Of a stretch of 64,000 nucleotides of DNA, positions 1 through 64,000 are shown one piece after another (position 1 is the stretch's first letter; the number at the start of each line of letters is the position of its first letter). This stretch comes from Geodermatophilus sp. DF01-2 (GTDB lineage: Bacteria; Actinomycetota; Actinomycetes; Mycobacteriales; Geodermatophilaceae): NCBI RefSeq assembly GCF_004571065.1, contig NZ_SPQN01000002.1:62001-126000 (forward strand). The letters are read 5' to 3'. Position numbers and translations under genes: made by a program. The notes under the pieces are model-generated. The model saw only the letters and a program-made list of their open reading frames with translations, did not search any database and had not been told where the DNA came from.

Positions 1-108
1 CGCGAGGTCGCCCGGCTCGTCGACGTCCTCGCCGCCCGCCTGCCGGTCGGCGAGCCGGTGGTGGAGACCGACCGCTGGACCCTCTGGACCGGCGTCCTGC
101 CGTCGTGA
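1..108 (+). CDS. C-terminal end of an unidentified protein (cut by window edge)
   Basis: The window opens inside a reading frame whose last 35 residues end in ...WTLWTGVLPS before a TGA at 106-108. The stop overlaps the GTG start of the next gene (GTGA at 105-108), so the two are translationally coupled and probably one operon. The visible part shows no diagnostic motif, so no family is assigned. The coding call rests on the tight overlap and the typical codon usage. Confidence 0.6.
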   Translation, partial: REVARLVDVLAARLPVGEPVVETDRWTLWTGVLPS

Positions 109-809
109 CCGCGGGCCATCCGTTGGCGGCCCTGCTCACCGAGGCGGCGGAGGGCCGCTTCCCGCCGGCGGACGGCGCCTGGCGGCGGGTGCCCCCGTGG
201 CGGCCGGGGCTCGAGGCCGTCGTCGCGTTCACCGGGCACGCGGTGCTGGCGGTCGCGGACGACGTGACCGACGCCCGGCTGCACGAGCTCGGGGTGCACG
301 GCCTCGGCGGCGCGCAGGACCCGCGCGTGGTCACCGCGCTCGCCGGCCCGGACGGGTGGATCGACAGCCTCGATGCGCTCCTCGTCGCCCGCGGCCGGGG
401 CGGCGCGAGCCCGCTGGTGGAACGGCCCGACCTGCACGGCCACCCGCGAGCGTCCTTCGCGGCCGCCGTCCGCGGGAACCTGCGGGTCCTCGGCTTCCCC
501 GACCCGGCCCGCTCGGCGGTGGCCGTCCTCGGCACCGGCGTCGGCGGGCTCACCGAGCTGAGCGTCGAGCTGGAGCCCGAGCGGCGGAGCCGCGGCGCGG
601 GCGCGGCCCTCGTGCGGGCCGCGCTGGAGCAGGTGCCCGCCGGCGAGCCGGTCGTCGCCGCGGTCGCGCCGGGCAATGCGGCGAGCCTGCGAGCCGTGCT
701 GGCGGCCGGCTTCGTGCCGGTCGGCTCGTCGCAGCTGTTCCGCCGGGCCGGCTCCGGAGTCCGGGGGCCGGCCGTTCCCGCGGGAACGTCGTCGAGCCCT
801 CATCCTTGA
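105..809 (+). CDS. GNAT-family N-acetyltransferase
   Basis: A 234-residue protein whose C-terminal half carries a GNAT fold. The acetyl-CoA pyrophosphate-binding motif A reads as ERRSRGAGAALVRAALEQ near residues 162-180, and it is followed by the typical VAPGNAASLRAVLAAGFVPVG segment near 190-210. The N-terminal half is unlike classical GNATs and may set substrate choice. The start GTG overlaps the upstream stop, which supports this start. The last 20 residues (GPAVPAGTSSSPHP) look like an unstructured tail. Substrate unknown; acetylation of a small amine or protein N-terminus is possible but not shown. Confidence 0.75.
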   Translation: MTAGHPLAALLTEAAEGRFPPADGAWRRVPPWRPGLEAVVAFTGHAVLAVADDVTDARLHELGVHGLGGAQDPRVVTALAGPDGWIDSLDALLVARGRGGASPLVERPDLHGHPRASFAAAVRGNLRVLGFPDPARSAVAVLGTGVGGLTELSVELEPERRSRGAGAALVRAALEQVPAGEPVVAAVAPGNAASLRAVLAAGFVPVGSSQLFRRAGSGVRGPAVPAGTSSSPHP

Positions 810-888
810 CCACGTCTTCGCGGGAACGTCCGTCGGCGAGCCACCGGGCGCTCCGGATACGCGGACCGCACGGACGGTCGACGCAGGG

Positions 889-1235
889 TCAGCCCCAGGA
901 CAACGCGGTCGGATCGTCGTCGATCTCGTGAAGCAGGCCGCGGACGTCCCGCGCGAAGGGAAGTTCGGGGTGTTCGTGCCAGCGCTCGTCGCGGTCACGC
1001 CAGTACAGCCGCCAGACGCCCCGTGACCTCAGGTACCGGAGACGCGCCACCGGGAAGCGGGTCCACTCCGGCCCGTCGTCCGGGCACCACGGCGCCCAGC
1101 GCTCCACGATCGTGACGTCGCGGCCGGAGACCTCCGCCTCGATCCGCACCTGGTGGAGAGCTCGTCCGGGCACACGACTGCGGCCCATCGCTGGACCGCC
1201 GCCAGCTCGAGCTCGGGAACGGCCGTCTGCGTCAT
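889..1235 (-). pseudogene. DUF3024-family gene, frameshifted
   Basis: The C-terminal 86 residues (from VRIEAEVSGRDVTIVER to DPTALSWG) match the DUF3024 pattern, including PEWTRFPVARLRY and a WRLYWRDRDERWH segment. The expected N-terminus, MTQTAVPELELAAVQRWA starting at ATG 1235, is present but in another frame. The switch falls near 1148-1155, where the reverse strand reads gagctctccaccag; removing two bases or adding one restores DEL-HQVRIE. DUF3024 proteins are small, about 110-120 residues, and their function is unknown. The break means no full protein should be made, unless it is a sequencing error. Confidence 0.7.
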
Positions 1236-1379
1236 GCAGGTGGTCGCCGTGCTCGATCGCCGCTCGCGGGTCATGGACGTGGCCACCCTCGCCGAGGGAA
1301 CGCCGGCGCACGCCGCGGTCCCGACCGCCGAGGCGCTGGGCGCAGTGCCGACCCGCCGCGGACAGGCATCGCGCTGGCG

Positions 1380-1540
1380 CACGACCTGGCCTCGACCACC
1401 ACGAGCGGGAGCCCCGGCTCCAGCTCGAGTACGTGGTCGGCCCGCCGCTTGCGCTACCCCTCCGGCGGCCGGTGCCCGCGGGACAGCTCGGCCTGCACCG
1501 GGTACTGCTCGGGCATCCGCTCATCGGACCATCCGGCGCG
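1380..1540 (-). pseudogene. Possible remnant of a type I restriction HsdR N-terminal domain
   Basis: One reverse frame reads AGWSDERMPEQYPVQ, then a TAG at 1454-1456, then RKRRADHVLELEPGLPLVVV followed by EAR. This resembles the N-terminal endonuclease region of HsdR-type or DEAD/DEAH restriction subunits, which typically have GW...EYPF...(K)RADYVL...P(I/L)AVVEAK. The homology dissolves on both sides. The in-frame stop, the short length and the lack of HsdM/HsdS nearby indicate a dead fragment. The assignment is by pattern only. The rest of the stretch 1236-1625 holds nothing I can identify. Confidence 0.4.
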
Positions 1541-1625
1541 CGAGCTGGTGGTACGTGGTCCCGGCAGGTGCCGGCTTCGTCGGGCCCGCGGACGGTCACG
1601 GAGAGAAGCTGCGGCGTTACGGGAC

Positions 1626-2378
1626 TCAGTCGTCTCCACCGTGCGCCGTCCAGGCGCCGACCGGCCGGTCCATCGACGCGAACACCTGGGCCGACCGCTC
1701 CGGGTGCAGCGCGACGAACAGCCCGTCGGCCTCGGCGAGCACGGTGTCGGGGTCGTCCTCGGCGACCAGCCGCGCGGTGGCGGTGGTGCGCGGGCCCTCG
1801 GTCTGTCCCATCTCCGCGGCGACCAGCAAGGGGACGCCGAGAGGCACCGGCCGGCGGTAGCGCACCGTGAGCGTGGCGGTCAGCCCGCCGCGCCCGGCCG
1901 TCCGCACGGCGCGAGCCAGCACGTGGTCGAGCAGGGTGGCCACCACCCCGCCGTGCACCAGCCCCGGCGGGCCCTCGTGCGGCTTGCCCACGGTGACCCG
2001 GCCGGTGGCCCGCCCGTCGGACGTGTCGCTGGCGACCAGCGGCGGCGCGACGGGGCTGCCCGGGCCGTAGACGGGGCTGTACCAGCGCTCACCGGCGTCC
2101 GGGTCGTCGACGGTGGCGACCTCGTTCAGCTCGCGCCCGGCGACGCGCAGCCGGGCGGTGAGCTCGCGGGCGGCCTCGGCGACGGCCGCCAGCTCCCCGG
2201 CCGACACCTCGGTGCGGACGGCGGCGTCGACCAGGTCGCGCAGCGCCGCGCCGAGCTCACCGACGACCTCCCGCCGGACGGCCCGCTCGTCCGGCCCTCC
2301 TGCAGGGTCCCGCCGCGAGCTCGCGAGCGGTGGGGGGCAGGAGGGTCCTTCTTCAGCCACGCGGCATGCCGGCGTCAC
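1626..2378 (-). CDS. PaaI-like hotdog-fold thioesterase
   Basis: The C-terminal 150 residues form a hotdog thioesterase domain with the signature GPPGLVHGGVVATLLDHVLA, followed by the LTVRYRRPVPLGVPLLVAAE strand-turn-strand pattern. Such enzymes hydrolyse acyl-CoA thioesters. The N-terminal 90 residues contain a predicted helical stretch (RREVVGELGAALRDLVDAA). The frame is open to GTG codons at 2378 and 2360, but these lie inside a dispersed repeat and the 3' end of the upstream gene, so the true N-terminus is uncertain. It sits directly downstream of an acyl-CoA dehydrogenase on the same strand, consistent with a role in acyl-CoA turnover. Confidence 0.75.
   Translation of the reverse strand: MTPACRVAEEGPSCPPPLASSRRDPAGGPDERAVRREVVGELGAALRDLVDAAVRTEVSAGELAAVAEAARELTARLRVAGRELNEVATVDDPDAGERWYSPVYGPGSPVAPPLVASDTSDGRATGRVTVGKPHEGPPGLVHGGVVATLLDHVLARAVRTAGRGGLTATLTVRYRRPVPLGVPLLVAAEMGQTEGPRTTATARLVAEDDPDTVLAEADGLFVALHPERSAQVFASMDRPVGAWTAHGGDD
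2298..2356. repeat. Dispersed GC-rich intergenic repeat, copy 1
   Basis: Contains gcagggtcccgccgcgagct, then cgcgagcggtggggggcag and gagggtccttcttcag. It overlaps the end of the acyl-CoA dehydrogenase gene and runs into the thioesterase reading frame. Confidence 0.6.
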
Positions 2379-3508
2379 GCAGCAGCCCGCCGCCGATGAT
2401 CACCCGCTGCACCTCGCTGGTGCCCTCGTAGAGCCGGTAGAGCCGGGCGTCGCGGTAGAAGCGCTCGACCGGTGTGGTGCGGAGGTAGCCGAGGCCGCCG
2501 TGCACCTGCACCGCACGGTCGACGGCGCGGCCGACCATTCTCGGTGCAGAAGAGCTTCGCCGACGACGGGCCGATCGAGGTGTCCTCGCCGGTGTCGTAA
2601 CGAGCGGCGACGTCGCGCACCATCGCCCGGCCGGCCAGCAGCTCGGCGTGGATGTCCGCGAGGTGGGCCTGGACCAGCTGGAAGCGGCCGATCGGCGCGC
2701 CGCCCTGCTTGGCGGTCGCGGCGTAGGCGACCGACTCGTCGAGCACCCGCTGGGCCATCCCGACGCACAGCGCGGCGATGTGCAGCCGGCCGCGGGAGAG
2801 CACGGTCAGCGCCTTGGCGTAGCCGCGGCCCTCCTCCCCGACCAGCGCGTCGGCGGGCACGCGGGCGTCGTCGAAGAAGACCTCGGCGGTCCAGGCACCG
2901 GCCTGCCCCATCTTCTTGTCGTGCGGGCCCACGGTGACCCCGGGCGTGCGTGCGTCGACGACGAAGCTGGAGATCCCGCGGCCGCCGCGCTGCTCGGGGT
3001 CGCTGCGGGCGAAGACGACGAACAGGTCGGCCAGCGGCGCGTTGGTGATGTAGCGCTTGGCGCCGTCGAGCACCCAGTCCGTGCCGTCCCGGCGGGCGGT
3101 GGTGCGCAGCCCGGCGGGGTCGGACCCGGCCTCGGCCTCGGTGAGCGCGAAGGAGCCGATCAGCTCCCCCGAGGCCAGCCGGGGCAGGTACGCCTTCTTC
3201 TGCTCCTCGCTGCCGAACTTGGCGATCACCTGGCCGGCGATGCCGTTGTTGGTGCCGAACAGGGAGCGGAAGGCCGGGGTGGTGTAGCCGAACTCGAAGG
3301 CCAGCTCGACGTCCTCGGCCATCGAGACGCCCAGCCCCCCGTACTCCTCGGGCAGCGCGTACCCGAACAACCCCATCTCGGCGGTGCGCTCGCGTAGCTC
3401 GTCGGGGATGCGGTCCTCGTCCTCGATCCGTTCCTCGAGCGGGACGACGACCTCCCGCACGAGGGTCCGGACGGCGTTCCTGATCTGGCGGAAGTCCTCG
3501 GCGTCCAC
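2353..3508 (-). pseudogene. Acyl-CoA dehydrogenase, single-base frameshift near the C-terminus
   Basis: Starts at GTG 3508 (DAEDFRQIRNAVRTLVREVV). The first 320 residues show the acyl-CoA dehydrogenase order: N-terminal helices, then SFALTEAEAGSDPAGLRTTA (FAD/substrate loop), then GKRYITNAPLADLFVV-type strands, then the C-terminal helical domain. After SSAKLFCTE the frame is lost; the rest (MVGRAVDRAVQVHGGLGYLR ... YEGTSEVQRVIIG) continues in another frame to the stop at 2353. One extra A/T base at about 2538-2539 (gagaatgg instead of gagatgg) explains the break. It is either a recent mutation or a sequencing error; the remaining codons look intact. The enzyme would oxidise acyl-CoA to enoyl-CoA using FAD. 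Confidence 0.85.
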
Positions 3509-3682
3509 GCCGTCATCGTGCCGCGCGTCACCTCCGGCCGCTGCGCCGGGGGCCGCCGCGACGCACAAGCGCGCTGCGCAACCGCGCGAGCACCGTTGGT
3601 TGTGGACGGCGGCGACCCGCACTACCGTCGGGACGACCGCCCGAAACCGTCGGCGGTGCAGGACACCCCTGCCGAGGTACCC

Positions 3683-4171
3683 GTGCCGCACCTGCAGATC
3701 GCTCTGGTCCCCGCACCGGACCAGGTCGTCGTCCGGCTCTCCGGTGACGCCGACGCCTCGACCGCCGCCCGGCTCGCCCGGGCCCTCCAGGAGGCCGCCG
3801 TCGTCGGGCGGGGTGCGGTCGTGGTCGACGTCGCGGGCACCCGCTTCCGGGACTTCTCGGGCCTGCAGGTGCTGAGCCTCTTCACCGACGCGCTCTCCGC
3901 CGCCGGGCGCCGGTGCCGCATCGTCGGTGCGCCGGCGGCCACCCGCCGCCTGATCCGTTCGGCCGGGCTCGCCGACCGACTCGAGCTCGACGGCCCCGTC
4001 GACAACGGGGAGCCGGCTCTCTCGGTCACGGCCGACCCGCTGACGCACCCCCGAGCGGCCACCTCGGCACGCCGCGCGGTCGTCCTCCACCAGGTGCGGC
4101 CCGCACGATGCGCCGAGGAGCGCGCACCCCGGCGGCGGATGCGGCTCGGGGCCCTGCGCCGCTGGCACTGA
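3683..4171 (+). CDS. STAS-domain protein (anti-sigma factor antagonist-like)
   Basis: Residues 3-100 form a STAS domain: VVVRLSGDADASTAARLARA, then GAVVVDVAGTRFRDFSGLQVL, then RCRIVGAPAATRRLIRSAGL. In SpoIIAA-like antagonists a serine is phosphorylated in D-S-(S/T)-G-(L/V). Here the site reads DFSGLQVL, so the serine is kept. The last 55 residues are Arg/Ala-rich and look disordered. Start GTG 3683 has a GAGG eight bases upstream; GTG 3656 is an alternative. No cognate anti-sigma kinase is adjacent, so the partner is unknown. Confidence 0.7.
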   Translation: MPHLQIALVPAPDQVVVRLSGDADASTAARLARALQEAAVVGRGAVVVDVAGTRFRDFSGLQVLSLFTDALSAAGRRCRIVGAPAATRRLIRSAGLADRLELDGPVDNGEPALSVTADPLTHPRAATSARRAVVLHQVRPARCAEERAPRRRMRLGALRRWH

Positions 4172-4244
4172 AGAAGGACTGCAGGGCGTTCCCTCGCAGG
4201 CTCGGGGACGTCCTGGAAGGGGCGGCTCCGAGGGCGGTCCTCTT
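4170..4244. repeat. Dispersed GC-rich intergenic repeat, copy 2
   Basis: Fills the gap between the convergent STAS and aldo/keto reductase genes. It reads gaagaaggactgcagggcg, then ccctcgcaggctcgggga. Confidence 0.55.
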
Positions 4245-5099
4245 CTACGCCAGGGCGTCGAGGCGGGCCATGTCCTCGGCGGAGAGGGTCAGCCGGGCGG
4301 CGCCGAGGTTCTCGGTGAGGTGCTCGACGGACTTGGTGCCGGGGATGGGCAGCACGACCGGCGACTTCTGGAGCAGCCAGGCCAACGCCACCTGGGACGG
4401 CGTGGCGCCGAGCTCGCGGGCGATGTCGGCGACCGGGCTGTCCGGCGCGGCGAGGTCACCGGTGGCGATCGGGAACCACGGGATGAAGGCGATCCCCTCG
4501 GCCGTGCACACGTCGAGGACGTCCTGCGACTGCCGGTTGGTCAGGTTGTAGAGGTTCTGGACGCTGACGACGTCGACGATCTCGCGGGCCTGCTCGAGCT
4601 CGGCCACCGAGACCTCGGAGACGCCGATGTGGCGTACCTTGCCCTGCTCCTGCAGCTCCTGGAAGGCGCCGAGCTGGTCGGCCAGCGGCACCTCGACGTC
4701 GATGCGGTGCAGCTGGATGAGGTCGATGCGCTCGAGCCGCAGCGTGCGCAGCGACAGCTCCACCTGCTGCTTGAGATAGGCGGGGCGGCCGACCGGCGTC
4801 CAGATGCCCGGCCCCTGTCGGGTCAGGCCGGCCTTGGTGGCGATGACGAGACCCTCCGGGTAGGGGTGCAGCGCCTCGGCGATGATCCGCTCGCTGACCA
4901 CCGGGCCGTAGGAGTCGGCGGTGTCGATGAAGTCCACGCCCTGCTCGACGGCGGCGCGGACGACACGGCGGGCGTTCTCCGGGTCGGCCGGTTCACCCCA
5001 GACGCCGGGGCCGGGCAGCTGCATGGCGCCGTAGCCGAGGCGGTGGACGGTCAGGTCCCCGCCGAGGGCGAAGGTGTCAGTGGGTGCGACCGTGGTCAT
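4245..5099 (-). CDS. Aldo/keto reductase
   Basis: A 284-residue (beta/alpha)8 NADPH-dependent reductase. Visible landmarks are LGYGAMQLPG near residue 21, the catalytic Asp/Tyr region GVDFIDTADSYGPVVSE near 55-71, the Lys region VIATKAGL, the LIQLHRID strand with the catalytic His, and PIPGTKSVEHLTENLGAA near the C-terminus, which binds NADP(H) phosphate. Start ATG 5099 is preceded by a strong GGAGG. It is divergent from the histidine phosphatase gene. Physiological substrate unknown; general carbonyl detoxification is a reasonable guess. Confidence 0.88.
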   Translation of the reverse strand: MTTVAPTDTFALGGDLTVHRLGYGAMQLPGPGVWGEPADPENARRVVRAAVEQGVDFIDTADSYGPVVSERIIAEALHPYPEGLVIATKAGLTRQGPGIWTPVGRPAYLKQQVELSLRTLRLERIDLIQLHRIDVEVPLADQLGAFQELQEQGKVRHIGVSEVSVAELEQAREIVDVVSVQNLYNLTNRQSQDVLDVCTAEGIAFIPWFPIATGDLAAPDSPVADIARELGATPSQVALAWLLQKSPVVLPIPGTKSVEHLTENLGAARLTLSAEDMARLDALA

Positions 5100-5216
5100 G
5101 GTCCCTCCAGGGGTCGGCTCGCCCTGCGACCTGCTGCCGCAGGGGCACTGGAGGCGGCAGCAGACGCATCGGGCGTTGCTCTTCCGGGATGTGACCGCCG
5201 GCACGGAGGAGGTCCG

Positions 5217-5798
5217 ATGGGTGAGATCGTGGTGCTGCGCCACGGGCAGACCGAGTGGAGCCTCAGCGGCCAGCACACCAGCGTCACCGACCTGCCGCTG
5301 CTGCCGGAGGGCGAGGAGCAGGCCCGTCGGCTCGCGGGCGTGTTCGCGGGCCGCACGTTCGCCGCGGTGTGGGTCAGCCCACGGCTGCGGGCGCGGCGGA
5401 CCGCCGAGTTGGCCGGGATCACCCCCACCGCCACCGACGAGGACCTGGTGGAGCTCGACTACGGCGGTTACGAGGGGCGGACCACGGCGGCGATCAGCGA
5501 GGAGCTGGGCCAGCCCTGGTCCATCTGGGTCGACGGCACCGTCCCCGGCGAGACACCCGGCGAGACGCTGGCCGACGTCGGCGTGCGGGTGGACCGGGTG
5601 CTGGACCGGGCCCGGCCGCTGCTCGCCGACGGCGACGTCGTGCTGGTCGCCCACGGGCACGTGCTGCGCATCCTCACCGCCCGCTGGCTGGGGCTGGAGC
5701 CCCGGGCGGGTGCCCTGCTCGCCCTTCCGGCCGGCTCCTACGGGGTGCTCGGGCACGAGCACGCCCGCCCGGTGCTCACCGGCTGGGGACTGCGCTGA
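5217..5798 (+). CDS. Histidine phosphatase family protein (phosphoglycerate mutase-like)
   Basis: A 193-residue protein with the catalytic phosphohistidine motif LRHGQTEWS at residues 7-15, the acidic partner ELDYGGYEG near 80-88 and the second His in LVAHGHVLRI near 142-151. Start ATG 5217 follows GGAGGA by six bases. Family members are small-molecule phosphatases (SixA, CobC or GpmB-like); this one has no neighbour that fixes its substrate. Its 3' end overlaps the convergent EAL gene by 23 bp. Confidence 0.85.
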   Translation: MGEIVVLRHGQTEWSLSGQHTSVTDLPLLPEGEEQARRLAGVFAGRTFAAVWVSPRLRARRTAELAGITPTATDEDLVELDYGGYEGRTTAAISEELGQPWSIWVDGTVPGETPGETLADVGVRVDRVLDRARPLLADGDVVLVAHGHVLRILTARWLGLEPRAGALLALPAGSYGVLGHEHARPVLTGWGLR

Positions 5799-6855
5799 CC
5801 TCGTGCGGGGCGACGGGACGGCCGAACAGCCAGCCCTGACCCAGGTCGGCGCCGAGCCGGGTCACCTCCTCGGCGGTTCGCTCGGTCTCCACGCCCTCGG
5901 CCACGACCAGCGCGCCGAGGGTGTGCGCGAGCTCGACGACCGACCGGACCATCGTGCGCGCGCCGTCGTCCGGCAGCGCCCGTACCAGCGCCTTGCCGAG
6001 CTTGACGACGTCCGGGCGGACGGCGGCCAGCAGCGAACGGCTCGACCAGCCGGCGGCGACGTCGTCCAGGGCGACCCGCCAGCCCAGCGAGCGGTAGTGC
6101 TCGAGCACGGAGAGCAGGTGGCCGCGGTCCTTGACCGCGGACACCTCGCCGACCTCGACGACCAGCCGGGCCGGGTCGATGCCGGCGTTCTGCAGCGCCT
6201 GCTGGGTTCCGGCCAGGTCCGCCTGCGGACGACGTGTCGAGGCGGGGTCGGAGTTGACGAACAGGGTGGCGTCCCCGACCCAGGGCGCCGCCCCGGTGAT
6301 CGCCGACTCCCGGCCGATCCGGTCCAGCCGGGACAGCCACCCGGCGGACTCCGCGACGAAGAAGAGGTCCTCGCCGCCGACGTCGCGGCCGTCGACGAGG
6401 CCGCGCAGCAGCGCCTCGTGGGCCACCACGGCGCGGTCGGCCAGCCGGACGATCGGCTGGTAGACCGACCACAGCTCGGCCTCGGCCAGCAGGCCGATCT
6501 CCGCGGTGATCCCGCGACGGGCGAGCTCGACAGCCAGCGTCGGGGCGGTGAGCAGCCGGGCGGCCAGCGCCGACCACTCCTCCGGCGGGTCGGTCGCGAC
6601 CCGGACGTCCTCGGCCTCCGCCGTCGTCACCTCGCGGGCCAGCCGGCGGAAGAGCCGCTCGATGCCGCGGCTGCCCTCCTCGTCGTCGAGGTCGAGCAGG
6701 TCCGGCGCCGCCGACACCGACAACCCGAGCGCGCGTGCCGTGGAGGCCACCTCCGACAGCAGCTGCGCGTCCGAGGTCGCCAGGAGGACGCGGGTGGCGC
6801 GGACGGGGACGTGCCAGTACTCCCGGCGCCGCGTCGGGCCGTTGGTGCTCGCCAC
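5776..6855 (-). CDS. EAL-domain protein (cyclic di-GMP phosphodiesterase family)
   Basis: About 359 residues. The C-terminal part from residue 125 is an EAL domain: VYQPIVRLAD, HEALLRG (147-152), TLFVNSDP, LVVEVGE, the DD motif in VALDDVAAGWSSRSLL, VKLGKALV and AEGVET. Most metal- and substrate-binding acids are recognisable, although DDFGTG has become DDVAAG, so activity may be weak. The N-terminal 90 residues look like a degenerate receiver-type fold (RVLLATSDAQLLSEVASTAR). It would hydrolyse or sense c-di-GMP in the cytoplasm. The start GTG 6855 has no clear Shine-Dalgarno. Confidence 0.8.
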   Translation of the reverse strand: MASTNGPTRRREYWHVPVRATRVLLATSDAQLLSEVASTARALGLSVSAAPDLLDLDDEEGSRGIERLFRRLAREVTTAEAEDVRVATDPPEEWSALAARLLTAPTLAVELARRGITAEIGLLAEAELWSVYQPIVRLADRAVVAHEALLRGLVDGRDVGGEDLFFVAESAGWLSRLDRIGRESAITGAAPWVGDATLFVNSDPASTRRPQADLAGTQQALQNAGIDPARLVVEVGEVSAVKDRGHLLSVLEHYRSLGWRVALDDVAAGWSSRSLLAAVRPDVVKLGKALVRALPDDGARTMVRSVVELAHTLGALVVAEGVETERTAEEVTRLGADLGQGWLFGRPVAPHEVSAVPSR

Positions 6856-6965
6856 GCCAGCAGGATGACCGAGGCCCGCGGCCGGACCGGACAGGCGCGC
6901 GGTCGGGCGACACGGGACGATCCAGCACAGATGGTGGCGCGCACGCGCTTCTCCGTCGTCGTCAC

Positions 6966-6986
6966 TGACTTGAATGTCTAAGGTCA
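6966..6986. promoter_or_regulatory. Possible TetR-family operator
   Basis: An imperfect palindrome, TGACTTGAATGTCTAAGGTC plus A, lies just upstream of the TetR gene start and in the divergent promoter region. The arms TGAC/GTCA and ACTTGA/TAAGGT give partial dyad symmetry, as TetR operators do. This is inference from position and symmetry only. Confidence 0.35.
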
Positions 6987-6991
6987 GCACC

Positions 6992-7618
6992 ATGGTCGCT
7001 GTGCAGCAGTCCGAGCCGACGCGCTCCTCGCGCGGCGGGCGTCCCCGCGACCCCAGCCGGGACGGGGTGATCCGGGCGGCCATCCTGCGGCTGCTGGCCG
7101 AGGTCGGGTACGGATCGCTCACCATGGACGCCGTGGCCGCCGAGGCCGGCGTCGGCAAGGCGACGATCTACCGCCGCTGGCGGACCAAGCACGACCTCGT
7201 GGTCGACACCATCTCCGACATCAACCGGGCGATCGCCGTGCCGCCGGACACCGGGTCGGTCGAGGGCGATGTGCGGGCGCTCATGGATCTGGTCGTCACG
7301 ACGGTGCAGAGCCCTGCGGGCGCGGCGGCCCGGTCCCTGCTGCCGGCCATGCAGTACCAGCCGGCCCTCGTGGAGGCCTTCCGCGACGGGCCGCTGGCCG
7401 TGTGGCGCAACGCCTTCGCCGCGATGTGGGCACGGGCCGAGGCGCGCGGCGAGGTCCGCCCCGACATGGACTTCTCGGTGACGGCGGAGGCGGCCAGCGC
7501 GTTGATCGTCCAGCGCTGGCTGCTCATCGGCGAGCCCCTGGAGCCGGCCTACGTCGACGAGGTGTTCGAGACCGTCGTCCGGCCGCTGCTGCGCAGGGCC
7601 CGGCCCTCGGCGGCCTGA
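6992..7618 (+). CDS. TetR-family transcriptional regulator
   Basis: A 208-residue protein. The N-terminal helix-turn-helix lies at residues 20-66: RDGVIRAAILRLLAEVGYGS, then MDAVAAEAGVGKATIYRRW. The C-terminal ligand-binding domain has the LLPAMQYQPALVEAFRDG pattern seen in TetR proteins with a TetR_C-type fold. Start ATG 6992 is preferred over ATG 6974 because AAGG lies eight bases upstream and 6974 falls inside the candidate operator. It is divergent from the EAL gene, whose promoter it might also control. Ligand unknown. Confidence 0.88.
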   Translation: MVAVQQSEPTRSSRGGRPRDPSRDGVIRAAILRLLAEVGYGSLTMDAVAAEAGVGKATIYRRWRTKHDLVVDTISDINRAIAVPPDTGSVEGDVRALMDLVVTTVQSPAGAAARSLLPAMQYQPALVEAFRDGPLAVWRNAFAAMWARAEARGEVRPDMDFSVTAEAASALIVQRWLLIGEPLEPAYVDEVFETVVRPLLRRARPSAA

Positions 7619-7682
7619 CTCACCAGCCGGCGGATGACTGGTCTCGCAGACGCGCACCGCCCGATCGGTGCCGGCGACCACC

Positions 7683-7752
7683 CGGCCGGGCCCCCTTCCG
7701 GGACCCGCGCCGAGCTTGCGAGGCGTGGGGAGGAGGGGGCCCTTCAGCAGAC
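7683..7752. repeat. Dispersed GC-rich intergenic repeat, copy 3
   Basis: Lies between convergent genes (TetR stop 7618, DUF3618 stop 7798). Arms gggcccccttc and gagggggcccttc surround a core of gccgagcttgcgaggcgtgg. Confidence 0.65.
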
Positions 7753-7797
7753 CGATTCCTGACCCGGGCCGACCGGGTCGCGGTGGGATGCCGCACG

Positions 7798-8028
7798 TCA
7801 GTCGTCGCGGTGCCGGACCTTCTGGACCACGACGAGGGTCATCAGGAGGCCGAGTGTGCCGACCGTGGCCATGCCCGCCGGCGTCTGCAGGAAGTGCTGG
7901 ACGGCGGCCTGCCCCTTCGACTTCAGGCGCTGCGGGCTGCTCCGGTAGACCAGCTGGTCCAGGGTCGCCGCGAGCGACTCACGGGCGGCGTCGATCTCCA
8001 GCTGGATCTGTCGAGGGTCGCGAGGCAC
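7798..8028 (-). CDS. Small DUF3618-domain protein with one membrane helix
   Basis: A 76-residue protein. The DUF3618 signature is IQLEIDAARESLAATLDQL at residues 8-26. A C-terminal transmembrane segment (MATVGTLGLLMTLVVVQKV) follows, then a short charged tail RHRDD. The start is GTG 8028. In actinobacteria this family occurs with holin-like membrane proteins in envelope-stress clusters; a longer relative with such partners is at 51485. Topology is probably N-in with a cytoplasmic coil. Function unknown. Confidence 0.75.
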   Translation of the reverse strand: MPRDPRQIQLEIDAARESLAATLDQLVYRSSPQRLKSKGQAAVQHFLQTPAGMATVGTLGLLMTLVVVQKVRHRDD

Positions 8029-8117
8029 GGGCGACAGCCTGCCAGACGGCGCGGGATGGGGCGCGTCCGTCGGCCGGAGGCCACCCGCAGGGGCGGGTCC
8101 CCATACTCTGTGCCCAC

Positions 8118-8198
8118 GCGGGAGTGGTGTAACGGCAGCCACGCCAGACTTAGGATCTGGTGCCTTCGGGCGTGGGGGTTCGACTCCCCCCTCCCGCA
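8118..8198 (+). tRNA. tRNA-Leu (anticodon TAG)
   Basis: The acceptor arm GCGGGAG (8118-8124) pairs with CTCCCGC (8191-8197), with A as discriminator. The anticodon stem CCAGA/TCTGG encloses CTTAGGA with anticodon TAG at 8151-8153. The extended variable arm (TGCCTTCGGGCG) is typical of class II tRNA-Leu, and the T arm GGGGGTTCGACTCCCCC is perfect. No CCA is encoded. Confidence 0.95.
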
Positions 8199-8204
8199 CT
8201 CGGG

Positions 8205-9125
8205 TCAGCCGAGCTCGGCCCGGAGCTCCAGGGCGGTGGACGGCCGGGTGGGATCGTCGTCGTCCACGACGGCCAGCAACTGCACCTCCTCGCCGTGGAC
8301 GGCGCGCAGGGCCAGTCCCTCGACCTTGGGCACGCGCCCGTCCACCTCGGGGATCGCGCCGACGTCCAGCACGGTCTCCCCGTCGACCAGCACCAGCGCG
8401 GCAGCCACCACGGGCCCGTCGTCCACCGCGTTGGGAGTGTCCTCGGCGGCGGCGCTCAGCAGCAGCCGGCCGTCGGGCAGGGCGATCGCATCGGTCACCG
8501 CCAGCCCCACGCCGTCCACCTCGCCCAGGTCGTAGACCCGCGGCCGCTCGACCGGCACCGACGCGGGGTCCACCCGGCCGAGGACGGCGTCGACCAGACC
8601 CGCCAGCGGGACGTCGACGCTGCCCGGCCGCACCCCCGCGGCGAGGTTGCCGCGGTTGAACCAGCGCACGGTGTCGCCGTGCCGGCTGGCGCCCTCCAGG
8701 TTGAGCTGGTCGTCCTGGAGCCCGAGGCGCCGAGCCACGCGTCCGTAGAGCGGGGCAAGCTCCCCGGCCTGCGCCACGGGACGCCCGTCGTCCAGGCGCA
8801 CCAGCACGCCCCGCGTGCGTCGGGCCGTCGAACCCGAGCCGAGCAGCAGGACAGCCGGCTTCCCGTCGACCTCCGCCGGGCAGGCCACCTCGAGATCCGG
8901 CTTGAGGTGCTTGGTCCCCGCCGCCTCGCTGAACCGGTCGTGACCGTCCACGGGCGGCAGGAGGCGCACCGGGGTCACCGAGCCGGCCAGGCACCATGCG
9001 GCGGACGTCGAGTCGTCCTGGGCGATCAGCCAGCCGTCACCGAGCGGCGCGATCGCGGAGGCCGCGGTCACCTCGGTCCCGTCGTCGAAGCTCAGTGTCC
9101 GGACGTCGTTCACCGTCACCCGCAC
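8205..9125 (-). CDS. Hypothetical protein, predicted beta-propeller (DUF6929-like)
   Basis: A 306-residue protein with repeated short strands and turns (GDGWLIAQDDSTSAAWCLAG, AVLLLGSGSTARRTRGVLVR, LLAVVDDDDPTRPSTALELR), suggesting a beta-propeller. The motifs KPDLEVACPAEVDGKPAVLL and DQLNLEGASRHGDTVRWFNR recall the DUF6929 or phytase-like group, from memory rather than search. No signal peptide is visible, so it is probably cytoplasmic. It ends six bases after the tRNA-Leu gene on the opposite strand. Function unknown. Confidence 0.65.
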   Translation of the reverse strand: MRVTVNDVRTLSFDDGTEVTAASAIAPLGDGWLIAQDDSTSAAWCLAGSVTPVRLLPPVDGHDRFSEAAGTKHLKPDLEVACPAEVDGKPAVLLLGSGSTARRTRGVLVRLDDGRPVAQAGELAPLYGRVARRLGLQDDQLNLEGASRHGDTVRWFNRGNLAAGVRPGSVDVPLAGLVDAVLGRVDPASVPVERPRVYDLGEVDGVGLAVTDAIALPDGRLLLSAAAEDTPNAVDDGPVVAAALVLVDGETVLDVGAIPEVDGRVPKVEGLALRAVHGEEVQLLAVVDDDDPTRPSTALELRAELG

Positions 9126-9164
9126 CCCGCCACTCTGCCTGCGGGCCGGGCGGTCCGCCTGCTC

Positions 9165-9370
9165 GGCCCGCCGTCACGATCTCGGCGCGGCCCCGGACCG
9201 CCGCCGCGTGACAGGCGTCCACCTCGGTGGAGACGTCCGGGACGACGGGCGCGGTCTGGTCGTGCGTCATGAGGCCGACCTGCACCTCGGGCCGTTGCGG
9301 GTCGGCGAGCGTCACGATCCAGTTGTGGTCCGTGACGAGCTCGAGCCCGAGAACGTCGCCGACAAGGCCG
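9165..9370 (-). pseudogene. Remnant of a VOC/glyoxalase-family protein
   Basis: The reverse frame reads GDVLGLELVTDHNWIVTLAD, then VGLMTHDQTAPVVPDVSTEV, then RAEIVTAG. This is the central half of a glyoxalase/bleomycin-resistance fold, which normally starts with a DVDAAVEFYR-type helix and ends with a DPDGN metal-binding loop. Both ends are missing and replaced by unrelated residues, so it is a truncated relic. It occupies the 404 bp gap between two genes; nothing else in that gap is recognisable. Confidence 0.6.
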
Positions 9371-9529
9371 TCGCCGCCTCCAACGACCCACTGGTCAGGT
9401 CGGGCACCACTCTGCGCACACGCACCGGGGCGGCATGGCTGTCCGCTCCGGCCGTGTCGACGGCGACCGGTCAGCGGTCTTCGCTGGTCAGGGCCGGAAA
9501 GTGTCGTACCTGCGCCGTAGGTTCGTGGT

Positions 9530-11122
9530 GTGTTCATCGGTGGTGGCTACGGCGTCGGTCTGACGGTGACCGACGTCGAGTTGCCGTTGGTCGCGCCGCC
9601 GGGGACGGCGTGGCCGTCGCTGGGCGAGATCCTTCCGGTGCACGCCCGCTCGCCGGAGGAGAAGGCGCTGGAGCTGCAGCGGGTGCAGCAGCTCAAGGCC
9701 GAACTGGCCGCCTACGAGCTGGAGCTGGTGGCTGCGTTCGCCGCCGACCGGCCGGCCTCGGCCGACCGGCAGCCCGGTCAGCCCGGTGCCGCGGCTGAAG
9801 CCGGGGACGACGCGGTGCCGGGCGTGGGGGCGCCGGAGGGGGTGAGCGAGTTCTTCGCCGACGAACTGGCCTTGACGGTGAACTGCGCGCGGGCGACGGC
9901 GACCACGCTGACCGAGCACGCGCTGACGCTGACCGGCTCGCTGCGGGCCACGCACGCGGAGCTGACCCAGGGCCGGCTGGACTGGCCGCGGGCCCGGACC
10001 TTTGCCGAGGAATTGGGGTGGAAGGTGCGCGACGCCGACCCCGCTGTCCTCGCGGAGGTGGAGGCCGCGGTGCTGCCCGAGGCCGCGTCGCTGTCGATCC
10101 GCAAGCTCAAGGAGCGGCTGCGCGCCGAGTTGGCCGCCCGGGACGCCGCGGCGTCGGATCGGCGGCGGGATAAGGTGCACCGGGCGGTGAACGTCCGCCG
10201 CCGTCCGGTCGGCGACGGGATCAGCGAGCTGGTCGCCGGGATGCCCGACGAGCTGGCCGCGGCGTGCCAGGCCACGCTCGACGAGCTGGCCTGGCGGGCC
10301 AAGCAGGCCGGGGACGACCGCCCGATCGGGATGCTGCGCGTCGGCGTGCTCGCCGACCTGATCCAGCGCCCCTGGCTGGTGCCCGACCCGGTCGCCGCAC
10401 ACGTGGAGGTGCAGGTGCCGGTCGGCGCGCTGACCCCGGAGCGGTTCCTGGCCTCCGGCGCCCCGGTGCCGCCGGCGTTCGCCCGGCCCGGATCGGTGGT
10501 CGAGCCGACCGGGGCGGTGGCCGGCACGCCGATCACCGCTGCGCACGTGCGCGACCTGCTGGCCCAGCTCGACGCCATCGGCCTTCAAGCACCGCCCGGG
10601 GGCAGCCTGACCTTCTCCTTCACCGACGACGCAGGCGCCCTGCAGGCCCTCGCCACGCTGCGCGAGCTGCGCGCCGCTGGCCGGCGCGGCTGCCGCGACC
10701 ACCCGGGGAGCGACTGCGGCTGCCCGGTGATCACCCGGCCCGCACCGACCGACGCCTACGAGCCGACCGCGGCGCAGGACCGGTTCGTCCAGACGCGGGA
10801 TCGCACCTGCCGGCATCCGGGGTGTGACAACCGGGCCGGCTGGGCGGATGCCGACCACGTCATTCCGCACGCCGCCGGCGGGGCCACCGCCTGCTCGAAC
10901 TTGTGCTGTCTGTGTCGGCGGCACCATCGGCTGAAGACCTTCGCCCCGGGTTGGACCTACGCGATGACCCCCGACGGCATCCTCACCGTCACCACCCCCG
11001 CCGGCGTCACCCGCACCAGCCGACCACCCGGCCTGCAACTCACCGGCCCCCGCGTGCTCACCCGCCCACCCGACCAACCACCACCGGCGGCCGACCCCGC
11101 CGACGACCCACCACCGTTCTAG
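9530..11122 (+). CDS. DUF222 and HNH endonuclease-domain protein (13E12-repeat family)
   Basis: A 530-residue protein. Residues 40-330 carry the helical DUF222 domain (KALELQRVQQLKAELAAYEL and the LTHAELTQGRLDWPRARTFA-like segment). An HNH nuclease motif follows near the C-terminus: CRHPGCDNRAGWADADHVIP, then HAAGGATACSNLCCLCRRHH. The two CxxC pairs and DADH...HH give a zinc-supported HNH site. The family is abundant and multicopy in actinobacteria and resembles mycobacterial 13E12/REP13E12 proteins, so mobility or a defence role is suspected but unproven. The start GTG 9530 is the first in frame. The last 60 residues are Pro/Thr-rich. Confidence 0.85.
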   Translation: MFIGGGYGVGLTVTDVELPLVAPPGTAWPSLGEILPVHARSPEEKALELQRVQQLKAELAAYELELVAAFAADRPASADRQPGQPGAAAEAGDDAVPGVGAPEGVSEFFADELALTVNCARATATTLTEHALTLTGSLRATHAELTQGRLDWPRARTFAEELGWKVRDADPAVLAEVEAAVLPEAASLSIRKLKERLRAELAARDAAASDRRRDKVHRAVNVRRRPVGDGISELVAGMPDELAAACQATLDELAWRAKQAGDDRPIGMLRVGVLADLIQRPWLVPDPVAAHVEVQVPVGALTPERFLASGAPVPPAFARPGSVVEPTGAVAGTPITAAHVRDLLAQLDAIGLQAPPGGSLTFSFTDDAGALQALATLRELRAAGRRGCRDHPGSDCGCPVITRPAPTDAYEPTAAQDRFVQTRDRTCRHPGCDNRAGWADADHVIPHAAGGATACSNLCCLCRRHHRLKTFAPGWTYAMTPDGILTVTTPAGVTRTSRPPGLQLTGPRVLTRPPDQPPPAADPADDPPPF

Positions 11123-11299
11123 GTCGGGCCCGGAGAGGGGAATCACACCGCTGCGTCACCGCAGGTCAGCGGCTTGCTGAGCGTGAGCGGGGTCGGACAG
11201 CCTGCAACAGGACCCGTAGGCTGAGCGAGCAGGCCTGGCGCGCAGTGCTGCCCGATCCAGGTCCCTCTTCCCTGCACGTCATCAACCCCGTCGGAGCTC

Positions 11300-12121
11300 A
11301 TGACCTCCCCGCGCCCCGAGACGACCGACCGTTCCGAACAGCCCGAGGAGAGGCCGCAGGGCGTCCAGCTCAGCGCCACCCAGGTGGCCGCCGGCGCCCT
11401 GGCCGCGGTGTCCTCCGCCGTGGTGGCCTCCTTCTTCGGCCTCGCCGGCACCCTGGTCGGCGCCGCGCTGGCCAGCGTGATCAGCACCGTCAGCGCCGCG
11501 CTCTACAGCAGCTCCCTGCAGAGGACGAACCAGCGGCTGCAGCGGGCCCGCGGGCAGCTCACCGGGCGCCACGCCCGCGTCGTCGACGAGCCCGACGCGG
11601 CCCCTGCCACCCGCGTACTGCCCGCCCGCATCGACCCACGCCACGCACCGGCTCCGCGACGCAGGCCGCGCTGGACCCGCGTGGCCGCCTACGCCGCAGC
11701 CGTGTTCGTCATGGCCATGGGCATCGTGACCGGGATCGAGCTGATCGGCCAGAAGCCGGTGTCCGCGCTCGTCGGCGCCACCGAGACCGCCAGGACGACG
11801 ACGATCGGCGCGATCACCACCGCGTCGTCGTCCGAGGAGGAGTCCGAGGAGTCCGAGGAGTCCGACCCGTCGATGCCGTCGTCGCCTACCACCACCGCGC
11901 CGGCGACCGGGACCGGCGCACCGGTCACCCCGACGGACGACGGCTCGACGGTGGAGGACGAGGAGTCCGGCAGCGACGGGTCCGAGCCGGCGACGCCCAC
12001 GACGTCCTCGGGCAGCGGGCGGGCCACCGGCAGTGAGCCCACCGACTCCTCCGGCGACCCGTCGGAGGAGTCGCCGGGGAGCGCACCGGCACCGGGCGCA
12101 GGGGCCGAGCCGACGCCCTGA
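11300..12121 (+). CDS. Membrane protein with acidic, Ser/Thr/Pro-rich tail
   Basis: A 273-residue protein with two hydrophobic segments: a glycine/alanine-rich one at about residues 25-65 (AAGALAAVSSAVVASFFGLA, LVGAALASVISTVSAAL) and one at about 128-150 (VAAYAAAVFVMAMGIVTGIE). The rest, from residue 175, is a low-complexity stretch rich in Glu, Ser, Thr and Pro (EEESEESEESDPSMP), probably extracytoplasmic and flexible. The pattern is common in actinobacterial surface proteins. Function unknown. A perfect hairpin terminator follows it. Confidence 0.7.
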   Translation: MTSPRPETTDRSEQPEERPQGVQLSATQVAAGALAAVSSAVVASFFGLAGTLVGAALASVISTVSAALYSSSLQRTNQRLQRARGQLTGRHARVVDEPDAAPATRVLPARIDPRHAPAPRRRPRWTRVAAYAAAVFVMAMGIVTGIELIGQKPVSALVGATETARTTTIGAITTASSSEEESEESEESDPSMPSSPTTTAPATGTGAPVTPTDDGSTVEDEESGSDGSEPATPTTSSGSGRATGSEPTDSSGDPSEESPGSAPAPGAGAEPTP

Positions 12122-12128
12122 CCAGGCG

Positions 12129-12159
12129 CCCGCGGCCCCGACCTCGTCGGGGCCGCGGG
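12129..12159 (+). terminator. Perfect GC hairpin downstream of the membrane protein gene
   Basis: A 14-base stem (cccgcggccccgac / gtcggggccgcggg) with a 3-base loop starts eight bases after the stop. There is no T-tract, as is usual in high-GC actinobacteria. Confidence 0.65.
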
Positions 12160-12243
12160 AACCCGGTCGGAGCCGGACGGCGACCGTCGCGTCGAACCAG
12201 ACCACCAGCTGGTCGACCGGCCGAACGTCTCAGCCGGCCGGTG

Positions 12244-12855
12244 TCAGGACCGCACGAGCAGCTCCGGGACCAGGGGGACCAGCGCGGCGAACGCCTGCCC
12301 ACGGTGGCTGCGTGCGTCCTTCTCCGCCGCCGTCAGCTCGGCCGCGGTGAGGTCCAGCCCGTCCGGCACGAACACCGGGTCGTAGCCGAAGCCGTTGCCA
12401 CCCCGCTTCCCGCGGACCACCCGGCCGCGCCACGAGCGCTCCAGCACCCGCTCGGCGCCGTTCGGGGTCACGATCGCGGCCGCGCAGACGAAGGCCGCGC
12501 CGCGCCGCTCGTCGGGCACGTCGGCGAGCTGGCCGAGCAGCAGCGCGGTGTTGGCGTCGTCGTCCCCGTGCCGGCCCGACCAACGCGCCGACAGGACGCC
12601 GGGCATCCCGTTGAGCGCGTCGACGCTGAGGCCCGAGTCGTCGGCGACCGCCGGCAGGCCCGTGTACCGGACCGCCTCTCGCGCTTTGAGCAACGCATTC
12701 TCCGCGAACGTCACGCCGGTCTCCGGGGCCTCCGGGTACTCCGGCACGTCCCGCAGGCCCACCACGGCCACCCCGGGGACGGCGCTCTCCAGCAGCCGTT
12801 GCAGTTCGGCCAGCTTGCCGGGGTTGCGGGTGGCCAGGAGCAACCGGGCGCTCAT
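12244..12855 (-). CDS. rdgB: RdgB/HAM1 family XTP/dITP pyrophosphatase
   Basis: A 203-residue house-cleaning enzyme that hydrolyses ITP, XTP and their deoxy forms to keep deaminated purines out of nucleic acid. Signature residues are [18 protein letters not shown] (5-22), [33 protein letters not shown] (65-85 region) and [16 protein letters not shown]. The ATG at 12855 overlaps the rph stop (ATGA), so it is translated from the same message as rph, as in many actinobacteria. Confidence 0.95.
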
Positions 12856-13604
12856 CGGGCGCCGGCCTGCTGCAGGGCCTCGGCCTGGAGCCGGGTGAGG
12901 TCGGCGCACCCGGCGACCGCCAGGTCGAGCAGCGCATCCAGGGTCGAGCGGTCGAAGACGCCGTTCTCCGCGGTGCCCTGGACCTCGACGAAGCTGCCGT
13001 CGCCCGTGCACACGACGTTCATGTCGGTGCCGGCGCGCACGTCCTCCTCGTAGGCGAGGTCCAGCCGCGGCTGGCCGTCGATCACGCCGACGCTCACCGC
13101 GGCCACCGACTGCAGGATCGCCTTCGCGCGGGCCAGCTTCCGCCGCTCCCCCAGCCAGGACACGGCGTCGGCCAGGGCGACGTACGCGCCGGTGATCGCC
13201 GCCGTCCGGGTCCCGCCGTCGGCCTGCAGGACGTCGCAGTCGACCGCGATGCTGTTCTCCCCCAGCGCCGCCAGGTCGATCGACGCCCGCAGCGAGCGCC
13301 CGACCAACCGGCTGATCTCGTGGGTGCGCCCGCCGACCCGGCCCTTGACCGACTCGCGGTTACTGCGAGTGTGCGTGGCCCGCGGCAGCATCGCGTACTC
13401 GGCGGTGACCCAGCCCAGCCCCGAGCCCTTGCGCCAGCGCGGCACCCCCTCGGTGACGCTGGCCGCACACAGCACGCGGGTCCGGCCGAACTCGACGAGC
13501 ACCGAACCCTCGGCGTGGTCGAGCCAGTTGCGGGTGATCGTCACGGGTCGGAGCTGGTCGGCCGCCCGGCCGTCGGGGCGCGGGCTCGCGGCTGCTGCGG
13601 TCAC
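12852..13604 (-). CDS. rph: Ribonuclease PH
   Basis: A 250-residue phosphorolytic 3'-5' exoribonuclease that trims tRNA 3' ends. Visible features are [13 protein letters not shown] (RPDGR-like start), [20 protein letters not shown], the phosphate-binding arginines in [39 protein letters not shown], and [17 protein letters not shown]. Start GTG 13604. It is the first gene of a two-gene rph-rdgB operon, an order shared with mycobacteria. Confidence 0.95.
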
Positions 13605-13671
13605 GTACGCCGACGATAGTGGCGGGACGACACGGGGCCGCGGTGTGGACCGGTCGCGGAGGCCCGCAGGC

Positions 13672-13732
13672 CCGCTCCAGGGCACCGCCCCGAGCGTGCG
13701 AGGGGTGGGAAGGAGGGGGTCCTTCCACCGAC
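13672..13732. repeat. Dispersed GC-rich intergenic repeat, copy 4
   Basis: Reads gctccagggcaccgccccga, then gcgtgcgaggggtgggaagg, then agggggtccttcc. Unusually, it lies between divergent starts (rph and yjbQ), not at a gene end. Confidence 0.65.
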
Positions 13733-13833
13733 CGGGACACGGGCAACGGCTGAACCGCGGAGGGGACGGCACCGGGCCGCGGTGTCGTCCGGTAGGACGA
13801 CGACGTCACCGCGGTGCGGTCCGGAGGACCGCC

Positions 13834-14256
13834 ATGTCATCGTCACCGGTCATGCGATCAGAGCTGCGGACGGTCCGGACCGGAGGCGTGCCCACGGTGG
13901 TCGACCTCACCGACGAGTGCGCCGAGTTCGTGCGCGGCGAGGACGACGGGCTGTTGCACGTGTTCGTGCCGCACGCGACGGCGGGCGTGGCCATCATCGA
14001 GACCGGCTCCGGCAGCGACGACGACCTGCTGGCCCGGCTCGACGTCCTGCTCCCGCGGGACGAGCGCTGGCGCCACCGGCACGGCAGCCCCGGCCACGGC
14101 CGCGACCACGTGCTGCCGGCCTTCGTCCCGCCGCACGCCAGCGTCCCGGTGCTGGAGGGCCGCCTGCAGCTGGGCACCTGGCAGCGGATCTGCCTGGTGG
14201 ACACCAACACCGACAACCCGCAGCGGCACGTCCGGCTGTCCTTCCTCGCCGGCTGA
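13834..14256 (+). CDS. YjbQ/UPF0047 family protein (secondary thiamine-phosphate synthase-like)
   Basis: A 140-residue protein with the UPF0047 pattern: GLLHVFVPHATAGVAIIE near residues 36-53, HGSPGHGRDHVLPAFVPPHA near 78-97 and GRLQLGTWQRICLVDTN near 105-122. The conserved histidines and the TWQRI segment define the family. E. coli YjbQ has a minor thiamine-phosphate synthase activity in vitro; the true role is unresolved. Start ATG 13834 follows GGAGGA. It is upstream of bcp on the same strand with a 140 bp gap. Confidence 0.88.
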   Translation: MSSSPVMRSELRTVRTGGVPTVVDLTDECAEFVRGEDDGLLHVFVPHATAGVAIIETGSGSDDDLLARLDVLLPRDERWRHRHGSPGHGRDHVLPAFVPPHASVPVLEGRLQLGTWQRICLVDTNTDNPQRHVRLSFLAG

Positions 14257-14396
14257 CCAGCCCCGGCAGCATCGCGGCGAGGAGCGAGCGAGGAGCGGAC
14301 CGGGACGCGGAAGCCGGCCGATGTCACCGCCGGGTGGCCTCTCCTCCGTGGCGCGCCCCGTGGAGGGACGTCGGTCGGGCACGGCAGGATACCGGC

Positions 14397-14897
14397 ATGA
14401 CCGACACCGACAGCGGCCTCGACACGGCTCCCGTCCGCCTGGCGCCGGGCGACCCCGCGCCGGAGTTCACGCTGCCCGACGCCGACGGCAACCCGGTCTC
14501 GCTCACCGGCCACCGGGGACGCCGGGTGATCGTCTACTGCTACCCCGCGGCCATGACCCCGGGCTGCACCACACAGGCCGTCGACTTCACCGCCTCCGCC
14601 GGGGACCTGGCCGAGGCGGGGCTCGACATCATCGGCATCTCCCCCGATCCGCCGGAGAAGCTGCTGCGCTTCCGCGAGAAGGAGGACCTGGGGATCACCC
14701 TGCTCTCCGACCCCGACAAGCGGGTGCTGGCCGCGTACGGCGCGTACGGGACCAAGAAGCTGTACGGCAAGGAGGTCGTCGGCGTGATCCGGTCGACCTT
14801 CGTCATCGACGCCGAGGGGCGGATCGAGAAGGCCGGCTACAACGTCAAGGCCACCGGGCACGTCGCCAAGCTGCGCCGCGACCTCGGCCTGGGTTGA
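14397..14897 (+). CDS. bcp: Thioredoxin-dependent thiol peroxidase (BCP/PrxQ type)
   Basis: A 166-residue peroxiredoxin: GDPAPEFTLPDADGNPVSL (18-36), YCYPAAMTPGCTTQAVDF with the peroxidatic Cys at about residue 57, and a terminal strand STFVIDAEGRIEKAGYNVKA. PrxQ proteins often have a resolving Cys five residues after the peroxidatic one (CTTEAC); here that position is not Cys, so resolution must use another thiol. It reduces H2O2 and alkyl peroxides in the cytoplasm. Standalone transcription unit, convergent with DUF4262. Confidence 0.92.
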   Translation: MTDTDSGLDTAPVRLAPGDPAPEFTLPDADGNPVSLTGHRGRRVIVYCYPAAMTPGCTTQAVDFTASAGDLAEAGLDIIGISPDPPEKLLRFREKEDLGITLLSDPDKRVLAAYGAYGTKKLYGKEVVGVIRSTFVIDAEGRIEKAGYNVKATGHVAKLRRDLGLG

Positions 14898-14902
14898 ACG
14901 AG

Positions 14903-14990
14903 GACCACCCCTCCCCCCACGCCTCGTAGAAGGACTCGTCCTCCCCACCCCTCGCAAGCTCAGGGCGAGGGCCCGGGACGAGGCCAGCGG
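14903..14990. repeat. Dispersed GC-rich intergenic repeat, copy 5
   Basis: Lies between the convergent bcp and DUF4262 genes. Reads gaaggactcgtcctccccac, then ccctcgcaagctcagggcga, then gggcccgggacga. Confidence 0.65.
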
Positions 14991-15011
14991 GCACTGGAGG
15001 GCGGCCGCGGC

Positions 15012-15497
15012 TCACGCCCGCCACGTGCCGGGGCGCGGCTGGCACTCCGGCCCGCACGGGTAGCCCTCCTCCCAGGGGAAGTACCCGTCCGCGTGGCTCC
15101 ACGCCAGCTGGTAGGCCGGTACCGAGTACTCGGGCGGCCGCTGGTAGAAGCGGTTGGCCCCCAGGACCACCTCACCGGGGTTGGGTGAGGTCTCGACGCA
15201 CAGCCGCCCCTCCCAGTCGTCCCAGACGATCAGCTCACCGGGCACCAGGTCGCGACCGGCGGCGACCTCCTCGGCGGCCCGCTGCAGCACGCCGTGCGTG
15301 GTGTCGACGCCCAGGCCCACCAGGACGAGCTCGGGGTGGCCGAGCCCGAACAGGCCGATGGTGTATCCGAACGCCGGTTCGCCGTCCTCCTCCCCGGAGC
15401 CGACGTACTGCACCGCCCAGCGGTGCTGCCGGATCACCTGGGCGAGGTGGGCGTCCTCCTGGTCGAGCCAGGCCGTGGTCTGCGGGTCGAGGGGCAT
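15012..15497 (-). CDS. DUF4262-domain protein
   Basis: A 161-residue protein matching DUF4262: [59 protein letters not shown], and a W-rich end ([20 protein letters not shown]). The ...AYTIGL..GHPEL... core is diagnostic. Function is unknown; relatives occur widely as single-gene units in actinobacteria. Start ATG 15497 is chosen; GTG 15512 is also possible. Confidence 0.8.
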
Positions 15498-15590
15498 GGC
15501 CGGAGGGTGCACGGGAGGGCCGAGCCCGTGCCGGTGCGCGAGCGGCGGGCTGTGGACGGCGCCGCGCGCTGTGGAGGGCGCGGCGGAACG

Positions 15591-16544
15591 TCAGTCCCCC
15601 GCCTCCGCGCGGCGGGCGCGGGCGCGACGGCGGCCCTCGTGCATCGCCTGCACGCGGGCGACCGGGATGGTGTGCCCCTCGGCCACCAGGTCGGCGGGCA
15701 GCTCCTGCGGGTCCGGGAGCAGCGCCGTCCACGGGTCGCCGTCCCCGAGCCGCTCCGGCGCGGTACGCACGGTGACGTCGCCGGGCCGCACCGACGGGAG
15801 GTCGTCCCATGCGACCGGCGCCGACACCGGCAGTCCCGGGCGGATGCGTGGGCTGTACGCGGCCACGACCGTCGAGGCGTACGACCGGGTGGAGTCGAGG
15901 AAGACCCGGCCGTGCCGGTCCTCGACGATGTACGCCGTCGTCGCCAGGTCGGGGCCGAGCCGGGCGGAGCGCGCGGCCAGCGCGCGGGTCGCGGCGGCGG
16001 CGTCCTCGGGCCTCGATCCGCGCACCGGGACGACGACGTGCAGGCCCTTCGACCCGCTGGTCTTCACCGCCCCGGCGAGGCCGGAGTTCGCCAGCGCCCG
16101 CCGCACCAGCTCCGCCGCCCGCACCGCCACGGCGAAGTCGGCGCCCTCCGGCGGGTCGAGGTCGAGCACGATCCCGGTCGGCTCCTCCTCGCCGGCGCGG
16201 ATGAACGGCACGTGGAACTCGACCGCCCGCTGGTTGGCCAGCCAGAGCAGCGTCCGCCGGTCGTCGCAGAGCACCTGGTGCACCTCGCGGTGCGCGCCGA
16301 CCGACCAGACGGGGACGGTGCGCACCCACCTCGGCGCCCCCTTGGCCACGTTGCGCTGCACGAACGGCTCCTGGCCCGGCCGCACCCGCTTCACCGACAG
16401 CGGGCGGCCGGCCAGCTGGGGCACCAGCCGGAAGGCGTTCGCGTCGAGGTGGTCGACCAGGTCCCCCTTGGTGACCTCGAGCCCGTCGCCGAGCGGAGAG
16501 TCGAGACTGGTCAGCCGGACGCCGTCCCGTTCGTCGTCGGCCAC
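15591..16544 (-). CDS. LigD-type polymerase (primase) domain protein, non-homologous end joining
   Basis: A 317-residue standalone polymerase domain of the LigD/AEP family. Landmarks are GDLVDHLDANAFRLVPQLAG, then QRNVAKGAPRWVRTVPV, then the catalytic metal-binding pair in GIVLDLDPPEG (Asp128, Asp130), then KTSGSKGLHVVVPV, and later RPGLPVSAPVAWDDLP. In bacterial end joining it adds (ribo)nucleotides at DNA breaks and cooperates with Ku and a LigD ligase domain. Neither Ku nor a ligase is in this window, so the partners must be elsewhere. The last 25 residues are Arg-rich (GRRRARARRAEAGD). Confidence 0.88.
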   Translation of the reverse strand: MADDERDGVRLTSLDSPLGDGLEVTKGDLVDHLDANAFRLVPQLAGRPLSVKRVRPGQEPFVQRNVAKGAPRWVRTVPVWSVGAHREVHQVLCDDRRTLLWLANQRAVEFHVPFIRAGEEEPTGIVLDLDPPEGADFAVAVRAAELVRRALANSGLAGAVKTSGSKGLHVVVPVRGSRPEDAAAATRALAARSARLGPDLATTAYIVEDRHGRVFLDSTRSYASTVVAAYSPRIRPGLPVSAPVAWDDLPSVRPGDVTVRTAPERLGDGDPWTALLPDPQELPADLVAEGHTIPVARVQAMHEGRRRARARRAEAGD

Positions 16545-16583
16545 CGGCCCACCGTGCCCGGGCGCGCCCGCCCGGGCAACCGC

Positions 16584-17324
16584 TCAGATCTCGTAGGTGG
16601 CGCCCGGGGCGACCAGCTCGGCGGCGGGGAAGACCGCCCGGGCCGCGGCGAGCTGCGCCGCGGGATCGACCCAGGCCGGCACGTGGGTGAGCATCAGCCG
16701 GTCGACGTCCGCGGCGGCGGCGTGCTCGCCGGCCTCGCGGCCGGTGAGGTGCAGGCCCTCCGGGAGATCCGGGACGTCGGGGTGGGCGGCCTCGGCCAGC
16801 AGGACGTCCGCGCCGCGGGCGAGTTCGACCACGGCGACGCTCGCGCCGGTGTCGCCGGTGTAGACCAGCGACCGGCCGCCGGCGGTCAGCCGGACCGCGT
16901 AGCACTCGACCGGGTGGGCGGTGCGCGCCGTGCGCACCGCGAAGGGCCCGAGGTCGAACGGCTCGCCGGTGAGAACGGCGAAGTCGAAGACGTCCTCCAG
17001 GGGGGCACCGTCCCCGTAGTAGGCCGCTGCGAGGCGGCGGTCGGCGCCCGGCGGGGCGTAGAGGGGCACCGGTCGCCCCCGGGAGCGCCCCGAGTAGCGG
17101 TGCCACACGATGAACGGGGCGACGTCGAGGCAGTGGTCGGCGTGCAGGTGCGACAGGTACAGCGCATCGATGGTGGCCGGGTCGGCGAGGGACTGCAGCG
17201 TCCCGAAGGCGCCGTTGCCGAGGTCGAGCAGCACGCGGAAGCCATCGTGCTCGACGAGGTAGCACGACGCCGGGGACGCCGGTCCCGGGCCGCTGCCCGA
17301 GCAGCCGACCACCGTCAGCCTCAC
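16584..17324 (-). CDS. MBL-fold hydrolase, Rv1339-like class II cAMP phosphodiesterase
   Basis: A 246-residue metallo-beta-lactamase-fold enzyme with the zinc motif YLSHLHADHCLDVAPF (about 56-71), a second His in RTAHPVE, Asp in YTGDTGAS and a final His in MLTHVPAW. In mycobacteria the gene at this position (between cysM/murI and rph) is Rv1339, an atypical class II phosphodiesterase that degrades cAMP. Synteny with cysM here supports orthology, though the biochemical role in this organism is inference. No signal peptide is seen. Confidence 0.82.
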   Translation of the reverse strand: MRLTVVGCSGSGPGPASPASCYLVEHDGFRVLLDLGNGAFGTLQSLADPATIDALYLSHLHADHCLDVAPFIVWHRYSGRSRGRPVPLYAPPGADRRLAAAYYGDGAPLEDVFDFAVLTGEPFDLGPFAVRTARTAHPVECYAVRLTAGGRSLVYTGDTGASVAVVELARGADVLLAEAAHPDVPDLPEGLHLTGREAGEHAAAADVDRLMLTHVPAWVDPAAQLAAARAVFPAAELVAPGATYEI

Positions 17325-17391
17325 GCCGTGCTCCCCCGCTCGCTTCCCATCGGCGCCGGTCAGGCTAGCCGGGCGGGCCGGGAGACCGTCG

Positions 17392-18655
<1,264 letters not shown>

Positions 18656-18764
18656 GGCGTGCTGTTCTCCTCAGGGGCTCGGGTTTTGCGTGGCCGCTGT
18701 CACGCAGCGGGACGGACGTCTGGACGGGCAACGCCCGCTCGCCGTCGGGCATTCCTGGGGGCGG

Positions 18765-18925
18765 CCGCAGAAGGACCCCGTCCTCCTCACCCTCGGCCTG
18801 CCTGCAGGGTCCCCGGCCCCGTCCCGGGCACCGCCCCGAGCTTGCGAGGGGTGGGGAGGACGGGGTCCTTCAACGAGCGGTGGGGGGCAGGGAGGTCCTT
18901 CCTGGGGCCGAGACGGGGTCCTTCC
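18765..18925. repeat. Dispersed GC-rich intergenic repeat, copy 6 (complex, with long inverted arms)
   Basis: The left arm gaaggaccccgtcctc near 18771 is the exact reverse complement of gaggacggggtccttc near 18856-18872, giving a 16 bp stem around a core of cgggcaccgccccgagcttg. A second partial copy (gcggtggggggcagggaggt) follows. It fills most of the 270 bp gap between mec and cysO, where nothing else is seen. Confidence 0.75.
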
Positions 18926-19399
18926 TCAGTCGTAGACGACGGTGGTCGGCGAGTGGCCGAACAGGTAGGACTCGACGACCTCGACGTCCTCCTCGGTGAC
19001 GACGGCGTCGACGATGCGGAAGCTGCGGAACTCGACCTCGTCGCCGGCCAGACCGGTCTGCTCCCCGTGGTGCCGGGTGGAGACCAGGACGTAGTGCGCG
19101 TTCGGCTCGGAGGCGAGGCCGACGTCGGTGCGCGAGGGATAGGCCTCGGTGGCGGTGTGCGAGTGGTAGATCACCACCGGCTCCTCGTCCCGGTCGTCCA
19201 TCTCGCGGTACAGCCGCAGCAGGTCGGCGGAGTCGAACTCGTAGAACGTGGGCGACCGGGCGGCGTTGAGCATCGGGATGAAGCGCTCGGGGCGGTCGCT
19301 GGCCTCGGGGCCGGCGACCACGCCACAGGCCTCGTCCGGGTGGTCCTCCCGGGCGTGGGCCACGATGGCGTCGTAGGTCGCGCGGTCGATGCGCAGCAC
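18926..19399 (-). CDS. mec: CysO-cysteine peptidase Mec (JAMM metalloprotease)
   Basis: A 157-residue Mov34/JAMM protease that releases cysteine from the CysO-cysteine adduct. The JAMM motif is VIYHSHTATEAYPSRTDVGL (about 76-95), with the HxH and S-x-x-D zinc and catalytic residues, plus Glu in the N-terminal HPDEACGVVAGPE. The gene belongs to the mec-cysO-cysM cassette but is separated from cysO by a repeat-filled 270 bp gap, so coupling is looser than in mycobacteria. Confidence 0.93.
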   Translation of the reverse strand: MLRIDRATYDAIVAHAREDHPDEACGVVAGPEASDRPERFIPMLNAARSPTFYEFDSADLLRLYREMDDRDEEPVVIYHSHTATEAYPSRTDVGLASEPNAHYVLVSTRHHGEQTGLAGDEVEFRSFRIVDAVVTEEDVEVVESYLFGHSPTTVVYD

Positions 19400-19431
19400 G
19401 ACACCAGTCTAAGAGGACCCCCCTGCCCCCA

Positions 19432-19592
19432 CCGAGGAAGGACCCCGTCCTCCTCATCCCCTCGCACGCTCGGGATGGCCTGTGGACGGGGCCGGCGGCG
19501 GGACCCTGCAGGGGGGCCGCCGTCCTCCCCCCCTCGCAGGCTCGGCAGAAAGGCCCTGCAGGAGGGCCGCCTGGACGGGGCCGCCCGATACG
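19432..19592. repeat. Dispersed GC-rich intergenic repeat, copy 7
   Basis: Contains gaaggaccccgtcctcctca, then cccctcgcacgctcggga, then ggaccctgcaggggggccgc and cccctcgcaggctcgg. At least two units are stacked between the divergent mec and 19603 genes. Confidence 0.65.
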
Positions 19593-19602
19593 GTGCGCGT
19601 CC

Positions 19603-19959
19603 GTGGCCCTCGAGCTGCTCATGGTCGCCGGCGTGCTGCTCCTCGCCGTGCCGGCGGTGGTGCTCGGTTCCGGCGGGCTGCACCGCCGCAGCGGTCACCA
19701 CAGCAGCGACGCCGGCGCCGACCGGGTCTCGCTGGTGCTGCTGGTGTCCATGCGGCTGCTGACGCTGCTGCTGGTCGCCGTGCTGTCGGTCGTCGTCCTG
19801 GTCTGCGCCGTCGGCGCGATCGTGCGGGACCTGGAGATGCCCAGCCTCGTATCGGTGTTCTTCGTGCTCGACCTGCTCCTCGCGGTGCTGGTCGTGCTCA
19901 CCTTCGGTCGGCGCGACCGGCGGCGAGCGCGTCGACGAGCGACCCCTGCAGGCCGGTGA
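19603..19959 (+). CDS. Small membrane protein of unknown function
   Basis: A 118-residue protein with three hydrophobic helices: LELLMVAGVLLLAVPAVVLG (3-22), VSLVLLVSMRLLTLLLVAVL (43-62, running on to about 75) and [20 protein letters not shown] (82-101). The C-terminal tail is Arg-rich ([16 protein letters not shown]), consistent with a cytoplasmic end. Start GTG 19603. Its last 62 bp overlap the convergent DUF2017 gene. No family recognised. Confidence 0.6.
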   Translation: MALELLMVAGVLLLAVPAVVLGSGGLHRRSGHHSSDAGADRVSLVLLVSMRLLTLLLVAVLSVVVLVCAVGAIVRDLEMPSLVSVFFVLDLLLAVLVVLTFGRRDRRRARRRATPAGR

Positions 19960-20395
19960 GCCAGTAGTAGACGGCCAGCTGCTGCCCCTCCTCGGTGGAG
20001 AGGTCCTCCGGCGGCTCGGTGTCCTCCTGGATGTCCAGCCGGGTGCCCAGCGCCAGGCGCAGGTCGTTGCTGGTGCGCAGCCAGGCGACCGCCTGGTCCG
20101 GGTCGAGGCGGAGAGGACCGCCGTCCGGCGGCAGGCTCGCGCGGACGGTGGCCAGGTCGTCGGCCTTGCCCGAGCGCAACGCGGACTCGGTCATCCCGCG
20201 GTAGTCGGCGGCCAGTTCCGGATCGCTGCGGTGCCCGGAGGGCAGCAGCCGGGTCACCACGGGGTCGCCGGCCACGTCGTCGGCCTCGGCGGTGAGCAGC
20301 TGCTCGAGCTGGTCGAGGAGCAGGGCCACGATGCGGGCCTCGGCCGGTTCCAGCCGCGCCACCAGCTCCTCGCCCCTGCGGCGGAAGGGCTTCAT
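19898..20395 (-). CDS. DUF2017 protein (clpS-linked)
   Basis: A 165-residue protein that accompanies clpS in actinobacteria (position of mycobacterial Rv1332). Visible segments are [40 protein letters not shown] and a C-terminal [20 protein letters not shown]. Start ATG 20395 overlaps the clpS stop (ATGA), so the two are co-translated. Its function is not established; the link to ClpS suggests a role around the N-end rule or ClpC regulation, which is inference. Confidence 0.85.
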
Positions 20396-20700
20396 GAGTC
20401 GCGCTGGAAGCTGGCCCACAGCCCGTAGGCGTGCAGCCGGCTGGTGTCGTGCTCCATCCGCTCGCGCGGCCCGGAGCTCACGATGGCCCTGCCCTCCTGG
20501 TGGACCTGCAGCATCAGCGTGGTCGCCGTCGGCTCGTCGTAGCCGAAGAGCTCCTGCAGCACGTAGGTCACGTAGGTCATGAGGTTGACCGGGTCGTTCC
20601 AGACGATGGTCACCCAGGGCCGGTCGAGATCGCCGCGTTCCTCGACGGTCTCCTCGGGCGTCCGTGTCGGCGCGAGCGGTCCGGCCACGGAGCCCACCAT
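20392..20700 (-). CDS. clpS: ATP-dependent Clp protease adaptor ClpS
   Basis: A 102-residue adaptor that delivers N-degron substrates to ClpA/ClpC. The core [20 protein letters not shown] with conserved NDP/M residues, followed by [20 protein letters not shown] and [12 protein letters not shown], is the ClpS fold. The N-terminal 25 residues are a flexible extension. It is the first gene of the clpS-DUF2017 pair and divergent from pncB, 41 bp apart. Confidence 0.94.
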
Positions 20701-20741
20701 AGAACGCCGCGCACATCGGGTCGCGCCTACGCTCCGGGGCC

Positions 20742-22025
20742 ATGCCGACGGGTCCCGCCCTGCTGACCGACCGGTACGAGCTGACCATGGTCGCAGCGGC
20801 CCTGGCCGACGGCACGGCCGACCGCGACTGCGTCTTCGAGGTCTTCGCCCGGCGCCTGCCGCACGGCCGCCGCTACGGGGTGCTCGCCGGAACCGGCCGG
20901 CTGCTGGAGGCGCTCGCCGCCTTCCGGTTCACCGACGAGGACCTCGCCGCACTGCACGAGCAGGGCCTCACCGACCGCCGGCTGCTGGACTGGCTGGCCG
21001 GCTTCTCGTTCAGTGGGGACGTCGACGGCTACGCCGAGGGAGAGCTGTTCTTCCCCGGCTCCCCCGTGCTCACCGTCCGGGCGCCGTTCGCCGAGGCAGT
21101 GCTGCTCGAGACGCTCGTCCTCTCGGTGCTCAACCACGACAGCGCGATCGCCTCCGCCGCGGCCCGGATGGTCTCCGCCGCCCGCGGGCGGCCGTGCATC
21201 GAGATGGGCTCGCGGCGCACGCACGAGGAGGCCGCGGTCGCCGCCGCCCGCGCCGCATACCTCGCCGGGTTCGCCGCCACCTCGAACCTCGAGGCCGGCC
21301 GCCGCTACGGGCTTCCCACCACCGGCACCAGCGCGCACGCCTTCACCCTGCTGCACGACGACGAGGCCGCGGCGTTCCGCGCCCAGGTCGCCGCCCTCGG
21401 GATCGGCACCACGCTGCTGGTGGACACCTACGACGTCGACGAGGGGATCCGGACGGCGGTCGAGGTCGCCGGCCCCGAGCTGGGGGCGATCCGGCTGGAC
21501 TCCGGCGATCTGCCAACCCTGGCCACGCACGCGCGGCAGCTGCTCGACGAGCTGGGCGCGACCGGGACGAAGATCATCGTCACCAGCGACCTGGACGAGT
21601 TCGCCATCTCCGGGCTCATGGCCGCCCCGGTCGACGGCTACGGGGTGGGCACCTCGCTCGTCACCGGGTCGGGCGCCCCGACCGCCGGGATGGTCTACAA
21701 GCTCGTCGAGCGGGACGGCGTCCCGGTGGCCAAGCGCTCGGAGGGCAAGAACTCGGTGGGCGGCCGCAAGCACGCCGTCCGCCGGCACGACGGCTCGGGG
21801 ACGGCAACCGCCGAGGTGGTGAGCAGCGCACCGATCGACCCCGGGAACGGCGACCGGCGCCTGGTCGTGGAGCTCGTCCGCGGTGGCGAGCCGTGCACGC
21901 CGGCCGCGCCGAGGGCCGCCCTGGCCGCGGCACGGGCACACCACGCGCGGGCCCGCGAGGCGATGCCCGCGGAGGCGTTCGCGCTGTCCCGTGGAGACTG
22001 CGCCATCGAGACCGTGACGGCCTGA
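20742..22025 (+). CDS. pncB: Nicotinate phosphoribosyltransferase
   Basis: A 427-residue enzyme of the NAD salvage (Preiss-Handler) pathway: nicotinate + PRPP + ATP to nicotinate mononucleotide. Landmarks are [20 protein letters not shown] (7-26), [20 protein letters not shown] (127-146), [11 protein letters not shown] (190s), [12 protein letters not shown] and [11 protein letters not shown] near the phosphate site. It is followed 12 bp later by a nicotinamidase gene, so the two form a nicotinamide-to-NaMN operon. Confidence 0.94.
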
Positions 22026-22037
22026 GAGGGGACCCGG

Positions 22038-22610
22038 ATGACCCGCGCCCTGGTGGTGGTGGACGTGCAGAACGACTTCTGCGAGGGCGGCAGCCTCGCC
22101 GTCGCCGGCGGGGCGGCCGTCGCCGGTGCGATCAGTGAGCACGTCCGCGCGCACACCGCCGACTACGCGCACGTGGTCGCCACCCGCGACCACCACGTCG
22201 ACCCCGGCGGCCACTTCGCCGAGCAACCGGACTTCCTCGAGACCTGGCCGGCGCACTGCGTGGTCGGTACGGACGGCGCTGAGCTGCACCCTCGACTGGA
22301 GCGCGAGCCCATCGAGGCGGTGTTCGACAAGGGCGAGCACGCCGCCGCCTACTCCGGCTTCGAGGGGCGCTGCGACGGCGTGCCGTTGGCCGAGTGGCTG
22401 CGCGCGCACGCGGTGGACGCCGTCGACGTCGTGGGGATCGCCACCGACCACTGCGTGCGGGCCACCGCGCTGGACGCCGTCCGCGAGGGCTTCGCGACCC
22501 GGGTGCTGCTGCCGCTCACCGCCGGCGTCAGCGAGGCGACCACCGACGCCGCCCTCGACCAGCTCCGCAGCGCCGGCGTCGGACTGGAAGGCGCCGTCCA
22601 CCGGGCCTGA
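22038..22610 (+). CDS. pncA: Nicotinamidase (isochorismatase family)
   Basis: A 190-residue cysteine hydrolase that converts nicotinamide to nicotinate. The catalytic Asp is in LVVVDVQNDFCEGGSLAV (5-22), the metal-binding pattern is in TRDHHVDPGGHF (D-x-H...H), the Lys in VFDKGEH, and the nucleophile Cys in VGIATDHCVRATALDA. It has a good Shine-Dalgarno (gagagggg) and lies 12 bp after pncB. The product feeds pncB directly. Confidence 0.93.
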   Translation: MTRALVVVDVQNDFCEGGSLAVAGGAAVAGAISEHVRAHTADYAHVVATRDHHVDPGGHFAEQPDFLETWPAHCVVGTDGAELHPRLEREPIEAVFDKGEHAAAYSGFEGRCDGVPLAEWLRAHAVDAVDVVGIATDHCVRATALDAVREGFATRVLLPLTAGVSEATTDAALDQLRSAGVGLEGAVHRA

Positions 22611-22624
22611 GTGAGCACACCACG

Positions 22625-22699
22625 CCTGCTCTTGCGGTCCTCCAGGCGCTCTTGCGGCGCTGCCTCACCGCAAGAGCAGGTGAAACACCGCAAGAGCAG
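22625..22699. repeat. Short inverted repeat family (CTCTTGCGG / CCGCAAGAG) after pncA
   Basis: Two forward copies (22625-22637, 22648-22658) and two reverse copies (22668-22680, 22687-22699) of a 10-13 base element. The outer pair cctgctcttgcgg / ccgcaagagcagg is a perfect 13 bp inverted repeat, able to form a hairpin between pncA and the convergent serB, so it may act as a bidirectional terminator. Confidence 0.75.
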
Positions 22700-22762
22700 C
22701 GTTGCAATCACACGGCGTTGCAACCGCACAGCGTTGCAATCGCACCGCGTTGCAATCACACC
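22699..22762. repeat. Four tandem 16 bp repeats (GCGTTGCAAYCRCACN)
   Basis: Units start at 22699, 22715, 22731 and 22747, each beginning GCGTTGCAA and differing at two or three positions. The fourth unit runs over the serB stop codon at 22756-22758. Unit length is exactly 16 with no spacers. Confidence 0.9.
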
Positions 22763-24030
22763 GCGTCGAGCACCTCGTCGCGGGTGAAGCCGAGCACCTG
22801 CAGCACGGCGTCGAGGTAGGGCTGGTTGAGGGCGGTGTGCGCCTGCTCGCGCACGTACGGCTTGGCGTTGAAGGCGATGCCCAGCCCGGCGACCCGGAGC
22901 ATGTCCAGGTCGTTGGCGCCGTCACCCACCGCCACGGTCTGCTCCAGGGGGATGCCGTACTCCTCCGCGAAGCGGGCCAGCGCCCGGGCCTTCCCGGCGC
23001 GGTCGACGATCTCCCCCACCAGTCCGCCGGTCAGCCGTCCGTCGGCGACCTCGAGGGTGTTGGCGGCCGTGAAGTCCAGGCCGAGCTGATCGGCCAGCGG
23101 ATCGGTGATCTGGGTGAAGCCGCCGCTGACGATGCCGCAGCGGAAGCCGTGCCGCTTGAGCGTGCGGATGAGCGTGCGCGCGCCGGGCGTGAGGACCAGG
23201 GCCTCGCGCACCTCGTCGAGCACCTCCACCGGCAGTCCGGCCAGCGCGGCCACCCGGGCCCGCAGCGACTGGGCGAAGTCCAGCTCCCCGTTCATCGCGG
23301 CGGCGGTGATCCGGGCGACCTCGGCGGCCCGGCCGGCGCGTGCGGCCAGCTCGTCGATCACCTCGCCGCGGACCAGGGTCGAGTCGACGTCCAGCACGAT
23401 GAGCCGCTTGCTGCGGCGGGCCAGCCCGACCTGCTCGACGGCGATGTCGGCGCCGGTGGCCGACGCCACGGAGGCCAGGGCGGTGCGCAGCTCGGTGGCC
23501 TCCCCGCCGGAGACGGTGAGCTCGAAGCTGGTCACCGGGTAGTCCGACAGCCGGCGGATGGCCTCGATGTTGCCGCCGACCCCGGCGATGGCCGACGCGG
23601 CCCCGGCGACCGCCTCGGGCGGCACCGGGCGGCCGAGCAGGATCACGTGGTGCGGCCGGCCCGCGGGGACGGCGTCCAGGCCGGCGTCGGCGGCGGACTC
23701 GACCTCCACCCGCATGCCGGTCGCCTGGCCGACCTCCGCGGCCAACCGGCCGAGCGTGGCGAGGAAGCGCTCCTCCTCCACCACGGGCACACTCTCGTCC
23801 GGGAGCGCGCCGACGACGACGCCGAGCACCAGCTGACCGTGGACGACGACCTGCTCGACATCGACCACCTCGACCTGCGGGTGGTCCTTCCCGCGCGCGG
23901 CGAGGGCGGTGAACAGCCGCGCGGTGACCCCCGGCCGGTCGATCCCGGTGACGGTCAGCAGCGCCCGCGGTGGAGTGGCGAGAGCGGTCGGCGACGTGCG
24001 AGGCGCGGGGTCGAACGGCACGGCAGCCAT
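22756..24030 (-). CDS. serB: Phosphoserine phosphatase with N-terminal ACT domains (SerB2 type)
   Basis: A 424-residue enzyme that makes L-serine from O-phosphoserine. Two ACT-like segments lie at about 22-100 (LLTVTGIDRPGVTARLFTAL) and 125-200, then a HAD phosphatase domain begins with the nucleophile motif VLDVDSTLVRGEVIDELA (Asp214). Motifs II (GIVSGGF) and III (VGDGANDLDML) follow. ACT domains in SerB2 bind serine for feedback. It is adjacent to ctaD in the same order as in mycobacteria (serB2-ctaD). Confidence 0.94.
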   Translation of the reverse strand: MAAVPFDPAPRTSPTALATPPRALLTVTGIDRPGVTARLFTALAARGKDHPQVEVVDVEQVVVHGQLVLGVVVGALPDESVPVVEEERFLATLGRLAAEVGQATGMRVEVESAADAGLDAVPAGRPHHVILLGRPVPPEAVAGAASAIAGVGGNIEAIRRLSDYPVTSFELTVSGGEATELRTALASVASATGADIAVEQVGLARRSKRLIVLDVDSTLVRGEVIDELAARAGRAAEVARITAAAMNGELDFAQSLRARVAALAGLPVEVLDEVREALVLTPGARTLIRTLKRHGFRCGIVSGGFTQITDPLADQLGLDFTAANTLEVADGRLTGGLVGEIVDRAGKARALARFAEEYGIPLEQTVAVGDGANDLDMLRVAGLGIAFNAKPYVREQAHTALNQPYLDAVLQVLGFTRDEVLDAV

Positions 24031-24112
24031 CGTGCCGCACCGCCGTCCCGCCGCCCCCCACCGCCCCGGATGCGTCGACGCCCCGCCGGCCGGAGCCGAC
24101 GGGGCGTCGCAG

Positions 24113-24268
24113 GTGGCCCCTCCGGGGCACCGCCCCGAGCTCGCGAGGGGTGAGAAGGAGGGGCGGCCCCTCTGCAGGGGCCCCGGCCCTCTCCTGGCGT
24201 GCCCAGAGCTTGCGAAGGGCTCGGGGAGAGGGTCCTTCTACCCGTGCGGGGGGCAGGGGGGTCCTGTT
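24113..24268. repeat. Dispersed GC-rich intergenic repeats, copy 8 (two or three units)
   Basis: Between the serB start and the ctaD stop. Reads gcaccgccccgagctcgcga, ggggtgagaaggaggggcgg, then gcccagagcttgcgaagggc, gagagggtccttct, and gtgcggggggcaggggggtc. Nothing else is in this 238 bp gap. Confidence 0.65.
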
Positions 24269-26020
24269 TCAGGTGGGGTCGGGGTCCTTGTCCCCCTGCC
24301 GAGGACCGGTGCCGTTCATCAGCTCGCTGGCGTAGTGGCCCTTGCTCTTACCGGCGTGTGCTTCCTGCTGCAGGCGGTCGACGAGGTGCGGGTAGTGGGC
24401 CTCGAACGCCGGCCGCTCGGAGCGGATCCTCGGGATCTCCACGAAGTTGTGCCGCGGCGGCGGGGACGACGTCGCCCACTCCAGGGAGTTCCCGTGGCCC
24501 CACGGGTCGTCGCGCAGCGCGAGCGGGCCGTACCGCCACGACTTGAACACGTTGTAGAAGAACGGGATGGTCGAGGCGCCGAGCACGAACGAGAAGATCG
24601 TCGAGATCGTGTTCAGCGTGGTGAACCCGTCCGTGGCCAGGTAGTTGACGTACCGGCGAGGCATGCCCTCACCGCCGAGCCAGTGCTGCACCAGGAACGT
24701 GCCGTGGAAGCCGACGAACGTCAGCCAGAAGTGGAGCTTGCCCAGCCGCTCGTCCATCATCCGGCCGCACATCTTCGGGAACCAGAAGTACATCCCGGCG
24801 TAGGCGGCGAAGACGACGGTCCCGAACACCACGTAGTGGAAGTGGGCGACCACGAAGTAGCTGTCGTTGACGTGCCAGTCCAGCGGCGGTGAGGCGAGGA
24901 GCACGCCGGTCAGCCCACCGAGGAGGAAGGTGACCATGAAGCCGATCGAGAACAGCATCGGCGTCTCGAAGGTCAGCTGGCCGCGCCACATGGTGCCGAT
25001 CCAGTTGAAGAACTTGATGCCGGTCGGCACGGCGATCAGGTAGGTGAGGAACGCGAAGAACGGCAGCAGCACCGCGCCGGTCGCGTACATGTGGTGGGCC
25101 CACACCGTCAGCGAGAGACCACCGATGGCCAGGGTCGCGAAGACCATCCCCTTGTAGCCGAACAGCGGCTTGCGGCTGAACACCGGGATGATCTCGGTGA
25201 CGATGCCGAAGAACGGCAGCGCGATGATGTAGACCTCGGGGTGCCCGAAGAACCAGAACAGGTGCTGCCACAGCAACGGCCCCCCGTTCTCCTCCGAGAA
25301 GATCAGGGAACCGAGCTGCCGGTCGGACAGGAGACCGAACAGGGCGGCGGTGAGGATCGGGAACGCGAAGAGCACCAGCAGGCTGGTCACCAGCGTGTTC
25401 CAGCAGAAGATCGGCATCCGGAACAGCGTCATCCCGGGCGCCCGCAGGCAGGCGATCGTGGTGATGAAGTTGACCGCGCCGAGGATGGTGCCCAGACCGC
25501 TCACCGCCAGGCCGGCGATCCACAGGTCCGCCCCCACGCCCGGCGAGTGCACCTCCAGGGACAGCGGGACGTAGGCGTACCACCCGAAGTCCGCCGCACC
25601 GCCCGGCGTGAGGAACCCCGACACCGCCAGCGTGCTACCGAAGAGGAACAGCCAGTAGGAGAAGGAGTTCAGTCGCGGGAAGGCGACGTCCGGCGCGCCG
25701 ATCTGCAACGGCATGATCAGGTTCGAGAACGCGAAGAACAGCGGCGTCGCGAAGAACAGCAACATGATCGTGCCGTGCATGGTGACCAGCTGGTTGTACT
25801 GCTCCGGCGACAGGAACTGCAGAGCCGGCTGGGCCAGCTCCCCGCGCATGAGCATCGCCATCAGGCCGCCGATGACGAACCAGGCGAAGGAGGTGGCCAG
25901 GTACATGAGGCCGATGGTCTTGTGGTCGGTGGTCCGCAGCAGGTTGGAGAGCCGCGAGCCCTTCTCGACCTCGTGAGCCGGGCTCGGCCGGCTCACGATC
26001 GGCGCCGGTGCGATCGTCAC
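24269..26020 (-). CDS. ctaD: Cytochrome c oxidase subunit I (aa3 type)
   Basis: A 583-residue, 12-helix haem-copper oxidase subunit. Haem a and a3/CuB ligands are visible: His82 in [11 protein letters not shown], His260-Glu-Val-Tyr in [14 protein letters not shown] with the cross-linked Tyr, HH309-310 in [11 protein letters not shown], and HFHYVV near 384. In actinobacteria it forms the bcc-aa3 supercomplex, taking electrons from cytochrome cc and pumping protons across the membrane. The last 70 residues are a hydrophilic cytoplasmic tail. Confidence 0.96.
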
Positions 26021-26145
26021 GGCCGCAGCTTAGACGGTCTGCGCGGGAGCCCTCCCCCCGACGCTGGGGCGCGCCGATCGCCGCAGCTCAGCCCTTCCCG
26101 GCGCCGCCCGCGCCGTTCCCGGACCGTGACCGGCGCGCCGGCCGG

Positions 26146-27012
26146 TCAGCCGGCGCGGGTCCAGGTGCTGACGTCGACCGAGACCGTGACCGCCGTCCGC
26201 TCGGGCAGCCGCGCCACCGCCGCGGCCAGTTCCCCGGGCGCCAGGTGCCGGGCGTGCGGGCCCATCCCGATCAGCGTCGTGACCGCCGTCCGGTGCAGCC
26301 CCAGCCGCTCCCGGCGGCCGGACGCAACGTCCGGGCGCAGGTGCGGCTCCAGCGTCGCGGCGAGCCGGCGGGCCTTCTCCGGATCGACCCGCAGCAGCCC
26401 GAGCGGCCCGACGAGCTCGGCGAGGTGGTCGGCGGCGGGGGTGACCACGACCAGCCGCCCACCCGGGCGCAGCACCCGCGCGATCTCCGGGCCGTTGCGC
26501 GGCGCGAAGACGACCAGCACCCGGTCCACGGCGGCGTCGCGCACCGGAAGCCGGGCCCAGGCGTCGGCGACCACCGCCAGGGCCCGCGGGTGCGCGCCGG
26601 CCGCGCGGCGAGCGGCGTACCGGGACGAGTCCAGGACCACGCCCACCGCGTCGGGCAGCCGGTCGAGGACACCGGCCAGGTGCTGTCCGGTGCCCCCGCC
26701 GAGGTCGAGCAACGCGCCGGGCGGTCCGTCGTCCCCCGCGACGACGGCGTCCCCCAGCGCGCGGGTCACACCCGCGTAGTGACCGGCGGCGAGGAAGGCG
26801 ACGCGGTCGGCGACCATCGCCGCGGAGTCGCCGGACGGCGGGGCGTGCCCGGGCGGCAGCAGTGTGACGTGTCCCTGCCGCGCCCGGTCGAACGCGTGTC
26901 CGGCCGGGCAGCGCAGCCCGGCGTCGCCGGGCTCGGCGGCCAGCGGCGCTCCGCACACCGGGCACGCCAGCAGCCGCACCGCCCGCGGGGGCCAGGGACG
27001 GCGGGGCCTCAC
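26146..27012 (-). CDS. Putative 23S rRNA (guanine) methyltransferase, RlmA/TlrB-like
   Basis: A 288-residue protein. Residues 15-45 carry a zinc finger (LLACPVCGAPLAAEP...LRCPAGHAFD) typical of RlmA(I)/TlrB enzymes that methylate G745 or G748 of 23S rRNA. A Rossmann SAM site follows: ALLDLGGGTGQHLAGVLDRL, then VVVTPAADHLAEL. Start GTG 27012 overlaps the upstream MFS stop (GTGA). Some family members give macrolide resistance, so location next to an MFS pump is notable. The exact nucleotide target is not known here. Confidence 0.82.
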   Translation of the reverse strand: MRPRRPWPPRAVRLLACPVCGAPLAAEPGDAGLRCPAGHAFDRARQGHVTLLPPGHAPPSGDSAAMVADRVAFLAAGHYAGVTRALGDAVVAGDDGPPGALLDLGGGTGQHLAGVLDRLPDAVGVVLDSSRYAARRAAGAHPRALAVVADAWARLPVRDAAVDRVLVVFAPRNGPEIARVLRPGGRLVVVTPAADHLAELVGPLGLLRVDPEKARRLAATLEPHLRPDVASGRRERLGLHRTAVTTLIGMGPHARHLAPGELAAAVARLPERTAVTVSVDVSTWTRAG

Positions 27013-28226
27013 CGGCTCGCCACGCGGCCGGCCGCCCGCAGGGATGCCGTCTCGACCGCCCGCCCCGGGACGACGCCGACCGCCAGCGCCGCCGCCACCG
27101 TCCCGGCCGCGAAGGCCGCCGGGTAACCGGCCCCGCTCTCCACGAGCAGCGCGGCCAGCGGCACGGTCAGGGCCGCGGACAGGTTCTGCGCGGTGTTGTG
27201 GGCACCGAGCGCCCGCCCGGCCCAGGCGCTGCCGGCCTGCTCGGCGACGGAGGTGAACGCGATCCCGTTGGGGCTCACCGTGACGATCGTGGCGAGGACG
27301 ACGGCCACGGCGACCAGCGCCGTGCCCAGGACGTCGGGGGTCAGCCCGGCGACGGCGGCCAGGGTGCCGGCGGCGGCGGCCACCGCCACCGCGATCAGCC
27401 GCAGCGGCCCCACCCGGCTGCCCACGTGGTCGGACCACGCCCCTGCGCCGAGCCGCGCCGCGGCGCCGCCGAGCTGGGTGATCGCCAGGAGGGTGCCGGC
27501 GGCGCCCACGCTCCAGCCGGCGGCGCGCACCAGGAAGTCGAAGCTGAAGGCGGCGACCACGAACTGCGGGACGACGAGCAGGGTGCTCGCCGCGTGCACC
27601 CGCCACAGCACCGGCGAACGGTAGGGCGAGGCCACCGGAGGGGCCCCCGCGGCGGGCGCCGGCCGGGCCGGGTCGCGCACCAGCAACCCGACGAGGACGG
27701 CCGTGACCGCGCAGCCCGCGGCCAGCGCGGCGAACGCCGCACCGACGCCCTCGTCGGCCAGCCGCGGCAGCGCGAGCGCCGCCACCCCGACGCCGATCGG
27801 CTGCCCGGCCTGGCGGATCCCCATGGCCAGGCCCCGCTGGCGAGCCGGGAACCAGCCCAGCACCAGCCGCCCGCTCGCCGCGTGCACCGATGCGCTGCCG
27901 GCGCCGGCGAGCAGCAGCCACAGCCCCGTGGCGACCGGCGTTCCCGCCAGCGCGGCGCCGGTCAGGGCGGCAGCGGCGACGCCGAGCCCGGCGCTGAGCA
28001 CCAGCCGCTCGCCGTACCGGTCGGCCGCGGCGCCCCAGGCCACCAGGGTGAGGACCAGGCCGGCCGTGAGCGCACTGACCAACAGTCCGATCGCGGCCAG
28101 TGACAGCCCCTGGGCGCGGAAGGCGACGGTGAGGAAGGGCAGCCCGTTCTGGACGGCGCAGGCGGCGACCAGCCCGACCAGGCTCACCCCGAGGTGGCGC
28201 CAGCGAGCGGTGTCCCCGCCCGTCAC
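27009..28226 (-). CDS. MFS transporter, 12 transmembrane helices
   Basis: A 405-residue major facilitator. Helices are evident throughout (LVGLVAACAVQNGLPFLTVA, IGLLVSALTAGLVLTLVAWG, and in the C-half AFSFDFLVRAAGWSVGAAGT). The loop 2-3 motif A-like segment is WGAAADRYGERLVLSAGLGV, and loop 4-5 has the AMGIRQAGQPIGVG pattern. Start GTG 28226 overlaps the metallophosphoesterase stop and its own stop overlaps the methyltransferase start, so all three are one operon. Substrate unknown; drug or metabolite efflux is plausible. Confidence 0.88.
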   Translation of the reverse strand: MTGGDTARWRHLGVSLVGLVAACAVQNGLPFLTVAFRAQGLSLAAIGLLVSALTAGLVLTLVAWGAAADRYGERLVLSAGLGVAAAALTGAALAGTPVATGLWLLLAGAGSASVHAASGRLVLGWFPARQRGLAMGIRQAGQPIGVGVAALALPRLADEGVGAAFAALAAGCAVTAVLVGLLVRDPARPAPAAGAPPVASPYRSPVLWRVHAASTLLVVPQFVVAAFSFDFLVRAAGWSVGAAGTLLAITQLGGAAARLGAGAWSDHVGSRVGPLRLIAVAVAAAAGTLAAVAGLTPDVLGTALVAVAVVLATIVTVSPNGIAFTSVAEQAGSAWAGRALGAHNTAQNLSAALTVPLAALLVESGAGYPAAFAAGTVAAALAVGVVPGRAVETASLRAAGRVASR

Positions 28227-28726
28227 CTCGCTACCGGGTGGAAGGTCACGTTCCGCAGCGCGCCGCCGTCGGCCACCGCGGTCACGAAGGTGCCGTGCGG
28301 CTGCCGGCGCCGGTCGGTCGGCGAGCCGGGGTTGAGCAGACGCGGGCCGGTGTCGGCGGTGGTGTCCCAGGGGATGTGGCTGTGTCCGAACACGAGCAGG
28401 TCGGTGTCGGGGAAGCGGGCGGCGCAGCGGGCCTCGCGGCCTTTCCTGTCCCCTGTCTCGTGGACGACGGCCAGTCGGATGCCCTCGACCTCGGCGCGGG
28501 CGACCTCCGGCAGCCGCTCCCGCAGCGGCCCGTGGTCGTTGTTGCCGTGGACGGCGACCAGCCGGCGGGCGCGCTCCTCGATCCGGTCGAGCAGCGCGAC
28601 GTCCACCCAGTCACCGGCGTGCACGACGACGTCCGCGGCGTCGATCGCCGCCCACAGCGGAGGAGGAAGGTCACGCGCCCGCCTGGGGACGTGCGTGTCC
28701 GCGGTGAACACCAGGGAGGCCGGCAC
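28223..28726 (-). CDS. YfcE/MJ0936-type metallophosphoesterase
   Basis: A 167-residue calcineurin-like phosphoesterase with the binuclear metal residues TADTHVPRRA (Asp/His, 8-17), VVHAGDWVD, VHGNNDHG, VVHETGD and FGHSHIPWD. Such small enzymes hydrolyse phosphodiesters in vitro; the physiological substrate is unknown. It is the first gene of a three-gene operon with the MFS pump and methyltransferase. Start GTG 28726. Confidence 0.88.
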   Translation of the reverse strand: MPASLVFTADTHVPRRARDLPPPLWAAIDAADVVVHAGDWVDVALLDRIEERARRLVAVHGNNDHGPLRERLPEVARAEVEGIRLAVVHETGDRKGREARCAARFPDTDLLVFGHSHIPWDTTADTGPRLLNPGSPTDRRRQPHGTFVTAVADGGALRNVTFHPVAR

Positions 28727-28843
28727 GACGACATCGTCGTCCTCCGGACGACAGCGGCCAACTGCGGTCCCCCGCCGCCGTGGAGCCGCGGCGTTACCTC
28801 CTCGGGAGAGCCTCGAGCTCCCCGTCGTCGGGAACCGGGTGGC

Positions 28844-29800
28844 TCAGCTCCGCTCCGCCAGGGCCTTGAGGCGGGCGTTGTAGGCGGCCAGCTCGGCGTC
28901 CTCGGTGCGGGCCGCGGCGCGGTCCAGCCGGCGGGCCTTGCGCTGCTCGGAGCCCATCCAGGCGAACAGGACCAGCGCCATCACGAAGACGGTGGGGATC
29001 TCGCCGAAGGACCAGGCGATGCTGCCGGCGGTCTTCTGGTCGGCGAGCGGGTCGACGCCCCAGCCGGCCGGGGGGTCGGCGAACGTCTCCACGACCAGCG
29101 AGCCGGCCATGAGGATCGCGACGCCGAAGAAGGCGTGGAACGGCATCGGGACGAGCAGCTCGAGCATCCGACCGCCGTGGCCTGCCGTCCGCGGCCAGGG
29201 GTCCTGCGCCAGGATCGGGCCGAAGAACAGCAGCCCGGTCACCGTGAAGTGCGCGAGCATGAACTGGTGGCCGAGAGGGTCGGCCATGAGCGCGTCGAAG
29301 ATGGGCGTGAAGTAGACGGCGTAGAGGCTGGCGAGGAACAGCGGCAGCGTGAACGCCGGGTGCGAGACGACCCGGGCGACCCGGCTGTGCAGCGCGTCGA
29401 GCAGCAGCGCCCGGGGGACGCCGGCCAGCCGCCTGCCGCGGGGCAGCGTCCGCAGCGCCAGGGTGACCGGCGCGCCGAGCAGCAGCAGGATCGGCGCCAC
29501 CATGGACAGCACCATGTGCTGGGCCATGTGCACGCTGAACAGCACCATGCTGTAGCCGTTGAGCCAGGTGCCGGTCACCGCGAACAGCGCGGCGCAGCCG
29601 GCGACCCAGGACGCCGTCCGCCACCACGGCCAGGCCACGCCCGAGCGACGCAGCACCACGAGCGCCACCAGGTAGCCCACGGCACCCAGCAGGCTCAGGA
29701 CGGCCAGCCACGACCAGCCGTCGAGGTGCGGCAGGAACATCCGGCCCCAGGTCGGCGGCTCGTCCGGCACCCACATGCCCGAGTGCTGACCGTGGTCCAC
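28844..29800 (-). CDS. ctaG: Cytochrome c oxidase assembly factor CtaG (caa3-type)
   Basis: A 318-residue membrane protein with about seven helices. The family pattern HMAQHMVLSMVAPILLLLGA gives conserved His residues, and FMLAHFTVTGLLFFGPILAQ and PMPFHAFFGVAILMAG follow. caa3_CtaG proteins are thought to help copper insertion into oxidase subunits. It sits 2.8 kb from ctaD. Start GTG 29800 has a GGAGG eight bases upstream. The C-terminal 40 residues are a charged cytoplasmic tail. Confidence 0.9.
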   Translation of the reverse strand: MDHGQHSGMWVPDEPPTWGRMFLPHLDGWSWLAVLSLLGAVGYLVALVVLRRSGVAWPWWRTASWVAGCAALFAVTGTWLNGYSMVLFSVHMAQHMVLSMVAPILLLLGAPVTLALRTLPRGRRLAGVPRALLLDALHSRVARVVSHPAFTLPLFLASLYAVYFTPIFDALMADPLGHQFMLAHFTVTGLLFFGPILAQDPWPRTAGHGGRMLELLVPMPFHAFFGVAILMAGSLVVETFADPPAGWGVDPLADQKTAGSIAWSFGEIPTVFVMALVLFAWMGSEQRKARRLDRAAARTEDAELAAYNARLKALAERS

Positions 29801-29864
29801 CGATGCCTCCTGCCGTGACGTGCCGCGCGCGATCCCCACTGTCCCACTCGGGCGATGCCCGGGC

Positions 29865-30007
29865 GGCCCCGTCCCGGGCACCACCCCGAGCGTGCGAGGA
29901 GCGGGGAGGACGGCAGCTCCCTGCAGGGTCCCGCCACGAGCCTGGTGACGTACTGGAACGGGCCACCCTCCAGGGGCCCGCGCCGAGCGTGGGGGGAAGG
30001 GTCGCCC
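29865..30007. repeat. Dispersed GC-rich intergenic repeats, copy 9
   Basis: Between the ctaG start and the CDF stop. Contains gcaccaccccgagcgtgcga, ggagcggggaggacggca, then gggcccgcgccgagcgtgg and ggggaagggtcgccctcag. Confidence 0.6.
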
Positions 30008-30931
30008 TCAGTCGTGCACCGGCGCTTCGTGCCCCGCGTGCGCCGCGGCCTCCAGCTGGAAGGTGCAGTGCTCGACGTCGAAGTGGTCACCCAGGCAGGC
30101 GCAGAGCGCGTCGAGCACCCGGCCACCGTGGCCGGCCTCCAGGGCCTCGTCCGTGACGACGACGTGCGCGGAGAGCACCGGCAGGCCGGAGGTGATCGTC
30201 CAGGCGTGCAGGTCGTGGACACCGAGGACGCCGTCCACCCCGAGGATGTGGGCCCGCACCCGGTCCATGTCGACCCCACGCGGCGCCGCCTCGAGCAGCA
30301 CGTCGACCGCCTCGCGCAGCAGCGACCACGCCCGCGGCAGCACCAGCGCGGCGATCAGCAGGGAGGCGACGGTGTCGGCGGGGGTCCAGCCGGTGGTGGC
30401 GATGACCACGCCGGCGGCCAGGACGGCGACCGAACCCAGCGCGTCGCCGAGCACCTCCAGGTAGGCACCGCGGACGTTCAGCGAGTCGCGCCGCCCGCCG
30501 TGCAGGACGACCAGGCCGACGAGGTTGACCGCCAGGCCCAGCGCGGCGACGGCGAGCATGACGCCCGACCCGATCTCCGGCGGGTCCCCGATCCGGCGCA
30601 CCGCCTCCACCACCACGTACCCGGCCACTCCGACGAGCAGCAGGCCGTTGGCGACGGCGGCGAGGATCTCCGCCCGCTGCCAGCCGAAGGTCCGCCGGCC
30701 GCGGGCGGGCCGCTGGGCCAGCGAGACAGCACCCAGGGCGAGGGCGATCCCCAGCGCGTCGGTGGCCATGTGCCCGGCGTCGGCGAGCAGCGCCAGCGAC
30801 CCGGAGGCCAGCGCGCCGGCCACCTCGGCGACCATGACCGCGACGGTGAGCGCGAGGACGGCGGCCAGCCGCCGGCGGTACCCGGCCGACGCGGTACCGG
30901 GCGGACGCCCGTGACCGTGACCGTGACCCAT
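30008..30931 (-). CDS. Cation diffusion facilitator (CzcD-type Zn/Co/Cd exporter)
   Basis: A 307-residue protein beginning with a His-rich metal-sensing stretch (GHGHGHG). Six helices follow; the conserved metal sites are SLALLADAGHMATDALGIAL (Asp and His/Asp, 49-68) and LNVRGAYLEVLGDALGSVAV (about 150-170). The C-terminal cytoplasmic domain has HDLHAWTITSGLPVLSAHVV, typical of CDF dimerisation. It exports divalent metals in exchange for protons. Start ATG 30931, chosen because the HGHG stretch follows at once. Confidence 0.92.
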   Translation of the reverse strand: MGHGHGHGRPPGTASAGYRRRLAAVLALTVAVMVAEVAGALASGSLALLADAGHMATDALGIALALGAVSLAQRPARGRRTFGWQRAEILAAVANGLLLVGVAGYVVVEAVRRIGDPPEIGSGVMLAVAALGLAVNLVGLVVLHGGRRDSLNVRGAYLEVLGDALGSVAVLAAGVVIATTGWTPADTVASLLIAALVLPRAWSLLREAVDVLLEAAPRGVDMDRVRAHILGVDGVLGVHDLHAWTITSGLPVLSAHVVVTDEALEAGHGGRVLDALCACLGDHFDVEHCTFQLEAAAHAGHEAPVHD

Positions 30932-30979
30932 CAGCTCTTCCCCGCCCGTCCGCGCACAGTGCGAGTGTCGCGCATCGAG

Positions 30980-31042
30980 CGGCCACCCTTCAGGGGCCTG
31001 CGCCGAGCAAGCACGTAAGGCGTGGGGGGAAGGGTGGTCCCT
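30980..31042. repeat. Dispersed GC-rich intergenic repeat, copy 10
   Basis: Reads ggccacccttcaggggcctg, then cgccgagcaagcacgtaagg, then cgtggggggaagggtggtcc. It lies between the CDF start and an M23 fragment. Confidence 0.6.
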
Positions 31043-31047
31043 CCTCC

Positions 31048-31225
31048 AGATCTGGACGCCGCGCTCCCGCAGGTACGGGACCGGGTCGACCTTCTCGCCG
31101 CCCGGACCGCCCAGGCGCACCTCGAAGTGCAGGTGCGGGCCGGTGGACTGCCCGCGGTTGCCGAGCACCGCGACGGTGTCGCCGGCGCGCACCACCTGGC
31201 CCGGGCTGCGCAGACGCCTGTGACG
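31048..31225 (-). pseudogene. C-terminal fragment of an M23 (LytM) peptidase
   Basis: The reverse frame reads LRSPGQVVRAGDTVAVLGNR, then GQSTGPHLHFEVR, then GEKVDPVPYLRERG. HLHFEVR is the zinc-binding and catalytic end of M23 endopeptidases, which cut peptidoglycan cross-links. The N-terminal half with the first zinc ligands (HxxxD) is missing, so this is a truncated relic. The rest of the 406 bp gap 30932-31337 holds the repeat and the promoter region of the dehydrogenase gene. Confidence 0.7.
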
Positions 31226-31337
31226 GAGAGTGATGGGCGCGCCGAGCGGGGGCGAGACGAGGGGCGATGCAGCTCACGACGGGGCAGGAGTCTTCTCGTC
31301 GAAGCCCGTGGACGTCGATCCGAGGAGTTCATCCCCC

Positions 31338-32519
31338 ATGCGCGCAGTGACCTGGCACGGCCGAGCCGACGTCCGGGTGGACACCGTCCCCGACCCCACG
31401 ATCCAGGAGCCCACCGACGTCGTCATCGAGGTCACCTCGAGCGGCGTCTGCGGATCGGACCTGCATCTCATCGAGGTCCTGGCCCCGTTCATGACGGTGG
31501 GCGACATCATGGGCCACGAGCCGATGGGCATCGTCCGGGAGGTCGGCTCCGAGGTGACCGCGGTCAAGCCCGGCGACCGGGTCGTCGTCCCCTTCAACAT
31601 CTCGTGCGGCACGTGCTGGATGTGCTCGCAGGGCCTGCAGTCCCAGTGCGAGACGACCCAGAACCGCGAGCAGGGCTTCGGCGCCTCGCTGTTCGGCTAC
31701 ACCAAGCTCTACGGTCAGGTCCCCGGCGGCCAGGCCGAGTACCTGCGGGTGCCGTTCGGCAACACGCTGCCGATCAAGGTGCCCGACGGCCTGCCCGACG
31801 ACCGGTTCGTCTACCTCTCCGACGTGGTGCCCACCGCGTGGCAGGCGGTGCAGTACGCGGCCGTCCCGCCCGGCGGCACCCTGCTGGTCCTGGGCCTGGG
31901 CCCGATCGGCGACATGTGCACCCGCATCGCCCACCACCTGGGCATCGAGAAGGTGTACGCCTCCGAGGTCGTCCCGGAGCGGATCGCCCGGGCGAGCGCC
32001 CGCGGCACGAACGTCATCCGCTCGACGAAGAAGGACGACGTCGTGCGCGAGATCCAGGACGCGACCGCCGGCCGCGGCGCCGACGCGGTCATCGACGCCG
32101 TCGGCATGGAGGCGCACGGCTCCCCGCTGGCCAGCATCGCGCAGAAGGCCACCGCCGTGGTGCCCGACGCGGTCATGGAGAAGGTCATGCAGGTCGCCGG
32201 CGTCGACCGGCTGGCCGCGCTGAACACCGCCATCGACGCGGTGCGCCGCGGCGGGACCATCTCGCTGTCCGGCGTCTACGGCGGTGCGACCGACCCGCTG
32301 CCGCTCATGCGGATGTTCGACAAGCAGATCCAGCTGCGCATGGGCCAGGCCAACGTGTGGCGCTGGGTGCCCGACATCCTGCCGATCCTCGCCGAGGGCG
32401 ACCCCCTGGGCGTGGACGACTTCGCCACGCACCACGTGCCGCTGGAGCAGGCGCCGGAGGCCTACGCGAACTTCCGCGAGAAGAAGGACGGCACGGTCAA
32501 GGTGCTGCTCCAGCCCTGA
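31338..32519 (+). CDS. Zinc-dependent alcohol dehydrogenase (formaldehyde dehydrogenase-like)
   Basis: A 393-residue medium-chain dehydrogenase. The catalytic zinc ligands are in SSGVCGSDLHLIEV (Cys and His) and DIMGHEPMGIVREV; the structural zinc cysteines are in ISCGTCWMCSQGLQSQC. The cofactor site reads LLVLGLGPIGDMCTRIA with NAD-type charge in YASEVVPER. The longer form and the insertion near QNREQGFGASLFGY resemble glutathione-independent formaldehyde dehydrogenases and their threonine-dehydrogenase-like kin. GAGGAG precedes the ATG by 10 bases. A strong hairpin terminator follows it. Confidence 0.9.
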   Translation: MRAVTWHGRADVRVDTVPDPTIQEPTDVVIEVTSSGVCGSDLHLIEVLAPFMTVGDIMGHEPMGIVREVGSEVTAVKPGDRVVVPFNISCGTCWMCSQGLQSQCETTQNREQGFGASLFGYTKLYGQVPGGQAEYLRVPFGNTLPIKVPDGLPDDRFVYLSDVVPTAWQAVQYAAVPPGGTLLVLGLGPIGDMCTRIAHHLGIEKVYASEVVPERIARASARGTNVIRSTKKDDVVREIQDATAGRGADAVIDAVGMEAHGSPLASIAQKATAVVPDAVMEKVMQVAGVDRLAALNTAIDAVRRGGTISLSGVYGGATDPLPLMRMFDKQIQLRMGQANVWRWVPDILPILAEGDPLGVDDFATHHVPLEQAPEAYANFREKKDGTVKVLLQP

Positions 32520-32544
32520 GCCGCCGCATGTGAGCAGACCCACC

Positions 32545-32576
32545 CGCCGCCCCGGGCATGTCCGCCCGGGGCGGCG
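32545..32576 (+). terminator. Rho-independent-type hairpin after the alcohol dehydrogenase
   Basis: A perfect 12-base stem (gccgccccgggc / gcccggggcggc, 32546-32575) with a 6-base loop, followed by ggctt. It starts 26 bp after the stop codon. Confidence 0.8.
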
Positions 32577-32671
32577 GCTTGGCTCCGGGAGGGTCCTGTC
32601 GTCCAGGACTCGGCAGGACGACGACGTCCGCCGCACCGTCCTCCGCCGTCGCCCTCCTGGAGCTGTTCCCC

Positions 32672-33874
32672 GTGCCCCGCGCCCTGCTCGCGCTCGCCAT
32701 CGGCGCCTTCGGCATCGGCACCACCGAGTTCGTCGTCATGGGCATGCTGCCCGAGATCGCCGAGGGCCTCGGGGTCTCGGTGCCGTCGGTCGGCCTGCTC
32801 ATCTCCGCCTACGCCGTCGGCGTGGTCGTCGGTGCCCCGACGCTCACCGCGCTCGGCGTGCGCTTCCCGCCGCGCCGGACGCTGGTCGCCCTGATGGCCG
32901 TGTTCACCGTCGGCAACGCACTGTCGGCGCTGGCGCCTACCTACGAGACGCTCGCCGCGGCCCGGGTGCTGACCGCGCTGGCGCACGGCTCCTTCTTCGG
33001 CGTGGGAGCGGTGGCCGCCCGCCGGCTGGTCGCCCCCGACCGGGCCACCAGAGCGATCTCGCTGATGCTGGTGGGTCTCACCCTCGCCAACGTCATCGGT
33101 GTGCCGCTGGGCACGTTCGTCGCCCAGCAGTCGAGCTGGCGGCTGGTCCTCGGCGCGGTCACCGTCGTCGGCCTGGTCACCATCGCCGGGCTGCTGGCCT
33201 GGATGCCGCGCGAGCTCGGCGAGCCCGGCGACCTGCGCAGCGAGCTCGCCGCCTTCCGCCGCGGCCAGGTGTGGCTGGTGCTCGGCCTCACCATGGTCGG
33301 GTTCTCCGCGCTGTTCGCCGTGTACAGCTACGTCAGCCCGATCCTCACCGAGCTGGGCGGCATCCCGGTGGAGTGGGTGACGCCGGTGCTCGCGCTGTTC
33401 GGCATCGGCACCACCGTGGGCACCCTCGTCGGCGGCCGGCTCGGCGACCGCTACGGGTTCTCGTTCGTCGCTGTGGGCCTGCTGGCCACCGCCGTCGTCC
33501 TGGCGGCCTTCGCCGTCCTCGCCCGCAGCCCGGTCGCCGCGGTCGTGCTGCTGGTGCTCTTCGGCACGCTGGCGTTCGCCCTCGGCCCGGTGGTGCAGAA
33601 CGGCGTCATCGAGGCGGCACGGGTGCGCGGCGGCAGCCTGGTCTCGGCCGCCAACCAGGGTGCGTTCAACGTGGCCAACGCCCTCGGGGCCGCCCTCGGC
33701 GCGGCGGTGCTGTCCGCCGGCCTGGGCTACACCGCGCCGATCTGGGTGGGCGCGCTGCTGGCGCTGCTCGGCGCCGGGATCGCCGTCGTCGCCCGCGCGG
33801 TGGACCGGCGGGCCGATGCCCCGGCCGTCGCCGACCCCGCCCCGGTCGCCGCGGAGTGCCGCACCGCCGCCTGA
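32672..33874 (+). CDS. MFS transporter, DHA1-type (Cmx/AraJ-like efflux)
   Basis: A 400-residue transporter with 12 helices. The N-terminus FGIGTTEFVVMGMLPEIAEG is the typical DHA1 start; motif A falls at ALGVRFPPRRTLVALMAVFT, and RVLTALAHGSFFGVGAVAAR is helix 4 with its conserved Arg. Relatives export chloramphenicol, arabinose or purine nucleosides, so substrate cannot be named. Start GTG 32672 begins the first helix directly; an upstream extension is possible but has no initiation signal. Confidence 0.87.
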   Translation: MPRALLALAIGAFGIGTTEFVVMGMLPEIAEGLGVSVPSVGLLISAYAVGVVVGAPTLTALGVRFPPRRTLVALMAVFTVGNALSALAPTYETLAAARVLTALAHGSFFGVGAVAARRLVAPDRATRAISLMLVGLTLANVIGVPLGTFVAQQSSWRLVLGAVTVVGLVTIAGLLAWMPRELGEPGDLRSELAAFRRGQVWLVLGLTMVGFSALFAVYSYVSPILTELGGIPVEWVTPVLALFGIGTTVGTLVGGRLGDRYGFSFVAVGLLATAVVLAAFAVLARSPVAAVVLLVLFGTLAFALGPVVQNGVIEAARVRGGSLVSAANQGAFNVANALGAALGAAVLSAGLGYTAPIWVGALLALLGAGIAVVARAVDRRADAPAVADPAPVAAECRTAA

Positions 33875-34242
33875 CCGTCGGAACGGCAGGGTGGGGGCCG
33901 CCCCGCCTGCGCAGTTCGTCGCAGCGCCGGACGGCGGTGGCCAGCGTGCGGCGCGGTCGAGGACGTCGAGGTCGGCCATGCCGCAGCGGGCGCCAGGTCG
34001 AGCCGACCGTCGACACGGCCTGACATGCCTGTGATGAGCACGGGTCGTCGTCGGCGACACGGATGGACGCGCCGGCGCGGCGCGCAACGAGCCCGTGATC
34101 CACTCAGGCGCCCGGGGCGACCAGGGGTGCTGCTGAGGCGGCTGGTGAGGGGCCCGGCGGGTCGGGCGGCACGTCCCTGGAGCGGGGCACCGGCCACATA
34201 CGGTCCCGCTCCGACTCGTCAGCCCACCGAAGGAGCAGTTCC
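33875..34242. other. 368 bp without a recognisable gene
   Basis: All six frames give low-complexity Arg/Ala/Pro peptides with no family pattern. The last 15 bases hold the Shine-Dalgarno (aaggag at 34229-34234) of the next gene. The stretch may be a decayed gene, but no remnant could be named. Confidence 0.4.
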
Positions 34243-35079
34243 GTGAGCCATCCGCCCCAGGCGCCGTACCAGCCGTACCCGCCGGTCCCGCAGTACGAGC
34301 AGCCGAAGAGGGGTGCCGGGCTGGCCGTCGCCTCGATGGTGCTCGGCATCATCGCCCTGCTGCTGAGCTGGGTGCCGATCATCAACAACCTCGCCGCCGT
34401 CCTGGCGGTGGTCGGCCTCGGGCTCGGCATCCCCGCGCTGCTGCGCGCCCGCCGGGGCACGCACGGCGGGAAGGGCTTGGCCATCACCGGCCTCGTCACC
34501 TCGGTCGTGGCCCTCGTCCTGGTCATCGCGACGCAGTTCCTCTACGCCAAGGTCATCGACGAGGTCGAGCGCAGCATCGACGAGGAGCTGAACAGCGCGC
34601 CGTCCGACACCGTGACCTCCGACCTGGCCGAACCCGCGACGGGCGGCGCATCCGACCCGGCGGAGGTCGTCCCGCTCGGGGTCCCGGCCCGGATCGGTGA
34701 CTACCAGGTGACGGTGGACGCCGTGGAGCTCGACGCCAACGCCTCCGTGGCCGCCGCCGACGAGTTCAACGAGCCGCCGGCCGGGCAGTACGTGCTCACC
34801 CAGCTGACCGCCACGTACACGGGCACCGGGGAGGGCGCGCCCGGCTGGGACCTCACTGCGGTCTTCCACGGCACGGACGCCCGTCAGTACAGCGATGCCG
34901 ACTGCATGGCCCTGCTGGCGGACGACGCGATGGACGCGCCCACCCTCAACCCGGGGGGGACGGACACCTTCCAGTTCTGCATGGACGTGCCGCCGGCCGC
35001 CGTCCAGGGCGGGCAGCTGTCGATCGAGCCGACGCTGAGCTTCGACTCCTCGGAGCGGGTGTTCTACGCGATCCAGTAG
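34243..35079 (+). CDS. Membrane protein with DUF4190-like helices and DUF4352-like domain
   Basis: A 278-residue protein. A Pro/Tyr-rich cytoplasmic N-terminus (PPQAPYQPYPPVPQYEQPKR) precedes two helices (LAVASMVLGIIALLLSWVPI, ITGLVTSVVALVLVIATQFL) of the DUF4190 type. Beyond a Thr/Ser/Asp linker, residues 150-278 form an extracytoplasmic beta-sandwich like DUF4352 (IGDYQVTVDAVELDANASVA, QYVLTQLTATYTGTGEGAPG, FQFCMDVPP). One Cys pair could form a disulfide. Start GTG 34243 with AAGGAG. Function unknown; such proteins are abundant actinobacterial surface proteins. Confidence 0.78.
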   Translation: MSHPPQAPYQPYPPVPQYEQPKRGAGLAVASMVLGIIALLLSWVPIINNLAAVLAVVGLGLGIPALLRARRGTHGGKGLAITGLVTSVVALVLVIATQFLYAKVIDEVERSIDEELNSAPSDTVTSDLAEPATGGASDPAEVVPLGVPARIGDYQVTVDAVELDANASVAAADEFNEPPAGQYVLTQLTATYTGTGEGAPGWDLTAVFHGTDARQYSDADCMALLADDAMDAPTLNPGGTDTFQFCMDVPPAAVQGGQLSIEPTLSFDSSERVFYAIQ

Positions 35080-35093
35080 CCGGTCCCCCGGCC

Positions 35094-35132
35094 GCGCCGA
35101 CCGGACGCCCGATCACGGGGTCCGGTCGGCGC
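35094..35132. terminator. Bidirectional hairpin between convergent genes
   Basis: A perfect 12-base stem (gcgccgaccgga / tccggtcggcgc) around a 15-base loop, between the stops at 35079 and 35164. Confidence 0.75.
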
Positions 35133-35163
35133 AGCCTCTCAATGACCGCTGCACCATCCGGGT

Positions 35164-36783
35164 TCAGCGTGCTCGAACGACCCGGGTCTCGTCGAACACC
35201 GGCTCGGCCGACTCGTACACCCGGCCGTCGGCGCCGAAGACCAGGAAGCGGTCGAATGAGCGGGCGAACCAGCGGTCGTGGGTGACCGCGAGGACCGTGC
35301 CCTCGAACGCGGCGAGCGCCTCCTCCAGCGACTCGGCCGAGAGCACGTCGAGGTTGTCGGTCGGCTCGTCGAGCAGCAGCAGCGTGGCGCCGGAGAGCTC
35401 CAGCAGCAGCACCTGGAAGCGGGCCTGCTGGCCGCCGGAGAGCGTGCCGAACGGCTGGTCGCCGGCCGCGGCCAGGCCGTAGCGACGCAGCGCGGCCATC
35501 GCCCGACCCCGGTCGACGCCCGGCCGGCCGGGTTCCCCGTGCCACAGCAGGTCGACCAGCGTGCGGTCGAGCCACTCCGGGTGCGCGTGGGTCTGCGCGA
35601 AGAAGCCGGGGACGACGCGCGCGCCCAGCCGCCACGAACCGGTGTGCGCGACGTCCTGGCCGGCCAGCAGCCGCAGGAAGTGCGACTTGCCCGCGCCGTT
35701 GGCCCCGAGGACGCCGAGCCGGTCGCCGTACCAGACCTCCAGGTCGAACGGCCGCATGAGGCCGCTCAGCTCGAGCTGCTCGGCCATCACAGCCCGAACC
35801 CCGGTGCGGCCACCGCGCAGCCGCATCGCCACCTTCTGCTCCGGCGGGCGGTCCGGCGGCGGGCCGGCCGCCTCGAACTTCGCCAGCCGGGTCTGCATCG
35901 CCCGGTACCGGGAGGCCATGTCCGGCGAGTTGGCCGCCTGCTGCTGCAGCGTGCGCACCAGCTCGACCAGGCGCGCGTGCTCCTCGTCCCAGCGCCGGCG
36001 CACCTCGGCCATCCGCTCGTGCCGCGCCGCCCGCGCCTCGGCGTAGCCGGCGAACCCGCCGCCGTGCACCCACGCCGTCCCGCCCTCGACGGTGACCACG
36101 CGGTCGGCGACGCGGGCCAGCAGCTCCCGGTCGTGGCTGACGAACAGCACGGTCTTGCGGGTCTCCAGCAGCCGCCCCTCGAGCCACCGCTTGCCCGGGA
36201 CGTCGAGGTAGTTGTCCGGCTCGTCGAGCAGCAGCACCTGGTCCGGACCGCGCAGCAGCGCCTCGAGCGCGAGCCGCTTCTGCTCCCCGCCGGAGAGGGC
36301 GGACAGCTCCCGGTACTTGCAGCGGTCGTACGGGACGCCGAGCGCGGCCACGGTCACGGCGTCCCAGGTGACCTCGGCGTCGTAGCCGCCCGCGTCGCCC
36401 CACTGTGCGAGCGCGTCGGCGTAGGCCAGCTGCGCCGCGTCGTCGTCGGTCTCCATGAGGGTGAGCTCGGCGGACCCGACCGCCTCCCAGGCCGCCCGCA
36501 CGGCCGGCGGCGCGAGGTCGACGAGGAAGCGCTGGACGGTCGTGTCGTCGCGGACCGAGCCGATGAACTGGCGCATCACGCCGAGGCCGCCGCTGCGGGT
36601 GACCGCGCCGGCCTCGGGCACCAGGTCGCCGGCGACGATCCGCAGCAGCGTCGTCTTCCCGGCTCCGTTCTCTCCCACCAGCGCGGCGCGCGCGCCCTCA
36701 CCGACCCGGAGGGAGACGCCGTCGAACAGCACCCGGCCGTCGGGGAGGATGTGCCGTACCCCGGTCACGTCGACGTAGCCCAC
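35164..36783 (-). CDS. ABC-F family ATPase
   Basis: A 539-residue soluble protein with two ABC modules and no membrane segments. Module 1: Walker A GENGAGKTTLL (about 38-48), signature LSGGEQKRLALEALL, Walker B VLLLDEPDNYLD. Module 2: Walker A GANGAGKSHFLRLL, signature LSGGQQARFQVLLL, Walker B LLLLDEPTDNLDV. The linker (AARHERMAEVRRRWDEEHAR) is the charged helical P-site tRNA-interaction motif region. ABC-F proteins act on the ribosome as translation factors or antibiotic-protection proteins. DEPDN in module 1 differs from the usual DEPTN. Standalone gene, start GTG 36783. Confidence 0.9.
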   Translation of the reverse strand: MGYVDVTGVRHILPDGRVLFDGVSLRVGEGARAALVGENGAGKTTLLRIVAGDLVPEAGAVTRSGGLGVMRQFIGSVRDDTTVQRFLVDLAPPAVRAAWEAVGSAELTLMETDDDAAQLAYADALAQWGDAGGYDAEVTWDAVTVAALGVPYDRCKYRELSALSGGEQKRLALEALLRGPDQVLLLDEPDNYLDVPGKRWLEGRLLETRKTVLFVSHDRELLARVADRVVTVEGGTAWVHGGGFAGYAEARAARHERMAEVRRRWDEEHARLVELVRTLQQQAANSPDMASRYRAMQTRLAKFEAAGPPPDRPPEQKVAMRLRGGRTGVRAVMAEQLELSGLMRPFDLEVWYGDRLGVLGANGAGKSHFLRLLAGQDVAHTGSWRLGARVVPGFFAQTHAHPEWLDRTLVDLLWHGEPGRPGVDRGRAMAALRRYGLAAAGDQPFGTLSGGQQARFQVLLLELSGATLLLLDEPTDNLDVLSAESLEEALAAFEGTVLAVTHDRWFARSFDRFLVFGADGRVYESAEPVFDETRVVRAR

Positions 36784-36832
36784 TCCGACATCGTCCGGAC
36801 GACGGCAACCCGTTTGCCGAGGCGGCTCCGTC

Positions 36833-36893
36833 CGGCCGCCTCCCAGGTCCCGCCGCGAGCTTGCGGGGGCGGGAGGACGGGGTCCTTCGTCAG
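36833..36893. repeat. Dispersed GC-rich intergenic repeat, copy 11
   Basis: Reads cctcccaggtcccgccgcga, then gcttgcgggggcgggaggac, then ggggtccttcgtcag. It abuts the stop of the 36890 gene. Confidence 0.6.
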
Positions 36894-37096
36894 CCGACGG
36901 ACTGCAGCCGCTCCCGGGCCAGCCGCTCGACCAGCTCGGGCAACGCCGTGGCCGGTACCCCGCTGAGGTCCTCACGGCAGGTGCGGACCACGGTGTCGAC
37001 GACCTGCGGACGCAGTCGGGTGCGGAACTCGTCTGCGAGTCGGGCGACGGCCTGCTCGACGGCCTGCTCGACGGCGGGATCGTCGGTCAGCGTCAT
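36890..37096 (-). CDS. Small helical protein, three-helix-bundle dimerisation domain type
   Basis: A 68-residue protein: VEQAVARLADEFRTRL, then VVDTVVRTCREDLSGVP, then ALPELVERLARERL. The three predicted amphipathic helices match the small actinobacterial family annotated as three-helix bundle dimerization domain. Members are thought to sit as dimers, sometimes near phosphoribosyltransferase or stress genes; no function is established. Start ATG 37096. Confidence 0.65.
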   Translation of the reverse strand: MTLTDDPAVEQAVEQAVARLADEFRTRLRPQVVDTVVRTCREDLSGVPATALPELVERLARERLQSVG

Positions 37097-37257
37097 GCGT
37101 CAGGCGCCTCCGTGCGCGCGGGGACATGGGCGTCGAGCGGACGCCCCTCGGCGTCGGCGCCCTCCACGGTGGCTGCCGACGGCCGCGTGCACCAGGGACC
37201 AAGGTCATCGCTGCAACCCCCGGTTGCGGATCGCGTTCCCGGAGGACCAGGGTGACC

Positions 37258-38628
37258 ATGGGGTCGACGCCGGGGAGGGAGCCGCGGGTGCCGTTCCAGG
37301 ACCGCAGGGACGCGGGCCGGCAGCTGGGCCGCCGGCTCGCGCCGGTGGCCGGCCGCGACGTCGTCGTGCTCGGTCTGCCCCGCGGCGGGGTGCCCGTGGC
37401 CGCCGAGGTGGCCCGCGCGGTCGGTGCGCCGCTGGACGTGGTCCTGGTGCGCAAGCTCGGCCTGCCGCACCGCGCGGAGCTGGCGATGGGCGCGGTCGGC
37501 GAGGACGGCGTGGTCGTAGTCAACGACGACGTCGTGCGGGCCGGCCGGGTCGACGGAGGCACCTTCGCGGAGGTCGAGCAGCGCGAGCGGGCCGAGCTGG
37601 ACCGGCGGGCCCGGCAGCTGCGCGGCGATCGGTCCCGGCTCCCGCTCGAGGGCCGGACGGCGGTGGTGGTGGACGACGGGGTCGCGACCGGGGCCACCGC
37701 CCGGGCCGCCTGCGCGGTGGCACGGGCGCACGGCGCGGCGCGGGTGGTCCTGGCCGTGCCGGTCGGCTCGCCGCAGGCGCTCCGCGAGATCGCCCCGGTG
37801 GTCGACGAGGTGGTGTGCCTGGAGAGCCCGCGTCGGTTCACCGCGGTCGGGCAGGCCTACGGTGACTTCCGGCCGACCGCCGACGAGGAGGTTCTCGGGC
37901 TGCTGCGCCGTCCCGCCCCGGTCCTCCCGGCGGTGACCCCCATCCCGCGGGACGACGACGTGGTGGCCGACGCCGGCCCGGACGGCCTCCCCGGACACCT
38001 GACCGTGCCCGGCCACGCCGGCGGGCTGGTCGTCTTCGCGCACGGCAGCGGCAGCGGTCGGCGCAGCCCTCGCAACCGCCTCGTGGCCGAGGTACTGCAA
38101 CGCGCCGGGCTCGCGACGCTGCTGGTGGACCTGCTGGACCCGGCCGAGGAGACCGACCGCCGCCCGGTCTTCGACGTGACCCTGCTGGCCGGTCGCCTGG
38201 CCGCGGTCGCCCGCTGGGTGGCCGCCGAGCCCGCCTGCACGGCCCTGCCGCGGGGGTACTTCGGGGCCAGCGCCGGCGCCGCGGCGGCACTGGTGGCGGC
38301 GGCCGGGGACGGCAGCGTGCGCGCGGTGGTCTCCCGCGGGGGCCGCCCCGACCTGGCCGGACCGGCGCTGGCCGACGTCCGGGCGCCGACGCTCCTGGTC
38401 GTCGGCGGCCACGACCAGCAGGTGCTGGAGCTCAACCGGGAGGCGCAGACCCGACTGGGGTGCCGGAACCGGCTCGCCGTCGTCCCCGGCGCCTCGCACC
38501 TGTTCGAGGAGCCGGGGACCCTGCAGGTGGTCGCGGAACTGGCCCGCGACTGGTTCGCCACGTACCTGGCCGGGCCCGGGAACCCCGGGCCGCCGGCCCG
38601 GCGGCGGGCCGATCAGCCAGCGGAGTAG
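37258..38628 (+). CDS. Phosphoribosyltransferase fused to a dienelactone-hydrolase-like domain
   Basis: A 456-residue two-domain protein. Residues 12-215 form a PRTase: DVVVLGLPRGGVPVAAEVAR near 34-53, and the PRPP loop AVVVDDGVATGATARAACAV near 137-156. Residues 235-440 form an alpha/beta hydrolase: GLVVFAHGSGSGRRSPRNRL, nucleophile elbow YFGASAGAAAALV (G-A-S-A-G), Asp in VVGGHDQQVLELN, His in VPGASHLFEEPG. GGAGGA precedes GTG 37252 and ATG 37258, so either may start. Fused PRTase-DLH proteins are known in actinobacteria, but no substrate is defined. Confidence 0.87.
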   Translation: MGSTPGREPRVPFQDRRDAGRQLGRRLAPVAGRDVVVLGLPRGGVPVAAEVARAVGAPLDVVLVRKLGLPHRAELAMGAVGEDGVVVVNDDVVRAGRVDGGTFAEVEQRERAELDRRARQLRGDRSRLPLEGRTAVVVDDGVATGATARAACAVARAHGAARVVLAVPVGSPQALREIAPVVDEVVCLESPRRFTAVGQAYGDFRPTADEEVLGLLRRPAPVLPAVTPIPRDDDVVADAGPDGLPGHLTVPGHAGGLVVFAHGSGSGRRSPRNRLVAEVLQRAGLATLLVDLLDPAEETDRRPVFDVTLLAGRLAAVARWVAAEPACTALPRGYFGASAGAAAALVAAAGDGSVRAVVSRGGRPDLAGPALADVRAPTLLVVGGHDQQVLELNREAQTRLGCRNRLAVVPGASHLFEEPGTLQVVAELARDWFATYLAGPGNPGPPARRRADQPAE

Positions 38629-39038
38629 GCGTTCGCGCCCGCCCGCGTCGCGGCGACGGCGTCCTGCAGCAGCGCGGTGAGCTCGACCCGGTCGACCCGG
38701 TCCAGGGAGGTGAACCGGATGCAGCTCTTCCCGCAGGACACCCTCCCCAGCCGTCCGGCGCGGGCCTCGGGCAGGTACTCACCGTCGACGACGGCACAGA
38801 CGTACAGCGACAGGTGCCGCTTCCGGGCCGCGAGCGCGACCAGCGGCCACGTCGCCGTCTTCGTGGCCGACCTCGGCCGGTAGGGCATGAGCCCGTAGCC
38901 GAGCATCCGGCCGGACCCGGCGGGGACCAGCTGCCGGTCGATGCCCGGCGCGGCCGCCACGACCAGCGCGTCGACCCGCCGCAGCTCCGCCTCGCGCGGG
39001 CCGGCCGCGGCGAACCACTCCTCGATCCGGGCGTCCAT
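38613..39038 (-). CDS. DUF1801-family protein
   Basis: A 141-residue protein in the YdhG/DUF1801 family: IEEWFAAAGPREAELRRVDA, then GIDRQLVPAGSGRMLGYGLM, then ALAARKRHLSLYVCAVVDGE, then VSCGKSCIRFTSLDRVD. The G..C.R.. stretch near the C-terminus is characteristic. Function unknown; structure is a small alpha/beta fold. It overlaps the convergent upstream gene by 16 bp. Start ATG 39038. Confidence 0.75.
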   Translation of the reverse strand: MDARIEEWFAAAGPREAELRRVDALVVAAAPGIDRQLVPAGSGRMLGYGLMPYRPRSATKTATWPLVALAARKRHLSLYVCAVVDGEYLPEARAGRLGRVSCGKSCIRFTSLDRVDRVELTALLQDAVAATRAGANAYSAG

Positions 39039-39049
39039 GGCGTACTCCG

Positions 39050-39172
39050 TCAGCCCAAGGCGATCGAGAGCACGGTCGCCGCGGCCGTCACGAACAGTGC
39101 GACCACCACGACCGTGGCGATCAGCCGCCGGCGCCGTTCCGCGTCGGGGCCCCCGGCCCCGCCCATCCCCAT
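39050..39172 (-). CDS. Very small single-helix membrane protein
   Basis: A 40-residue peptide: a Gly/Arg N-terminus (GMGGAGGPDAERRRR) followed by one helix (LIATVVVVALFVTAAATVLS). Its ATG shares a base with the upstream methyltransferase stop (TGATG), indicating translational coupling. Below the size most annotation would keep, but the clean membrane-protein shape and the overlap support it. Function unknown. Confidence 0.5.
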   Translation of the reverse strand: MGMGGAGGPDAERRRRLIATVVVVALFVTAAATVLSIALG

Positions 39173-39786
39173 CACGGGGCGCACGCTACCGCCGTGGGCC
39201 GACGAGTCGGCCCCCGGCGGCGTCCCCACAGCAGGGTGTCCAGCGCGGTGCCGGCCGGCGCCGCGCGGCGCACCTGCTCGAGCCGGTCGACCTCGAGCAG
39301 CGCGGCCACCGGGGCCAGCCGCGCCGTGCTGTGCAGGATGGCCGGGTCCTGCGGGCCGCCGACGCCGTGCGCGACGTTGTCGACGTCGTGGCCGAGCACG
39401 AGCAGCCGGCCGCCCGGCCGCAACCAGCCGACGGCGCGGCGCAGCACCGCGGTCGTGTCCGCCTGCGGCAGGTGCAGATAGGCGACGAGCACGAGGTCGA
39501 GCGACGCCGCCGGGGCGTCCCAGGCGAGGACGTCGGCGGTCACCCACGTGACGCGGTCGGCGCCCGGCCGGCTGCGGCCGCGCGCCAGCCCGGTGGTGGA
39601 GAAGTCGACCGCGGTCACCTGCCAGCCGCGCTCGGCCAGCCACAGCCCGTGCCGCCCCTCCCCCGCCGCGAGGTCGACCGCGGCGCCCGGCGGCAGGTCG
39701 GCGAGCAGCTCGGCCACCAGCGCGTTGGGCCCGGCCGACCACTGCTGCTGCTCGGCGTAGCGCGCGTCCCAGTCCTCCGCCTGCAC
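39172..39786 (-). CDS. Class I SAM-dependent methyltransferase
   Basis: A 204-residue Rossmann methyltransferase. MQAEDWDARYAEQQQWSAGP is the common start of the TehB/thiopurine-like group; the SAM motif I is AAVDLAAGEGRHGLWLAERG (about 35-54), then VTAVDFSTTGLARGR and motif LVAYLHLP. Substrate unknown. Start GTG 39786. It forms a two-gene unit with the 40-residue peptide downstream. Confidence 0.85.
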   Translation of the reverse strand: MQAEDWDARYAEQQQWSAGPNALVAELLADLPPGAAVDLAAGEGRHGLWLAERGWQVTAVDFSTTGLARGRSRPGADRVTWVTADVLAWDAPAASLDLVLVAYLHLPQADTTAVLRRAVGWLRPGGRLLVLGHDVDNVAHGVGGPQDPAILHSTARLAPVAALLEVDRLEQVRRAAPAGTALDTLLWGRRRGPTRRPTAVACAP

Positions 39787-39842
39787 ACGGAGAGTGTGTC
39801 AGCCGGCCATCGCGTCGCACCCCGCTGGCAGGCTTCCGGGAC

Positions 39843-40901
39843 ATGACGACGGCACGCGACCTGGCGCTGCTGCGGCTGGTGGCCCAGCGGGTCGCCAGCC
39901 CGCCGCCGGCCACCGCGACCGAGGCGGTCCGCCTGCTCACCTGCGTGCAGGGGCAGGACCTGCCCGGTGCCCTGACCTCGGTGGCGCTGCGGACGGCGCA
40001 GCGCACGCGGGCCGGGGTGGCGGCGGCGCTGGACGCCGGCGAGGTGGTCCGCTCCTGGCCGATGCGCGGCACCCTGCACCTGCTGCCCGCCGAGGACCTG
40101 CCCTGGATGCTCGAGCTGCTCGGCCCGCGGGCGCTGGCCGGCGCCGCCCGGCGGCGGGCCGTGCTGGGCCTGACCGAGGCGGACACCGAGCGGGCGCGCG
40201 AGCTGGTCACCGCGGCGCTGGCCGGCGGCCGGTGCGGGCGCAAGGAGCTGCTCGCCGCCGTGGCCGAGGGCGGCGTCGCCGTCACCGGACAGCGCGGCTA
40301 CCACCTGCTCTGGTACCTGGCCCAGACCGGCACCCTCTGCCTGGGCCCGATGGCCGGCGGCGAGCAGCTGTTCGTGCTGCTCGACGAGTGGGTGACCGCA
40401 CCCCGACGGCTGGACCGGGACGCCGCGCTGGCCGAGCTGGCGCTGCGCTACTTCCGTGGCCACGGGCCCGCGACCGTCGCCGACCTCGCCCGCTGGGCCG
40501 GGCTGCCGGTGACCCAGGTCCGGGCCGGGGTGGCCGCGGTCCGGGATCGGCTGGCCGCCGTCGAGGTCGACGGCCGCGAGCACCTGCTGGCGCCCGGGAC
40601 CGCCGACCTGCTGGCCGGATGCCGCGCGGAGGCCGCCGAGCTGTTCCTGCTGCCCGGCTTCGACGAGTTCGTCCTCGGCTACGCCGACCGCAGCTGCGCC
40701 GTCCCGCCCGAGTTCGCCGACCGGATCGTCCCCGGCCGCAACGGCGTCTTCCGGCCGACCGTCGTCCACCGCGGGCGAGTGCTCGGCACGTGGGCCTGGG
40801 AGGGGCGCGGCGCGAAGCGGACGGTCGCCGCGACACCGTTCACCACGTTCCCCGACGACGTCGCCGCGGCGATCCCGGACGCCGCGGCCGCGCTCCCCTG
40901 A
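39843..40901 (+). CDS. Winged-helix DNA-binding domain protein (DUF1006/AlkX-like)
   Basis: A 352-residue protein of the tandem winged-helix family. Landmarks are VQGQDLPGALTSVALRT (39-55), SWPMRGTLHLLPAEDLPWML (68-87), then RYFRGHGPATVADLARWAGL (about 200-219) and GFDEFVLGYADRS near 276-288. The W-x-x-RGTxHLL pattern is diagnostic. Related proteins (YcaQ/AlkX) unhook DNA interstrand crosslinks as glycosylases, but this subgroup is less characterised. Monocistronic, ATG start 39843. Confidence 0.85.
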   Translation: MTTARDLALLRLVAQRVASPPPATATEAVRLLTCVQGQDLPGALTSVALRTAQRTRAGVAAALDAGEVVRSWPMRGTLHLLPAEDLPWMLELLGPRALAGAARRRAVLGLTEADTERARELVTAALAGGRCGRKELLAAVAEGGVAVTGQRGYHLLWYLAQTGTLCLGPMAGGEQLFVLLDEWVTAPRRLDRDAALAELALRYFRGHGPATVADLARWAGLPVTQVRAGVAAVRDRLAAVEVDGREHLLAPGTADLLAGCRAEAAELFLLPGFDEFVLGYADRSCAVPPEFADRIVPGRNGVFRPTVVHRGRVLGTWAWEGRGAKRTVAATPFTTFPDDVAAAIPDAAAALP

Positions 40902-40949
40902 CCCGGCCGACTCACTGCCGGCGTTGTCCGCGCACGGTCGGTGTCGGTT

Positions 40950-41192
40950 CCGGGCAGAGCGGGAACTCGGTCGGCAATGGTGGCCGAGGCCGCAGCCGAC
41001 CGCGGGATCCCTCCCGGGCACGGATGGCGCTGGCCTGGGTGCTGGCCAGACCGGTGTTGACCGTGCCGATCGTCGGCGCCGTCAGGAGGCCACCTCGACG
41101 GCGCGGCGGCCGCGGTCGGCACGTGGCTGACCGACGAGGAGGTCGCCCGGCTGGAGGAGCCCCATCAGCCCCGTCCGGTTATCGGGTTCTGA
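40950..41192 (+). pseudogene. C-terminal remnant of an aldo/keto reductase
   Basis: Three frames together spell an aldo/keto reductase tail: AMVAEAAADRGIP, then RMALAWVLARPVLTVPIVGA, then HLDGAAAAVGTWLTDEEVAR and LEEPHQPRPVIGF with a stop at 41190-41192. At least two frameshifts separate the pieces and the N-terminal barrel is absent. The 3' end overlaps the convergent ABC ATPase gene. Family assignment is from the PIVGA...LTDEEVARLEEPY pattern. Confidence 0.7.
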
Positions 41193-42040
41193 CGATCGGC
41201 GACCGGACGGCTCTCTCGGGGGCTCGGGGGGCCTGCGGCCGGAACAGGCGAGGACCCGGCCCTGGCGACCGGGACGAGCAGGGGTCCACCGGTCACCGGG
41301 TCGGTCAGGATTCGGCTGTCGATGCCGAACAGGGCCCGCACGGTCTCGGCCGTGACGACCGCGCCGGGCGGCCCCTCGGCGACGATCCGCCCGGCGCGCA
41401 TGGCGACGAGGTGGTGGCCGTACCGGGCCGCCTCGTTGAGGTCGTGCAGCACCATGACCACGGTGCGCTGCTGGGATCGGTTGAGCTCCGCCAGCAGCTC
41501 GAGCACCTCGAGCTGGTGGGCGATGTCGAGGTGGGTCGTCGGCTCGTCCAGCAGGAGTACGGGGGTGCGCTGGGCGAGGGCCATCGCGATCCAGACCCGC
41601 TGGCGCTGTCCGCCGGAGAGCTCATCGACCTGCTGGTCACGCAGCTCGGCGGTGTGCGTCACGGTGAGCGCCTGTTCCACGGCCGCCTCGTCCTCACAGG
41701 ACCACGAGTCGAAGAGGTGGCGATGAGGGAAGCGACCGCGGGCCACCAGGTCGGCCACGGTGAGGCCCTGCGGCGCGACGGGCGCCTGCGGGAGCAGGCC
41801 GACGTGGCGGGCCACCTCCTTGGTCGGCAGCCGGTGGATCGCCCGGCCGTCCAGCAGGACCGCTCCGGCGGTCGGGCGCAGCAGCCGGGCCAAGGCGCGC
41901 AGCAGGGTCGACTTCCCGCAGCCGTTCGGACCGATGATGCAGGTGATCCGCCCGTCCGGCACGCCCAGGGACAGCTCGTCCACGACCGGGCGAGCGCTGC
42001 CGTAGGCGAGGGTGACGGCATCGACGGTCAGGCGGGTCAG
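41165..42040 (-). CDS. Iron-siderophore ABC transporter, ATPase subunit (FecE-like)
   Basis: About 291 residues. Walker A GPNGCGKSTLLRAL (31-44), Q-loop LLPQAPVAPQGLTVADLVAR, signature LSGGQRQRVWIAMALAQR, Walker B VLLLDEPTTHLD and the H-loop VLHDLNEA are all present. It energises siderophore uptake through the two permeases upstream. No ATG, GTG or TTG fits the start; the best initiation is CTG 42040, which overlaps the permease stop as CTGA, mirroring the GTGA overlap one gene earlier. The C-terminal 40 residues are a Pro/Arg tail. Confidence 0.85.
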   Translation of the reverse strand: MTRLTVDAVTLAYGSARPVVDELSLGVPDGRITCIIGPNGCGKSTLLRALARLLRPTAGAVLLDGRAIHRLPTKEVARHVGLLPQAPVAPQGLTVADLVARGRFPHRHLFDSWSCEDEAAVEQALTVTHTAELRDQQVDELSGGQRQRVWIAMALAQRTPVLLLDEPTTHLDIAHQLEVLELLAELNRSQQRTVVMVLHDLNEAARYGHHLVAMRAGRIVAEGPPGAVVTAETVRALFGIDSRILTDPVTGGPLLVPVARAGSSPVPAAGPPSPRESRPVADRQNPITGRG

Positions 42041-43116
42041 GAGACACCTCGGTTGGTTCGCCAGAGCAGGAACAGGAAGTAGGGGGCGCCGACCGCGGCG
42101 GTGACGACGCCGACCGGCAGGCTCACCGGGGAGAAGGCATGCTGGGCGATCAGGTCGCTGCCCAGCACGAGCACGGCACCGAGCAGGCCGGTCACGACGA
42201 AGACCCCGCTGGTCAGCGGGCCCATCAGCATCCGGGCTGCGTGCGGCACCACGAGCGCCACGAACCCGACCGGCCCAGCGGCCGCCACCCCCACCGCGGC
42301 CAGCGAGGCGGCGACCAGGAGCAGCCCCGCGCGCGCCGTCTGGGTGCGGGTGCCGAGTGCGGCGGCGGTGTCGTTGCCCAGCTCGAGCAGCTGCAGCCGA
42401 GGTAGCAGCACGAGCGCCGCGGGCACCAGGGCCAGCAGGCCGATGGCCAGCCAGCCGACCTGTTCCCACGTGGTGGCGTACAGGGTCCCGGTCAACCACA
42501 GGACCGCCGAGCTCACCAGGTCGATGGGGAAGCGCACGAGGACCAGCGTGGTCAGCGCGGTGAGGAGGGCGTGGACGGCGATGCCCACGAGGACCAGGCG
42601 GTAGCCGGCGATCCCGCCGCGCCAGGTCAGCAGGTACAGCAGCGCGGTCGCCCCGAGCGCGCCGAGGAACGCCCCGACCGGGACGACCGCCGGTGTCCCG
42701 AACACCACGATGAGCACCACCGCCACCAGGCCGGCTCCGCTCGTCACCCCGATAATGTCCGGGGCGACCAGCGGGTTGCCAACCAGGGACTGGAAGATCG
42801 CGCCAGAGGTGGCCAGCGCCACCCCGACGCCGAAGGCCGCCAGGGTGCGCGGCAGGCGGAGGGTCCGCACGACGAAGTCGTGCTCTCCCGAACCGAAGCC
42901 GAGCGAGGTCGTCAACACGTCCGCCAGCGGGATGCGGATCTCACCGAGGGACATGGTCCAGGCCATGAGGCCGGCGGCCACCAACGTGAGGAAGGCTCCG
43001 GTGACGAGGACGCGCGGGCGGTAGCGGAAGGAGATCCGGACCGGCCCGGCCCGCCGGACGGTGCGGAGCCTGGCTGGTTCGGTCCGGCGTCGTGCGCCCG
43101 CTCTCAGCGCGGTCAC
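42037..43116 (-). CDS. Iron-siderophore ABC transporter permease (FecD-like)
   Basis: A 359-residue FecCD-family permease with about ten helices. The family patterns are LRLPRTLAAFGVGVALATSG, VGNPLVAPDIIGVTSGAGLV (the NPLA-P-.LG coupling region), LELGNDTAAALGTRTQ, and GPVGFVALVVPHAARML. GTG 43116 overlaps the previous permease stop (GTGA). The N-terminal 30 residues are Arg-rich. It heterodimerises with the permease encoded just upstream. Confidence 0.88.
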   Translation of the reverse strand: MTALRAGARRRTEPARLRTVRRAGPVRISFRYRPRVLVTGAFLTLVAAGLMAWTMSLGEIRIPLADVLTTSLGFGSGEHDFVVRTLRLPRTLAAFGVGVALATSGAIFQSLVGNPLVAPDIIGVTSGAGLVAVVLIVVFGTPAVVPVGAFLGALGATALLYLLTWRGGIAGYRLVLVGIAVHALLTALTTLVLVRFPIDLVSSAVLWLTGTLYATTWEQVGWLAIGLLALVPAALVLLPRLQLLELGNDTAAALGTRTQTARAGLLLVAASLAAVGVAAAGPVGFVALVVPHAARMLMGPLTSGVFVVTGLLGAVLVLGSDLIAQHAFSPVSLPVGVVTAAVGAPYFLFLLWRTNRGVS

Positions 43117-44177
43117 AACTGGCTCAACCTCCGGCTCCGGACCAGGTGGACGAGGAACGGCGCACCGATGATCGCGGTCATGATGCCGACTTCTATCTCG
43201 CTGGGCCGGGCGACGATGCGGCCGAGCACGTCGGCGACCAGGAGCAGCACCGCGCCGTAGATGGCGGCGTAGGGCAGCAGCCAGCCGTGGCTCGGCCCGA
43301 CGACGGCCCGGACGGCGTGCGGCACGGCCAGCCCGATGAAGGCGATCGGCCCCGCGGCCGCGACCGCGGCGCCGGCCAGCAGGACCACGGCCAGGACGGT
43401 GAGCGCACGGACGGCCCGAGTGCGCTGGCCGAGGCCCGCGGCGAGACTCTCGCCCAGGCTCATGGTGTCGAACTGCCGCACCATTGCCCCGCCGATGGCC
43501 AGTCCCACCAGCAGGAAGGGGGCGATCTCGGCGAAGGCGTCCAGGTCCCGGCCGACGAGCGATCCGGCGAGCCAGAACCGCACCTGGTCGAGCGTGCGCT
43601 CGTCGAGGACCAGGATTGCCGAGATCCACGAGGTGAGCAGCGCCGTCACCACGGCGCCCGAGAGGGCCAGCTTGATCGGGGTGGCGCCGTCCCGCCCGGC
43701 CGAGGCGATGAGGAAGACCACGACCATCGCCACGAACGCTCCGGCGAAGGCGAACCACACGTAGGCCGACGGGGAGACGATCCCCAGCAGGTGTACCGCG
43801 GCCACCACCGCGAAGGCCGCTCCGGCGTTGACGCCGAGGATCTCCGGCGACGCCAACGGGTTGCGGGTCACCGCCTGCAGGGCCACGCCGGCCACGGCGA
43901 GCGCCGCGCCCACGCCGAGGCCGATCACCGTCCGGGGCAGCCGCAGCTCGCGGACGATGAGGTGTTCGGTCGAACCGTCGAACGCCGTGAAGGCCTCGAT
44001 CGCCGTCGCGGTGGACAGCGGAAGCGAGCCGAACCGCAGGCTGGCCAGGACGGTCCCCACCAGCACGCCGAGGCTGGCCAGCAGCCCCGCCGACCGCAGG
44101 GCCGGCCGCAGTGCGCGGGCCGCGCGGCGGGCGGTGGGCGGAGTCGACCGCTGGTCAGGACGGGCGGTGTGGATCAT
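43113..44177 (-). CDS. Iron-siderophore ABC transporter permease (FecC-like)
   Basis: A 354-residue FecCD permease. LRLPRTVIGLGVGAALAVAG, VTRNPLASPEILGVNAGAAF, SLAAGLGQRTRAVR and GPIAFIGLAVPHAVRAVVGP are the family marks. ATG 44177 has no strong Shine-Dalgarno and is separated from the binding-protein gene by a large hairpin, so its expression is likely lower than that of the binding protein. Confidence 0.88.
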   Translation of the reverse strand: MIHTARPDQRSTPPTARRAARALRPALRSAGLLASLGVLVGTVLASLRFGSLPLSTATAIEAFTAFDGSTEHLIVRELRLPRTVIGLGVGAALAVAGVALQAVTRNPLASPEILGVNAGAAFAVVAAVHLLGIVSPSAYVWFAFAGAFVAMVVVFLIASAGRDGATPIKLALSGAVVTALLTSWISAILVLDERTLDQVRFWLAGSLVGRDLDAFAEIAPFLLVGLAIGGAMVRQFDTMSLGESLAAGLGQRTRAVRALTVLAVVLLAGAAVAAAGPIAFIGLAVPHAVRAVVGPSHGWLLPYAAIYGAVLLLVADVLGRIVARPSEIEVGIMTAIIGAPFLVHLVRSRRLSQL

Positions 44178-44240
44178 CCAAGGGACCCGATCAGACGAGG
44201 GCTGCGGCAGTAGTCCCGAGCACACTGCGTACATGCCGTG

Positions 44241-44278
44241 GCCGTCGGGTGCGGCTGCCACCAGCCGCGCCCGACGGC
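44241..44278 (-). terminator. Large hairpin after the siderophore-binding-protein gene (likely partial terminator)
   Basis: A 17-base stem (gccgtcgggtgcggctg / cagccgcgcccgacggc) with one G-U-type mismatch and a 4-base loop starts eight bases after the binding-protein stop and before the permease start on the same strand. Such intra-operon hairpins often keep the binding protein more abundant than the permeases. Confidence 0.65.
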
Positions 44279-44285
44279 CGACCGG

Positions 44286-45254
44286 TCACAGACAGGCGCC
44301 CTCGTCCAGGAACGACTCGACGTCGTCCAGGACGATCTCGGCGCCGATGAGCCCGATACCGAGCATCCACTCGTCGTCCTCGACCTCGAACGCACAGTCG
44401 GGCACCGCCTCCAGGTTGCCCCACAGTGCCGTGACGGCGTCCTTGGTGGTCGCGACAGGGTCGCCGTAGGTGGTGGAGAAGATGACGTCCGCGTCGGCCT
44501 GCTCGACCTGCTCCGGGCTGATGTAGGCCATCGAGTACTCGTCGTACTCCAGCTCGGGCAGGTCGAACCCGACGTCGGTCAGCACGCTGCCGGCGAAGGT
44601 CTCCGGCCCATAGATCCGGGTCTCGTCGGGCAGGAACCGCACGACAGAGGCGGTGGCGCCCTCAGCGCCGATGGCCTCACCGACCTGGTCGGCCTGCTGC
44701 TCGTACTCGGCCAGGGCCTGCTCGCCCTCCTCGGCGAGGCCCAGCGCCTCCGCGGTAGTGGTGAAGATCGACTGCCAGCCCTCCTCGTAGTCGGTGAAGA
44801 CAGTCGGGGCGATCTGGCTGAGCCGGTCGTAGATCTGCTCGTGCCGCACCTGCGACGACAGGATCAGATCGGGGTCCAGTGCCGCGATGGCCTCGAGGTC
44901 GGGTTCCTCGATCGTTCCGACGATCTCGATGCCCTCGGTGCGGTCGCCCAGGTAGCCCGGCAGGCCCTCGGCGACGCTGGACTGCACCGACCCGACCGGG
45001 GTCACCCCCAAGGACAGCGCCGTGTCCAGGTGCGGGGTGTCGAGGGTGACCACCCGCTGCGGATCGGCCGGGACCTCCGTCGTCCCCATGGCATGGGCGA
45101 CCGACGATGATTCCACGGACCCGGAGCCGCCCTGGGCGGATGCCTCCTCTCCTACGTTCTCGGTGGTCGAGCCGCAGCCGGTCAGGGCCGCGGTGGCGAT
45201 GACAGCGGTGGCGACGAAGGCGGGGCTGAGCAGTCGTGAGCGCACCTGGCGCAC
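44286..45254 (-). CDS. Iron-siderophore ABC transporter substrate-binding lipoprotein
   Basis: About 322 residues. A lipoprotein signal (LLSPAFVATAVIATAALTGC, lipobox LTGC with Cys27) anchors it outside the membrane. The binding fold shows RVVTLDTPHLDTALSLGVTP, EPDLEAIAALDPDLILSS, the family motif for FepB/FhuD-like clamps, and a C-terminal WMLGIGLIGAEIVLDDVESF. A Ser/Gly/Glu linker follows the Cys. Start GTG 45254 has GGAAGG; GTG 45245 is an alternative. A DtxR/IdeR-like box lies 96 bp upstream, so the operon should be repressed in iron-replete cells. Confidence 0.9.
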   Translation of the reverse strand: MRQVRSRLLSPAFVATAVIATAALTGCGSTTENVGEEASAQGGSGSVESSSVAHAMGTTEVPADPQRVVTLDTPHLDTALSLGVTPVGSVQSSVAEGLPGYLGDRTEGIEIVGTIEEPDLEAIAALDPDLILSSQVRHEQIYDRLSQIAPTVFTDYEEGWQSIFTTTAEALGLAEEGEQALAEYEQQADQVGEAIGAEGATASVVRFLPDETRIYGPETFAGSVLTDVGFDLPELEYDEYSMAYISPEQVEQADADVIFSTTYGDPVATTKDAVTALWGNLEAVPDCAFEVEDDEWMLGIGLIGAEIVLDDVESFLDEGACL

Positions 45255-45349
45255 GTCCTTCCGGGAGTCAGCGGCGCGGGACCGCCGGGCTCGACGCGCG
45301 TGAGGCCGGATCGAGCCCGTCGGAACGGGCCGAGCTGTCGACCCGCTGC

Positions 45350-45368
45350 TTAGGCAAGGCATACCTTA
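45350..45368. promoter_or_regulatory. DtxR/IdeR-type iron box upstream of the siderophore operon
   Basis: TTAGGCAAGGCATACCTTA has 19 bp dyad symmetry and matches about 13 of 19 positions of the DtxR/IdeR consensus TTAGGTTAGGCTAACCTAA. Location ahead of an iron-transport operon makes repression by Fe-bound DtxR/IdeR likely. The regulator gene is not in this window. Confidence 0.75.
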
Positions 45369-45499
45369 GAGCATGCGCCTTTGGCGGCGACCGCCGTCCC
45401 CCGACCACGGGAGCCGCGGGCCTCGGCACAGCCAGGGCCGGCAACGCACTCCTGGGACGGGTTCCCTCCCCCGGACGGCGCCGACGCCCGACGGGTCCC

Positions 45500-45946
45500 T
45501 CAGCGCCGGCGCTCCACGACGAAGACCGGGATCTCCCGGTCGGTGCGGTTCTGGTACTCGGCGTAGGGCGGATAGGCGGCGACGGCGCGCTCCCACCACC
45601 GCCGCTTCTCCTCGCCGGTCACCTCGCGGGCCACGCCGTCCCACGGCTCGGGTCCGTCCTGCACCGTCACCTGGTCCGGGTGGGCCCGCAGGTTGGCCAC
45701 CCATGCCGGGTCCGTGGGCGCCCCACCCTGCGATCCGACCATCGCGTAGGCGCCCTCGTGCGCCACCCGCATGAGCGGCTGCTTGCGCACCTTGCCGCTC
45801 TTGGCGCCCCGGGTGCTGAAGATCGCCACCGGCAGCCCGGTGTCGCGCAGCGTGTTGGCCTCCCCGCCTCCGGTGGCCTCGTAGCGCTCGACCTGCTCGC
45901 GCACCCAGGCCTGGGGGCTCGGCTCGTACTCACCTTCCAACGGCAT
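45500..45946 (-). CDS. Deazaflavin (F420)-dependent nitroreductase-family protein
   Basis: A 148-residue protein of the DDN family: WVREQVERYEATGGGEANTL, then LPVAIFSTRGAKSGKVRKQP, then LMRVAHEGAYAMVGSQGG, then PAWVANLRAHPDQVTVQ. The TRGAKSGKVR stretch binds the F420 phosphate and the N-L-x-x-.P pattern is diagnostic. These split-barrel enzymes use F420H2 to reduce quinones or nitro compounds; the natural substrate here is unknown. Start ATG 45946. Confidence 0.88.
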   Translation of the reverse strand: MPLEGEYEPSPQAWVREQVERYEATGGGEANTLRDTGLPVAIFSTRGAKSGKVRKQPLMRVAHEGAYAMVGSQGGAPTDPAWVANLRAHPDQVTVQDGPEPWDGVAREVTGEEKRRWWERAVAAYPPYAEYQNRTDREIPVFVVERRR

Positions 45947-45964
45947 GACCCGACCGTAGGGGGG

Positions 45965-47209
45965 CTACCGGCGTGCGGCCTCCGGAGCCGTGAAGTCGAT
46001 GGTGTGCGGCACGAAGAAGCTGAGGTTGTCGGTGACCAGCCCGTCGCTCTCCCGGATGCCCAGGCCGGCCGGCTCGCCGTCGACCACCCACGCGCCCAGC
46101 ACCGGGTGGTGCGAGCCGTCGACGCCGGCGAAGTCCGGCAGCGGGGCGAACTCCTGGACGACGAACCCCTCGGTGCCGTAGCGCCCGGGCATGTCGACGG
46201 CGACCTGCCCGTTCCGCACGATCTGCACGTTCGCCCCTTCCCGGCCCCACAGCGGCTTGCGCACGAAGGTGCGCCACGACGAGGGCATCTCGTCGGCGAA
46301 GTAGGCCGGCAGGAGCAGCGGGGAGAGCACCGGGTCCCCGCCGAACAGCTGCCACAGAACCGGCAGCAGCGCCTTGGTGCTCCACAGCATCTTGTAGGCC
46401 GGCTCCACCCAGGTGGTGCCGCCCGGGCGGGCGGCGTCGGCGAGGACGGCGGGGCCGAACTCGTCCTCGAGCAGCCACTCCCAGGGGTAGAGCTTGAAGA
46501 CGACGTCGAGGTGGCGGCCCTGCTGGTCGTAGAAGCGGCCGTCGCCGTCGTCGAGCGCGATGTCCTCGACCACGAGCTCGATCGCCTCGTAGCCGGCCTG
46601 GACGACGGTGTCCATGAGGTACGCGACGGTCATCCGGTCCTCGCCGGAGCGCTCCTCCGACGTCCAGGCCAGGTGCACCCGCGGGCGGACGCCGGTGCGC
46701 CGCTCCCAGCGCAGCAGGTTGCGCTGCCAGGCGGCGACCAGCCGGTCGTGCAGGGCGTTCCACTGGTCGGCGCCCTGCCCGGTGAACAGGTGCCAGTTCC
46801 ACTGGGTGACGGCGGACTCGACCAGCCCGGTCGGGGTGTCGGCGTTGAACTCCAGCAGCTTCGGTGGGCCGGAGCCGTCGTAGCGGAGGTCGAAGCGGCC
46901 GTAGACGCTCGGCGGCTCGGTCTCCCAGGTGCGCCGGATCTCGGGCCGGGCGATCGGCGGGATGCCCATCCGGTCGAACAGGTCGTGCTCGATCACGTGG
47001 TCGCCGGCGGCCACGCACATCTCGAACAGCTGGGCGACCCAGCCCTCCAGCCGCTCGACCTCCTCCATCGGAAAGTCGTAGAACGGCCCCTCGCGCCAGT
47101 AGCTGCGCACCTCACCGCCGGGCAGCTCCGTGCGGTTGTAGACCAGTCCCTGGGCCTCGATCTCGGCCTCCCAGCCGGGGCGGACCACCCCGCCCTCGAC
47201 GCGCCTCAC
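45965..47209 (-). CDS. Glutathionylspermidine synthase-like ATP-grasp protein (YgiC/YjfC type)
   Basis: A 414-residue protein of the GSP_synth family. Key segments are RFDLRYDGSGPPKLLEFNAD, then TPTGLVESAVTQWNWHLF (ATP-grasp acids), FKLYPWEWLLEDEFG, WSTKALLPVLWQLF, and RKPLWGREGANVQIV with the FVVQEFAPLPDF end. The E. coli homologues YgiC and YjfC lack the amidase half of Gss and have an unresolved peptide-amine ligase role. It is downstream of a small lipoprotein gene on the same strand. Start GTG 47209. Confidence 0.85.
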   Translation of the reverse strand: MRRVEGGVVRPGWEAEIEAQGLVYNRTELPGGEVRSYWREGPFYDFPMEEVERLEGWVAQLFEMCVAAGDHVIEHDLFDRMGIPPIARPEIRRTWETEPPSVYGRFDLRYDGSGPPKLLEFNADTPTGLVESAVTQWNWHLFTGQGADQWNALHDRLVAAWQRNLLRWERRTGVRPRVHLAWTSEERSGEDRMTVAYLMDTVVQAGYEAIELVVEDIALDDGDGRFYDQQGRHLDVVFKLYPWEWLLEDEFGPAVLADAARPGGTTWVEPAYKMLWSTKALLPVLWQLFGGDPVLSPLLLPAYFADEMPSSWRTFVRKPLWGREGANVQIVRNGQVAVDMPGRYGTEGFVVQEFAPLPDFAGVDGSHHPVLGAWVVDGEPAGLGIRESDGLVTDNLSFFVPHTIDFTAPEAARR

Positions 47210-47231
47210 CCGCGGTCACCTCCGCGACCCG

Positions 47232-47288
47232 CGAGACCTGCGAACTCGTGGCGATCGGGCCCTGATGGCCACGAGTTCGCAGGTCTCG
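47232..47288. repeat. Perfect 21 bp inverted repeat between the lipoprotein and synthase genes
   Basis: Arms 47232-47252 and 47268-47288 are exact reverse complements (cgagacctgcgaactcgt + ggc) with a 15-base loop. It follows the lipoprotein stop by 15 bases and precedes the synthase start by 22, so it could be a terminator, an attenuator or a mobile palindrome. Confidence 0.85.
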
Positions 47289-47303
47289 GCGGAGGGGCGG
47301 ACA

Positions 47304-47696
47304 TCAGCCGCCGGCGGTGCCGACGCGGCCACCGAGGCCCGAGCCGATGCCGCCGGTGACCCGCGTGCCGGCGTCGACCCGGCCGGTCGGGGGCAGTCCG
47401 GCGCGCTGGCGGGCGGCGGTGTCGGCGGGGTTGATCCGGGTGCCCCCGCTGGGCAGCACGGTGCCGACCGGCAGGCCGGGGCGGAAGGCGCCCAGGTAGA
47501 GGAAGAAGAGCCCGGGACCGCGGTAGTCGTCGTCGCAGAAGTCCTCGTCGACGATCTCGCCGTCCTCGTTCGTGCAGTAGGCGACCTGCTCCTGCTCGTC
47601 GTCCTCCCCGGTGCCACACCCGGCGAGGAAGCCGGTGGCCGCGGTCGCCAGCACCGTCGTCGTCAGGGCGCTGCGGACGCGGTTGGAGACCGCCAT
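47304..47696 (-). CDS. Small secreted lipoprotein next to a glutathionylspermidine synthase-like gene
   Basis: A 130-residue protein. Signal peptide VRSALTTTVLATAATGFLAG, lipobox LAGC with Cys27. The mature part has a cysteine/acid cluster (EQEQVAYCTNEDGEIVDEDF, then CDDDYRGPG), an aromatic stretch LFFLYLGAFRPGLPVGTVLP and a Gly-rich end (TGGIGSGLGGRVG). GGAGG precedes ATG 47696. The pairing recalls E. coli ygiB-ygiC, where the lipoprotein YgiB precedes YgiC; similarity in sequence is not claimed. Function unknown. Confidence 0.75.
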   Translation of the reverse strand: MAVSNRVRSALTTTVLATAATGFLAGCGTGEDDEQEQVAYCTNEDGEIVDEDFCDDDYRGPGLFFLYLGAFRPGLPVGTVLPSGGTRINPADTAARQRAGLPPTGRVDAGTRVTGGIGSGLGGRVGTAGG

Positions 47697-47838
47697 GCGT
47701 CCTCCCGGGTCGAGGGGCGTGTCGACCGACCCTAGAGCGCCGGGCGCCCGGGGCGGTCCCGGCCCGGCGCCCGAGCGCCGGATCCGGCCGCAGCCAGTAC
47801 CGTTCGGACGCCAGGCCCGTATCCGTGGGAAGGCGCCG

Positions 47839-47986
47839 ATGTCCGCTCGGCGACCACCCGAGATCGCCCAGGTGGCCAGCGAGACCGGCGCAGGACGGCT
47901 TCACCACGGTCCTGGCCGCGGCCGGTGACGCGGTCGAGGCGCGGTTCGCGATGTCCGACGTCGACCGGGAGGTCTTCGGATCATGA
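47839..47986 (+). pseudogene. Possible frameshifted small gene
   Basis: An ATG at 47839 after a good GGAAGG starts SARRPPEIAQVASETGAG, then the frame runs to an early TGA. In the next frame the sequence continues QDGFTTVLAAAGDAVEARFA, then MSDVDREVFGS and stop at 47984-47986. Together this would be a helical protein of about 50 residues with one frameshift. No family recognised. The rest of the 47697-48080 gap shows nothing. Confidence 0.35.
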
Positions 47987-48080
47987 GGTCCAGCGAGGGC
48001 GCCGGCCTCGGCACGTCGAGCGTCCGGGACCGCCGCGGGGGCGGGCTCGAGGGGGCCGGAGGCTCACGATCGGGCCGAGG

Positions 48081-48860
48081 ATGAGCGACTTCCTGCGCGT
48101 GGACACCGACGGTGCGGTCGCCGTCCTCACCATCGACCGGCCCGAGAAGCGCAACTCCATGACGGCGGGCATGTGGGCGGCGCTGCCCGAAGCGCTCGCC
48201 GGCCCCGCCGGCGACCCCGCCGTCCGGGTGCTCGTGGTGACCGGGGCGGGCGCGAGCTTCTGCGCCGGCGCCGACATCGCGGACCTGCTCGGCGGCCCCG
48301 ACCGCGAGGACCCGATGGCGGCGCTGCGCCGGGACAACCTCGCCGCCCAGGCGGCGCTGCGGGAGTTCCCGAAGCCGACGATCGCGATGATCCGCGGCCA
48401 CTGCATCGGCGGCGGGGTGGAGCTGGCCACCTGCTGCGACCTGCGGGTCACCGACCCGACCGGCGTCTTCGGCGTGACGCCGGCGAAGGTCGGCATCGTC
48501 TACACGCCCGAGTCGACCAAGGCGCTGCTGGACCTCGTCGGACCCGGGATGACGAGGTACCTGCTCTTCAGCGGCGAGCTGGTCGACGCACCGATCGCGC
48601 TGCGCGCCGGCCTGGTCGACCGGCTGGTCGACGCGGCGGACCTGGAGGACGAGGCGCACCGCCTCGCCGGGGTGCTCGCCTCGCGCTCGGCGCTCACCCA
48701 GCGGGCGGCGAAGGAGATCGTGGCCGCGCTGGGCGCCGGGCGGGACGGACAGGCCGAGGCCGGCCGCTGGTACCGGGAGACGATCGCCGCTGGCGAGCTG
48801 GCCGAGGGCGTCGCCGCGTTCGCCGAGCGCCGTCCGCCGCGCTTTCCCTGGACCGGCTGA
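48081..48860 (+). CDS. Enoyl-CoA hydratase/isomerase family protein
   Basis: A 259-residue crotonase-fold protein. VAVLTIDRPEKRNSMTAGMW (13-32) and GAGASFCAGADIADL (the CoA oxyanion loop) are followed by KPTIAMIRGHCIGGGVELAT with the second oxyanion Gly and DLRVTDPTGVFGVTPAKVGI. The two catalytic Glu positions of true hydratases are not both evident (ECH usually has E at 144 and 164), so isomerase or another crotonase activity is equally possible. Start ATG 48081 has no strong Shine-Dalgarno (gccgagg). Confidence 0.88.
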   Translation: MSDFLRVDTDGAVAVLTIDRPEKRNSMTAGMWAALPEALAGPAGDPAVRVLVVTGAGASFCAGADIADLLGGPDREDPMAALRRDNLAAQAALREFPKPTIAMIRGHCIGGGVELATCCDLRVTDPTGVFGVTPAKVGIVYTPESTKALLDLVGPGMTRYLLFSGELVDAPIALRAGLVDRLVDAADLEDEAHRLAGVLASRSALTQRAAKEIVAALGAGRDGQAEAGRWYRETIAAGELAEGVAAFAERRPPRFPWTG

Positions 48861-48861
48861 C

Positions 48862-48938
48862 GAAGGACCCCCTGTTGGCGAAGGACCCCCCTCGCAGGGT
48901 CGGGGACGCCCGGGAGGAGGCCGGGAGGGCGTCCTCCT
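48862..48938. repeat. Dispersed GC-rich intergenic repeat, copy 12
   Basis: Fills the gap between convergent stops 48860 and 48939. Reads gaaggaccccctgttggcga, then aggacccccctcgcagggt, and ggccgggagggcgtcctcct. Confidence 0.6.
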
Positions 48939-49778
48939 TCAGGCGACGGCAGCCCGCTCGTCGGCCTCCACCGCGGCGTTCCACTCCGCCTTCTCGGCGC
49001 GCCAGCCCTCGTCGGTGCGGCCCAGCCGCCAGTAGCCGGACGCCGAGAGCCGCTCGCGCGGCACCAGTCGCTCGGCCCGCAGGAACCGGCGCAGCTCCCG
49101 CACGGAGCCGGCCTCCCCGTGGACGAAGGCGTGCACCGAGCCGGCGGGCAGCGCGGCCTCGCGGACGGCGGCGACGAGGGCCTCGCCCGGCAACCCGGCG
49201 CGGTGCACCCAGGTCAGCTCCACGCCCGGCGGCACCGCGAGCGGTTGCTCCTCGGCGGCGTCGGCGACCTCGACGAACACCCGCGCCACCACCCCGGCGG
49301 GCAGGCGGTCGAGCGAGGCGGCGATCGCCGGGAGCGCGGTCTCGTCGCCGGCCAGCAGATGCCAGTCGACGTCCCCGCTCGGCGCGTAGGCCCCCCCGGG
49401 GCCCAGCAGCTGCACCAGGTCGCCCGGTCGCGCGGCGACCGCCCAGGGGCCGGCCAGCCCCTCGTCGCCGTGGACGACCACGTCGATGACGAGCTCCCCG
49501 GCCACGGCGTCCCAGGCCCGGACGGTGTAGGTGCGCAGGCACGGCCACAGCTCCCGGGGATGCTCGGCCTGCACCGCCTCCATGTCGAACGGCGCGGCGT
49601 ACGGAGCGCCGGACGGCGGCAGCACGAGCTTGACGTAGGCGTCGGTGAACGCGGAGGTGAAGCCGGCCAGGCCCTTCCCGCCGAGCACCACGCGGACCAG
49701 GTGGGGAGTCGGCCGGGAGGTGCGCAGCACGGTGGCCAGCCAGGGGCTGCGCGGGCGGCGCGGGGCCTGGTCGGCCAT
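48939..49778 (-). CDS. Siderophore-interacting protein (FAD ferric-siderophore reductase, ViuB-like)
   Basis: A 279-residue protein. The FAD-binding barrel has LRTYTVRAWDAVAGELVIDV (R-x-Y-T/S) with DEGLAGPWAVAARPGDLVQL; the C-terminal NAD(P)H region has DWHLLAGDETALPAIAASLD and HAFVHGEAGSVRELRRFL. It releases iron from imported ferric siderophores by reduction in the cytoplasm, so it complements the ABC operon 3.7 kb away. Start ATG 49778. An iron box lies 28 bp upstream. Confidence 0.92.
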   Translation of the reverse strand: MADQAPRRPRSPWLATVLRTSRPTPHLVRVVLGGKGLAGFTSAFTDAYVKLVLPPSGAPYAAPFDMEAVQAEHPRELWPCLRTYTVRAWDAVAGELVIDVVVHGDEGLAGPWAVAARPGDLVQLLGPGGAYAPSGDVDWHLLAGDETALPAIAASLDRLPAGVVARVFVEVADAAEEQPLAVPPGVELTWVHRAGLPGEALVAAVREAALPAGSVHAFVHGEAGSVRELRRFLRAERLVPRERLSASGYWRLGRTDEGWRAEKAEWNAAVEADERAAVA

Positions 49779-49805
49779 GGCGGAACTCCTCGACTCGGAC
49801 GGCAG

Positions 49806-49824
49806 AGAGGAAAGCCTGACCTTA
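49806..49824. promoter_or_regulatory. DtxR/IdeR-type iron box upstream of the siderophore-interacting protein gene
   Basis: On the reverse strand TAAGGTCAGGCTTTCCTCT matches about 13 of 19 positions of the DtxR/IdeR consensus, with the left half TAAGGTCAGGCT strong and the right half weak. Position just ahead of a siderophore-iron reductase supports iron control. The rest of the 49779-50087 gap shows no gene; the last bases hold the gaggagga Shine-Dalgarno of the next gene. Confidence 0.6.
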
Positions 49825-50087
49825 GTCCGCCGTGTCCGGACGGAGGCCGCCGCCGGCACCCGGGAGCTCACGTCGTCTCCCGCCCGGGCGTTCGTACCGG
49901 TTTCTGCTGCGATGCCGCCCACCCCTCCGGCGACGCGACACGACGATTCGGCACCCGTACCGCCCGCGCTCCCGTGGCCCCCGGCGCACGCGCACACGGG
50001 TCCGGGACGGCCGTCCGCGGGGCATGTGTGGGTGATCGTTTGATGGGTACCGCCCGGTCCGACCATGACGTTTGCCGAGGAGGAACG

Positions 50088-50903
50088 ATGACTCACTCCA
50101 TCGACACCCCGTTCCCGCCGCCGCCCTCCCCCGGCACCGGCGCCACGAGCGGGACCACGACCGCCCGGACGACGGACTCCCCGTCGACGGGTGACGTCGC
50201 CAAGGGCGAGGCCCGCAACGTGGGCCAGACCGCGAAGGAGGCGGGCAACCAGGTCGCCTCGACCGCCACCGACCAGGCCAAGGGGGTCGCCCAGGAGACC
50301 AAGCAGCAGGCGCAGGACCTGGTCCAACAGGGCCGCACCCAGCTGCGCGAGCAGGCCGTCTCCCAGCAGCAGAAGGCCGCCGAGGGCCTGCAGGGCCTGG
50401 CCTCCCAGCTGCGCGGCATGGTGGAGGGCAACGAGCCCGCCCCGGGCCCGGCCCGCGACCTGCTCGAGCAGGCCACCGGCAAGGTCGAGGAGTTCGCCGG
50501 CTGGCTGCAGAACCGCGAGCCGGCCGATCTGCTCGACGAGGTCCGCTCCTTCGCCCGCCGCAAGCCCGGCACGTTCCTCCTGGGCGCCGCCCTCGCCGGC
50601 GTCGTCGCCGGCCGGCTCACCAGCGGGGTGAAGGCCGCACACAGCGACTCCGGCTCCTCGAACACGGGCGGGCAGTACCGGGACAGCTACGCGCAGACCA
50701 ACTACGTCGACCCGGCGCCGGCCTACTCCGGCTACGGCGAGACGAGCACCGGCTACAGCGGCACGGGCACCACGAACACCACCGCCGGCGCTCCGGTCCC
50801 GCCGCCGCCGTACGGCACGGTGCCGCGCGCGGGCGCCGCCGTTCCGCCGACCACCCCGGCCGGCTGGGACGACCCGGCCCGCCGGCCCGGTCAGGGGGTC
50901 TGA
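50088..50903 (+). CDS. Gln/Ala-rich helical membrane-associated protein (first of three envelope genes)
   Basis: A 271-residue protein. Residues 35-115 form a long hydrophilic helical stretch of repeating A/K/Q/E units (GQTAKEAGNQVASTATDQAK, QETKQQAQDLVQQGRTQLRE) like apolipoprotein or LEA proteins. The middle (NREPADLLDEVRSFARRKPG) leads to a hydrophobic segment FLLGAALAGVVAGRLTSGV near 165-185. The C-terminus is Tyr/Gly/Pro-rich and disordered. GAGGAGG precedes ATG 50088. The operon with a holin-like protein and a DUF3618 protein is typical of actinobacteria and is thought to concern envelope or desiccation stress, which is inference. Confidence 0.8.
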   Translation: MTHSIDTPFPPPPSPGTGATSGTTTARTTDSPSTGDVAKGEARNVGQTAKEAGNQVASTATDQAKGVAQETKQQAQDLVQQGRTQLREQAVSQQQKAAEGLQGLASQLRGMVEGNEPAPGPARDLLEQATGKVEEFAGWLQNREPADLLDEVRSFARRKPGTFLLGAALAGVVAGRLTSGVKAAHSDSGSSNTGGQYRDSYAQTNYVDPAPAYSGYGETSTGYSGTGTTNTTAGAPVPPPPYGTVPRAGAAVPPTTPAGWDDPARRPGQGV

Positions 50904-50906
50904 GCG

Positions 50907-51443
50907 ATGAGCTCTCCCTACTCCGGCGCGACGCCGGTCGGATCGCCCCAGGGCCAGCCGGACCCGTACGGCCAGGGCAACTACGCCGTCGCTCCCGACC
51001 AGGACCAGACCTACAACGAGCACAGCGGCGCCATGGGCACCCCCACGACCGCCACCGGCCGCCCCGACATCGAGGGCGCGTCGGTGGGGCAGCTCTTCGG
51101 TGAGCTCGCCAAGGACCTCTCCACCCTGATGCGCCAGGAGGTCGCCCTGGCCAAGGCCGAGCTCCAGGCCGAGGCCAAGAAGGCCGGCAAGGGCGCAGGC
51201 ATGCTGGGCGCAGCCGGCTTCGCCGGCTACATGGTGCTGCTGTTCCTCTCCTTCGCCCTGTACGCGGCCCTGGCCAACCTCATGGACGCAGGCTGGTCGG
51301 CACTGATCGTCGCGATCCTGTGGGGCGTCATCGGCGCGGTCGCCTTCTCCGTGGGCAAGAAGAAACTGCAGCAGGTGAACCCCAAGCCCGAACGCACCGT
51401 GGACTCCCTGCAGGAGGTCCCCGGCGCCCTCAAGCCCCACTGA
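50907..51443 (+). CDS. Holin-like membrane protein (DUF1469, phage holin superfamily III)
   Basis: A 178-residue protein. After a disordered, Tyr/Gln/Pro-rich N-terminus, residues 60-105 form an amphipathic helix (ELAKDLSTLMRQEVALAKAE, LQAEAKKAGKGAG) typical of DUF1469, then two helices (MLGAAGFAGYMVLLFLSFAL and WSALIVAILWGVIGAVAFSV). Despite the name, such chromosomal copies are not phage holins. It is three bases downstream of the previous gene, so they are co-translated. Confidence 0.85.
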   Translation: MSSPYSGATPVGSPQGQPDPYGQGNYAVAPDQDQTYNEHSGAMGTPTTATGRPDIEGASVGQLFGELAKDLSTLMRQEVALAKAELQAEAKKAGKGAGMLGAAGFAGYMVLLFLSFALYAALANLMDAGWSALIVAILWGVIGAVAFSVGKKKLQQVNPKPERTVDSLQEVPGALKPH

Positions 51444-51484
51444 CCCGCGGCCCTGCGGCCCTCTCAGACATCGGAGTACGGAAC

Positions 51485-52153
51485 ATGACCACGAGCAACG
51501 ACCCCGAGGCCATCCGGCGGCAGATCGAGCAGACCCAGCGCGAGCTGAGCTACGACGTCGACGCCCTCAACGAGAAGGTGAACCCGTCCCGCGTGATGGA
51601 CCGGCGGGTCAGCGCGGCCAAGGGGCGCTTCGGCCGAGCGCGGGATCGGGTGATGGGCAGCGCCCAGGACACCCGGTCGTCGGCCCAGTACCGCACGCAG
51701 AACGCCGCCGGCACCGTGCAGGGCAAGGCGCACGGCGCCGCCGAGTCCGTGCAGGGTGCCGCGCAATCCGCGGCACAGACGGTGCAGCAGGCCCCGGACA
51801 CCATCACCCGGCAGACCCAGGGCAACCCGATGGCCGCCGGCCTCATCGCCTTCGGCGTCGGCTGGCTGGTCTCCAGCCTCATGCCGGCGTCGGAGAGGGA
51901 GCGGCAGCTGGCCCAGCAGGCCGAGTCCGCCGTCCGCGAGCACAAGGACGAGCTCCTCGCCCCGGCCAAGCAGGCGGCGCAGGAGATGCGGGAGGAGCTC
52001 CAGCCCGCCGCCGAGCAGGCGGTCCAGGAGGTCAAGTCCAGCGCGCAGGACGCCACCCAGACCGTCAAGGACGAGAGCCAGTCCGCGAAGCAGGACGTCC
52101 AGGGTCAGGCCCAGCAGTCCCGCCAGACGGTGCAGAGCCAGTCCGGCAGCTGA
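51485..52153 (+). CDS. DUF3618-domain protein with long Gln/Ala helical tail
   Basis: A 222-residue protein. DUF3618: PEAIRRQIEQTQRELSYDVD, then ALNEKVNPSRVMDRRV (8-45). Repeated A/Q/T helices follow (AESVQGAAQSAAQTVQQAP), then one membrane-like segment NPMAAGLIAFGVGWLVSSLM near 115-134, then another coiled A/K/E/Q tail. It is the last gene of the three-gene unit, followed by a perfect terminator hairpin. A 76-residue relative of the DUF3618 part is encoded at 7798. Function not established. Confidence 0.83.
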   Translation: MTTSNDPEAIRRQIEQTQRELSYDVDALNEKVNPSRVMDRRVSAAKGRFGRARDRVMGSAQDTRSSAQYRTQNAAGTVQGKAHGAAESVQGAAQSAAQTVQQAPDTITRQTQGNPMAAGLIAFGVGWLVSSLMPASERERQLAQQAESAVREHKDELLAPAKQAAQEMREELQPAAEQAVQEVKSSAQDATQTVKDESQSAKQDVQGQAQQSRQTVQSQSGS

Positions 52154-52154
52154 A

Positions 52155-52212
52155 GAAGGGCCTCCCTGCCCCCACCGCTCGCAGGCTCGCGGCGGGACCC
52201 CACAGGGAGGCC
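52155..52212. repeat. Dispersed GC-rich intergenic repeat, copy 13
   Basis: Follows the DUF3618 stop: gaagaagggcctccctgccc, then ccaccgctcgcaggctcgcg, then gcgggaccccacaggga. Confidence 0.6.
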
Positions 52213-52225
52213 GCTGCGCCCCTCA

Positions 52226-52260
52226 CCGCGCCCCGCCGGGTCCGTCCCGGCGGGGCGCGG
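52226..52260 (+). terminator. Perfect 15 bp GC hairpin after the envelope operon
   Basis: Arms ccgcgccccgccggg and cccggcggggcgcgg with a 5-base loop (tccgt). Confidence 0.75.
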
Positions 52261-52377
52261 TGCTGTGTGCGGCCGGTTCCCCTGTTGGGGTGAGGTCGGG
52301 GCTCCCGCGCTGCAGAGCGGAGCAGGCAACGCCGAAGTCGTGCGGGACGACGCCGCCGCAGCGAGGGAGCCCCGACC

Positions 52378-52524
52378 GTGCCGACCGCCCCGCCGCGCGT
52401 CCTGGTCGCCGACGACGTGGCGCGCGGGCTCGTCGCCGGCGCGGAGGCCCACCTGGCCAAGCCCTTCTCGGTCGCCGGGCTGGCCGTCCGGGTGCGCGAG
52501 CTGGCCACCGGGGCGACGCGATGA
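52378..52524 (+). pseudogene. Internally deleted response-regulator receiver (48 residues)
   Basis: GTG 52378 after a GAGGGAG starts PTAPPRVLVADD, the first strand and acidic pair of a receiver domain. It jumps directly to VAGAEAHLAKPFSVAGLAVR, the last strand with the conserved Lys-Pro, and ends VRELATGATR. The central part with the phospho-accepting Asp is missing (about 75 residues), yet the frame stays open. The TGA overlaps the kinase ATG (ATGA), so it still could couple translation. It is either a dead regulator or a micro-protein leader of the kinase gene. Confidence 0.7.
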
Positions 52525-53786
52525 CCCTCGACTCGCCGAGCACCGCCGAGGCCCCGCCCGCCGGCGCCGACGTCGCCGCCCTGGAGGCCGAGGTGCTCCG
52601 CCTGCGCGCGGAGAACGCCGCGCTGCTGGCCCAGATGCAGCACCGGGACGGCGAGCTGGAGATCGCCACCCGGATGCTTCGGGCGCGGGCGCGGACGATG
52701 ACCAGTGTCATCGACGCGGTCACCGAGCAGTCGATCATCGGCACCGACGTCGACGGCGTCGTCCGCGTCTGGAACCCGGGCGCCGAGCGCATGCTGGGGC
52801 TGCCGCGCGCCGACGTCGTCCGCACCCGGTCGATCACCGACTTCCACCTGCCCGAGGAGCTCGAGGAGGCCGGCGGCGGGCTGGCCGCCCTGGTGCGCAC
52901 GGCGCGGGAGCAGGGCAGCGACGTCCGGGACTGGACCTACGTCGCCGCCGACGGCGAGGAGCTCACCGTCTCGGTGGCGGTGACCCCGCGCACCGACGAC
53001 CGCGGCGTGCACGCCGGCTGGAACTTCGTCGGCACCGACATGACCGAGGCGCGGGCGACCGAGCGGATGAAGGACCAGTTCGTGAGCCTGATCAGCCACG
53101 AACTGCGGACGCCGCTGACCTCGATCCTCGGCTACCTGGAGCTCGTCCTGGACGACGCGGAGCTGACCGAGGACCAGCGGCGACATCTGAGCACCGTCGA
53201 GCGCAACGCCCAGCGGCTGCTGCGGCTGGTCGGCGACCTCCTCTTCACCGCCCAGGTGGACGCCGGCCGGTTCAGCCTCCAGCCCGAGGACGTCGACCTG
53301 GCCGCCGTCGTCCGCGCCGCGGAGGAGACCGCTCGGGTGACCGCCGCCGCGACGGGCGTCGAGATCGTGCTGGCGGTACCCGAGGACGGCCTGGTCGTCC
53401 ACGGTGACGCCGTCCGGCTGGGACAGGCCTGCGACAACCTGGTCTCCAACGCGGTGAAGTTCACCCCGCACGGGGGCCGGGTCACCCTCGCGCTGCGCGC
53501 GGCGTGGCGCACGCCCGGCGGCGCGGTCGCCGACGAGCCGCGGGACGACGCCGTGCCGGTGGCCCGGCTGACGGTGAGCGACACCGGCGTCGGCATCCCC
53601 GCCGGTGAGCAGGGGCAGCTGTTCGCCCGCTTCTTCCGCGCCTCCACCGCCCGGCGCTCCGCGGTGCCCGGGGTCGGGCTGGGCCTGGCGATCACCCGGG
53701 CCATCACCGCCGCGCACGGCGGGACCCTGGAGCTGGCCAGCGTCGAGGGCCGGGGCACCACGTTCACCCTCACCCTCCCCCGCTGA
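52521..53786 (+). CDS. PAS-domain sensor histidine kinase (soluble)
   Basis: A 421-residue kinase without membrane segments. Residues 15-60 are a coiled coil (LEAEVLRLRAENAALLAQMQ), 63-175 a PAS domain (SIIGTDVDGVVRVWNPGAER, WNFVGTDMTEARATE), and the H-box is FVSLISHELRTPLTSILGYL with His193. N box DNLVSNAVKFTPHGG, G1 DTGVGIPAGEQGQLF and G2 GVGLGLAI complete a HisKA/HATPase core. It should sense an intracellular signal and phosphorylate a partner; candidates are the receivers at 55420 and 57700. Confidence 0.93.
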   Translation: MTLDSPSTAEAPPAGADVAALEAEVLRLRAENAALLAQMQHRDGELEIATRMLRARARTMTSVIDAVTEQSIIGTDVDGVVRVWNPGAERMLGLPRADVVRTRSITDFHLPEELEEAGGGLAALVRTAREQGSDVRDWTYVAADGEELTVSVAVTPRTDDRGVHAGWNFVGTDMTEARATERMKDQFVSLISHELRTPLTSILGYLELVLDDAELTEDQRRHLSTVERNAQRLLRLVGDLLFTAQVDAGRFSLQPEDVDLAAVVRAAEETARVTAAATGVEIVLAVPEDGLVVHGDAVRLGQACDNLVSNAVKFTPHGGRVTLALRAAWRTPGGAVADEPRDDAVPVARLTVSDTGVGIPAGEQGQLFARFFRASTARRSAVPGVGLGLAITRAITAAHGGTLELASVEGRGTTFTLTLPR

Positions 53787-53804
53787 GGTCCGCGGCCCCC
53801 GTGC

Positions 53805-53908
53805 AGGTAGAAGGGCCCCGCCCTCCTCACCCCTCGCGAGCTCGCGGCGAGCCTCTGGACGAGGCCTGGCGCGAGCTGGCGAGCGGGGGGCGAGGGGGTC
53901 CTTGGTCT
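53805..53908. repeat. Dispersed GC-rich intergenic repeat, copy 14
   Basis: After the kinase stop: gtagaagggccccgccctcc, then cccctcgcgagctcgcggcg, then a second unit gcgagctggcgagcgggggg and cgagggggtccttgg. The second unit is the left edge of the 833 bp duplication. Confidence 0.65.
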
Positions 53909-54700
53909 TGCGGATCTCTTGCGGTGGGCGGGTGGGTGGCCTGCGGTTGGGGCCGCAGTCTCGTTCCTGTCGCCGGATCACCCCGATCCCGGCCGGACAG
54001 GCAGGAGAGCACCCCCGATGAGCACCGACCGCGCCGGCACCACCCGCAAGGTCTTCGGTTCCCTGGCCGTCATCGGCACCGCCGCCGCGGTCGCCGGCCT
54101 GGGCACCTTCGGCACGTTCACCGACTCCACCACCCCGGTCTCGGCCGAGCTGACCTCCGGCACCGTCTCCATCGACCTCGCCCAGCCCGCCGCTCCGATC
54201 CCGGCCACCACCACCGGCCTGCTGCCCGGCGACACGCTCTCGCGCACCGTCACCCTCACCAACGACGGCAACTCCCCGCTGTCCTCGGTCACCCTCGGCG
54301 TCACCACTCCCACCGCCGGCATCCTCACCACCGACACCGTCCACGGCCTGCAGCTGTCCCTGACCTCCTGCTCGCTGCCCTGGACCCAGAACGGCACCAC
54401 CGCCCCCACCTACACCTGCAGCGGCACCACCACACCCCTGAGCTCCGGCCCGGCCGTGGGCCACCACGCCATCGACGGCGCCGCCAGCCTCACCCCCGGC
54501 GGCGCGGACAACCTCCTGCTCACCCTCGCCCTGCCCGAGAGCGCCGACAACCGCTTCCAGGGCCAGACCAGCACCCTGAACCTCACCTTCTCCGGCATCC
54601 AGCGCGCCGCCACCACCCGCTGACCGCCCGACCCCCGAGCCGACCGGAGCTCCCCATGACCACCGCCCTCCCCCTGCCCCACCCGCGGGCAGCCGCCACC
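53868..54700 (+). repeat. 833 bp perfect duplication, unit A
   Basis: Identical base for base to 56161-56993 (offset 2293). It covers an intergenic-repeat unit, the upstream region, the whole first TasA-like gene and the first 15 codons of the next gene. Identity ends at 54700/56993 (cgg versus ggc). Confidence 0.95.
54018..54623 (+). CDS. TasA/camelysin-family secreted protein, copy 1
   Basis: A 201-residue secreted protein. The signal region VFGSLAVIGTAAAVAGLGTF ends with the SipW-type junction GTFGTFTDSTTPVSAELTSG, and the mature part TVSIDLAQPAAPIPATTTGL, LLPGDTLSRTVTLTNDG is the beta-sandwich start seen in TasA/CalY proteins. Bacillus TasA forms biofilm fibres after cleavage by SipW. 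The neighbouring signal peptidase supports such processing here. It is 100 percent identical to copy 2. Start ATG 54018 follows aggaga. Confidence 0.83.
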   Translation: MSTDRAGTTRKVFGSLAVIGTAAAVAGLGTFGTFTDSTTPVSAELTSGTVSIDLAQPAAPIPATTTGLLPGDTLSRTVTLTNDGNSPLSSVTLGVTTPTAGILTTDTVHGLQLSLTSCSLPWTQNGTTAPTYTCSGTTTPLSSGPAVGHHAIDGAASLTPGGADNLLLTLALPESADNRFQGQTSTLNLTFSGIQRAATTR

Positions 54701-55423
54701 CGGCTGCTGCCCTCGGTCGGCACCGCCCGGCACCTGCTGCGCCCGGTGCCGGCCTTCCTGGGCCGTTGGGCGGTCCGGGCCCTGGTCGCGCTCGCCGTGG
54801 TGGCCTTCGCCGTCCTGGCCGCCGGCCCCCACCTGCTCGGCTACCGCACCATGACCATGCTCACCGCTTCGATGGCCCCGGCCATCGACCCCGGCGACGT
54901 CGTCATCACCACCCCCTTGGCCGTCACCGACGTCACCGAGGGCATGGTCATCAGCTACCACATCCCCATCGACGACCACCGCGTCGTCACCCACCGCGTC
55001 ACCGACGTCACCCACGCCCCCGACGGCACCGTCACCGTCCAGACCAAGGGCGACGCCAACGACCACCCCGACCCCTGGACCGCCGTCCTCCAGGGCGACA
55101 CCGCCTACCAGGTCCAGGCCGTCATCCCCGAGGCCGGCCACCTCATCACCGCCCTGCGCACCCCCACCGTCAGCCACGCCCTCGTCTACGGCGTTCCCGC
55201 CCTGCTCGCCGCCTGGCTCCTGCTCACCATCTGGCGTCCGGTCGCCGGCGCCGACGGCGAGAGCGGCACCGGTACCGACGAGGCCGGCCACCCCGTCAGC
55301 GCGCCGCGCACCGCTCTGGTCAGCCGGCTGGCGGTGTACGGCGCCGCCGCCCTCCTGTCCGGCTGGCTCCTGCTGGGGACCTGGCGCCCGGTTGCCGGGA
55401 CCGACGAGGAGGCACAGCCGTGA
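54656..55423 (+). CDS. SipW-like signal peptidase I (S26B family)
   Basis: A 255-residue membrane protease. A helix at about 36-62 (RWAVRALVALAVVAFAVLAA) is followed by the Ser motif MTMLTASMAPAIDPGDVVIT (catalytic Ser in SMAP) and the S26B His in RVVTHRVTDVTH, instead of the Lys of bacterial type I peptidases. Two C-terminal helices follow (ALVYGVPALLAAWLLLTIW and LAVYGAAALLSGWLLLGTW). It probably removes the TasA-like signal peptides. It is 32 bp after tasA copy 1 and overlaps the next gene by GTGA. Confidence 0.85.
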   Translation: MTTALPLPHPRAAATRLLPSVGTARHLLRPVPAFLGRWAVRALVALAVVAFAVLAAGPHLLGYRTMTMLTASMAPAIDPGDVVITTPLAVTDVTEGMVISYHIPIDDHRVVTHRVTDVTHAPDGTVTVQTKGDANDHPDPWTAVLQGDTAYQVQAVIPEAGHLITALRTPTVSHALVYGVPALLAAWLLLTIWRPVAGADGESGTGTDEAGHPVSAPRTALVSRLAVYGAAALLSGWLLLGTWRPVAGTDEEAQP

Positions 55424-56133
55424 GCAGCCGCACCGTGGACCTCTCCTCCCGCCTCGCGCAGCGTCCGGTGCCGACCGCCCTCGTCGTCGACGCCGACGCC
55501 GCCGACCGCGCCCTGGTCGCCGGGCTGCTGCGGCTCACCGGGTGGGACGTCCGCGAGGCCGCCGGCACCCGCGAGGCCCTGGCCCTGGCCCGCCGCCTGG
55601 ACCTGGACCTGGACCTGGTGGTCACCGACCTGGCCGGCCCGGCCGGTGAGGCACCGGCCCTGCTGCGCCGCCTGCGGTTGGTCGGCTGCCGGGCGCACCT
55701 GCTGGCCGTCGCCGCGGACGCCGCCCCACACGAGCGGGCCGCCGCGCTCGAGGCCGGGGCCCTGGCCTGCCTGCCCAAGCCGGTCGACGCCGGCCTGCTG
55801 CTCGGTCTGCTCCGCCGCCGGACCGCCGGCCCACGGGGGACGGCGTCCGACGCCGGCGACCCGCCGGGCGAGGACGTCGACGCCGAGCTGATGGACCGGC
55901 TGCAGCAGCTCTACGCCGCCGCGCTTCCCAGCCGGCTGACCGCCATCGCGGACGGTGCGCGGGCCGGGGACGCCCCGGCCCTCGCCCGGGCATCGGCCAC
56001 CCTGGCCGGCACCAGTGCGCAGCTGGGCCACCCGGAGGTCGCCGCGGTCTGTCGGGCGATCGCGCAGGACGCACGGCGCGGCGTCCTCGCCCACGACCTG
56101 GTCGTCGAGCTGGCCGCCGTCGCCGGCAGCTGA
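55420..56133 (+). CDS. Receiver plus HPt-like protein, HPt histidine missing
   Basis: A 237-residue protein. Residues 18-130 are a receiver: TALVVDADAADRALVAGLLR, phospho-Asp in LVVTDLAGPAG (about residue 67) and Lys in LPKPVD. The Thr/Ser of the switch is replaced (LLAVAADA). Residues 150-235 form a four-helix HPt-like bundle (ALARASATLAGTSAQLGHPE), where the usual AHxLKG phospho-His site reads ASATLAG, so no His is present. It cannot relay phosphate as a classical HPt and may act as a phosphorylation-gated binder. Start GTG 55420. Confidence 0.8.
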   Translation: MSSRTVDLSSRLAQRPVPTALVVDADAADRALVAGLLRLTGWDVREAAGTREALALARRLDLDLDLVVTDLAGPAGEAPALLRRLRLVGCRAHLLAVAADAAPHERAAALEAGALACLPKPVDAGLLLGLLRRRTAGPRGTASDAGDPPGEDVDAELMDRLQQLYAAALPSRLTAIADGARAGDAPALARASATLAGTSAQLGHPEVAAVCRAIAQDARRGVLAHDLVVELAAVAGS

Positions 56134-56200
56134 AAGGGCCCCGGTCCCCTCCCGAGGCTCGGCGCGAGCTGGCGAGCGGGGGGCGAGGGGGTCCTTGGTC
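56134..56200. repeat. Dispersed GC-rich intergenic repeat, copy 15
   Basis: Reads aaagggccccggtcccctcc, then cgaggctcggcgcgagctgg and cgagcggggggcgagggggt. Its right half is the left edge of duplication unit B. Confidence 0.6.
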
Positions 56201-56993
56201 TTGCGGATCTCTTGCGGTGGGCGGGTGGGTGGCCTGCGGTTGGGGCCGCAGTCTCGTTCCTGTCGCCGGATCACCCCGATCCCGGCCGGACAGGCAGGAG
56301 AGCACCCCCGATGAGCACCGACCGCGCCGGCACCACCCGCAAGGTCTTCGGTTCCCTGGCCGTCATCGGCACCGCCGCCGCGGTCGCCGGCCTGGGCACC
56401 TTCGGCACGTTCACCGACTCCACCACCCCGGTCTCGGCCGAGCTGACCTCCGGCACCGTCTCCATCGACCTCGCCCAGCCCGCCGCTCCGATCCCGGCCA
56501 CCACCACCGGCCTGCTGCCCGGCGACACGCTCTCGCGCACCGTCACCCTCACCAACGACGGCAACTCCCCGCTGTCCTCGGTCACCCTCGGCGTCACCAC
56601 TCCCACCGCCGGCATCCTCACCACCGACACCGTCCACGGCCTGCAGCTGTCCCTGACCTCCTGCTCGCTGCCCTGGACCCAGAACGGCACCACCGCCCCC
56701 ACCTACACCTGCAGCGGCACCACCACACCCCTGAGCTCCGGCCCGGCCGTGGGCCACCACGCCATCGACGGCGCCGCCAGCCTCACCCCCGGCGGCGCGG
56801 ACAACCTCCTGCTCACCCTCGCCCTGCCCGAGAGCGCCGACAACCGCTTCCAGGGCCAGACCAGCACCCTGAACCTCACCTTCTCCGGCATCCAGCGCGC
56901 CGCCACCACCCGCTGACCGCCCGACCCCCGAGCCGACCGGAGCTCCCCATGACCACCGCCCTCCCCCTGCCCCACCCGCGGGCAGCCGCCACC
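56161..56993 (+). repeat. 833 bp perfect duplication, unit B
   Basis: Identical to 53868-54700. The left edge is inside a dispersed intergenic repeat, and the right edge is after codon 15 of the next gene. Confidence 0.95.
56311..56916 (+). CDS. TasA/camelysin-family secreted protein, copy 2 (identical to copy 1)
   Basis: A 201-residue protein with the same DNA and protein sequence as the 54018 gene, including its upstream region of about 150 bp. Either two doses of one matrix protein are made, or the second copy is a recent by-product of duplication with no time to diverge. It is followed 32 bp later by a gene that shares the first 15 codons of sipW. Confidence 0.83.
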   Translation: MSTDRAGTTRKVFGSLAVIGTAAAVAGLGTFGTFTDSTTPVSAELTSGTVSIDLAQPAAPIPATTTGLLPGDTLSRTVTLTNDGNSPLSSVTLGVTTPTAGILTTDTVHGLQLSLTSCSLPWTQNGTTAPTYTCSGTTTPLSSGPAVGHHAIDGAASLTPGGADNLLLTLALPESADNRFQGQTSTLNLTFSGIQRAATTR

Positions 56994-57587
56994 GGCCGCT
57001 GGGCGGTCCGGGCCCTGGTCGCGCTCGCCGTCGTCGCCTCCGCCGTCCTCGGCGCCGGCGCCGCGAACGCCACCTTCTCCGACTCCGTGGCGCTCCCGGC
57101 GATGACCGTCGGCACGGGCACGGTGGCCCCGGCCACCGACGTCACGGTCGAGACCACGTGCCGCACGACGACGACGGTGGTCAAGCGGACCTACCGCGTG
57201 AGCCCGGGAACGGGGGCCACCACGCTGATCGCCTACAGCCTGACCTCGAGCACCGTCACCAGCACGAGCAACGTCGAGAGCGACGAGACGACGACCACGT
57301 GGTCCAAGCCCACGGAGTACACGACCACGCAGACCGTCCAGGACACCGAGCTGTACGCGACGCTGAGGTGGCAGCCGAGCACCTCGACCCGGGTCACCGG
57401 CTACCGCATGACGGCGCACACCACGTACGGCCCCTACCCGATGGGTGAGACCGGCCCGACGACCACCCGGATGTCCGCGCGGTACGACGCCGATGTCGTC
57501 GACTACGGCGCGCAGCTGTCGATCGACACGCTGACCGACTACGGCTGGACGGCCACCTCGGACCTCAGCAACGTCGTCACCTGCTGA
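56949..57587 (+). CDS. Secreted Thr-rich protein with chimeric, sipW-derived N-terminus
   Basis: A 212-residue protein. Codons 1-15 are identical to sipW, and the next 20 (GRWAVRALVALAVVASAVLG) resemble sipW residues 36-55. It then becomes a SipW-type secreted protein: AGAANATFSDSVALPAMTV, followed by a Thr/Ser-rich region (TTCRTTTTVVKRTYRVSPG) and a fibronectin-like end (STSTRVTGYRMTAHTTYGP, DYGWTATSDLSNVVTC). Two Cys (near the mature start and the last residue) could pair. Geodermatophilaceae carry similar secreted proteins; function unknown. Confidence 0.75.
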   Translation: MTTALPLPHPRAAATGRWAVRALVALAVVASAVLGAGAANATFSDSVALPAMTVGTGTVAPATDVTVETTCRTTTTVVKRTYRVSPGTGATTLIAYSLTSSTVTSTSNVESDETTTTWSKPTEYTTTQTVQDTELYATLRWQPSTSTRVTGYRMTAHTTYGPYPMGETGPTTTRMSARYDADVVDYGAQLSIDTLTDYGWTATSDLSNVVTC

Positions 57588-57591
57588 CCGC

Positions 57592-57699
57592 GGCCCCCTG
57601 CAGGGACCCGACGCCGGCCCCGTCCAGGGCACCGCCCCGAGCGGAGCGAGGGGTGGGGAGGACGGGGTCCTTCCACGGTGGGGACAGGGGGGTCCTTGC
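57592..57699. repeat. Dispersed GC-rich intergenic repeat, copy 16
   Basis: Between convergent stops. Reads ccccctgcagggacccgacg, then gggcaccgccccgagcggag, then cgaggggtggggaggacggg and gtggggacaggggggtcct. Confidence 0.7.
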
Positions 57700-58398
57700 T
57701 CAGGCGACGAGCCGGTAGCCGACCCCTCGCACGGTGCGGATCTCCGGCGAGGAGAGTCCGGCGGCCTGCAGCTTGCGGCGCAGGTTGGACATGTGTGCCT
57801 CGACCAGGCGGACGCTGCCCTCCCAATCGGTCTGCCAGACCTCGCGCAGCAGCGTCTCGCGCTGCAGCACCCGGCCCGGCCGGGACGCCAGCGCGGCGAG
57901 CAGGTCGAACTCGGTGCGGGTCAGGTCGACGACGGCGCCGTCCACCCGGACCTCGCGGCTGTCCTCGTCCACCTCGAGCTCGGCCAGCCGCAGCACCGAC
58001 TCCTCGACCGGCGCGGGACGCGGGGCGGGGATGCGCGGCCGGCGCAGCATCGCCTGCACGCGGGCGACCAGCTCGCGCGGGGAGAAGGGCTTGGCCATGT
58101 ACCCGTCGGCGCCGACGGCCAGCCCGATGAGCAGGTCGACCTCCTCGGCGCGGGCGGTGAGCATGAGGACGTAGCACTCGCTCTCGGCGCGGACCTGCCG
58201 GCACACCTCGGTGCCGTCGGCGTCGGGCAGGCCCAGGTCGAGGACGACGACGTCGGGTGCGGCACGCCGGACCTCGACCAGCGCCTCGGCGCCGGACGCG
58301 ACCGCGCGGACGTCCATCCCCGCCTTGCGCAGGACCGTGCAGACCAGCTCCCTGATCTCCTCGGTGTCCTCCACGACGAGCACGGACTGCTCGGGCAC
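57700..58398 (-). CDS. OmpR/PhoB-family response regulator
   Basis: A 232-residue regulator. Receiver at 5-118: VLVVEDTEEIRELVCTVL, phospho-Asp54 in VVVLDLGLPDADGTE, switch Thr in VLMLTARAEE, Lys in GYMAKPFSPREL. Winged-helix effector domain at 135-230: ELEVDEDSREVRVDGAVVDL, TRTEFDLLAALASRPGRVLQ, VEAHMSNLRRKL, RTVRGVGYRL. Start GTG 58398 follows a long GGAGGAGGAG. It faces the TasA/SipW unit across a repeat and may be the output of the nearby kinase, although it is on the other strand. Confidence 0.94.
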   Translation of the reverse strand: MPEQSVLVVEDTEEIRELVCTVLRKAGMDVRAVASGAEALVEVRRAAPDVVVLDLGLPDADGTEVCRQVRAESECYVLMLTARAEEVDLLIGLAVGADGYMAKPFSPRELVARVQAMLRRPRIPAPRPAPVEESVLRLAELEVDEDSREVRVDGAVVDLTRTEFDLLAALASRPGRVLQRETLLREVWQTDWEGSVRLVEAHMSNLRRKLQAAGLSSPEIRTVRGVGYRLVA

Positions 58399-58522
58399 GA
58401 CCTCTCCTCCTCCGGGTGTGGACCGACGCCGGCGGGGGCCGGACGTCACCTGACCGGGTGATCGGCGCCGTCCGTGCCGGGCTTGAGCGGGGCCCGCCGG
58501 CCTCACCCGCAGGGAGGAGGCG

Positions 58523-58740
58523 TCAGCCGGCCCGCCGGTGCAGCTCCACCGCCGAGAACGCCACGCCGACCCGGCCGGTGGGCCACGAGCACCTCTCCCG
58601 CCCGCTCGGTCAGCAGCGCCACGGACGCCGTGGCCGCAGCCCATCTCGAGCGCCCGCTCCCCCGTTGCGCGGCGACCACACCGGCGGCCCAGGCCGGACG
58701 CTCGGAGGGAGCGACGGCGGCACCGTAGGGGCTCACCCCG
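58523..58740 (-). pseudogene. Degenerate coding remnant of unknown family
   Basis: On the reverse strand AAATASVALLTERAGEVLVA then HRPG runs into another frame as VGVAFSAVELHRRAG and stop at 58523-58525. A shift of about one base joins the pieces into a C-terminal end. No family recognised. The rest of the 459 bp gap 58399-58857 contains a small GC hairpin near 58756-58785 and the aggagg of the next gene. Confidence 0.3.
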
Positions 58741-58857
58741 ACGGGGCGGACGCCGTCCCGCCCGGCTCAAGGCCGGGACGGGCGGCGTCGAGACCATCCG
58801 CGCCCCACTCCGAGGGCGCCCCCGGGGCCCGCTGCCCCGCCCAGCAGGAGGACCGCC

Positions 58858-59151
58858 ATGATCGGCCTCACCCGCCGCACCGGCGAGCACTGCCGCCTGG
58901 ACCCCGACCACATCGAGCGGGTCGAGGCGGGATCCGACACCGTCGTCGTCACGACCGACGGCAGCTCCTACTGCGTCCGCGAGACGGTGGACCAGATCAT
59001 CGTGAAGGTCCGCGAGGACCGCGCCGGCGTGATCGCGGCCTGCTACGTGCTCGACCGCGGTGAGGACGCCGACCCGCAGGGCCTCGGCCGCCGCGACCTC
59101 CCACCCGAGGCGCACGGCCCCGCACCGGTGATCCCCATCCGGCTGCCGTAG
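58858..59151 (+). CDS. FlbD-like protein
   Basis: A 97-residue protein that matches FlbD/SwrD in its first 60 residues: MIGLTRRTGEHCRLDPDHIE, then RVEAGSDTVVVTTDGSSYCV, then RETVDQIIVKVRED. FlbD proteins of Gram-positive bacteria sit in flagellar operons and influence stator function. No flagellar gene is visible here. The C-terminal 35 residues are Pro/Arg-rich. GGAGGA lies eight bases upstream of ATG 58858. It may be an orphan copy outside the flagellar cluster. Confidence 0.75.
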   Translation: MIGLTRRTGEHCRLDPDHIERVEAGSDTVVVTTDGSSYCVRETVDQIIVKVREDRAGVIAACYVLDRGEDADPQGLGRRDLPPEAHGPAPVIPIRLP

Positions 59152-59269
59152 CCGCACGGCCGTTGCTCCCCCGGAGGGAGGGCAGGGGTCGGCTGCGCAC
59201 TCAGGGTGCCCGTCGGCCCTGCCGATCCCCTCTGCGGAGGCCACCGACCACCGAGCGAGGGAGCCGCAC

Positions 59270-59614
59270 GTGATCATCAGCGCCCGGGCGACGCCCGCCG
59301 GGGACATGCAGGTGTACAGCGAGGTGGCCCAGCTGCTCGACCGCCGGGCGGCGCTGAAGCACCCGCCGTTCAGCCTCACCGTGTCCGATTCGGTCGCCCT
59401 CGGCATCGCCCGCATGTTCCGCAGCCGGTCGCTCTCCGGTGAGGTGCTCGACCGATTCGCCGCCGGGGGGTCGGTGGACAGCGACGAACTCGTGGAGGCC
59501 GCCCGCTTCGAGCAGGACTTCGCCTCACCCGAGGGCTACGCCGCACTGCGGTGTCTCGTCCTCTGGGTCCACAACCGGACGCACCGCTCCGAGCAGCGCA
59601 CGCGGGTGGAGTGA
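59270..59614 (+). CDS. Hypothetical protein, 114 residues
   Basis: A helical protein: MQVYSEVAQLLDRRAALKHP, PFSLTVSDSVALGIARMFRS, then DSDELVEAARFEQDFASPEG, then LRCLVLWVHNRTHRSEQRTR. One Cys. No family recognised. Its start region gcgagggagccgcacgtg resembles that of the mini-receiver at 52378 (gcgagggagccccgaccgtg), a possible shared leader or coincidence. Start GTG 59270. Confidence 0.6.
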   Translation: MIISARATPAGDMQVYSEVAQLLDRRAALKHPPFSLTVSDSVALGIARMFRSRSLSGEVLDRFAAGGSVDSDELVEAARFEQDFASPEGYAALRCLVLWVHNRTHRSEQRTRVE

Positions 59615-59621
59615 CCGCCGG

Positions 59622-61151
59622 TCAGACCGTGAACTCGACCCCCTGCGCGAGCGGCAGCTCGCCCGAGTAGTTGATGGTGTTCGTCGCCCGGCGCATGTAG
59701 CTGCGCCACGCGTCCGAGCCGGACTCCCGGCCGCCGCCCGTCTGCTTCTCGCCGCCGAAGGCCCCGCCGACCTCGGCGCCCGACGTCCCGATGTTGACGT
59801 TGGCGATGCCGCAGTCGGAGCCGTCGGCGGCGAGGAACCGCTCGGCCTCGGCCTGGTCGGAGGTGAAGATGCTCGACGACAGACCCTGGGGGACGTCGTT
59901 GTTCAGCGCGACCGCCTCCGCCAGCGTCCGGTACGGCATGACGTAGAGGACCGGCGCGAAGGTCTCCTGCCGCACGATGTCGGTCTGCTCCGGCATCCGC
60001 ACGATCGCCGGTTCCACGTAGTAGGCGTCCGGCGCCTCGTCCGCGAGCCGGCGGCCGCCGCCCACGACGACCTCGCCGCCCTGCTGGCGCGCGGCCTCGA
60101 GGGCGTCGTGCATCGCCTTGTACGCGGCGTCGTGGATCAGCGGGCCGACGAGCGTCCCCTCCGCGATCGGTGAGCCGATCGGCAGCCGGCGGTACGCGGC
60201 AGCGAGCCGCTCGGTGAGCTCGTCGACGACGTCGACGTGGGCGATGACCCGGCGCATCGTGGTGCAGCGCTGTCCCGCCGTCCCGGCCGCGGCGAAGACG
60301 ACGCCGCGGGTGGTGAGGTCCAGGTCGGCCGAGGGCGTGACGATCGCGGCGTTGTTCCCGCCGAGCTCCAGCAGGGACCGGCCGAAGCGGTCGGCCACGC
60401 GCGGCCCGACCGCGCGGCCCATGCGGGTCGACCCGGTGGCGCTCAGCAGGGCCACGCCCGGGTGGTCGACCAGCGCCTCCCCGACGTCGGCGCCCCCGAC
60501 GAGCACCTGGCTGAGGCCTGCCGGCGCGCCGTTCTCGGCGATCGCGCGGTCGAGCAGGGCGGCGGCGGCCAGGGCGGACACCGGGGCCAGCTCCGACGGC
60601 TTCCAGACCACAGGGTCGCCGCAGACCAGGGCGATCGCGGTGTTCCACGACCAGACGGCCACCGGGAAGTTGAAGGCGCTGATCACCCCCACGACGCCCA
60701 GCGGGTGCCAGGTCTCCATGAGCCGGTGGCCGGGGCGCTCGGAGCTGATCGTCCTGCCGTAGAGCTGGCGGGAGAGACCGACGGCGAACTCGCAGATGTC
60801 GATCATCTCCTGGACCTCGCCGCGGGCCTCCGAGGTGATCTTCCCGACCTCGAGACTGACCAGGGTGCCGAGGTCCTCCTTGTGGTCCCGGAGCAGCTCG
60901 CCGAAGCGGCGCACCAGCCCGCCGCGGACGGGCGCGGGCACCGTCCGCCACGTCCGGAACGCCTCGCCGGCGCGGGCGATCGCGCCGTCCACGTCGGCCG
61001 CGGTCTGCCCGCGGACGGAGCACAGTGGTGCCCCGTTGACCGGCGACGTCACCACGTGGTCCCCCGCGTGCGCGTCGAGGTCGACGCCACAGCGGCGGGC
61101 GGCGTCCTGCGCCCGACGACGGAGGTCCTCGGCACTGGGCAGGCTGGTCAC
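59622..61151 (-). CDS. amaB: Aldehyde dehydrogenase, ALDH7/AmaB-like (piperideine-6-carboxylate dehydrogenase)
   Basis: A 509-residue ALDH. The ALDH7 pattern is clear: WHPLGVVGVISAFNFPVAVW (150s), WSWNTAIALVCGDPVVWKPS, the catalytic Glu in LLELGGNNAAIV (about residue 262) and Cys in FAAAGTAGQRCTTMRRVIAH (about 296). ALDH7/AmaB enzymes oxidise alpha-aminoadipate semialdehyde (piperideine-6-carboxylate) to 2-aminoadipate in lysine and pipecolate breakdown. The oxidoreductase gene just upstream fits the previous step. Start GTG 61151 with a GGAG. Confidence 0.85.
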   Translation of the reverse strand: MTSLPSAEDLRRRAQDAARRCGVDLDAHAGDHVVTSPVNGAPLCSVRGQTAADVDGAIARAGEAFRTWRTVPAPVRGGLVRRFGELLRDHKEDLGTLVSLEVGKITSEARGEVQEMIDICEFAVGLSRQLYGRTISSERPGHRLMETWHPLGVVGVISAFNFPVAVWSWNTAIALVCGDPVVWKPSELAPVSALAAAALLDRAIAENGAPAGLSQVLVGGADVGEALVDHPGVALLSATGSTRMGRAVGPRVADRFGRSLLELGGNNAAIVTPSADLDLTTRGVVFAAAGTAGQRCTTMRRVIAHVDVVDELTERLAAAYRRLPIGSPIAEGTLVGPLIHDAAYKAMHDALEAARQQGGEVVVGGGRRLADEAPDAYYVEPAIVRMPEQTDIVRQETFAPVLYVMPYRTLAEAVALNNDVPQGLSSSIFTSDQAEAERFLAADGSDCGIANVNIGTSGAEVGGAFGGEKQTGGGRESGSDAWRSYMRRATNTINYSGELPLAQGVEFTV

Positions 61152-61179
61152 GGGTGGCTCCCTGGGGTCGGTGTCGTGC

Positions 61180-62346
61180 TCAGACGACGTTCAGTTCGGG
61201 TCGCTGGTCCGCGCCCGTGAAGCGCTCGGCTCCGAGGCCGGAGACGTCGACGAAGGGTTCCTCGCCGAGGTGGAGGTCACGGACCACCTCTCCGACGGCG
61301 GGCCCCATGAGGAAACCGTGTCCGGAGAAGCCGGTCGCGTACAGGAACCCTTCCACGCTCTCGGCGCGGCCGATCAGCGCGTTGGAGTCCGGGGTCATCT
61401 CGTACAACCCCGCCCAGCCGCTCGCGATGCCGATCCCGGCCAGCGCCGGTGCCCGCCGCTCGATCACCTCGCCCAGTCGCGGCAACCACGCGTCGGACCG
61501 GGTGAGCGTGAACCCGGGGGTCTCCTCGGGGTCGGACATGCCGAGCAGGAGCCCCTTCCCCTCGCCGTGGAAGTAGAAGCTCGTCTCGAAGTCGATGGTG
61601 AACGGCGTCTGTGGGTCGAGGCCGGGGACCGGCTCGGTGACCAGCACCTGGCGACGCAGCGGGGTGACCGGCAGGTCGACGCCGGCCCACGAGCCGACCT
61701 CGGCCGACCAGGCGCCGGCGGCGCAGACGACGGTGTCTGCCCGGATGGTCCCGGACTCGGTCCGCACGCCCACGACCTGCCCGTCGCGGACGTCGATGCC
61801 GGTGGCCGGGCAGTGCGGCAGCAGGGTGGCCCCGGCCCGGCGCGCCGTCGACGCGTAGCCCGCCACGACCGACTCCGGGGTGCAGTGGCCGTCGGTGGGC
61901 GAGTACACCGCAGCGAGCAGCCCGTCGGTCTCGACGAGCGGCGACAGCCGCCGGGCCTCGTCGACGGTGGTCATGCGGCTCGGGACGCCGAGGTCGTTCT
62001 GCAGGGCGACGCCGGCCTCGAAGGCGGCCACGGCCTCCGGCGTGCTGAGCAGGAACAGGTACCCGACCTGGTGGAGGTCGATCTCCTGGCCGAAGCGCGC
62101 GGGGAAGTCGCGGAACGTCTCCAGGCTGCGCGCCCCGAGCGCGATGTTGACGGGGGCGGAGAACAGCGCGCGGACGCCGCCCGCCGCCTTGCACGTCGAT
62201 CCGGACCCGAGGGCGCTCTTGTCCAGGAGGACGACGTCCCGGACCCCGGCCTGCGCCAGGGAGCATGCCGAGCTGAGCCCCACCACTCCCCCGCCGATGA
62301 CGACGACCGAGGCGACGGACGGGGGCGGACGCCGGGGAGCGGGCAT
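61180..62346 (-). CDS. FAD-dependent amine oxidase of the DAO family, pipecolate/sarcosine-oxidase-like
   Basis: A 388-residue flavoprotein. N-terminal FAD motif SVVVIGGGVVGLSSACSLAQ (11-30), then DVVLLDKSALGSGSTCKAAG, TVVCAAGAWSAEVGSW, FHGEGKGLLLGMSDPEETPG and the C-terminal GYATGFSGHGFLMGPAVGEV-like FAD/substrate loop (read here as YATGFSGHGFLMGPAVGEV). Proteins of this type oxidise secondary or primary amino acids. Pairing with an ALDH7 gene 28 bp downstream suggests L-pipecolate oxidase (AmaA role), which is inference. GGAAGGA precedes ATG 62346. Confidence 0.78.
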   Translation of the reverse strand: MPAPRRPPPSVASVVVIGGGVVGLSSACSLAQAGVRDVVLLDKSALGSGSTCKAAGGVRALFSAPVNIALGARSLETFRDFPARFGQEIDLHQVGYLFLLSTPEAVAAFEAGVALQNDLGVPSRMTTVDEARRLSPLVETDGLLAAVYSPTDGHCTPESVVAGYASTARRAGATLLPHCPATGIDVRDGQVVGVRTESGTIRADTVVCAAGAWSAEVGSWAGVDLPVTPLRRQVLVTEPVPGLDPQTPFTIDFETSFYFHGEGKGLLLGMSDPEETPGFTLTRSDAWLPRLGEVIERRAPALAGIGIASGWAGLYEMTPDSNALIGRAESVEGFLYATGFSGHGFLMGPAVGEVVRDLHLGEEPFVDVSGLGAERFTGADQRPELNVV

Positions 62347-62454
62347 CACGGTCCTTCCGGGATGGGGACGACGGGGCGCACTCCACCCCATGCTGAGGCC
62401 ACCGGAGGCCCCGCACCATGGCCGGGTCGACGACGACCACGTCTCTCCGGCTGC

Positions 62455-62935
62455 TCACGCCAGCGGCCTCCGCATCACCTGCGAGGTCGCGGCGTACCCC
62501 GACCTCTCGTCAAGCCGGACCGCGGAGCCGTTCGACGAGAAGACGTCGAGACGGATCTCGGTGGCACCGGAAGCGGCCCTCGCCTCCGCCTCGATCTGGC
62601 GCATGGCTGCTCCGCGCGCCCCCGGCCTCGGTGCAGCGGATCCATGCAGAGATCCCAGACCCACCCGTAGCGGTCGCCGTCGTGCTCCCGCACGCCCAGC
62701 CACACGCGGCCCACGCGATCAGGACCGACGGTCACCGTCCGCAGCAGGGTGAGCGGGTCGTCAGCCCTGTCGGCAGGAGAGCCTCCACGTCGCGCGCGGC
62801 GCGTCGACGGGCCTGCTCTCAGGACATCTCTCCGGAGCTCGCCGCACCGCCGGCGTAGGTGTCGACGACCAGGTCGACGAACTCGTGCGCGGCGAGCGGA
62901 CGCAGCGCCACTCTCGGCACCGGTGCACCCTCGCA
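62455..62935 (-). pseudogene. GNAT acetyltransferase pseudogene (one stop, two frameshifts)
   Basis: Three frames spell one GNAT: VALRPLAAHEFVDLVVDTYA with GEMS-stop-EQARRRA, then LLRTVTVGPDRVGRVWLGVR and WVWDLCMDPLHRGRGR, then GAAMRQIEAEARAASGATEI and RLDVFSSNGSAVRLDERSGY. An in-frame TGA (62819-62821) and shifts near 62760 and 62635 inactivate it. The rest of the 62347-63086 gap, about 250 bp, shows nothing. Confidence 0.8.
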
Positions 62936-63061
62936 CGCAGCGCCGGGCACTGACCGACGGCCGGACCGGCGCCCAGTTCCGGCGACGACCCGGGGGCGTC
63001 GTCCCCGCGGGAGCCGACGCCATCGCGGGACGGTCGTCGCCCATCGTCGGTCCATCAGCTT

Positions 63062-63082
63062 GGCAATACCGGGTATACTGGA
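63062..63082 (+). promoter_or_regulatory. Promoter and likely autoregulatory palindrome of the vapBC operon
   Basis: A -10-like TATACT lies at 63074-63079, eight bases before the GTG start, so the message may be nearly leaderless. It overlaps the near-palindrome ATACCGGGTAT (63066-63076), a typical arrangement for VapB-type autorepression. No clear -35 hexamer was found. Confidence 0.45.
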
Positions 63083-63086
63083 GCCT

Positions 63087-63323
63087 GTGGCCAAGGTGAT
63101 GGTGTCGCTGCCCGACGACCTCCTCAGAGCGGTCGACGTCGAGGCAGACCGCCGCGGGACGACCCGGAGCGGGCTCCTGCGCGAGCTGGCGGAGGAGACA
63201 CTGCGCCGACGGAGCGCCCACCGCGCCGAGCGGATGGCCGAGATCAGCCACCGGACCGAGGCCATCATGGGTCACGGCGGAAACGTCGCCGGACTCGTCA
63301 AGTCGACTCGGCCCGAGCAGTGA
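63087..63323 (+). CDS. vapB: VapB-type ribbon-helix-helix antitoxin
   Basis: A 78-residue antitoxin. The N-terminal RHH DNA-binding fold is VAKVMVSLPDDLLRAVDVEA then DRRGTTRSGLLRELAEETL (1-40). The C-terminal part (MAEISHRTEAIMGHGG...) should wrap the toxin. Start GTG 63087, with the vapC GTG overlapping its stop (GTGA at 63320-63323), so both are co-translated. It represses its own promoter and neutralises VapC. Confidence 0.88.
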   Translation: MAKVMVSLPDDLLRAVDVEADRRGTTRSGLLRELAEETLRRRSAHRAERMAEISHRTEAIMGHGGNVAGLVKSTRPEQ

Positions 63324-63742
63324 ACCTGTGGCTCCTGGACGCCAGTGTCCTGCTGGCGAGCGAGGACCCGGACGACGAGAACCACCACGACGCCACTCGC
63401 CTGCTCGAAGGTAGCGATCCACTCACCACCCTGGATCTCGCCTACTACGAAGTGACCAACGTGGCAGTGCGTGCCTGGCGGGACCTGCCAGCGGCGCATC
63501 GCCTTCGCGAGCGGGTAGAGGCTGTGGCCGACGACGGCGGACTCGCCCGCGCCAGCCCCGCGCTCCTCGCGGACGCGGCAGCTGTCGCCGATGAGCACGG
63601 CATCTCCGTCTACGACGCGGCCTACGTTGCGGCGGCCCGTGCATCCGGTAGCGAACTCGTGAGCTGCGACGTACGCGACCTGGTGTCGCGCGGACTCGCA
63701 CGCCTCCCCGGCGACGCTCTGGCCGCCCATCCCGGCTCCTGA
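63320..63742 (+). CDS. vapC: VapC-type PIN-domain toxin (RNase)
   Basis: A 140-residue PIN domain. The metal-binding acids are in LWLLDASVLLASEDPDD (Asp7), the Glu in LAYYEVTNVAVRAW, the Asp in ISVYDAAYVAAARASG (about 96-111) and the Asp in LVSCDVRDLVS. PIN toxins cleave tRNA or rRNA to stop growth when the antitoxin is degraded. Target unknown. It overlaps vapB by four bases. Confidence 0.9.
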   Translation: MNLWLLDASVLLASEDPDDENHHDATRLLEGSDPLTTLDLAYYEVTNVAVRAWRDLPAAHRLRERVEAVADDGGLARASPALLADAAAVADEHGISVYDAAYVAAARASGSELVSCDVRDLVSRGLARLPGDALAAHPGS

Positions 63743-63812
63743 ACAGCGGCATCGTCGGCACGGTGCGCAGCGATCGACGCGCACGTCGCTGAACCTCGAT
63801 CCACCGTTGATC

Positions 63813-63852
63813 TTGGCTGAGGGGACTCGAACCCCTGACCCCCACACTGCCA
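63813..63852 (-). other. 3' tRNA-like fragment, candidate attachment site
   Basis: The reverse strand reads gggggtcaggggttcgagtc then ccctcagcca: a perfect T arm (AGGGG-TTCGAGT-CCCCT) plus part of an acceptor strand, as in 3' ends of tRNA genes. The D arm, anticodon arm and 5' acceptor half are absent. tRNA 3' ends are frequent integration sites, and a toxin-antitoxin pair is next to it. Confidence 0.55.
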
Positions 63853-63944
63853 GGCCGTCATGATCGCATTCATGGCGGTTCGTTGCAGTTCCATAAGCCG
63901 TGTGACCGGCGGATAAATACGGCCGCGCACGGCTACGAATAATC

Positions 63945-64000
63945 ATGAACGCGGCAGAACTGCAACCGCAGCGAGCGATCCACCTGCCGTTCGCCGGCGC
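63945..64000 (+). CDS. Possible start of a gene running off the window
   Basis: ATG 63945 starts an open frame (NAAELQPQRAIHLPFAG) that continues to the edge. No Shine-Dalgarno is visible. The 90 bases before it are markedly AT-richer (ggataaatac, ggctacgaataatc) than the rest of the window, which suggests foreign or regulatory DNA. Too little to identify. Confidence 0.3.
   Translation, partial: MNAAELQPQRAIHLPFAG

Follow-up and report, generated by a model that had tools for sequence, protein, structure and literature searches.

A TasA/SipW-type locus with linked two-component genes in Geodermatophilus: a candidate system of regulated surface fibres

Geodermatophilus sp. DF01-2, a soil actinobacterium, carries, within the 64,000-nucleotide stretch of DNA analysed here (the window), a compact locus that probably encodes TasA-type fibres controlled by a histidine kinase and an OmpR-family response regulator, and in which a SipW-type signal peptidase probably has a pseudo-HPt protein as its partner. 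To our knowledge, TasA fibres have been described mainly in Bacillus, and among the matches listed from the open-licence literature no paper describes this locus. In the mechanism proposed, the PAS kinase (52521-53786) is cytoplasmic and would pair, as a two-component system, with the OmpR-family regulator encoded opposite (57700-58398), the regulator binding arrays of TGCGG-like boxes before the tasA promoters and switching on tasA-sipW-(receiver-HPt), tasA-sec3 and a third tasA 88 kb away. The TasA-like subunits would be exported, cut by SipW and polymerised by donor-strand exchange into surface fibres, of which Sec3 may be a minor or accessory subunit. On the cytoplasmic side, the receiver-HPt protein would be an accessory partner of SipW, of the kinase-regulator pair, or of both, and in this species would work by binding rather than by phosphotransfer.

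Gene content and order

The features of the locus are as follows.

52378-52524, + strand: receiver remnant of 48 aa, starting with GTG and overlapping the kinase start codon by its stop (ATGA)
52521-53786, + strand: histidine kinase (Pfam PAS, HisKA and HATPase)
53868-54700, + strand: identical 833-bp repeat, copy 1, spanning about 150 bp of leader, all of tasA and 15 codons at the start of sipW
53908-53946, + strand: putative operator A, four TGCGG-like boxes, the third weak in this copy
54018-54623, + strand: TasA-like secreted protein, copy A (Peptidase_M73, profile and fold matches)
54656-55423, + strand: SipW-type signal peptidase, S26B (TIGR02228; S72/H113/D133)
55420-56133, + strand: receiver-HPt protein (Response_reg and borderline Hpt; phospho-histidine absent)
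56161-56993, + strand: 833-bp repeat, copy 2, identical to 53868-54700
56201-56239, + strand: putative operator B, the box array in repeat copy 2
56311-56916, + strand: TasA-like secreted protein, copy B, identical to copy A
56949-57587, + strand: third secreted protein (Sec3), with a SipW-derived N-terminus and a fibronectin-III-like body
57700-58398, - strand: OmpR-family response regulator (Response_reg and Trans_reg_C)

All of the genes that the initial annotation had named for 52378-59151 are present, as confirmed by open reading frames and by Pfam and NCBIfam matches, and the overlap by GTGA that it described between sipW and the receiver gene lies at 55420-55423. An FlbD-like gene, also placed in the cluster, does match FlbD in Pfam but is sited past the opposing regulator; it was rejected as a component of the system because it occurs in only part of the family loci.

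A search for conserved gene order in the Geodermatophilaceae, suggested earlier as a check, found the order kinase-tasA-sipW in 47 of 53 loci; the loci came from a SipW search and thus all have sipW, and two of them (L084 and L085) belong to one strain. Among the six others, contig ends truncate L104, L127 and L085, whereas L133 and L137 are real exceptions; in L133 (Modestobacter sp. Leaf380) the kinase adjoins the regulator on the same strand. The last, L082, is one arm of the split locus of genome G012 and has no regulator within 8 kb beyond the receiver-HPt gene. Scattering of the genes in relatives, which had been named as grounds for abandoning the idea of a system, was clear only in G012, where the kinase, sipW with receiver-HPt, sec3 and the regulator lie on four contigs, the regulator about 77 kb inside its own. 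Judged from these arrangements, the genes form a conserved unit in most of the relatives that have them.

TasA-like proteins, SipW and Sec3

The TasA-like protein is homologous to TasA by both sequence and fold. It passes the Pfam family PF12389 (Peptidase_M73, the TasA/camelysin family) with 30.1 bits against a cut-off of 22.5, and the same family is matched by 30 of 30 TasA-like relatives at E 0.01. A profile of these proteins matches the solved TasA structures 5of1 and 8aur at about 1e-6. The predicted fold, which upholds the earlier assignment along with the profile and Pfam matches, finds TasA 5of1 as its best Foldseek match (E 2.3e-4) and 8aur as its second (E 1.5e-3), with a modest TM-score to TasA of 0.43. 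The window protein fails the curated NCBIfam cut-off of the TasA equivalog NF046066 (13.7 bits against 450) and is not among the 26 of 30 members of the TasA-like set A2 that match this model at E 0.01.

Despite the Pfam label of the family, metallo-endopeptidase, and a resemblance to Bacillus TasA mostly limited to the N-terminal half, it appears unlikely that these are single surface proteins or camelysin-like proteases that do not polymerise. The best fold match is TasA itself, the mature N-terminus is conserved, and residues 1-56, unstructured in the predicted structure, fit a signal plus donor strand. Formation of fibres by the TasA-like proteins is the reading that these features favour.

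The two TasA-like proteins noted as identical at the outset are encoded within the 833-bp repeat, and an assembly artefact might be suspected given that the assembly is fragmented into 199 contigs and that identical repeats are hard to assemble. Such an artefact is most improbable, as different genes follow each copy (sipW and sec3, respectively) and near-identical tasA pairs are seen in other genera, for instance in Modestobacter lapidis (99.7% over 1529 bp). Additionally, G012 has two contigs that share an identical tasA leader at their ends and two that open with a shared tasA end, as expected from two identical copies left unresolved by assembly.

The peptidase passes the archaeal/ER-type NCBIfam profile TIGR02228 (60.5 bits, cut-off 51.85), also matches Sec11, and misses the curated SipW equivalog NF046067 (58.3 bits against 190). 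Its S72, H113 and D133, which we take to be the catalytic Ser-His-Asp residues, are invariant in 11 of 11 sequences. Sec3, described earlier as a third SipW-type secreted protein, is indeed present, and its N-terminus proves to be a copy of that of SipW itself, a correction to the description.

A candidate operator and a putative two-component pair

PhoB/OmpR-type operators consist of tandem direct repeats at steps of about 11 bp that end just before the -10 element. Four TGCGG-like boxes at about 11-bp steps are found in 60 of 62 tasA leaders, with at most two of 24 fixed bases differing; since the pattern was taken from these same leaders, the fraction is a measure of uniformity. The leaders were drawn from 60 loci in which tblastn gave 63 hits, 62 of them used here, with both copies counted where there are two; L082, L085, L127 and L130-L132 yielded no tasA leader. 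Box starts in the search pattern are 0, 11, 23 and 33, the third becoming 22 if read as TGGCGG. The array stops 9 bp short of a putative -10 element (consensus CAGAGT; CAGTCT in this window), presumably the place of a PhoB-type activator site, and the regulator would activate tasA rather than repress it. In repeat spacing and in its place before the -10, the array resembles PhoB/OmpR-type operators; it differs in box sequence (TTGCGG, TTGCGG, tGGCGGG, CTGCGG), and is a candidate binding site. The four-box array before tasA, including the lone tasA 88 kb away, is new here and is likely an OmpR-family operator, albeit a putative one.

The site occurred in 35 of 3000 random segments from the same loci, in every case at a tasA promoter and never elsewhere. 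An independent count across 61 genomes, allowing up to three mismatches, gave 64 sites against 5 for the reversed pattern. Of these 64, 30 precede tasA matches, and a site was found for 30 of the 39 tasA matches. The remaining 34 sites were sorted by hand from gene positions. Four precede sec3 (G003, G022, G025, G026), six the receiver-HPt gene or its HPt part (G005, G008, G009, G010, G015, G024), and one lies between receiver-HPt and the regulator (G008). Two are at G012 contig ends, and ten seem to mark the distant tasA locus where the gene has been lost or disrupted, as judged from promoter likeness and in some cases from flanking genes. One site precedes a tasA stump (G035), one another response regulator (G003), one is in G026:C53, and eight, with two to three mismatches, fall in none of these groups. 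The full-length family tasA matches G036:C7 and G020:C45 have only a four-mismatch site, and the weak tasA match in G033 has no site at three mismatches.

Elsewhere in the genome TTGCGG-N5-TTGCGG matches perfectly at two more places (contigs C104 and C177), which were taken as chance, as they lack the full array and lie alongside ORFs that by eye are integrase-like and transposase-like. RNAalifold on the 62 leaders gave almost no conserved structure for the stretch from promoter to start codon (-0.3 kcal/mol), and the idea of an RNA element there was discarded.

The kinase has no membrane segment by hydropathy, and the regulator is 96-98% identical in eight genus-mates. Strong matches to the two coincide in the same 27 of 61 genomes, set apart from weak regulator matches in G038 and G043 and weak kinase matches in G039 and G054. 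Strong tasA and sipW matches (16 and 15 genomes, respectively) occur only inside those 27. Counting against this pattern, in G037, of the same order as Geodermatophilus, tasA and sipW matches occur together with no strong kinase or regulator match. The shared occurrence in 27 genomes fits a kinase-regulator pair, whose regulator would bind the box array.

It might instead be that a fibre cassette merely sits between the kinase and the receiver-HPt gene with no functional tie. In 10 of the 61 genomes the kinase and regulator are indeed found without strong tasA or sipW, eight of these having at least an HPt match, and fibres are thus not the sole task of the pair; six of the ten have the site before receiver-HPt or its HPt part, a point against the main reading. 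The split locus in G012 counts towards mere neighbourhood as well. However, the boxes stand before both window tasA genes, which argues for direct two-component control, as well as before the distant copy, and in G012 they are retained on each of the two tasA arms of the split locus. In Nocardioides, sipW recurs with an opposing OmpR regulator, 11-bp repeats lie upstream of tasA, and for the one regulator examined the window regulator is clearly its genome's best match, well ahead of the next (218 against 161 bits). The Arthrobacter counterpart is at most a putative orthologue of the regulator. Mere neighbourhood is accordingly improbable.

The receiver-HPt protein and the wider significance

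A phosphorelay-controlled fibre system had been proposed from the outset; the conserved unit, the TasA and SipW homologies and the box arrays support the controlled fibre system, whereas the phosphorelay is undermined by loss of the HPt histidine and of the aspartate of the remnant. The receiver-HPt gene is present as annotated and its product matches Response_reg and, at the borderline, Hpt (24.1 bits, cut-off 24.6), but the HPt has Ala at the phospho-histidine position. In the stand-alone remnant both ends seen in the full receivers of relatives remain, and an in-frame deletion has removed the middle, including the phospho-Asp.

For a true relay from kinase through receiver and HPt to the OmpR regulator, it can be said that receiver and HPt domains adjoin the kinase and regulator, and that the receiver domain of the window protein retains its Asp and Lys. 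The HPt histidine is also kept in 21 of 68 receiver-HPt homologues, 13 of these with the full D/T/K/H set, in a comparison that counts one genome twice (L061, L082) and includes only some genus-mates (G015, for example, is left out); the ancestral protein may thus have relayed. Against this, in addition to the window substitution and the remnant without Asp, among the genus-mates compared only the MAG G020 (L119) has the histidine, and the receiver part seems to have disappeared from the Blastococcus copies L101, L108 and L109. A relay operating in the window is very unlikely.

The best reading of the locus instead makes receiver-HPt a pseudo-HPt partner of SipW. A long tail is carried by SipW itself in 8 of 13 loci from Nocardioides and Micrococcaceae, and in the better-scoring of these it resembles HPt. 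The HPt-like part is fused to SipW in some Nocardioides and Arthrobacter and is a separate, overlapping gene in Geodermatophilaceae. The arrangement recalls SipW of B. subtilis, a bifunctional peptidase reported to act also in biofilm development (Terra et al. 2012, as reviewed in PMC4238804), although here a second role is suggested only by the HPt-like parts, and these are carried as a tail or a separate gene. A more tentative possibility is that SipW is a signalling component, its cytoplasmic-side HPt-like domain sensing TasA export or processing and feeding back on the kinase and regulator.

As in the Bacillus subtilis tapA-sipW-tasA operon, a secreted TasA-family subunit with a TasA-like fold is encoded beside a dedicated S26B peptidase, and its N-terminal segment is placed like the segment that serves as donor strand in Bacillus TasA (PMC9674648). 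The window differs in its tasA-sipW order, its Fn3-like third secreted protein, the receiver-HPt gene overlapping sipW, and its linked kinase/OmpR pair, where the Bacillus matrix operon is described as controlled by SinR (PMC4238804).

The tasA repeats show a surface-protein gene in the course of being duplicated, split and lost. The HPt-like tails give a concrete, testable form to the reported second biofilm role of Bacillus SipW and, were the signalling idea true, secretion would control transcription of its own substrate through a SipW-linked domain. The locus would represent an actinobacterial form of TasA fibre system found across the family, in which the two-component genes are linked, the candidate operator is clear and the target genes are few, and the same likely control sequence before each fibre gene makes fibre control in these bacteria directly testable.

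Gene content and conservation within the family

Re-examination of the window (C119:62001-126000; the genome assembly totals 4.45 Mb and has 199 contigs) bore out the coordinates and domains proposed for the TasA/SipW locus in the initial annotation. Its genes are as follows:

52378-52524, + strand: receiver remnant of 48 aa, the leftmost gene of the locus
52521-53786, + strand: PAS-HisKA-HATPase kinase
54018-54623, + strand: tasA-A
54656-55423, + strand: sipW
55420-56133, + strand: receiver-HPt
56311-56916, + strand: tasA-B
56949-57587, + strand: Sec3, the third secreted protein
57700-58398, - strand: OmpR-family regulator, opposite to the other locus genes

Two genes 5′ of the locus (50907-52153, the second DUF3618) have matches in most family loci.

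Among 53 family loci selected by SipW, the kinase-tasA-sipW order is found in 47, the opposing regulator in 49, a receiver-HPt match in 49 and a receiver match directly 5′ of the kinase in 39. Across the 61 genomes searched, the kinase is strongly matched (E of 1e-140 or better) in 27, and strong hits to the regulator (E of 1e-110 or better) fall in these same 27. All strong hits to tasA, at E 1e-40 or better in 16 genomes, and to sipW, at E 1e-60 or better in 15, lie within this set. Ten of the 61 (G001, G004, G005, G008-G011, G015, G017, G024) carry the kinase and the regulator but lack a strong match to either tasA or sipW, and eight of these ten have at least the HPt part. Weaker tasA and sipW matches also lie outside the 27-genome set, for example adjoining each other in G037. 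A distant S26B peptidase (31-39% identity) is encoded elsewhere in several genus-mates and one family member (L016, L019, L021, L022, L024-L029). Most of the relatives read encode an intact stand-alone receiver; the window copy is an in-frame deletion with both ends retained, and G. africanus (G003), G. siccatus (G025) and G014 have even shorter in-frame stubs, which end at the kinase start.

A candidate operator before tasA

The consensus of 62 tasA leaders is CTTGCGGattcCTTGCGGatcGCtGGCGGGtGgCCTGCGG, then 9 bp, then CAGAGT; the window has CAGTCT there, and a weak third box. At most two of the 24 fixed bases differ in 60 of the 62 leaders, the exceptions being Modestobacter Leaf380 and Klenkia with seven differences, a uniformity inflated by kinship of the sequences, although the inter-box bases nonetheless vary more than the boxes. 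Between the end of the array and the start codon downstream lie 63-72 bp. In the window the two-box core occurs twice, against 0.02 occurrences expected, and the whole genome holds three arrays at up to three mismatches: both window copies and C119:27795-27833. The latter immediately precedes a third, lone tasA (G000:C119:27126-27704, L080), some 88 kb to the left of the locus and outside the window. At the lone-tasA locus of several relatives, the array seems still present with tasA gone or broken.

Sites number 64 in the 61 genomes, against five control hits; 30 of the 64 precede a tasA match. Of the 39 tasA matches, 30 are preceded by a site, and two of the other nine by one with four mismatches. 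Read by eye, the leaders of three Nocardioides loci (L138, L141, L142) show TTGCGGATCTCTTGAGG, and those of L134-L136 and L139 show CTTCGG repeats, likewise about 11 bp apart. OmpR-type regulators bind repeats of this kind, and we infer that the locus regulator binds the array as its operator. In G003, an array with two mismatches (C15:52397-52435, L168) precedes another response regulator gene, a possible further target.

The secreted proteins and the tasA repeat

A profile of the TasA-like proteins hits the solved TasA structures 5of1 and 8aur, both at about 1e-6, with the alignment covering part of the N-terminal half. The predicted model (mean pLDDT 75, core mostly >90) has TasA as its closest fold and leaves residues 1-56 without structure, which is consistent with donor-strand exchange, as described for Bacillus (PMC9674648). 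Both window copies share an unbroken run of 833 bp that includes about 150 bp of leader and stops 15 codons inside sipW (copy A) or Sec3 (copy B). Past the repeat, Sec3 continues with a stretch resembling the SipW membrane segment (109 bp, 80%), indicating that its signal region derives from sipW; by eye, the Sec3 proteins of G003, G025 and G012 are similar in appearance. A short signal peptide is present in 18 of 21 aligned Sec3 proteins. The modelled Sec3 body is all-beta (pLDDT 88) and may, weakly, be assigned as Fn3-like: the best fold match is an endoglycosidase (TM 0.29), followed by many fibronectin-III domains (E 0.003-0.05).

Repeats of different loci differ in age, extending over 1529 bp at 99.7% in Modestobacter lapidis, reaching 97.2% in Blastococcus TBT05-19, 84% in G013 and 80% in Blastococcus URHD0036, and being limited to about 200 bp of leader in G. 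siccatus; the long repeat of Blastococcus TF02A-26 is at 86%, yet its TasA proteins are identical. In the TasA tree, same-genome copies are sisters in the window genome, G013, M. lapidis, TBT05-19 and TF02A-26, and with weak support in G. sabuli, but not in CPCC 205250 or URHD0036; thus, in several lineages but not in all, the similarity of the copies is maintained by duplication or gene conversion. In G012 the same tasA leader lies at the ends of two contigs, after the kinase and after unrelated DNA, respectively, and the same tasA end starts two others, continuing into sipW and receiver-HPt or into sec3, with the regulator 77 kb inside one of these contigs. In this genome, then, tasA is present twice in identical form and the locus is split (contigs C3, C4, C5, C10; L061, L076, L196-L198). 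G016 has a kinase-tasA-sec3 order, with sipW and receiver-HPt matches not found at the thresholds used. Recombination between repeats of this kind would be expected to produce both arrangements. In G014:C51 (L075), tasA and sipW are broken and fused into each other, with the kinase, receiver-HPt and regulator still there.

A proposed HPt-like partner of SipW

The window receiver-HPt has Ala at the position of the HPt His; its receiver part keeps Asp and Lys, with Ala at the Thr position. In a table of 68 rows, 21 keep the His, 48 the Asp and 42 the Lys; the only genus-mate in this table with His is a MAG (G020, also L119).

Beyond the family, a SipW tail of >100 residues after the second membrane segment (placed from the hydropathy of L131 and L138 only) occurs in eight of 13 loci, namely those of Nocardioides L138, L141, L142 and L145 (not L144 or L150), Arthrobacter L130-L132 (not L135, L139 or L140) and a Micrococcaceae MAG (L136). 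Pfam Hpt scores 35.2 bits on the L138 tail, over the cut-off of 24.6, 24.0 on L145, just under it, and 12.1-20.5 on five others; no Hpt match was found on the L136 tail. Profile comparison of seven tails with ten Geodermatophilaceae HPt regions gave E 3.3e-5 (probability 72%), and by eye the tails seem to be without the histidine. Tailed SipW has matches in 10 of 394 genomes of the class, taking in the tail in G353, G359 and G436. Fused to SipW in one lineage and encoded by an overlapping gene in another, the HPt-like domain is suggested by this sequence evidence to work with SipW. A 78-bp near repeat (76%; window 55184-55261 and 55334-55411) in the 3′ part of sipW indicates that the tail of the window SipW duplicates a portion of the second membrane segment.

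An opposing OmpR regulator lies near sipW in all six Nocardioides and three of six Arthrobacter loci; tasA was not matched in the non-family loci L130-L132 and L145. Within the window's genome, the L141 Nocardioides regulator best matches the window's regulator (218 bits vs 161 for the next), whereas for L131 (Arthrobacter) the window's regulator, matched in two pieces (116 and 81 bits), is not clearly best, the best single match being another regulator (135 bits). Records titled Vibrio cholerae strain 35D (L134) and Bacillus sp. AZ43 (L095) hold actinobacterial-looking TasA/SipW loci, and their titles look wrong.

Confidence is highest for the locus conservation and the box array, moderate that TasA-type fibres would form, and low for the role of the HPt partner. 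Taken as a whole, the locus probably specifies TasA-type fibres under kinase and regulator control, with the pseudo-HPt protein as partner of SipW, a reading held slightly less firmly because the G012 locus is split. A TasA fibre with a dedicated SipW is of an already known kind; what is new here is the host group, the linked two-component control, the candidate operator and the putative tie between HPt and SipW.
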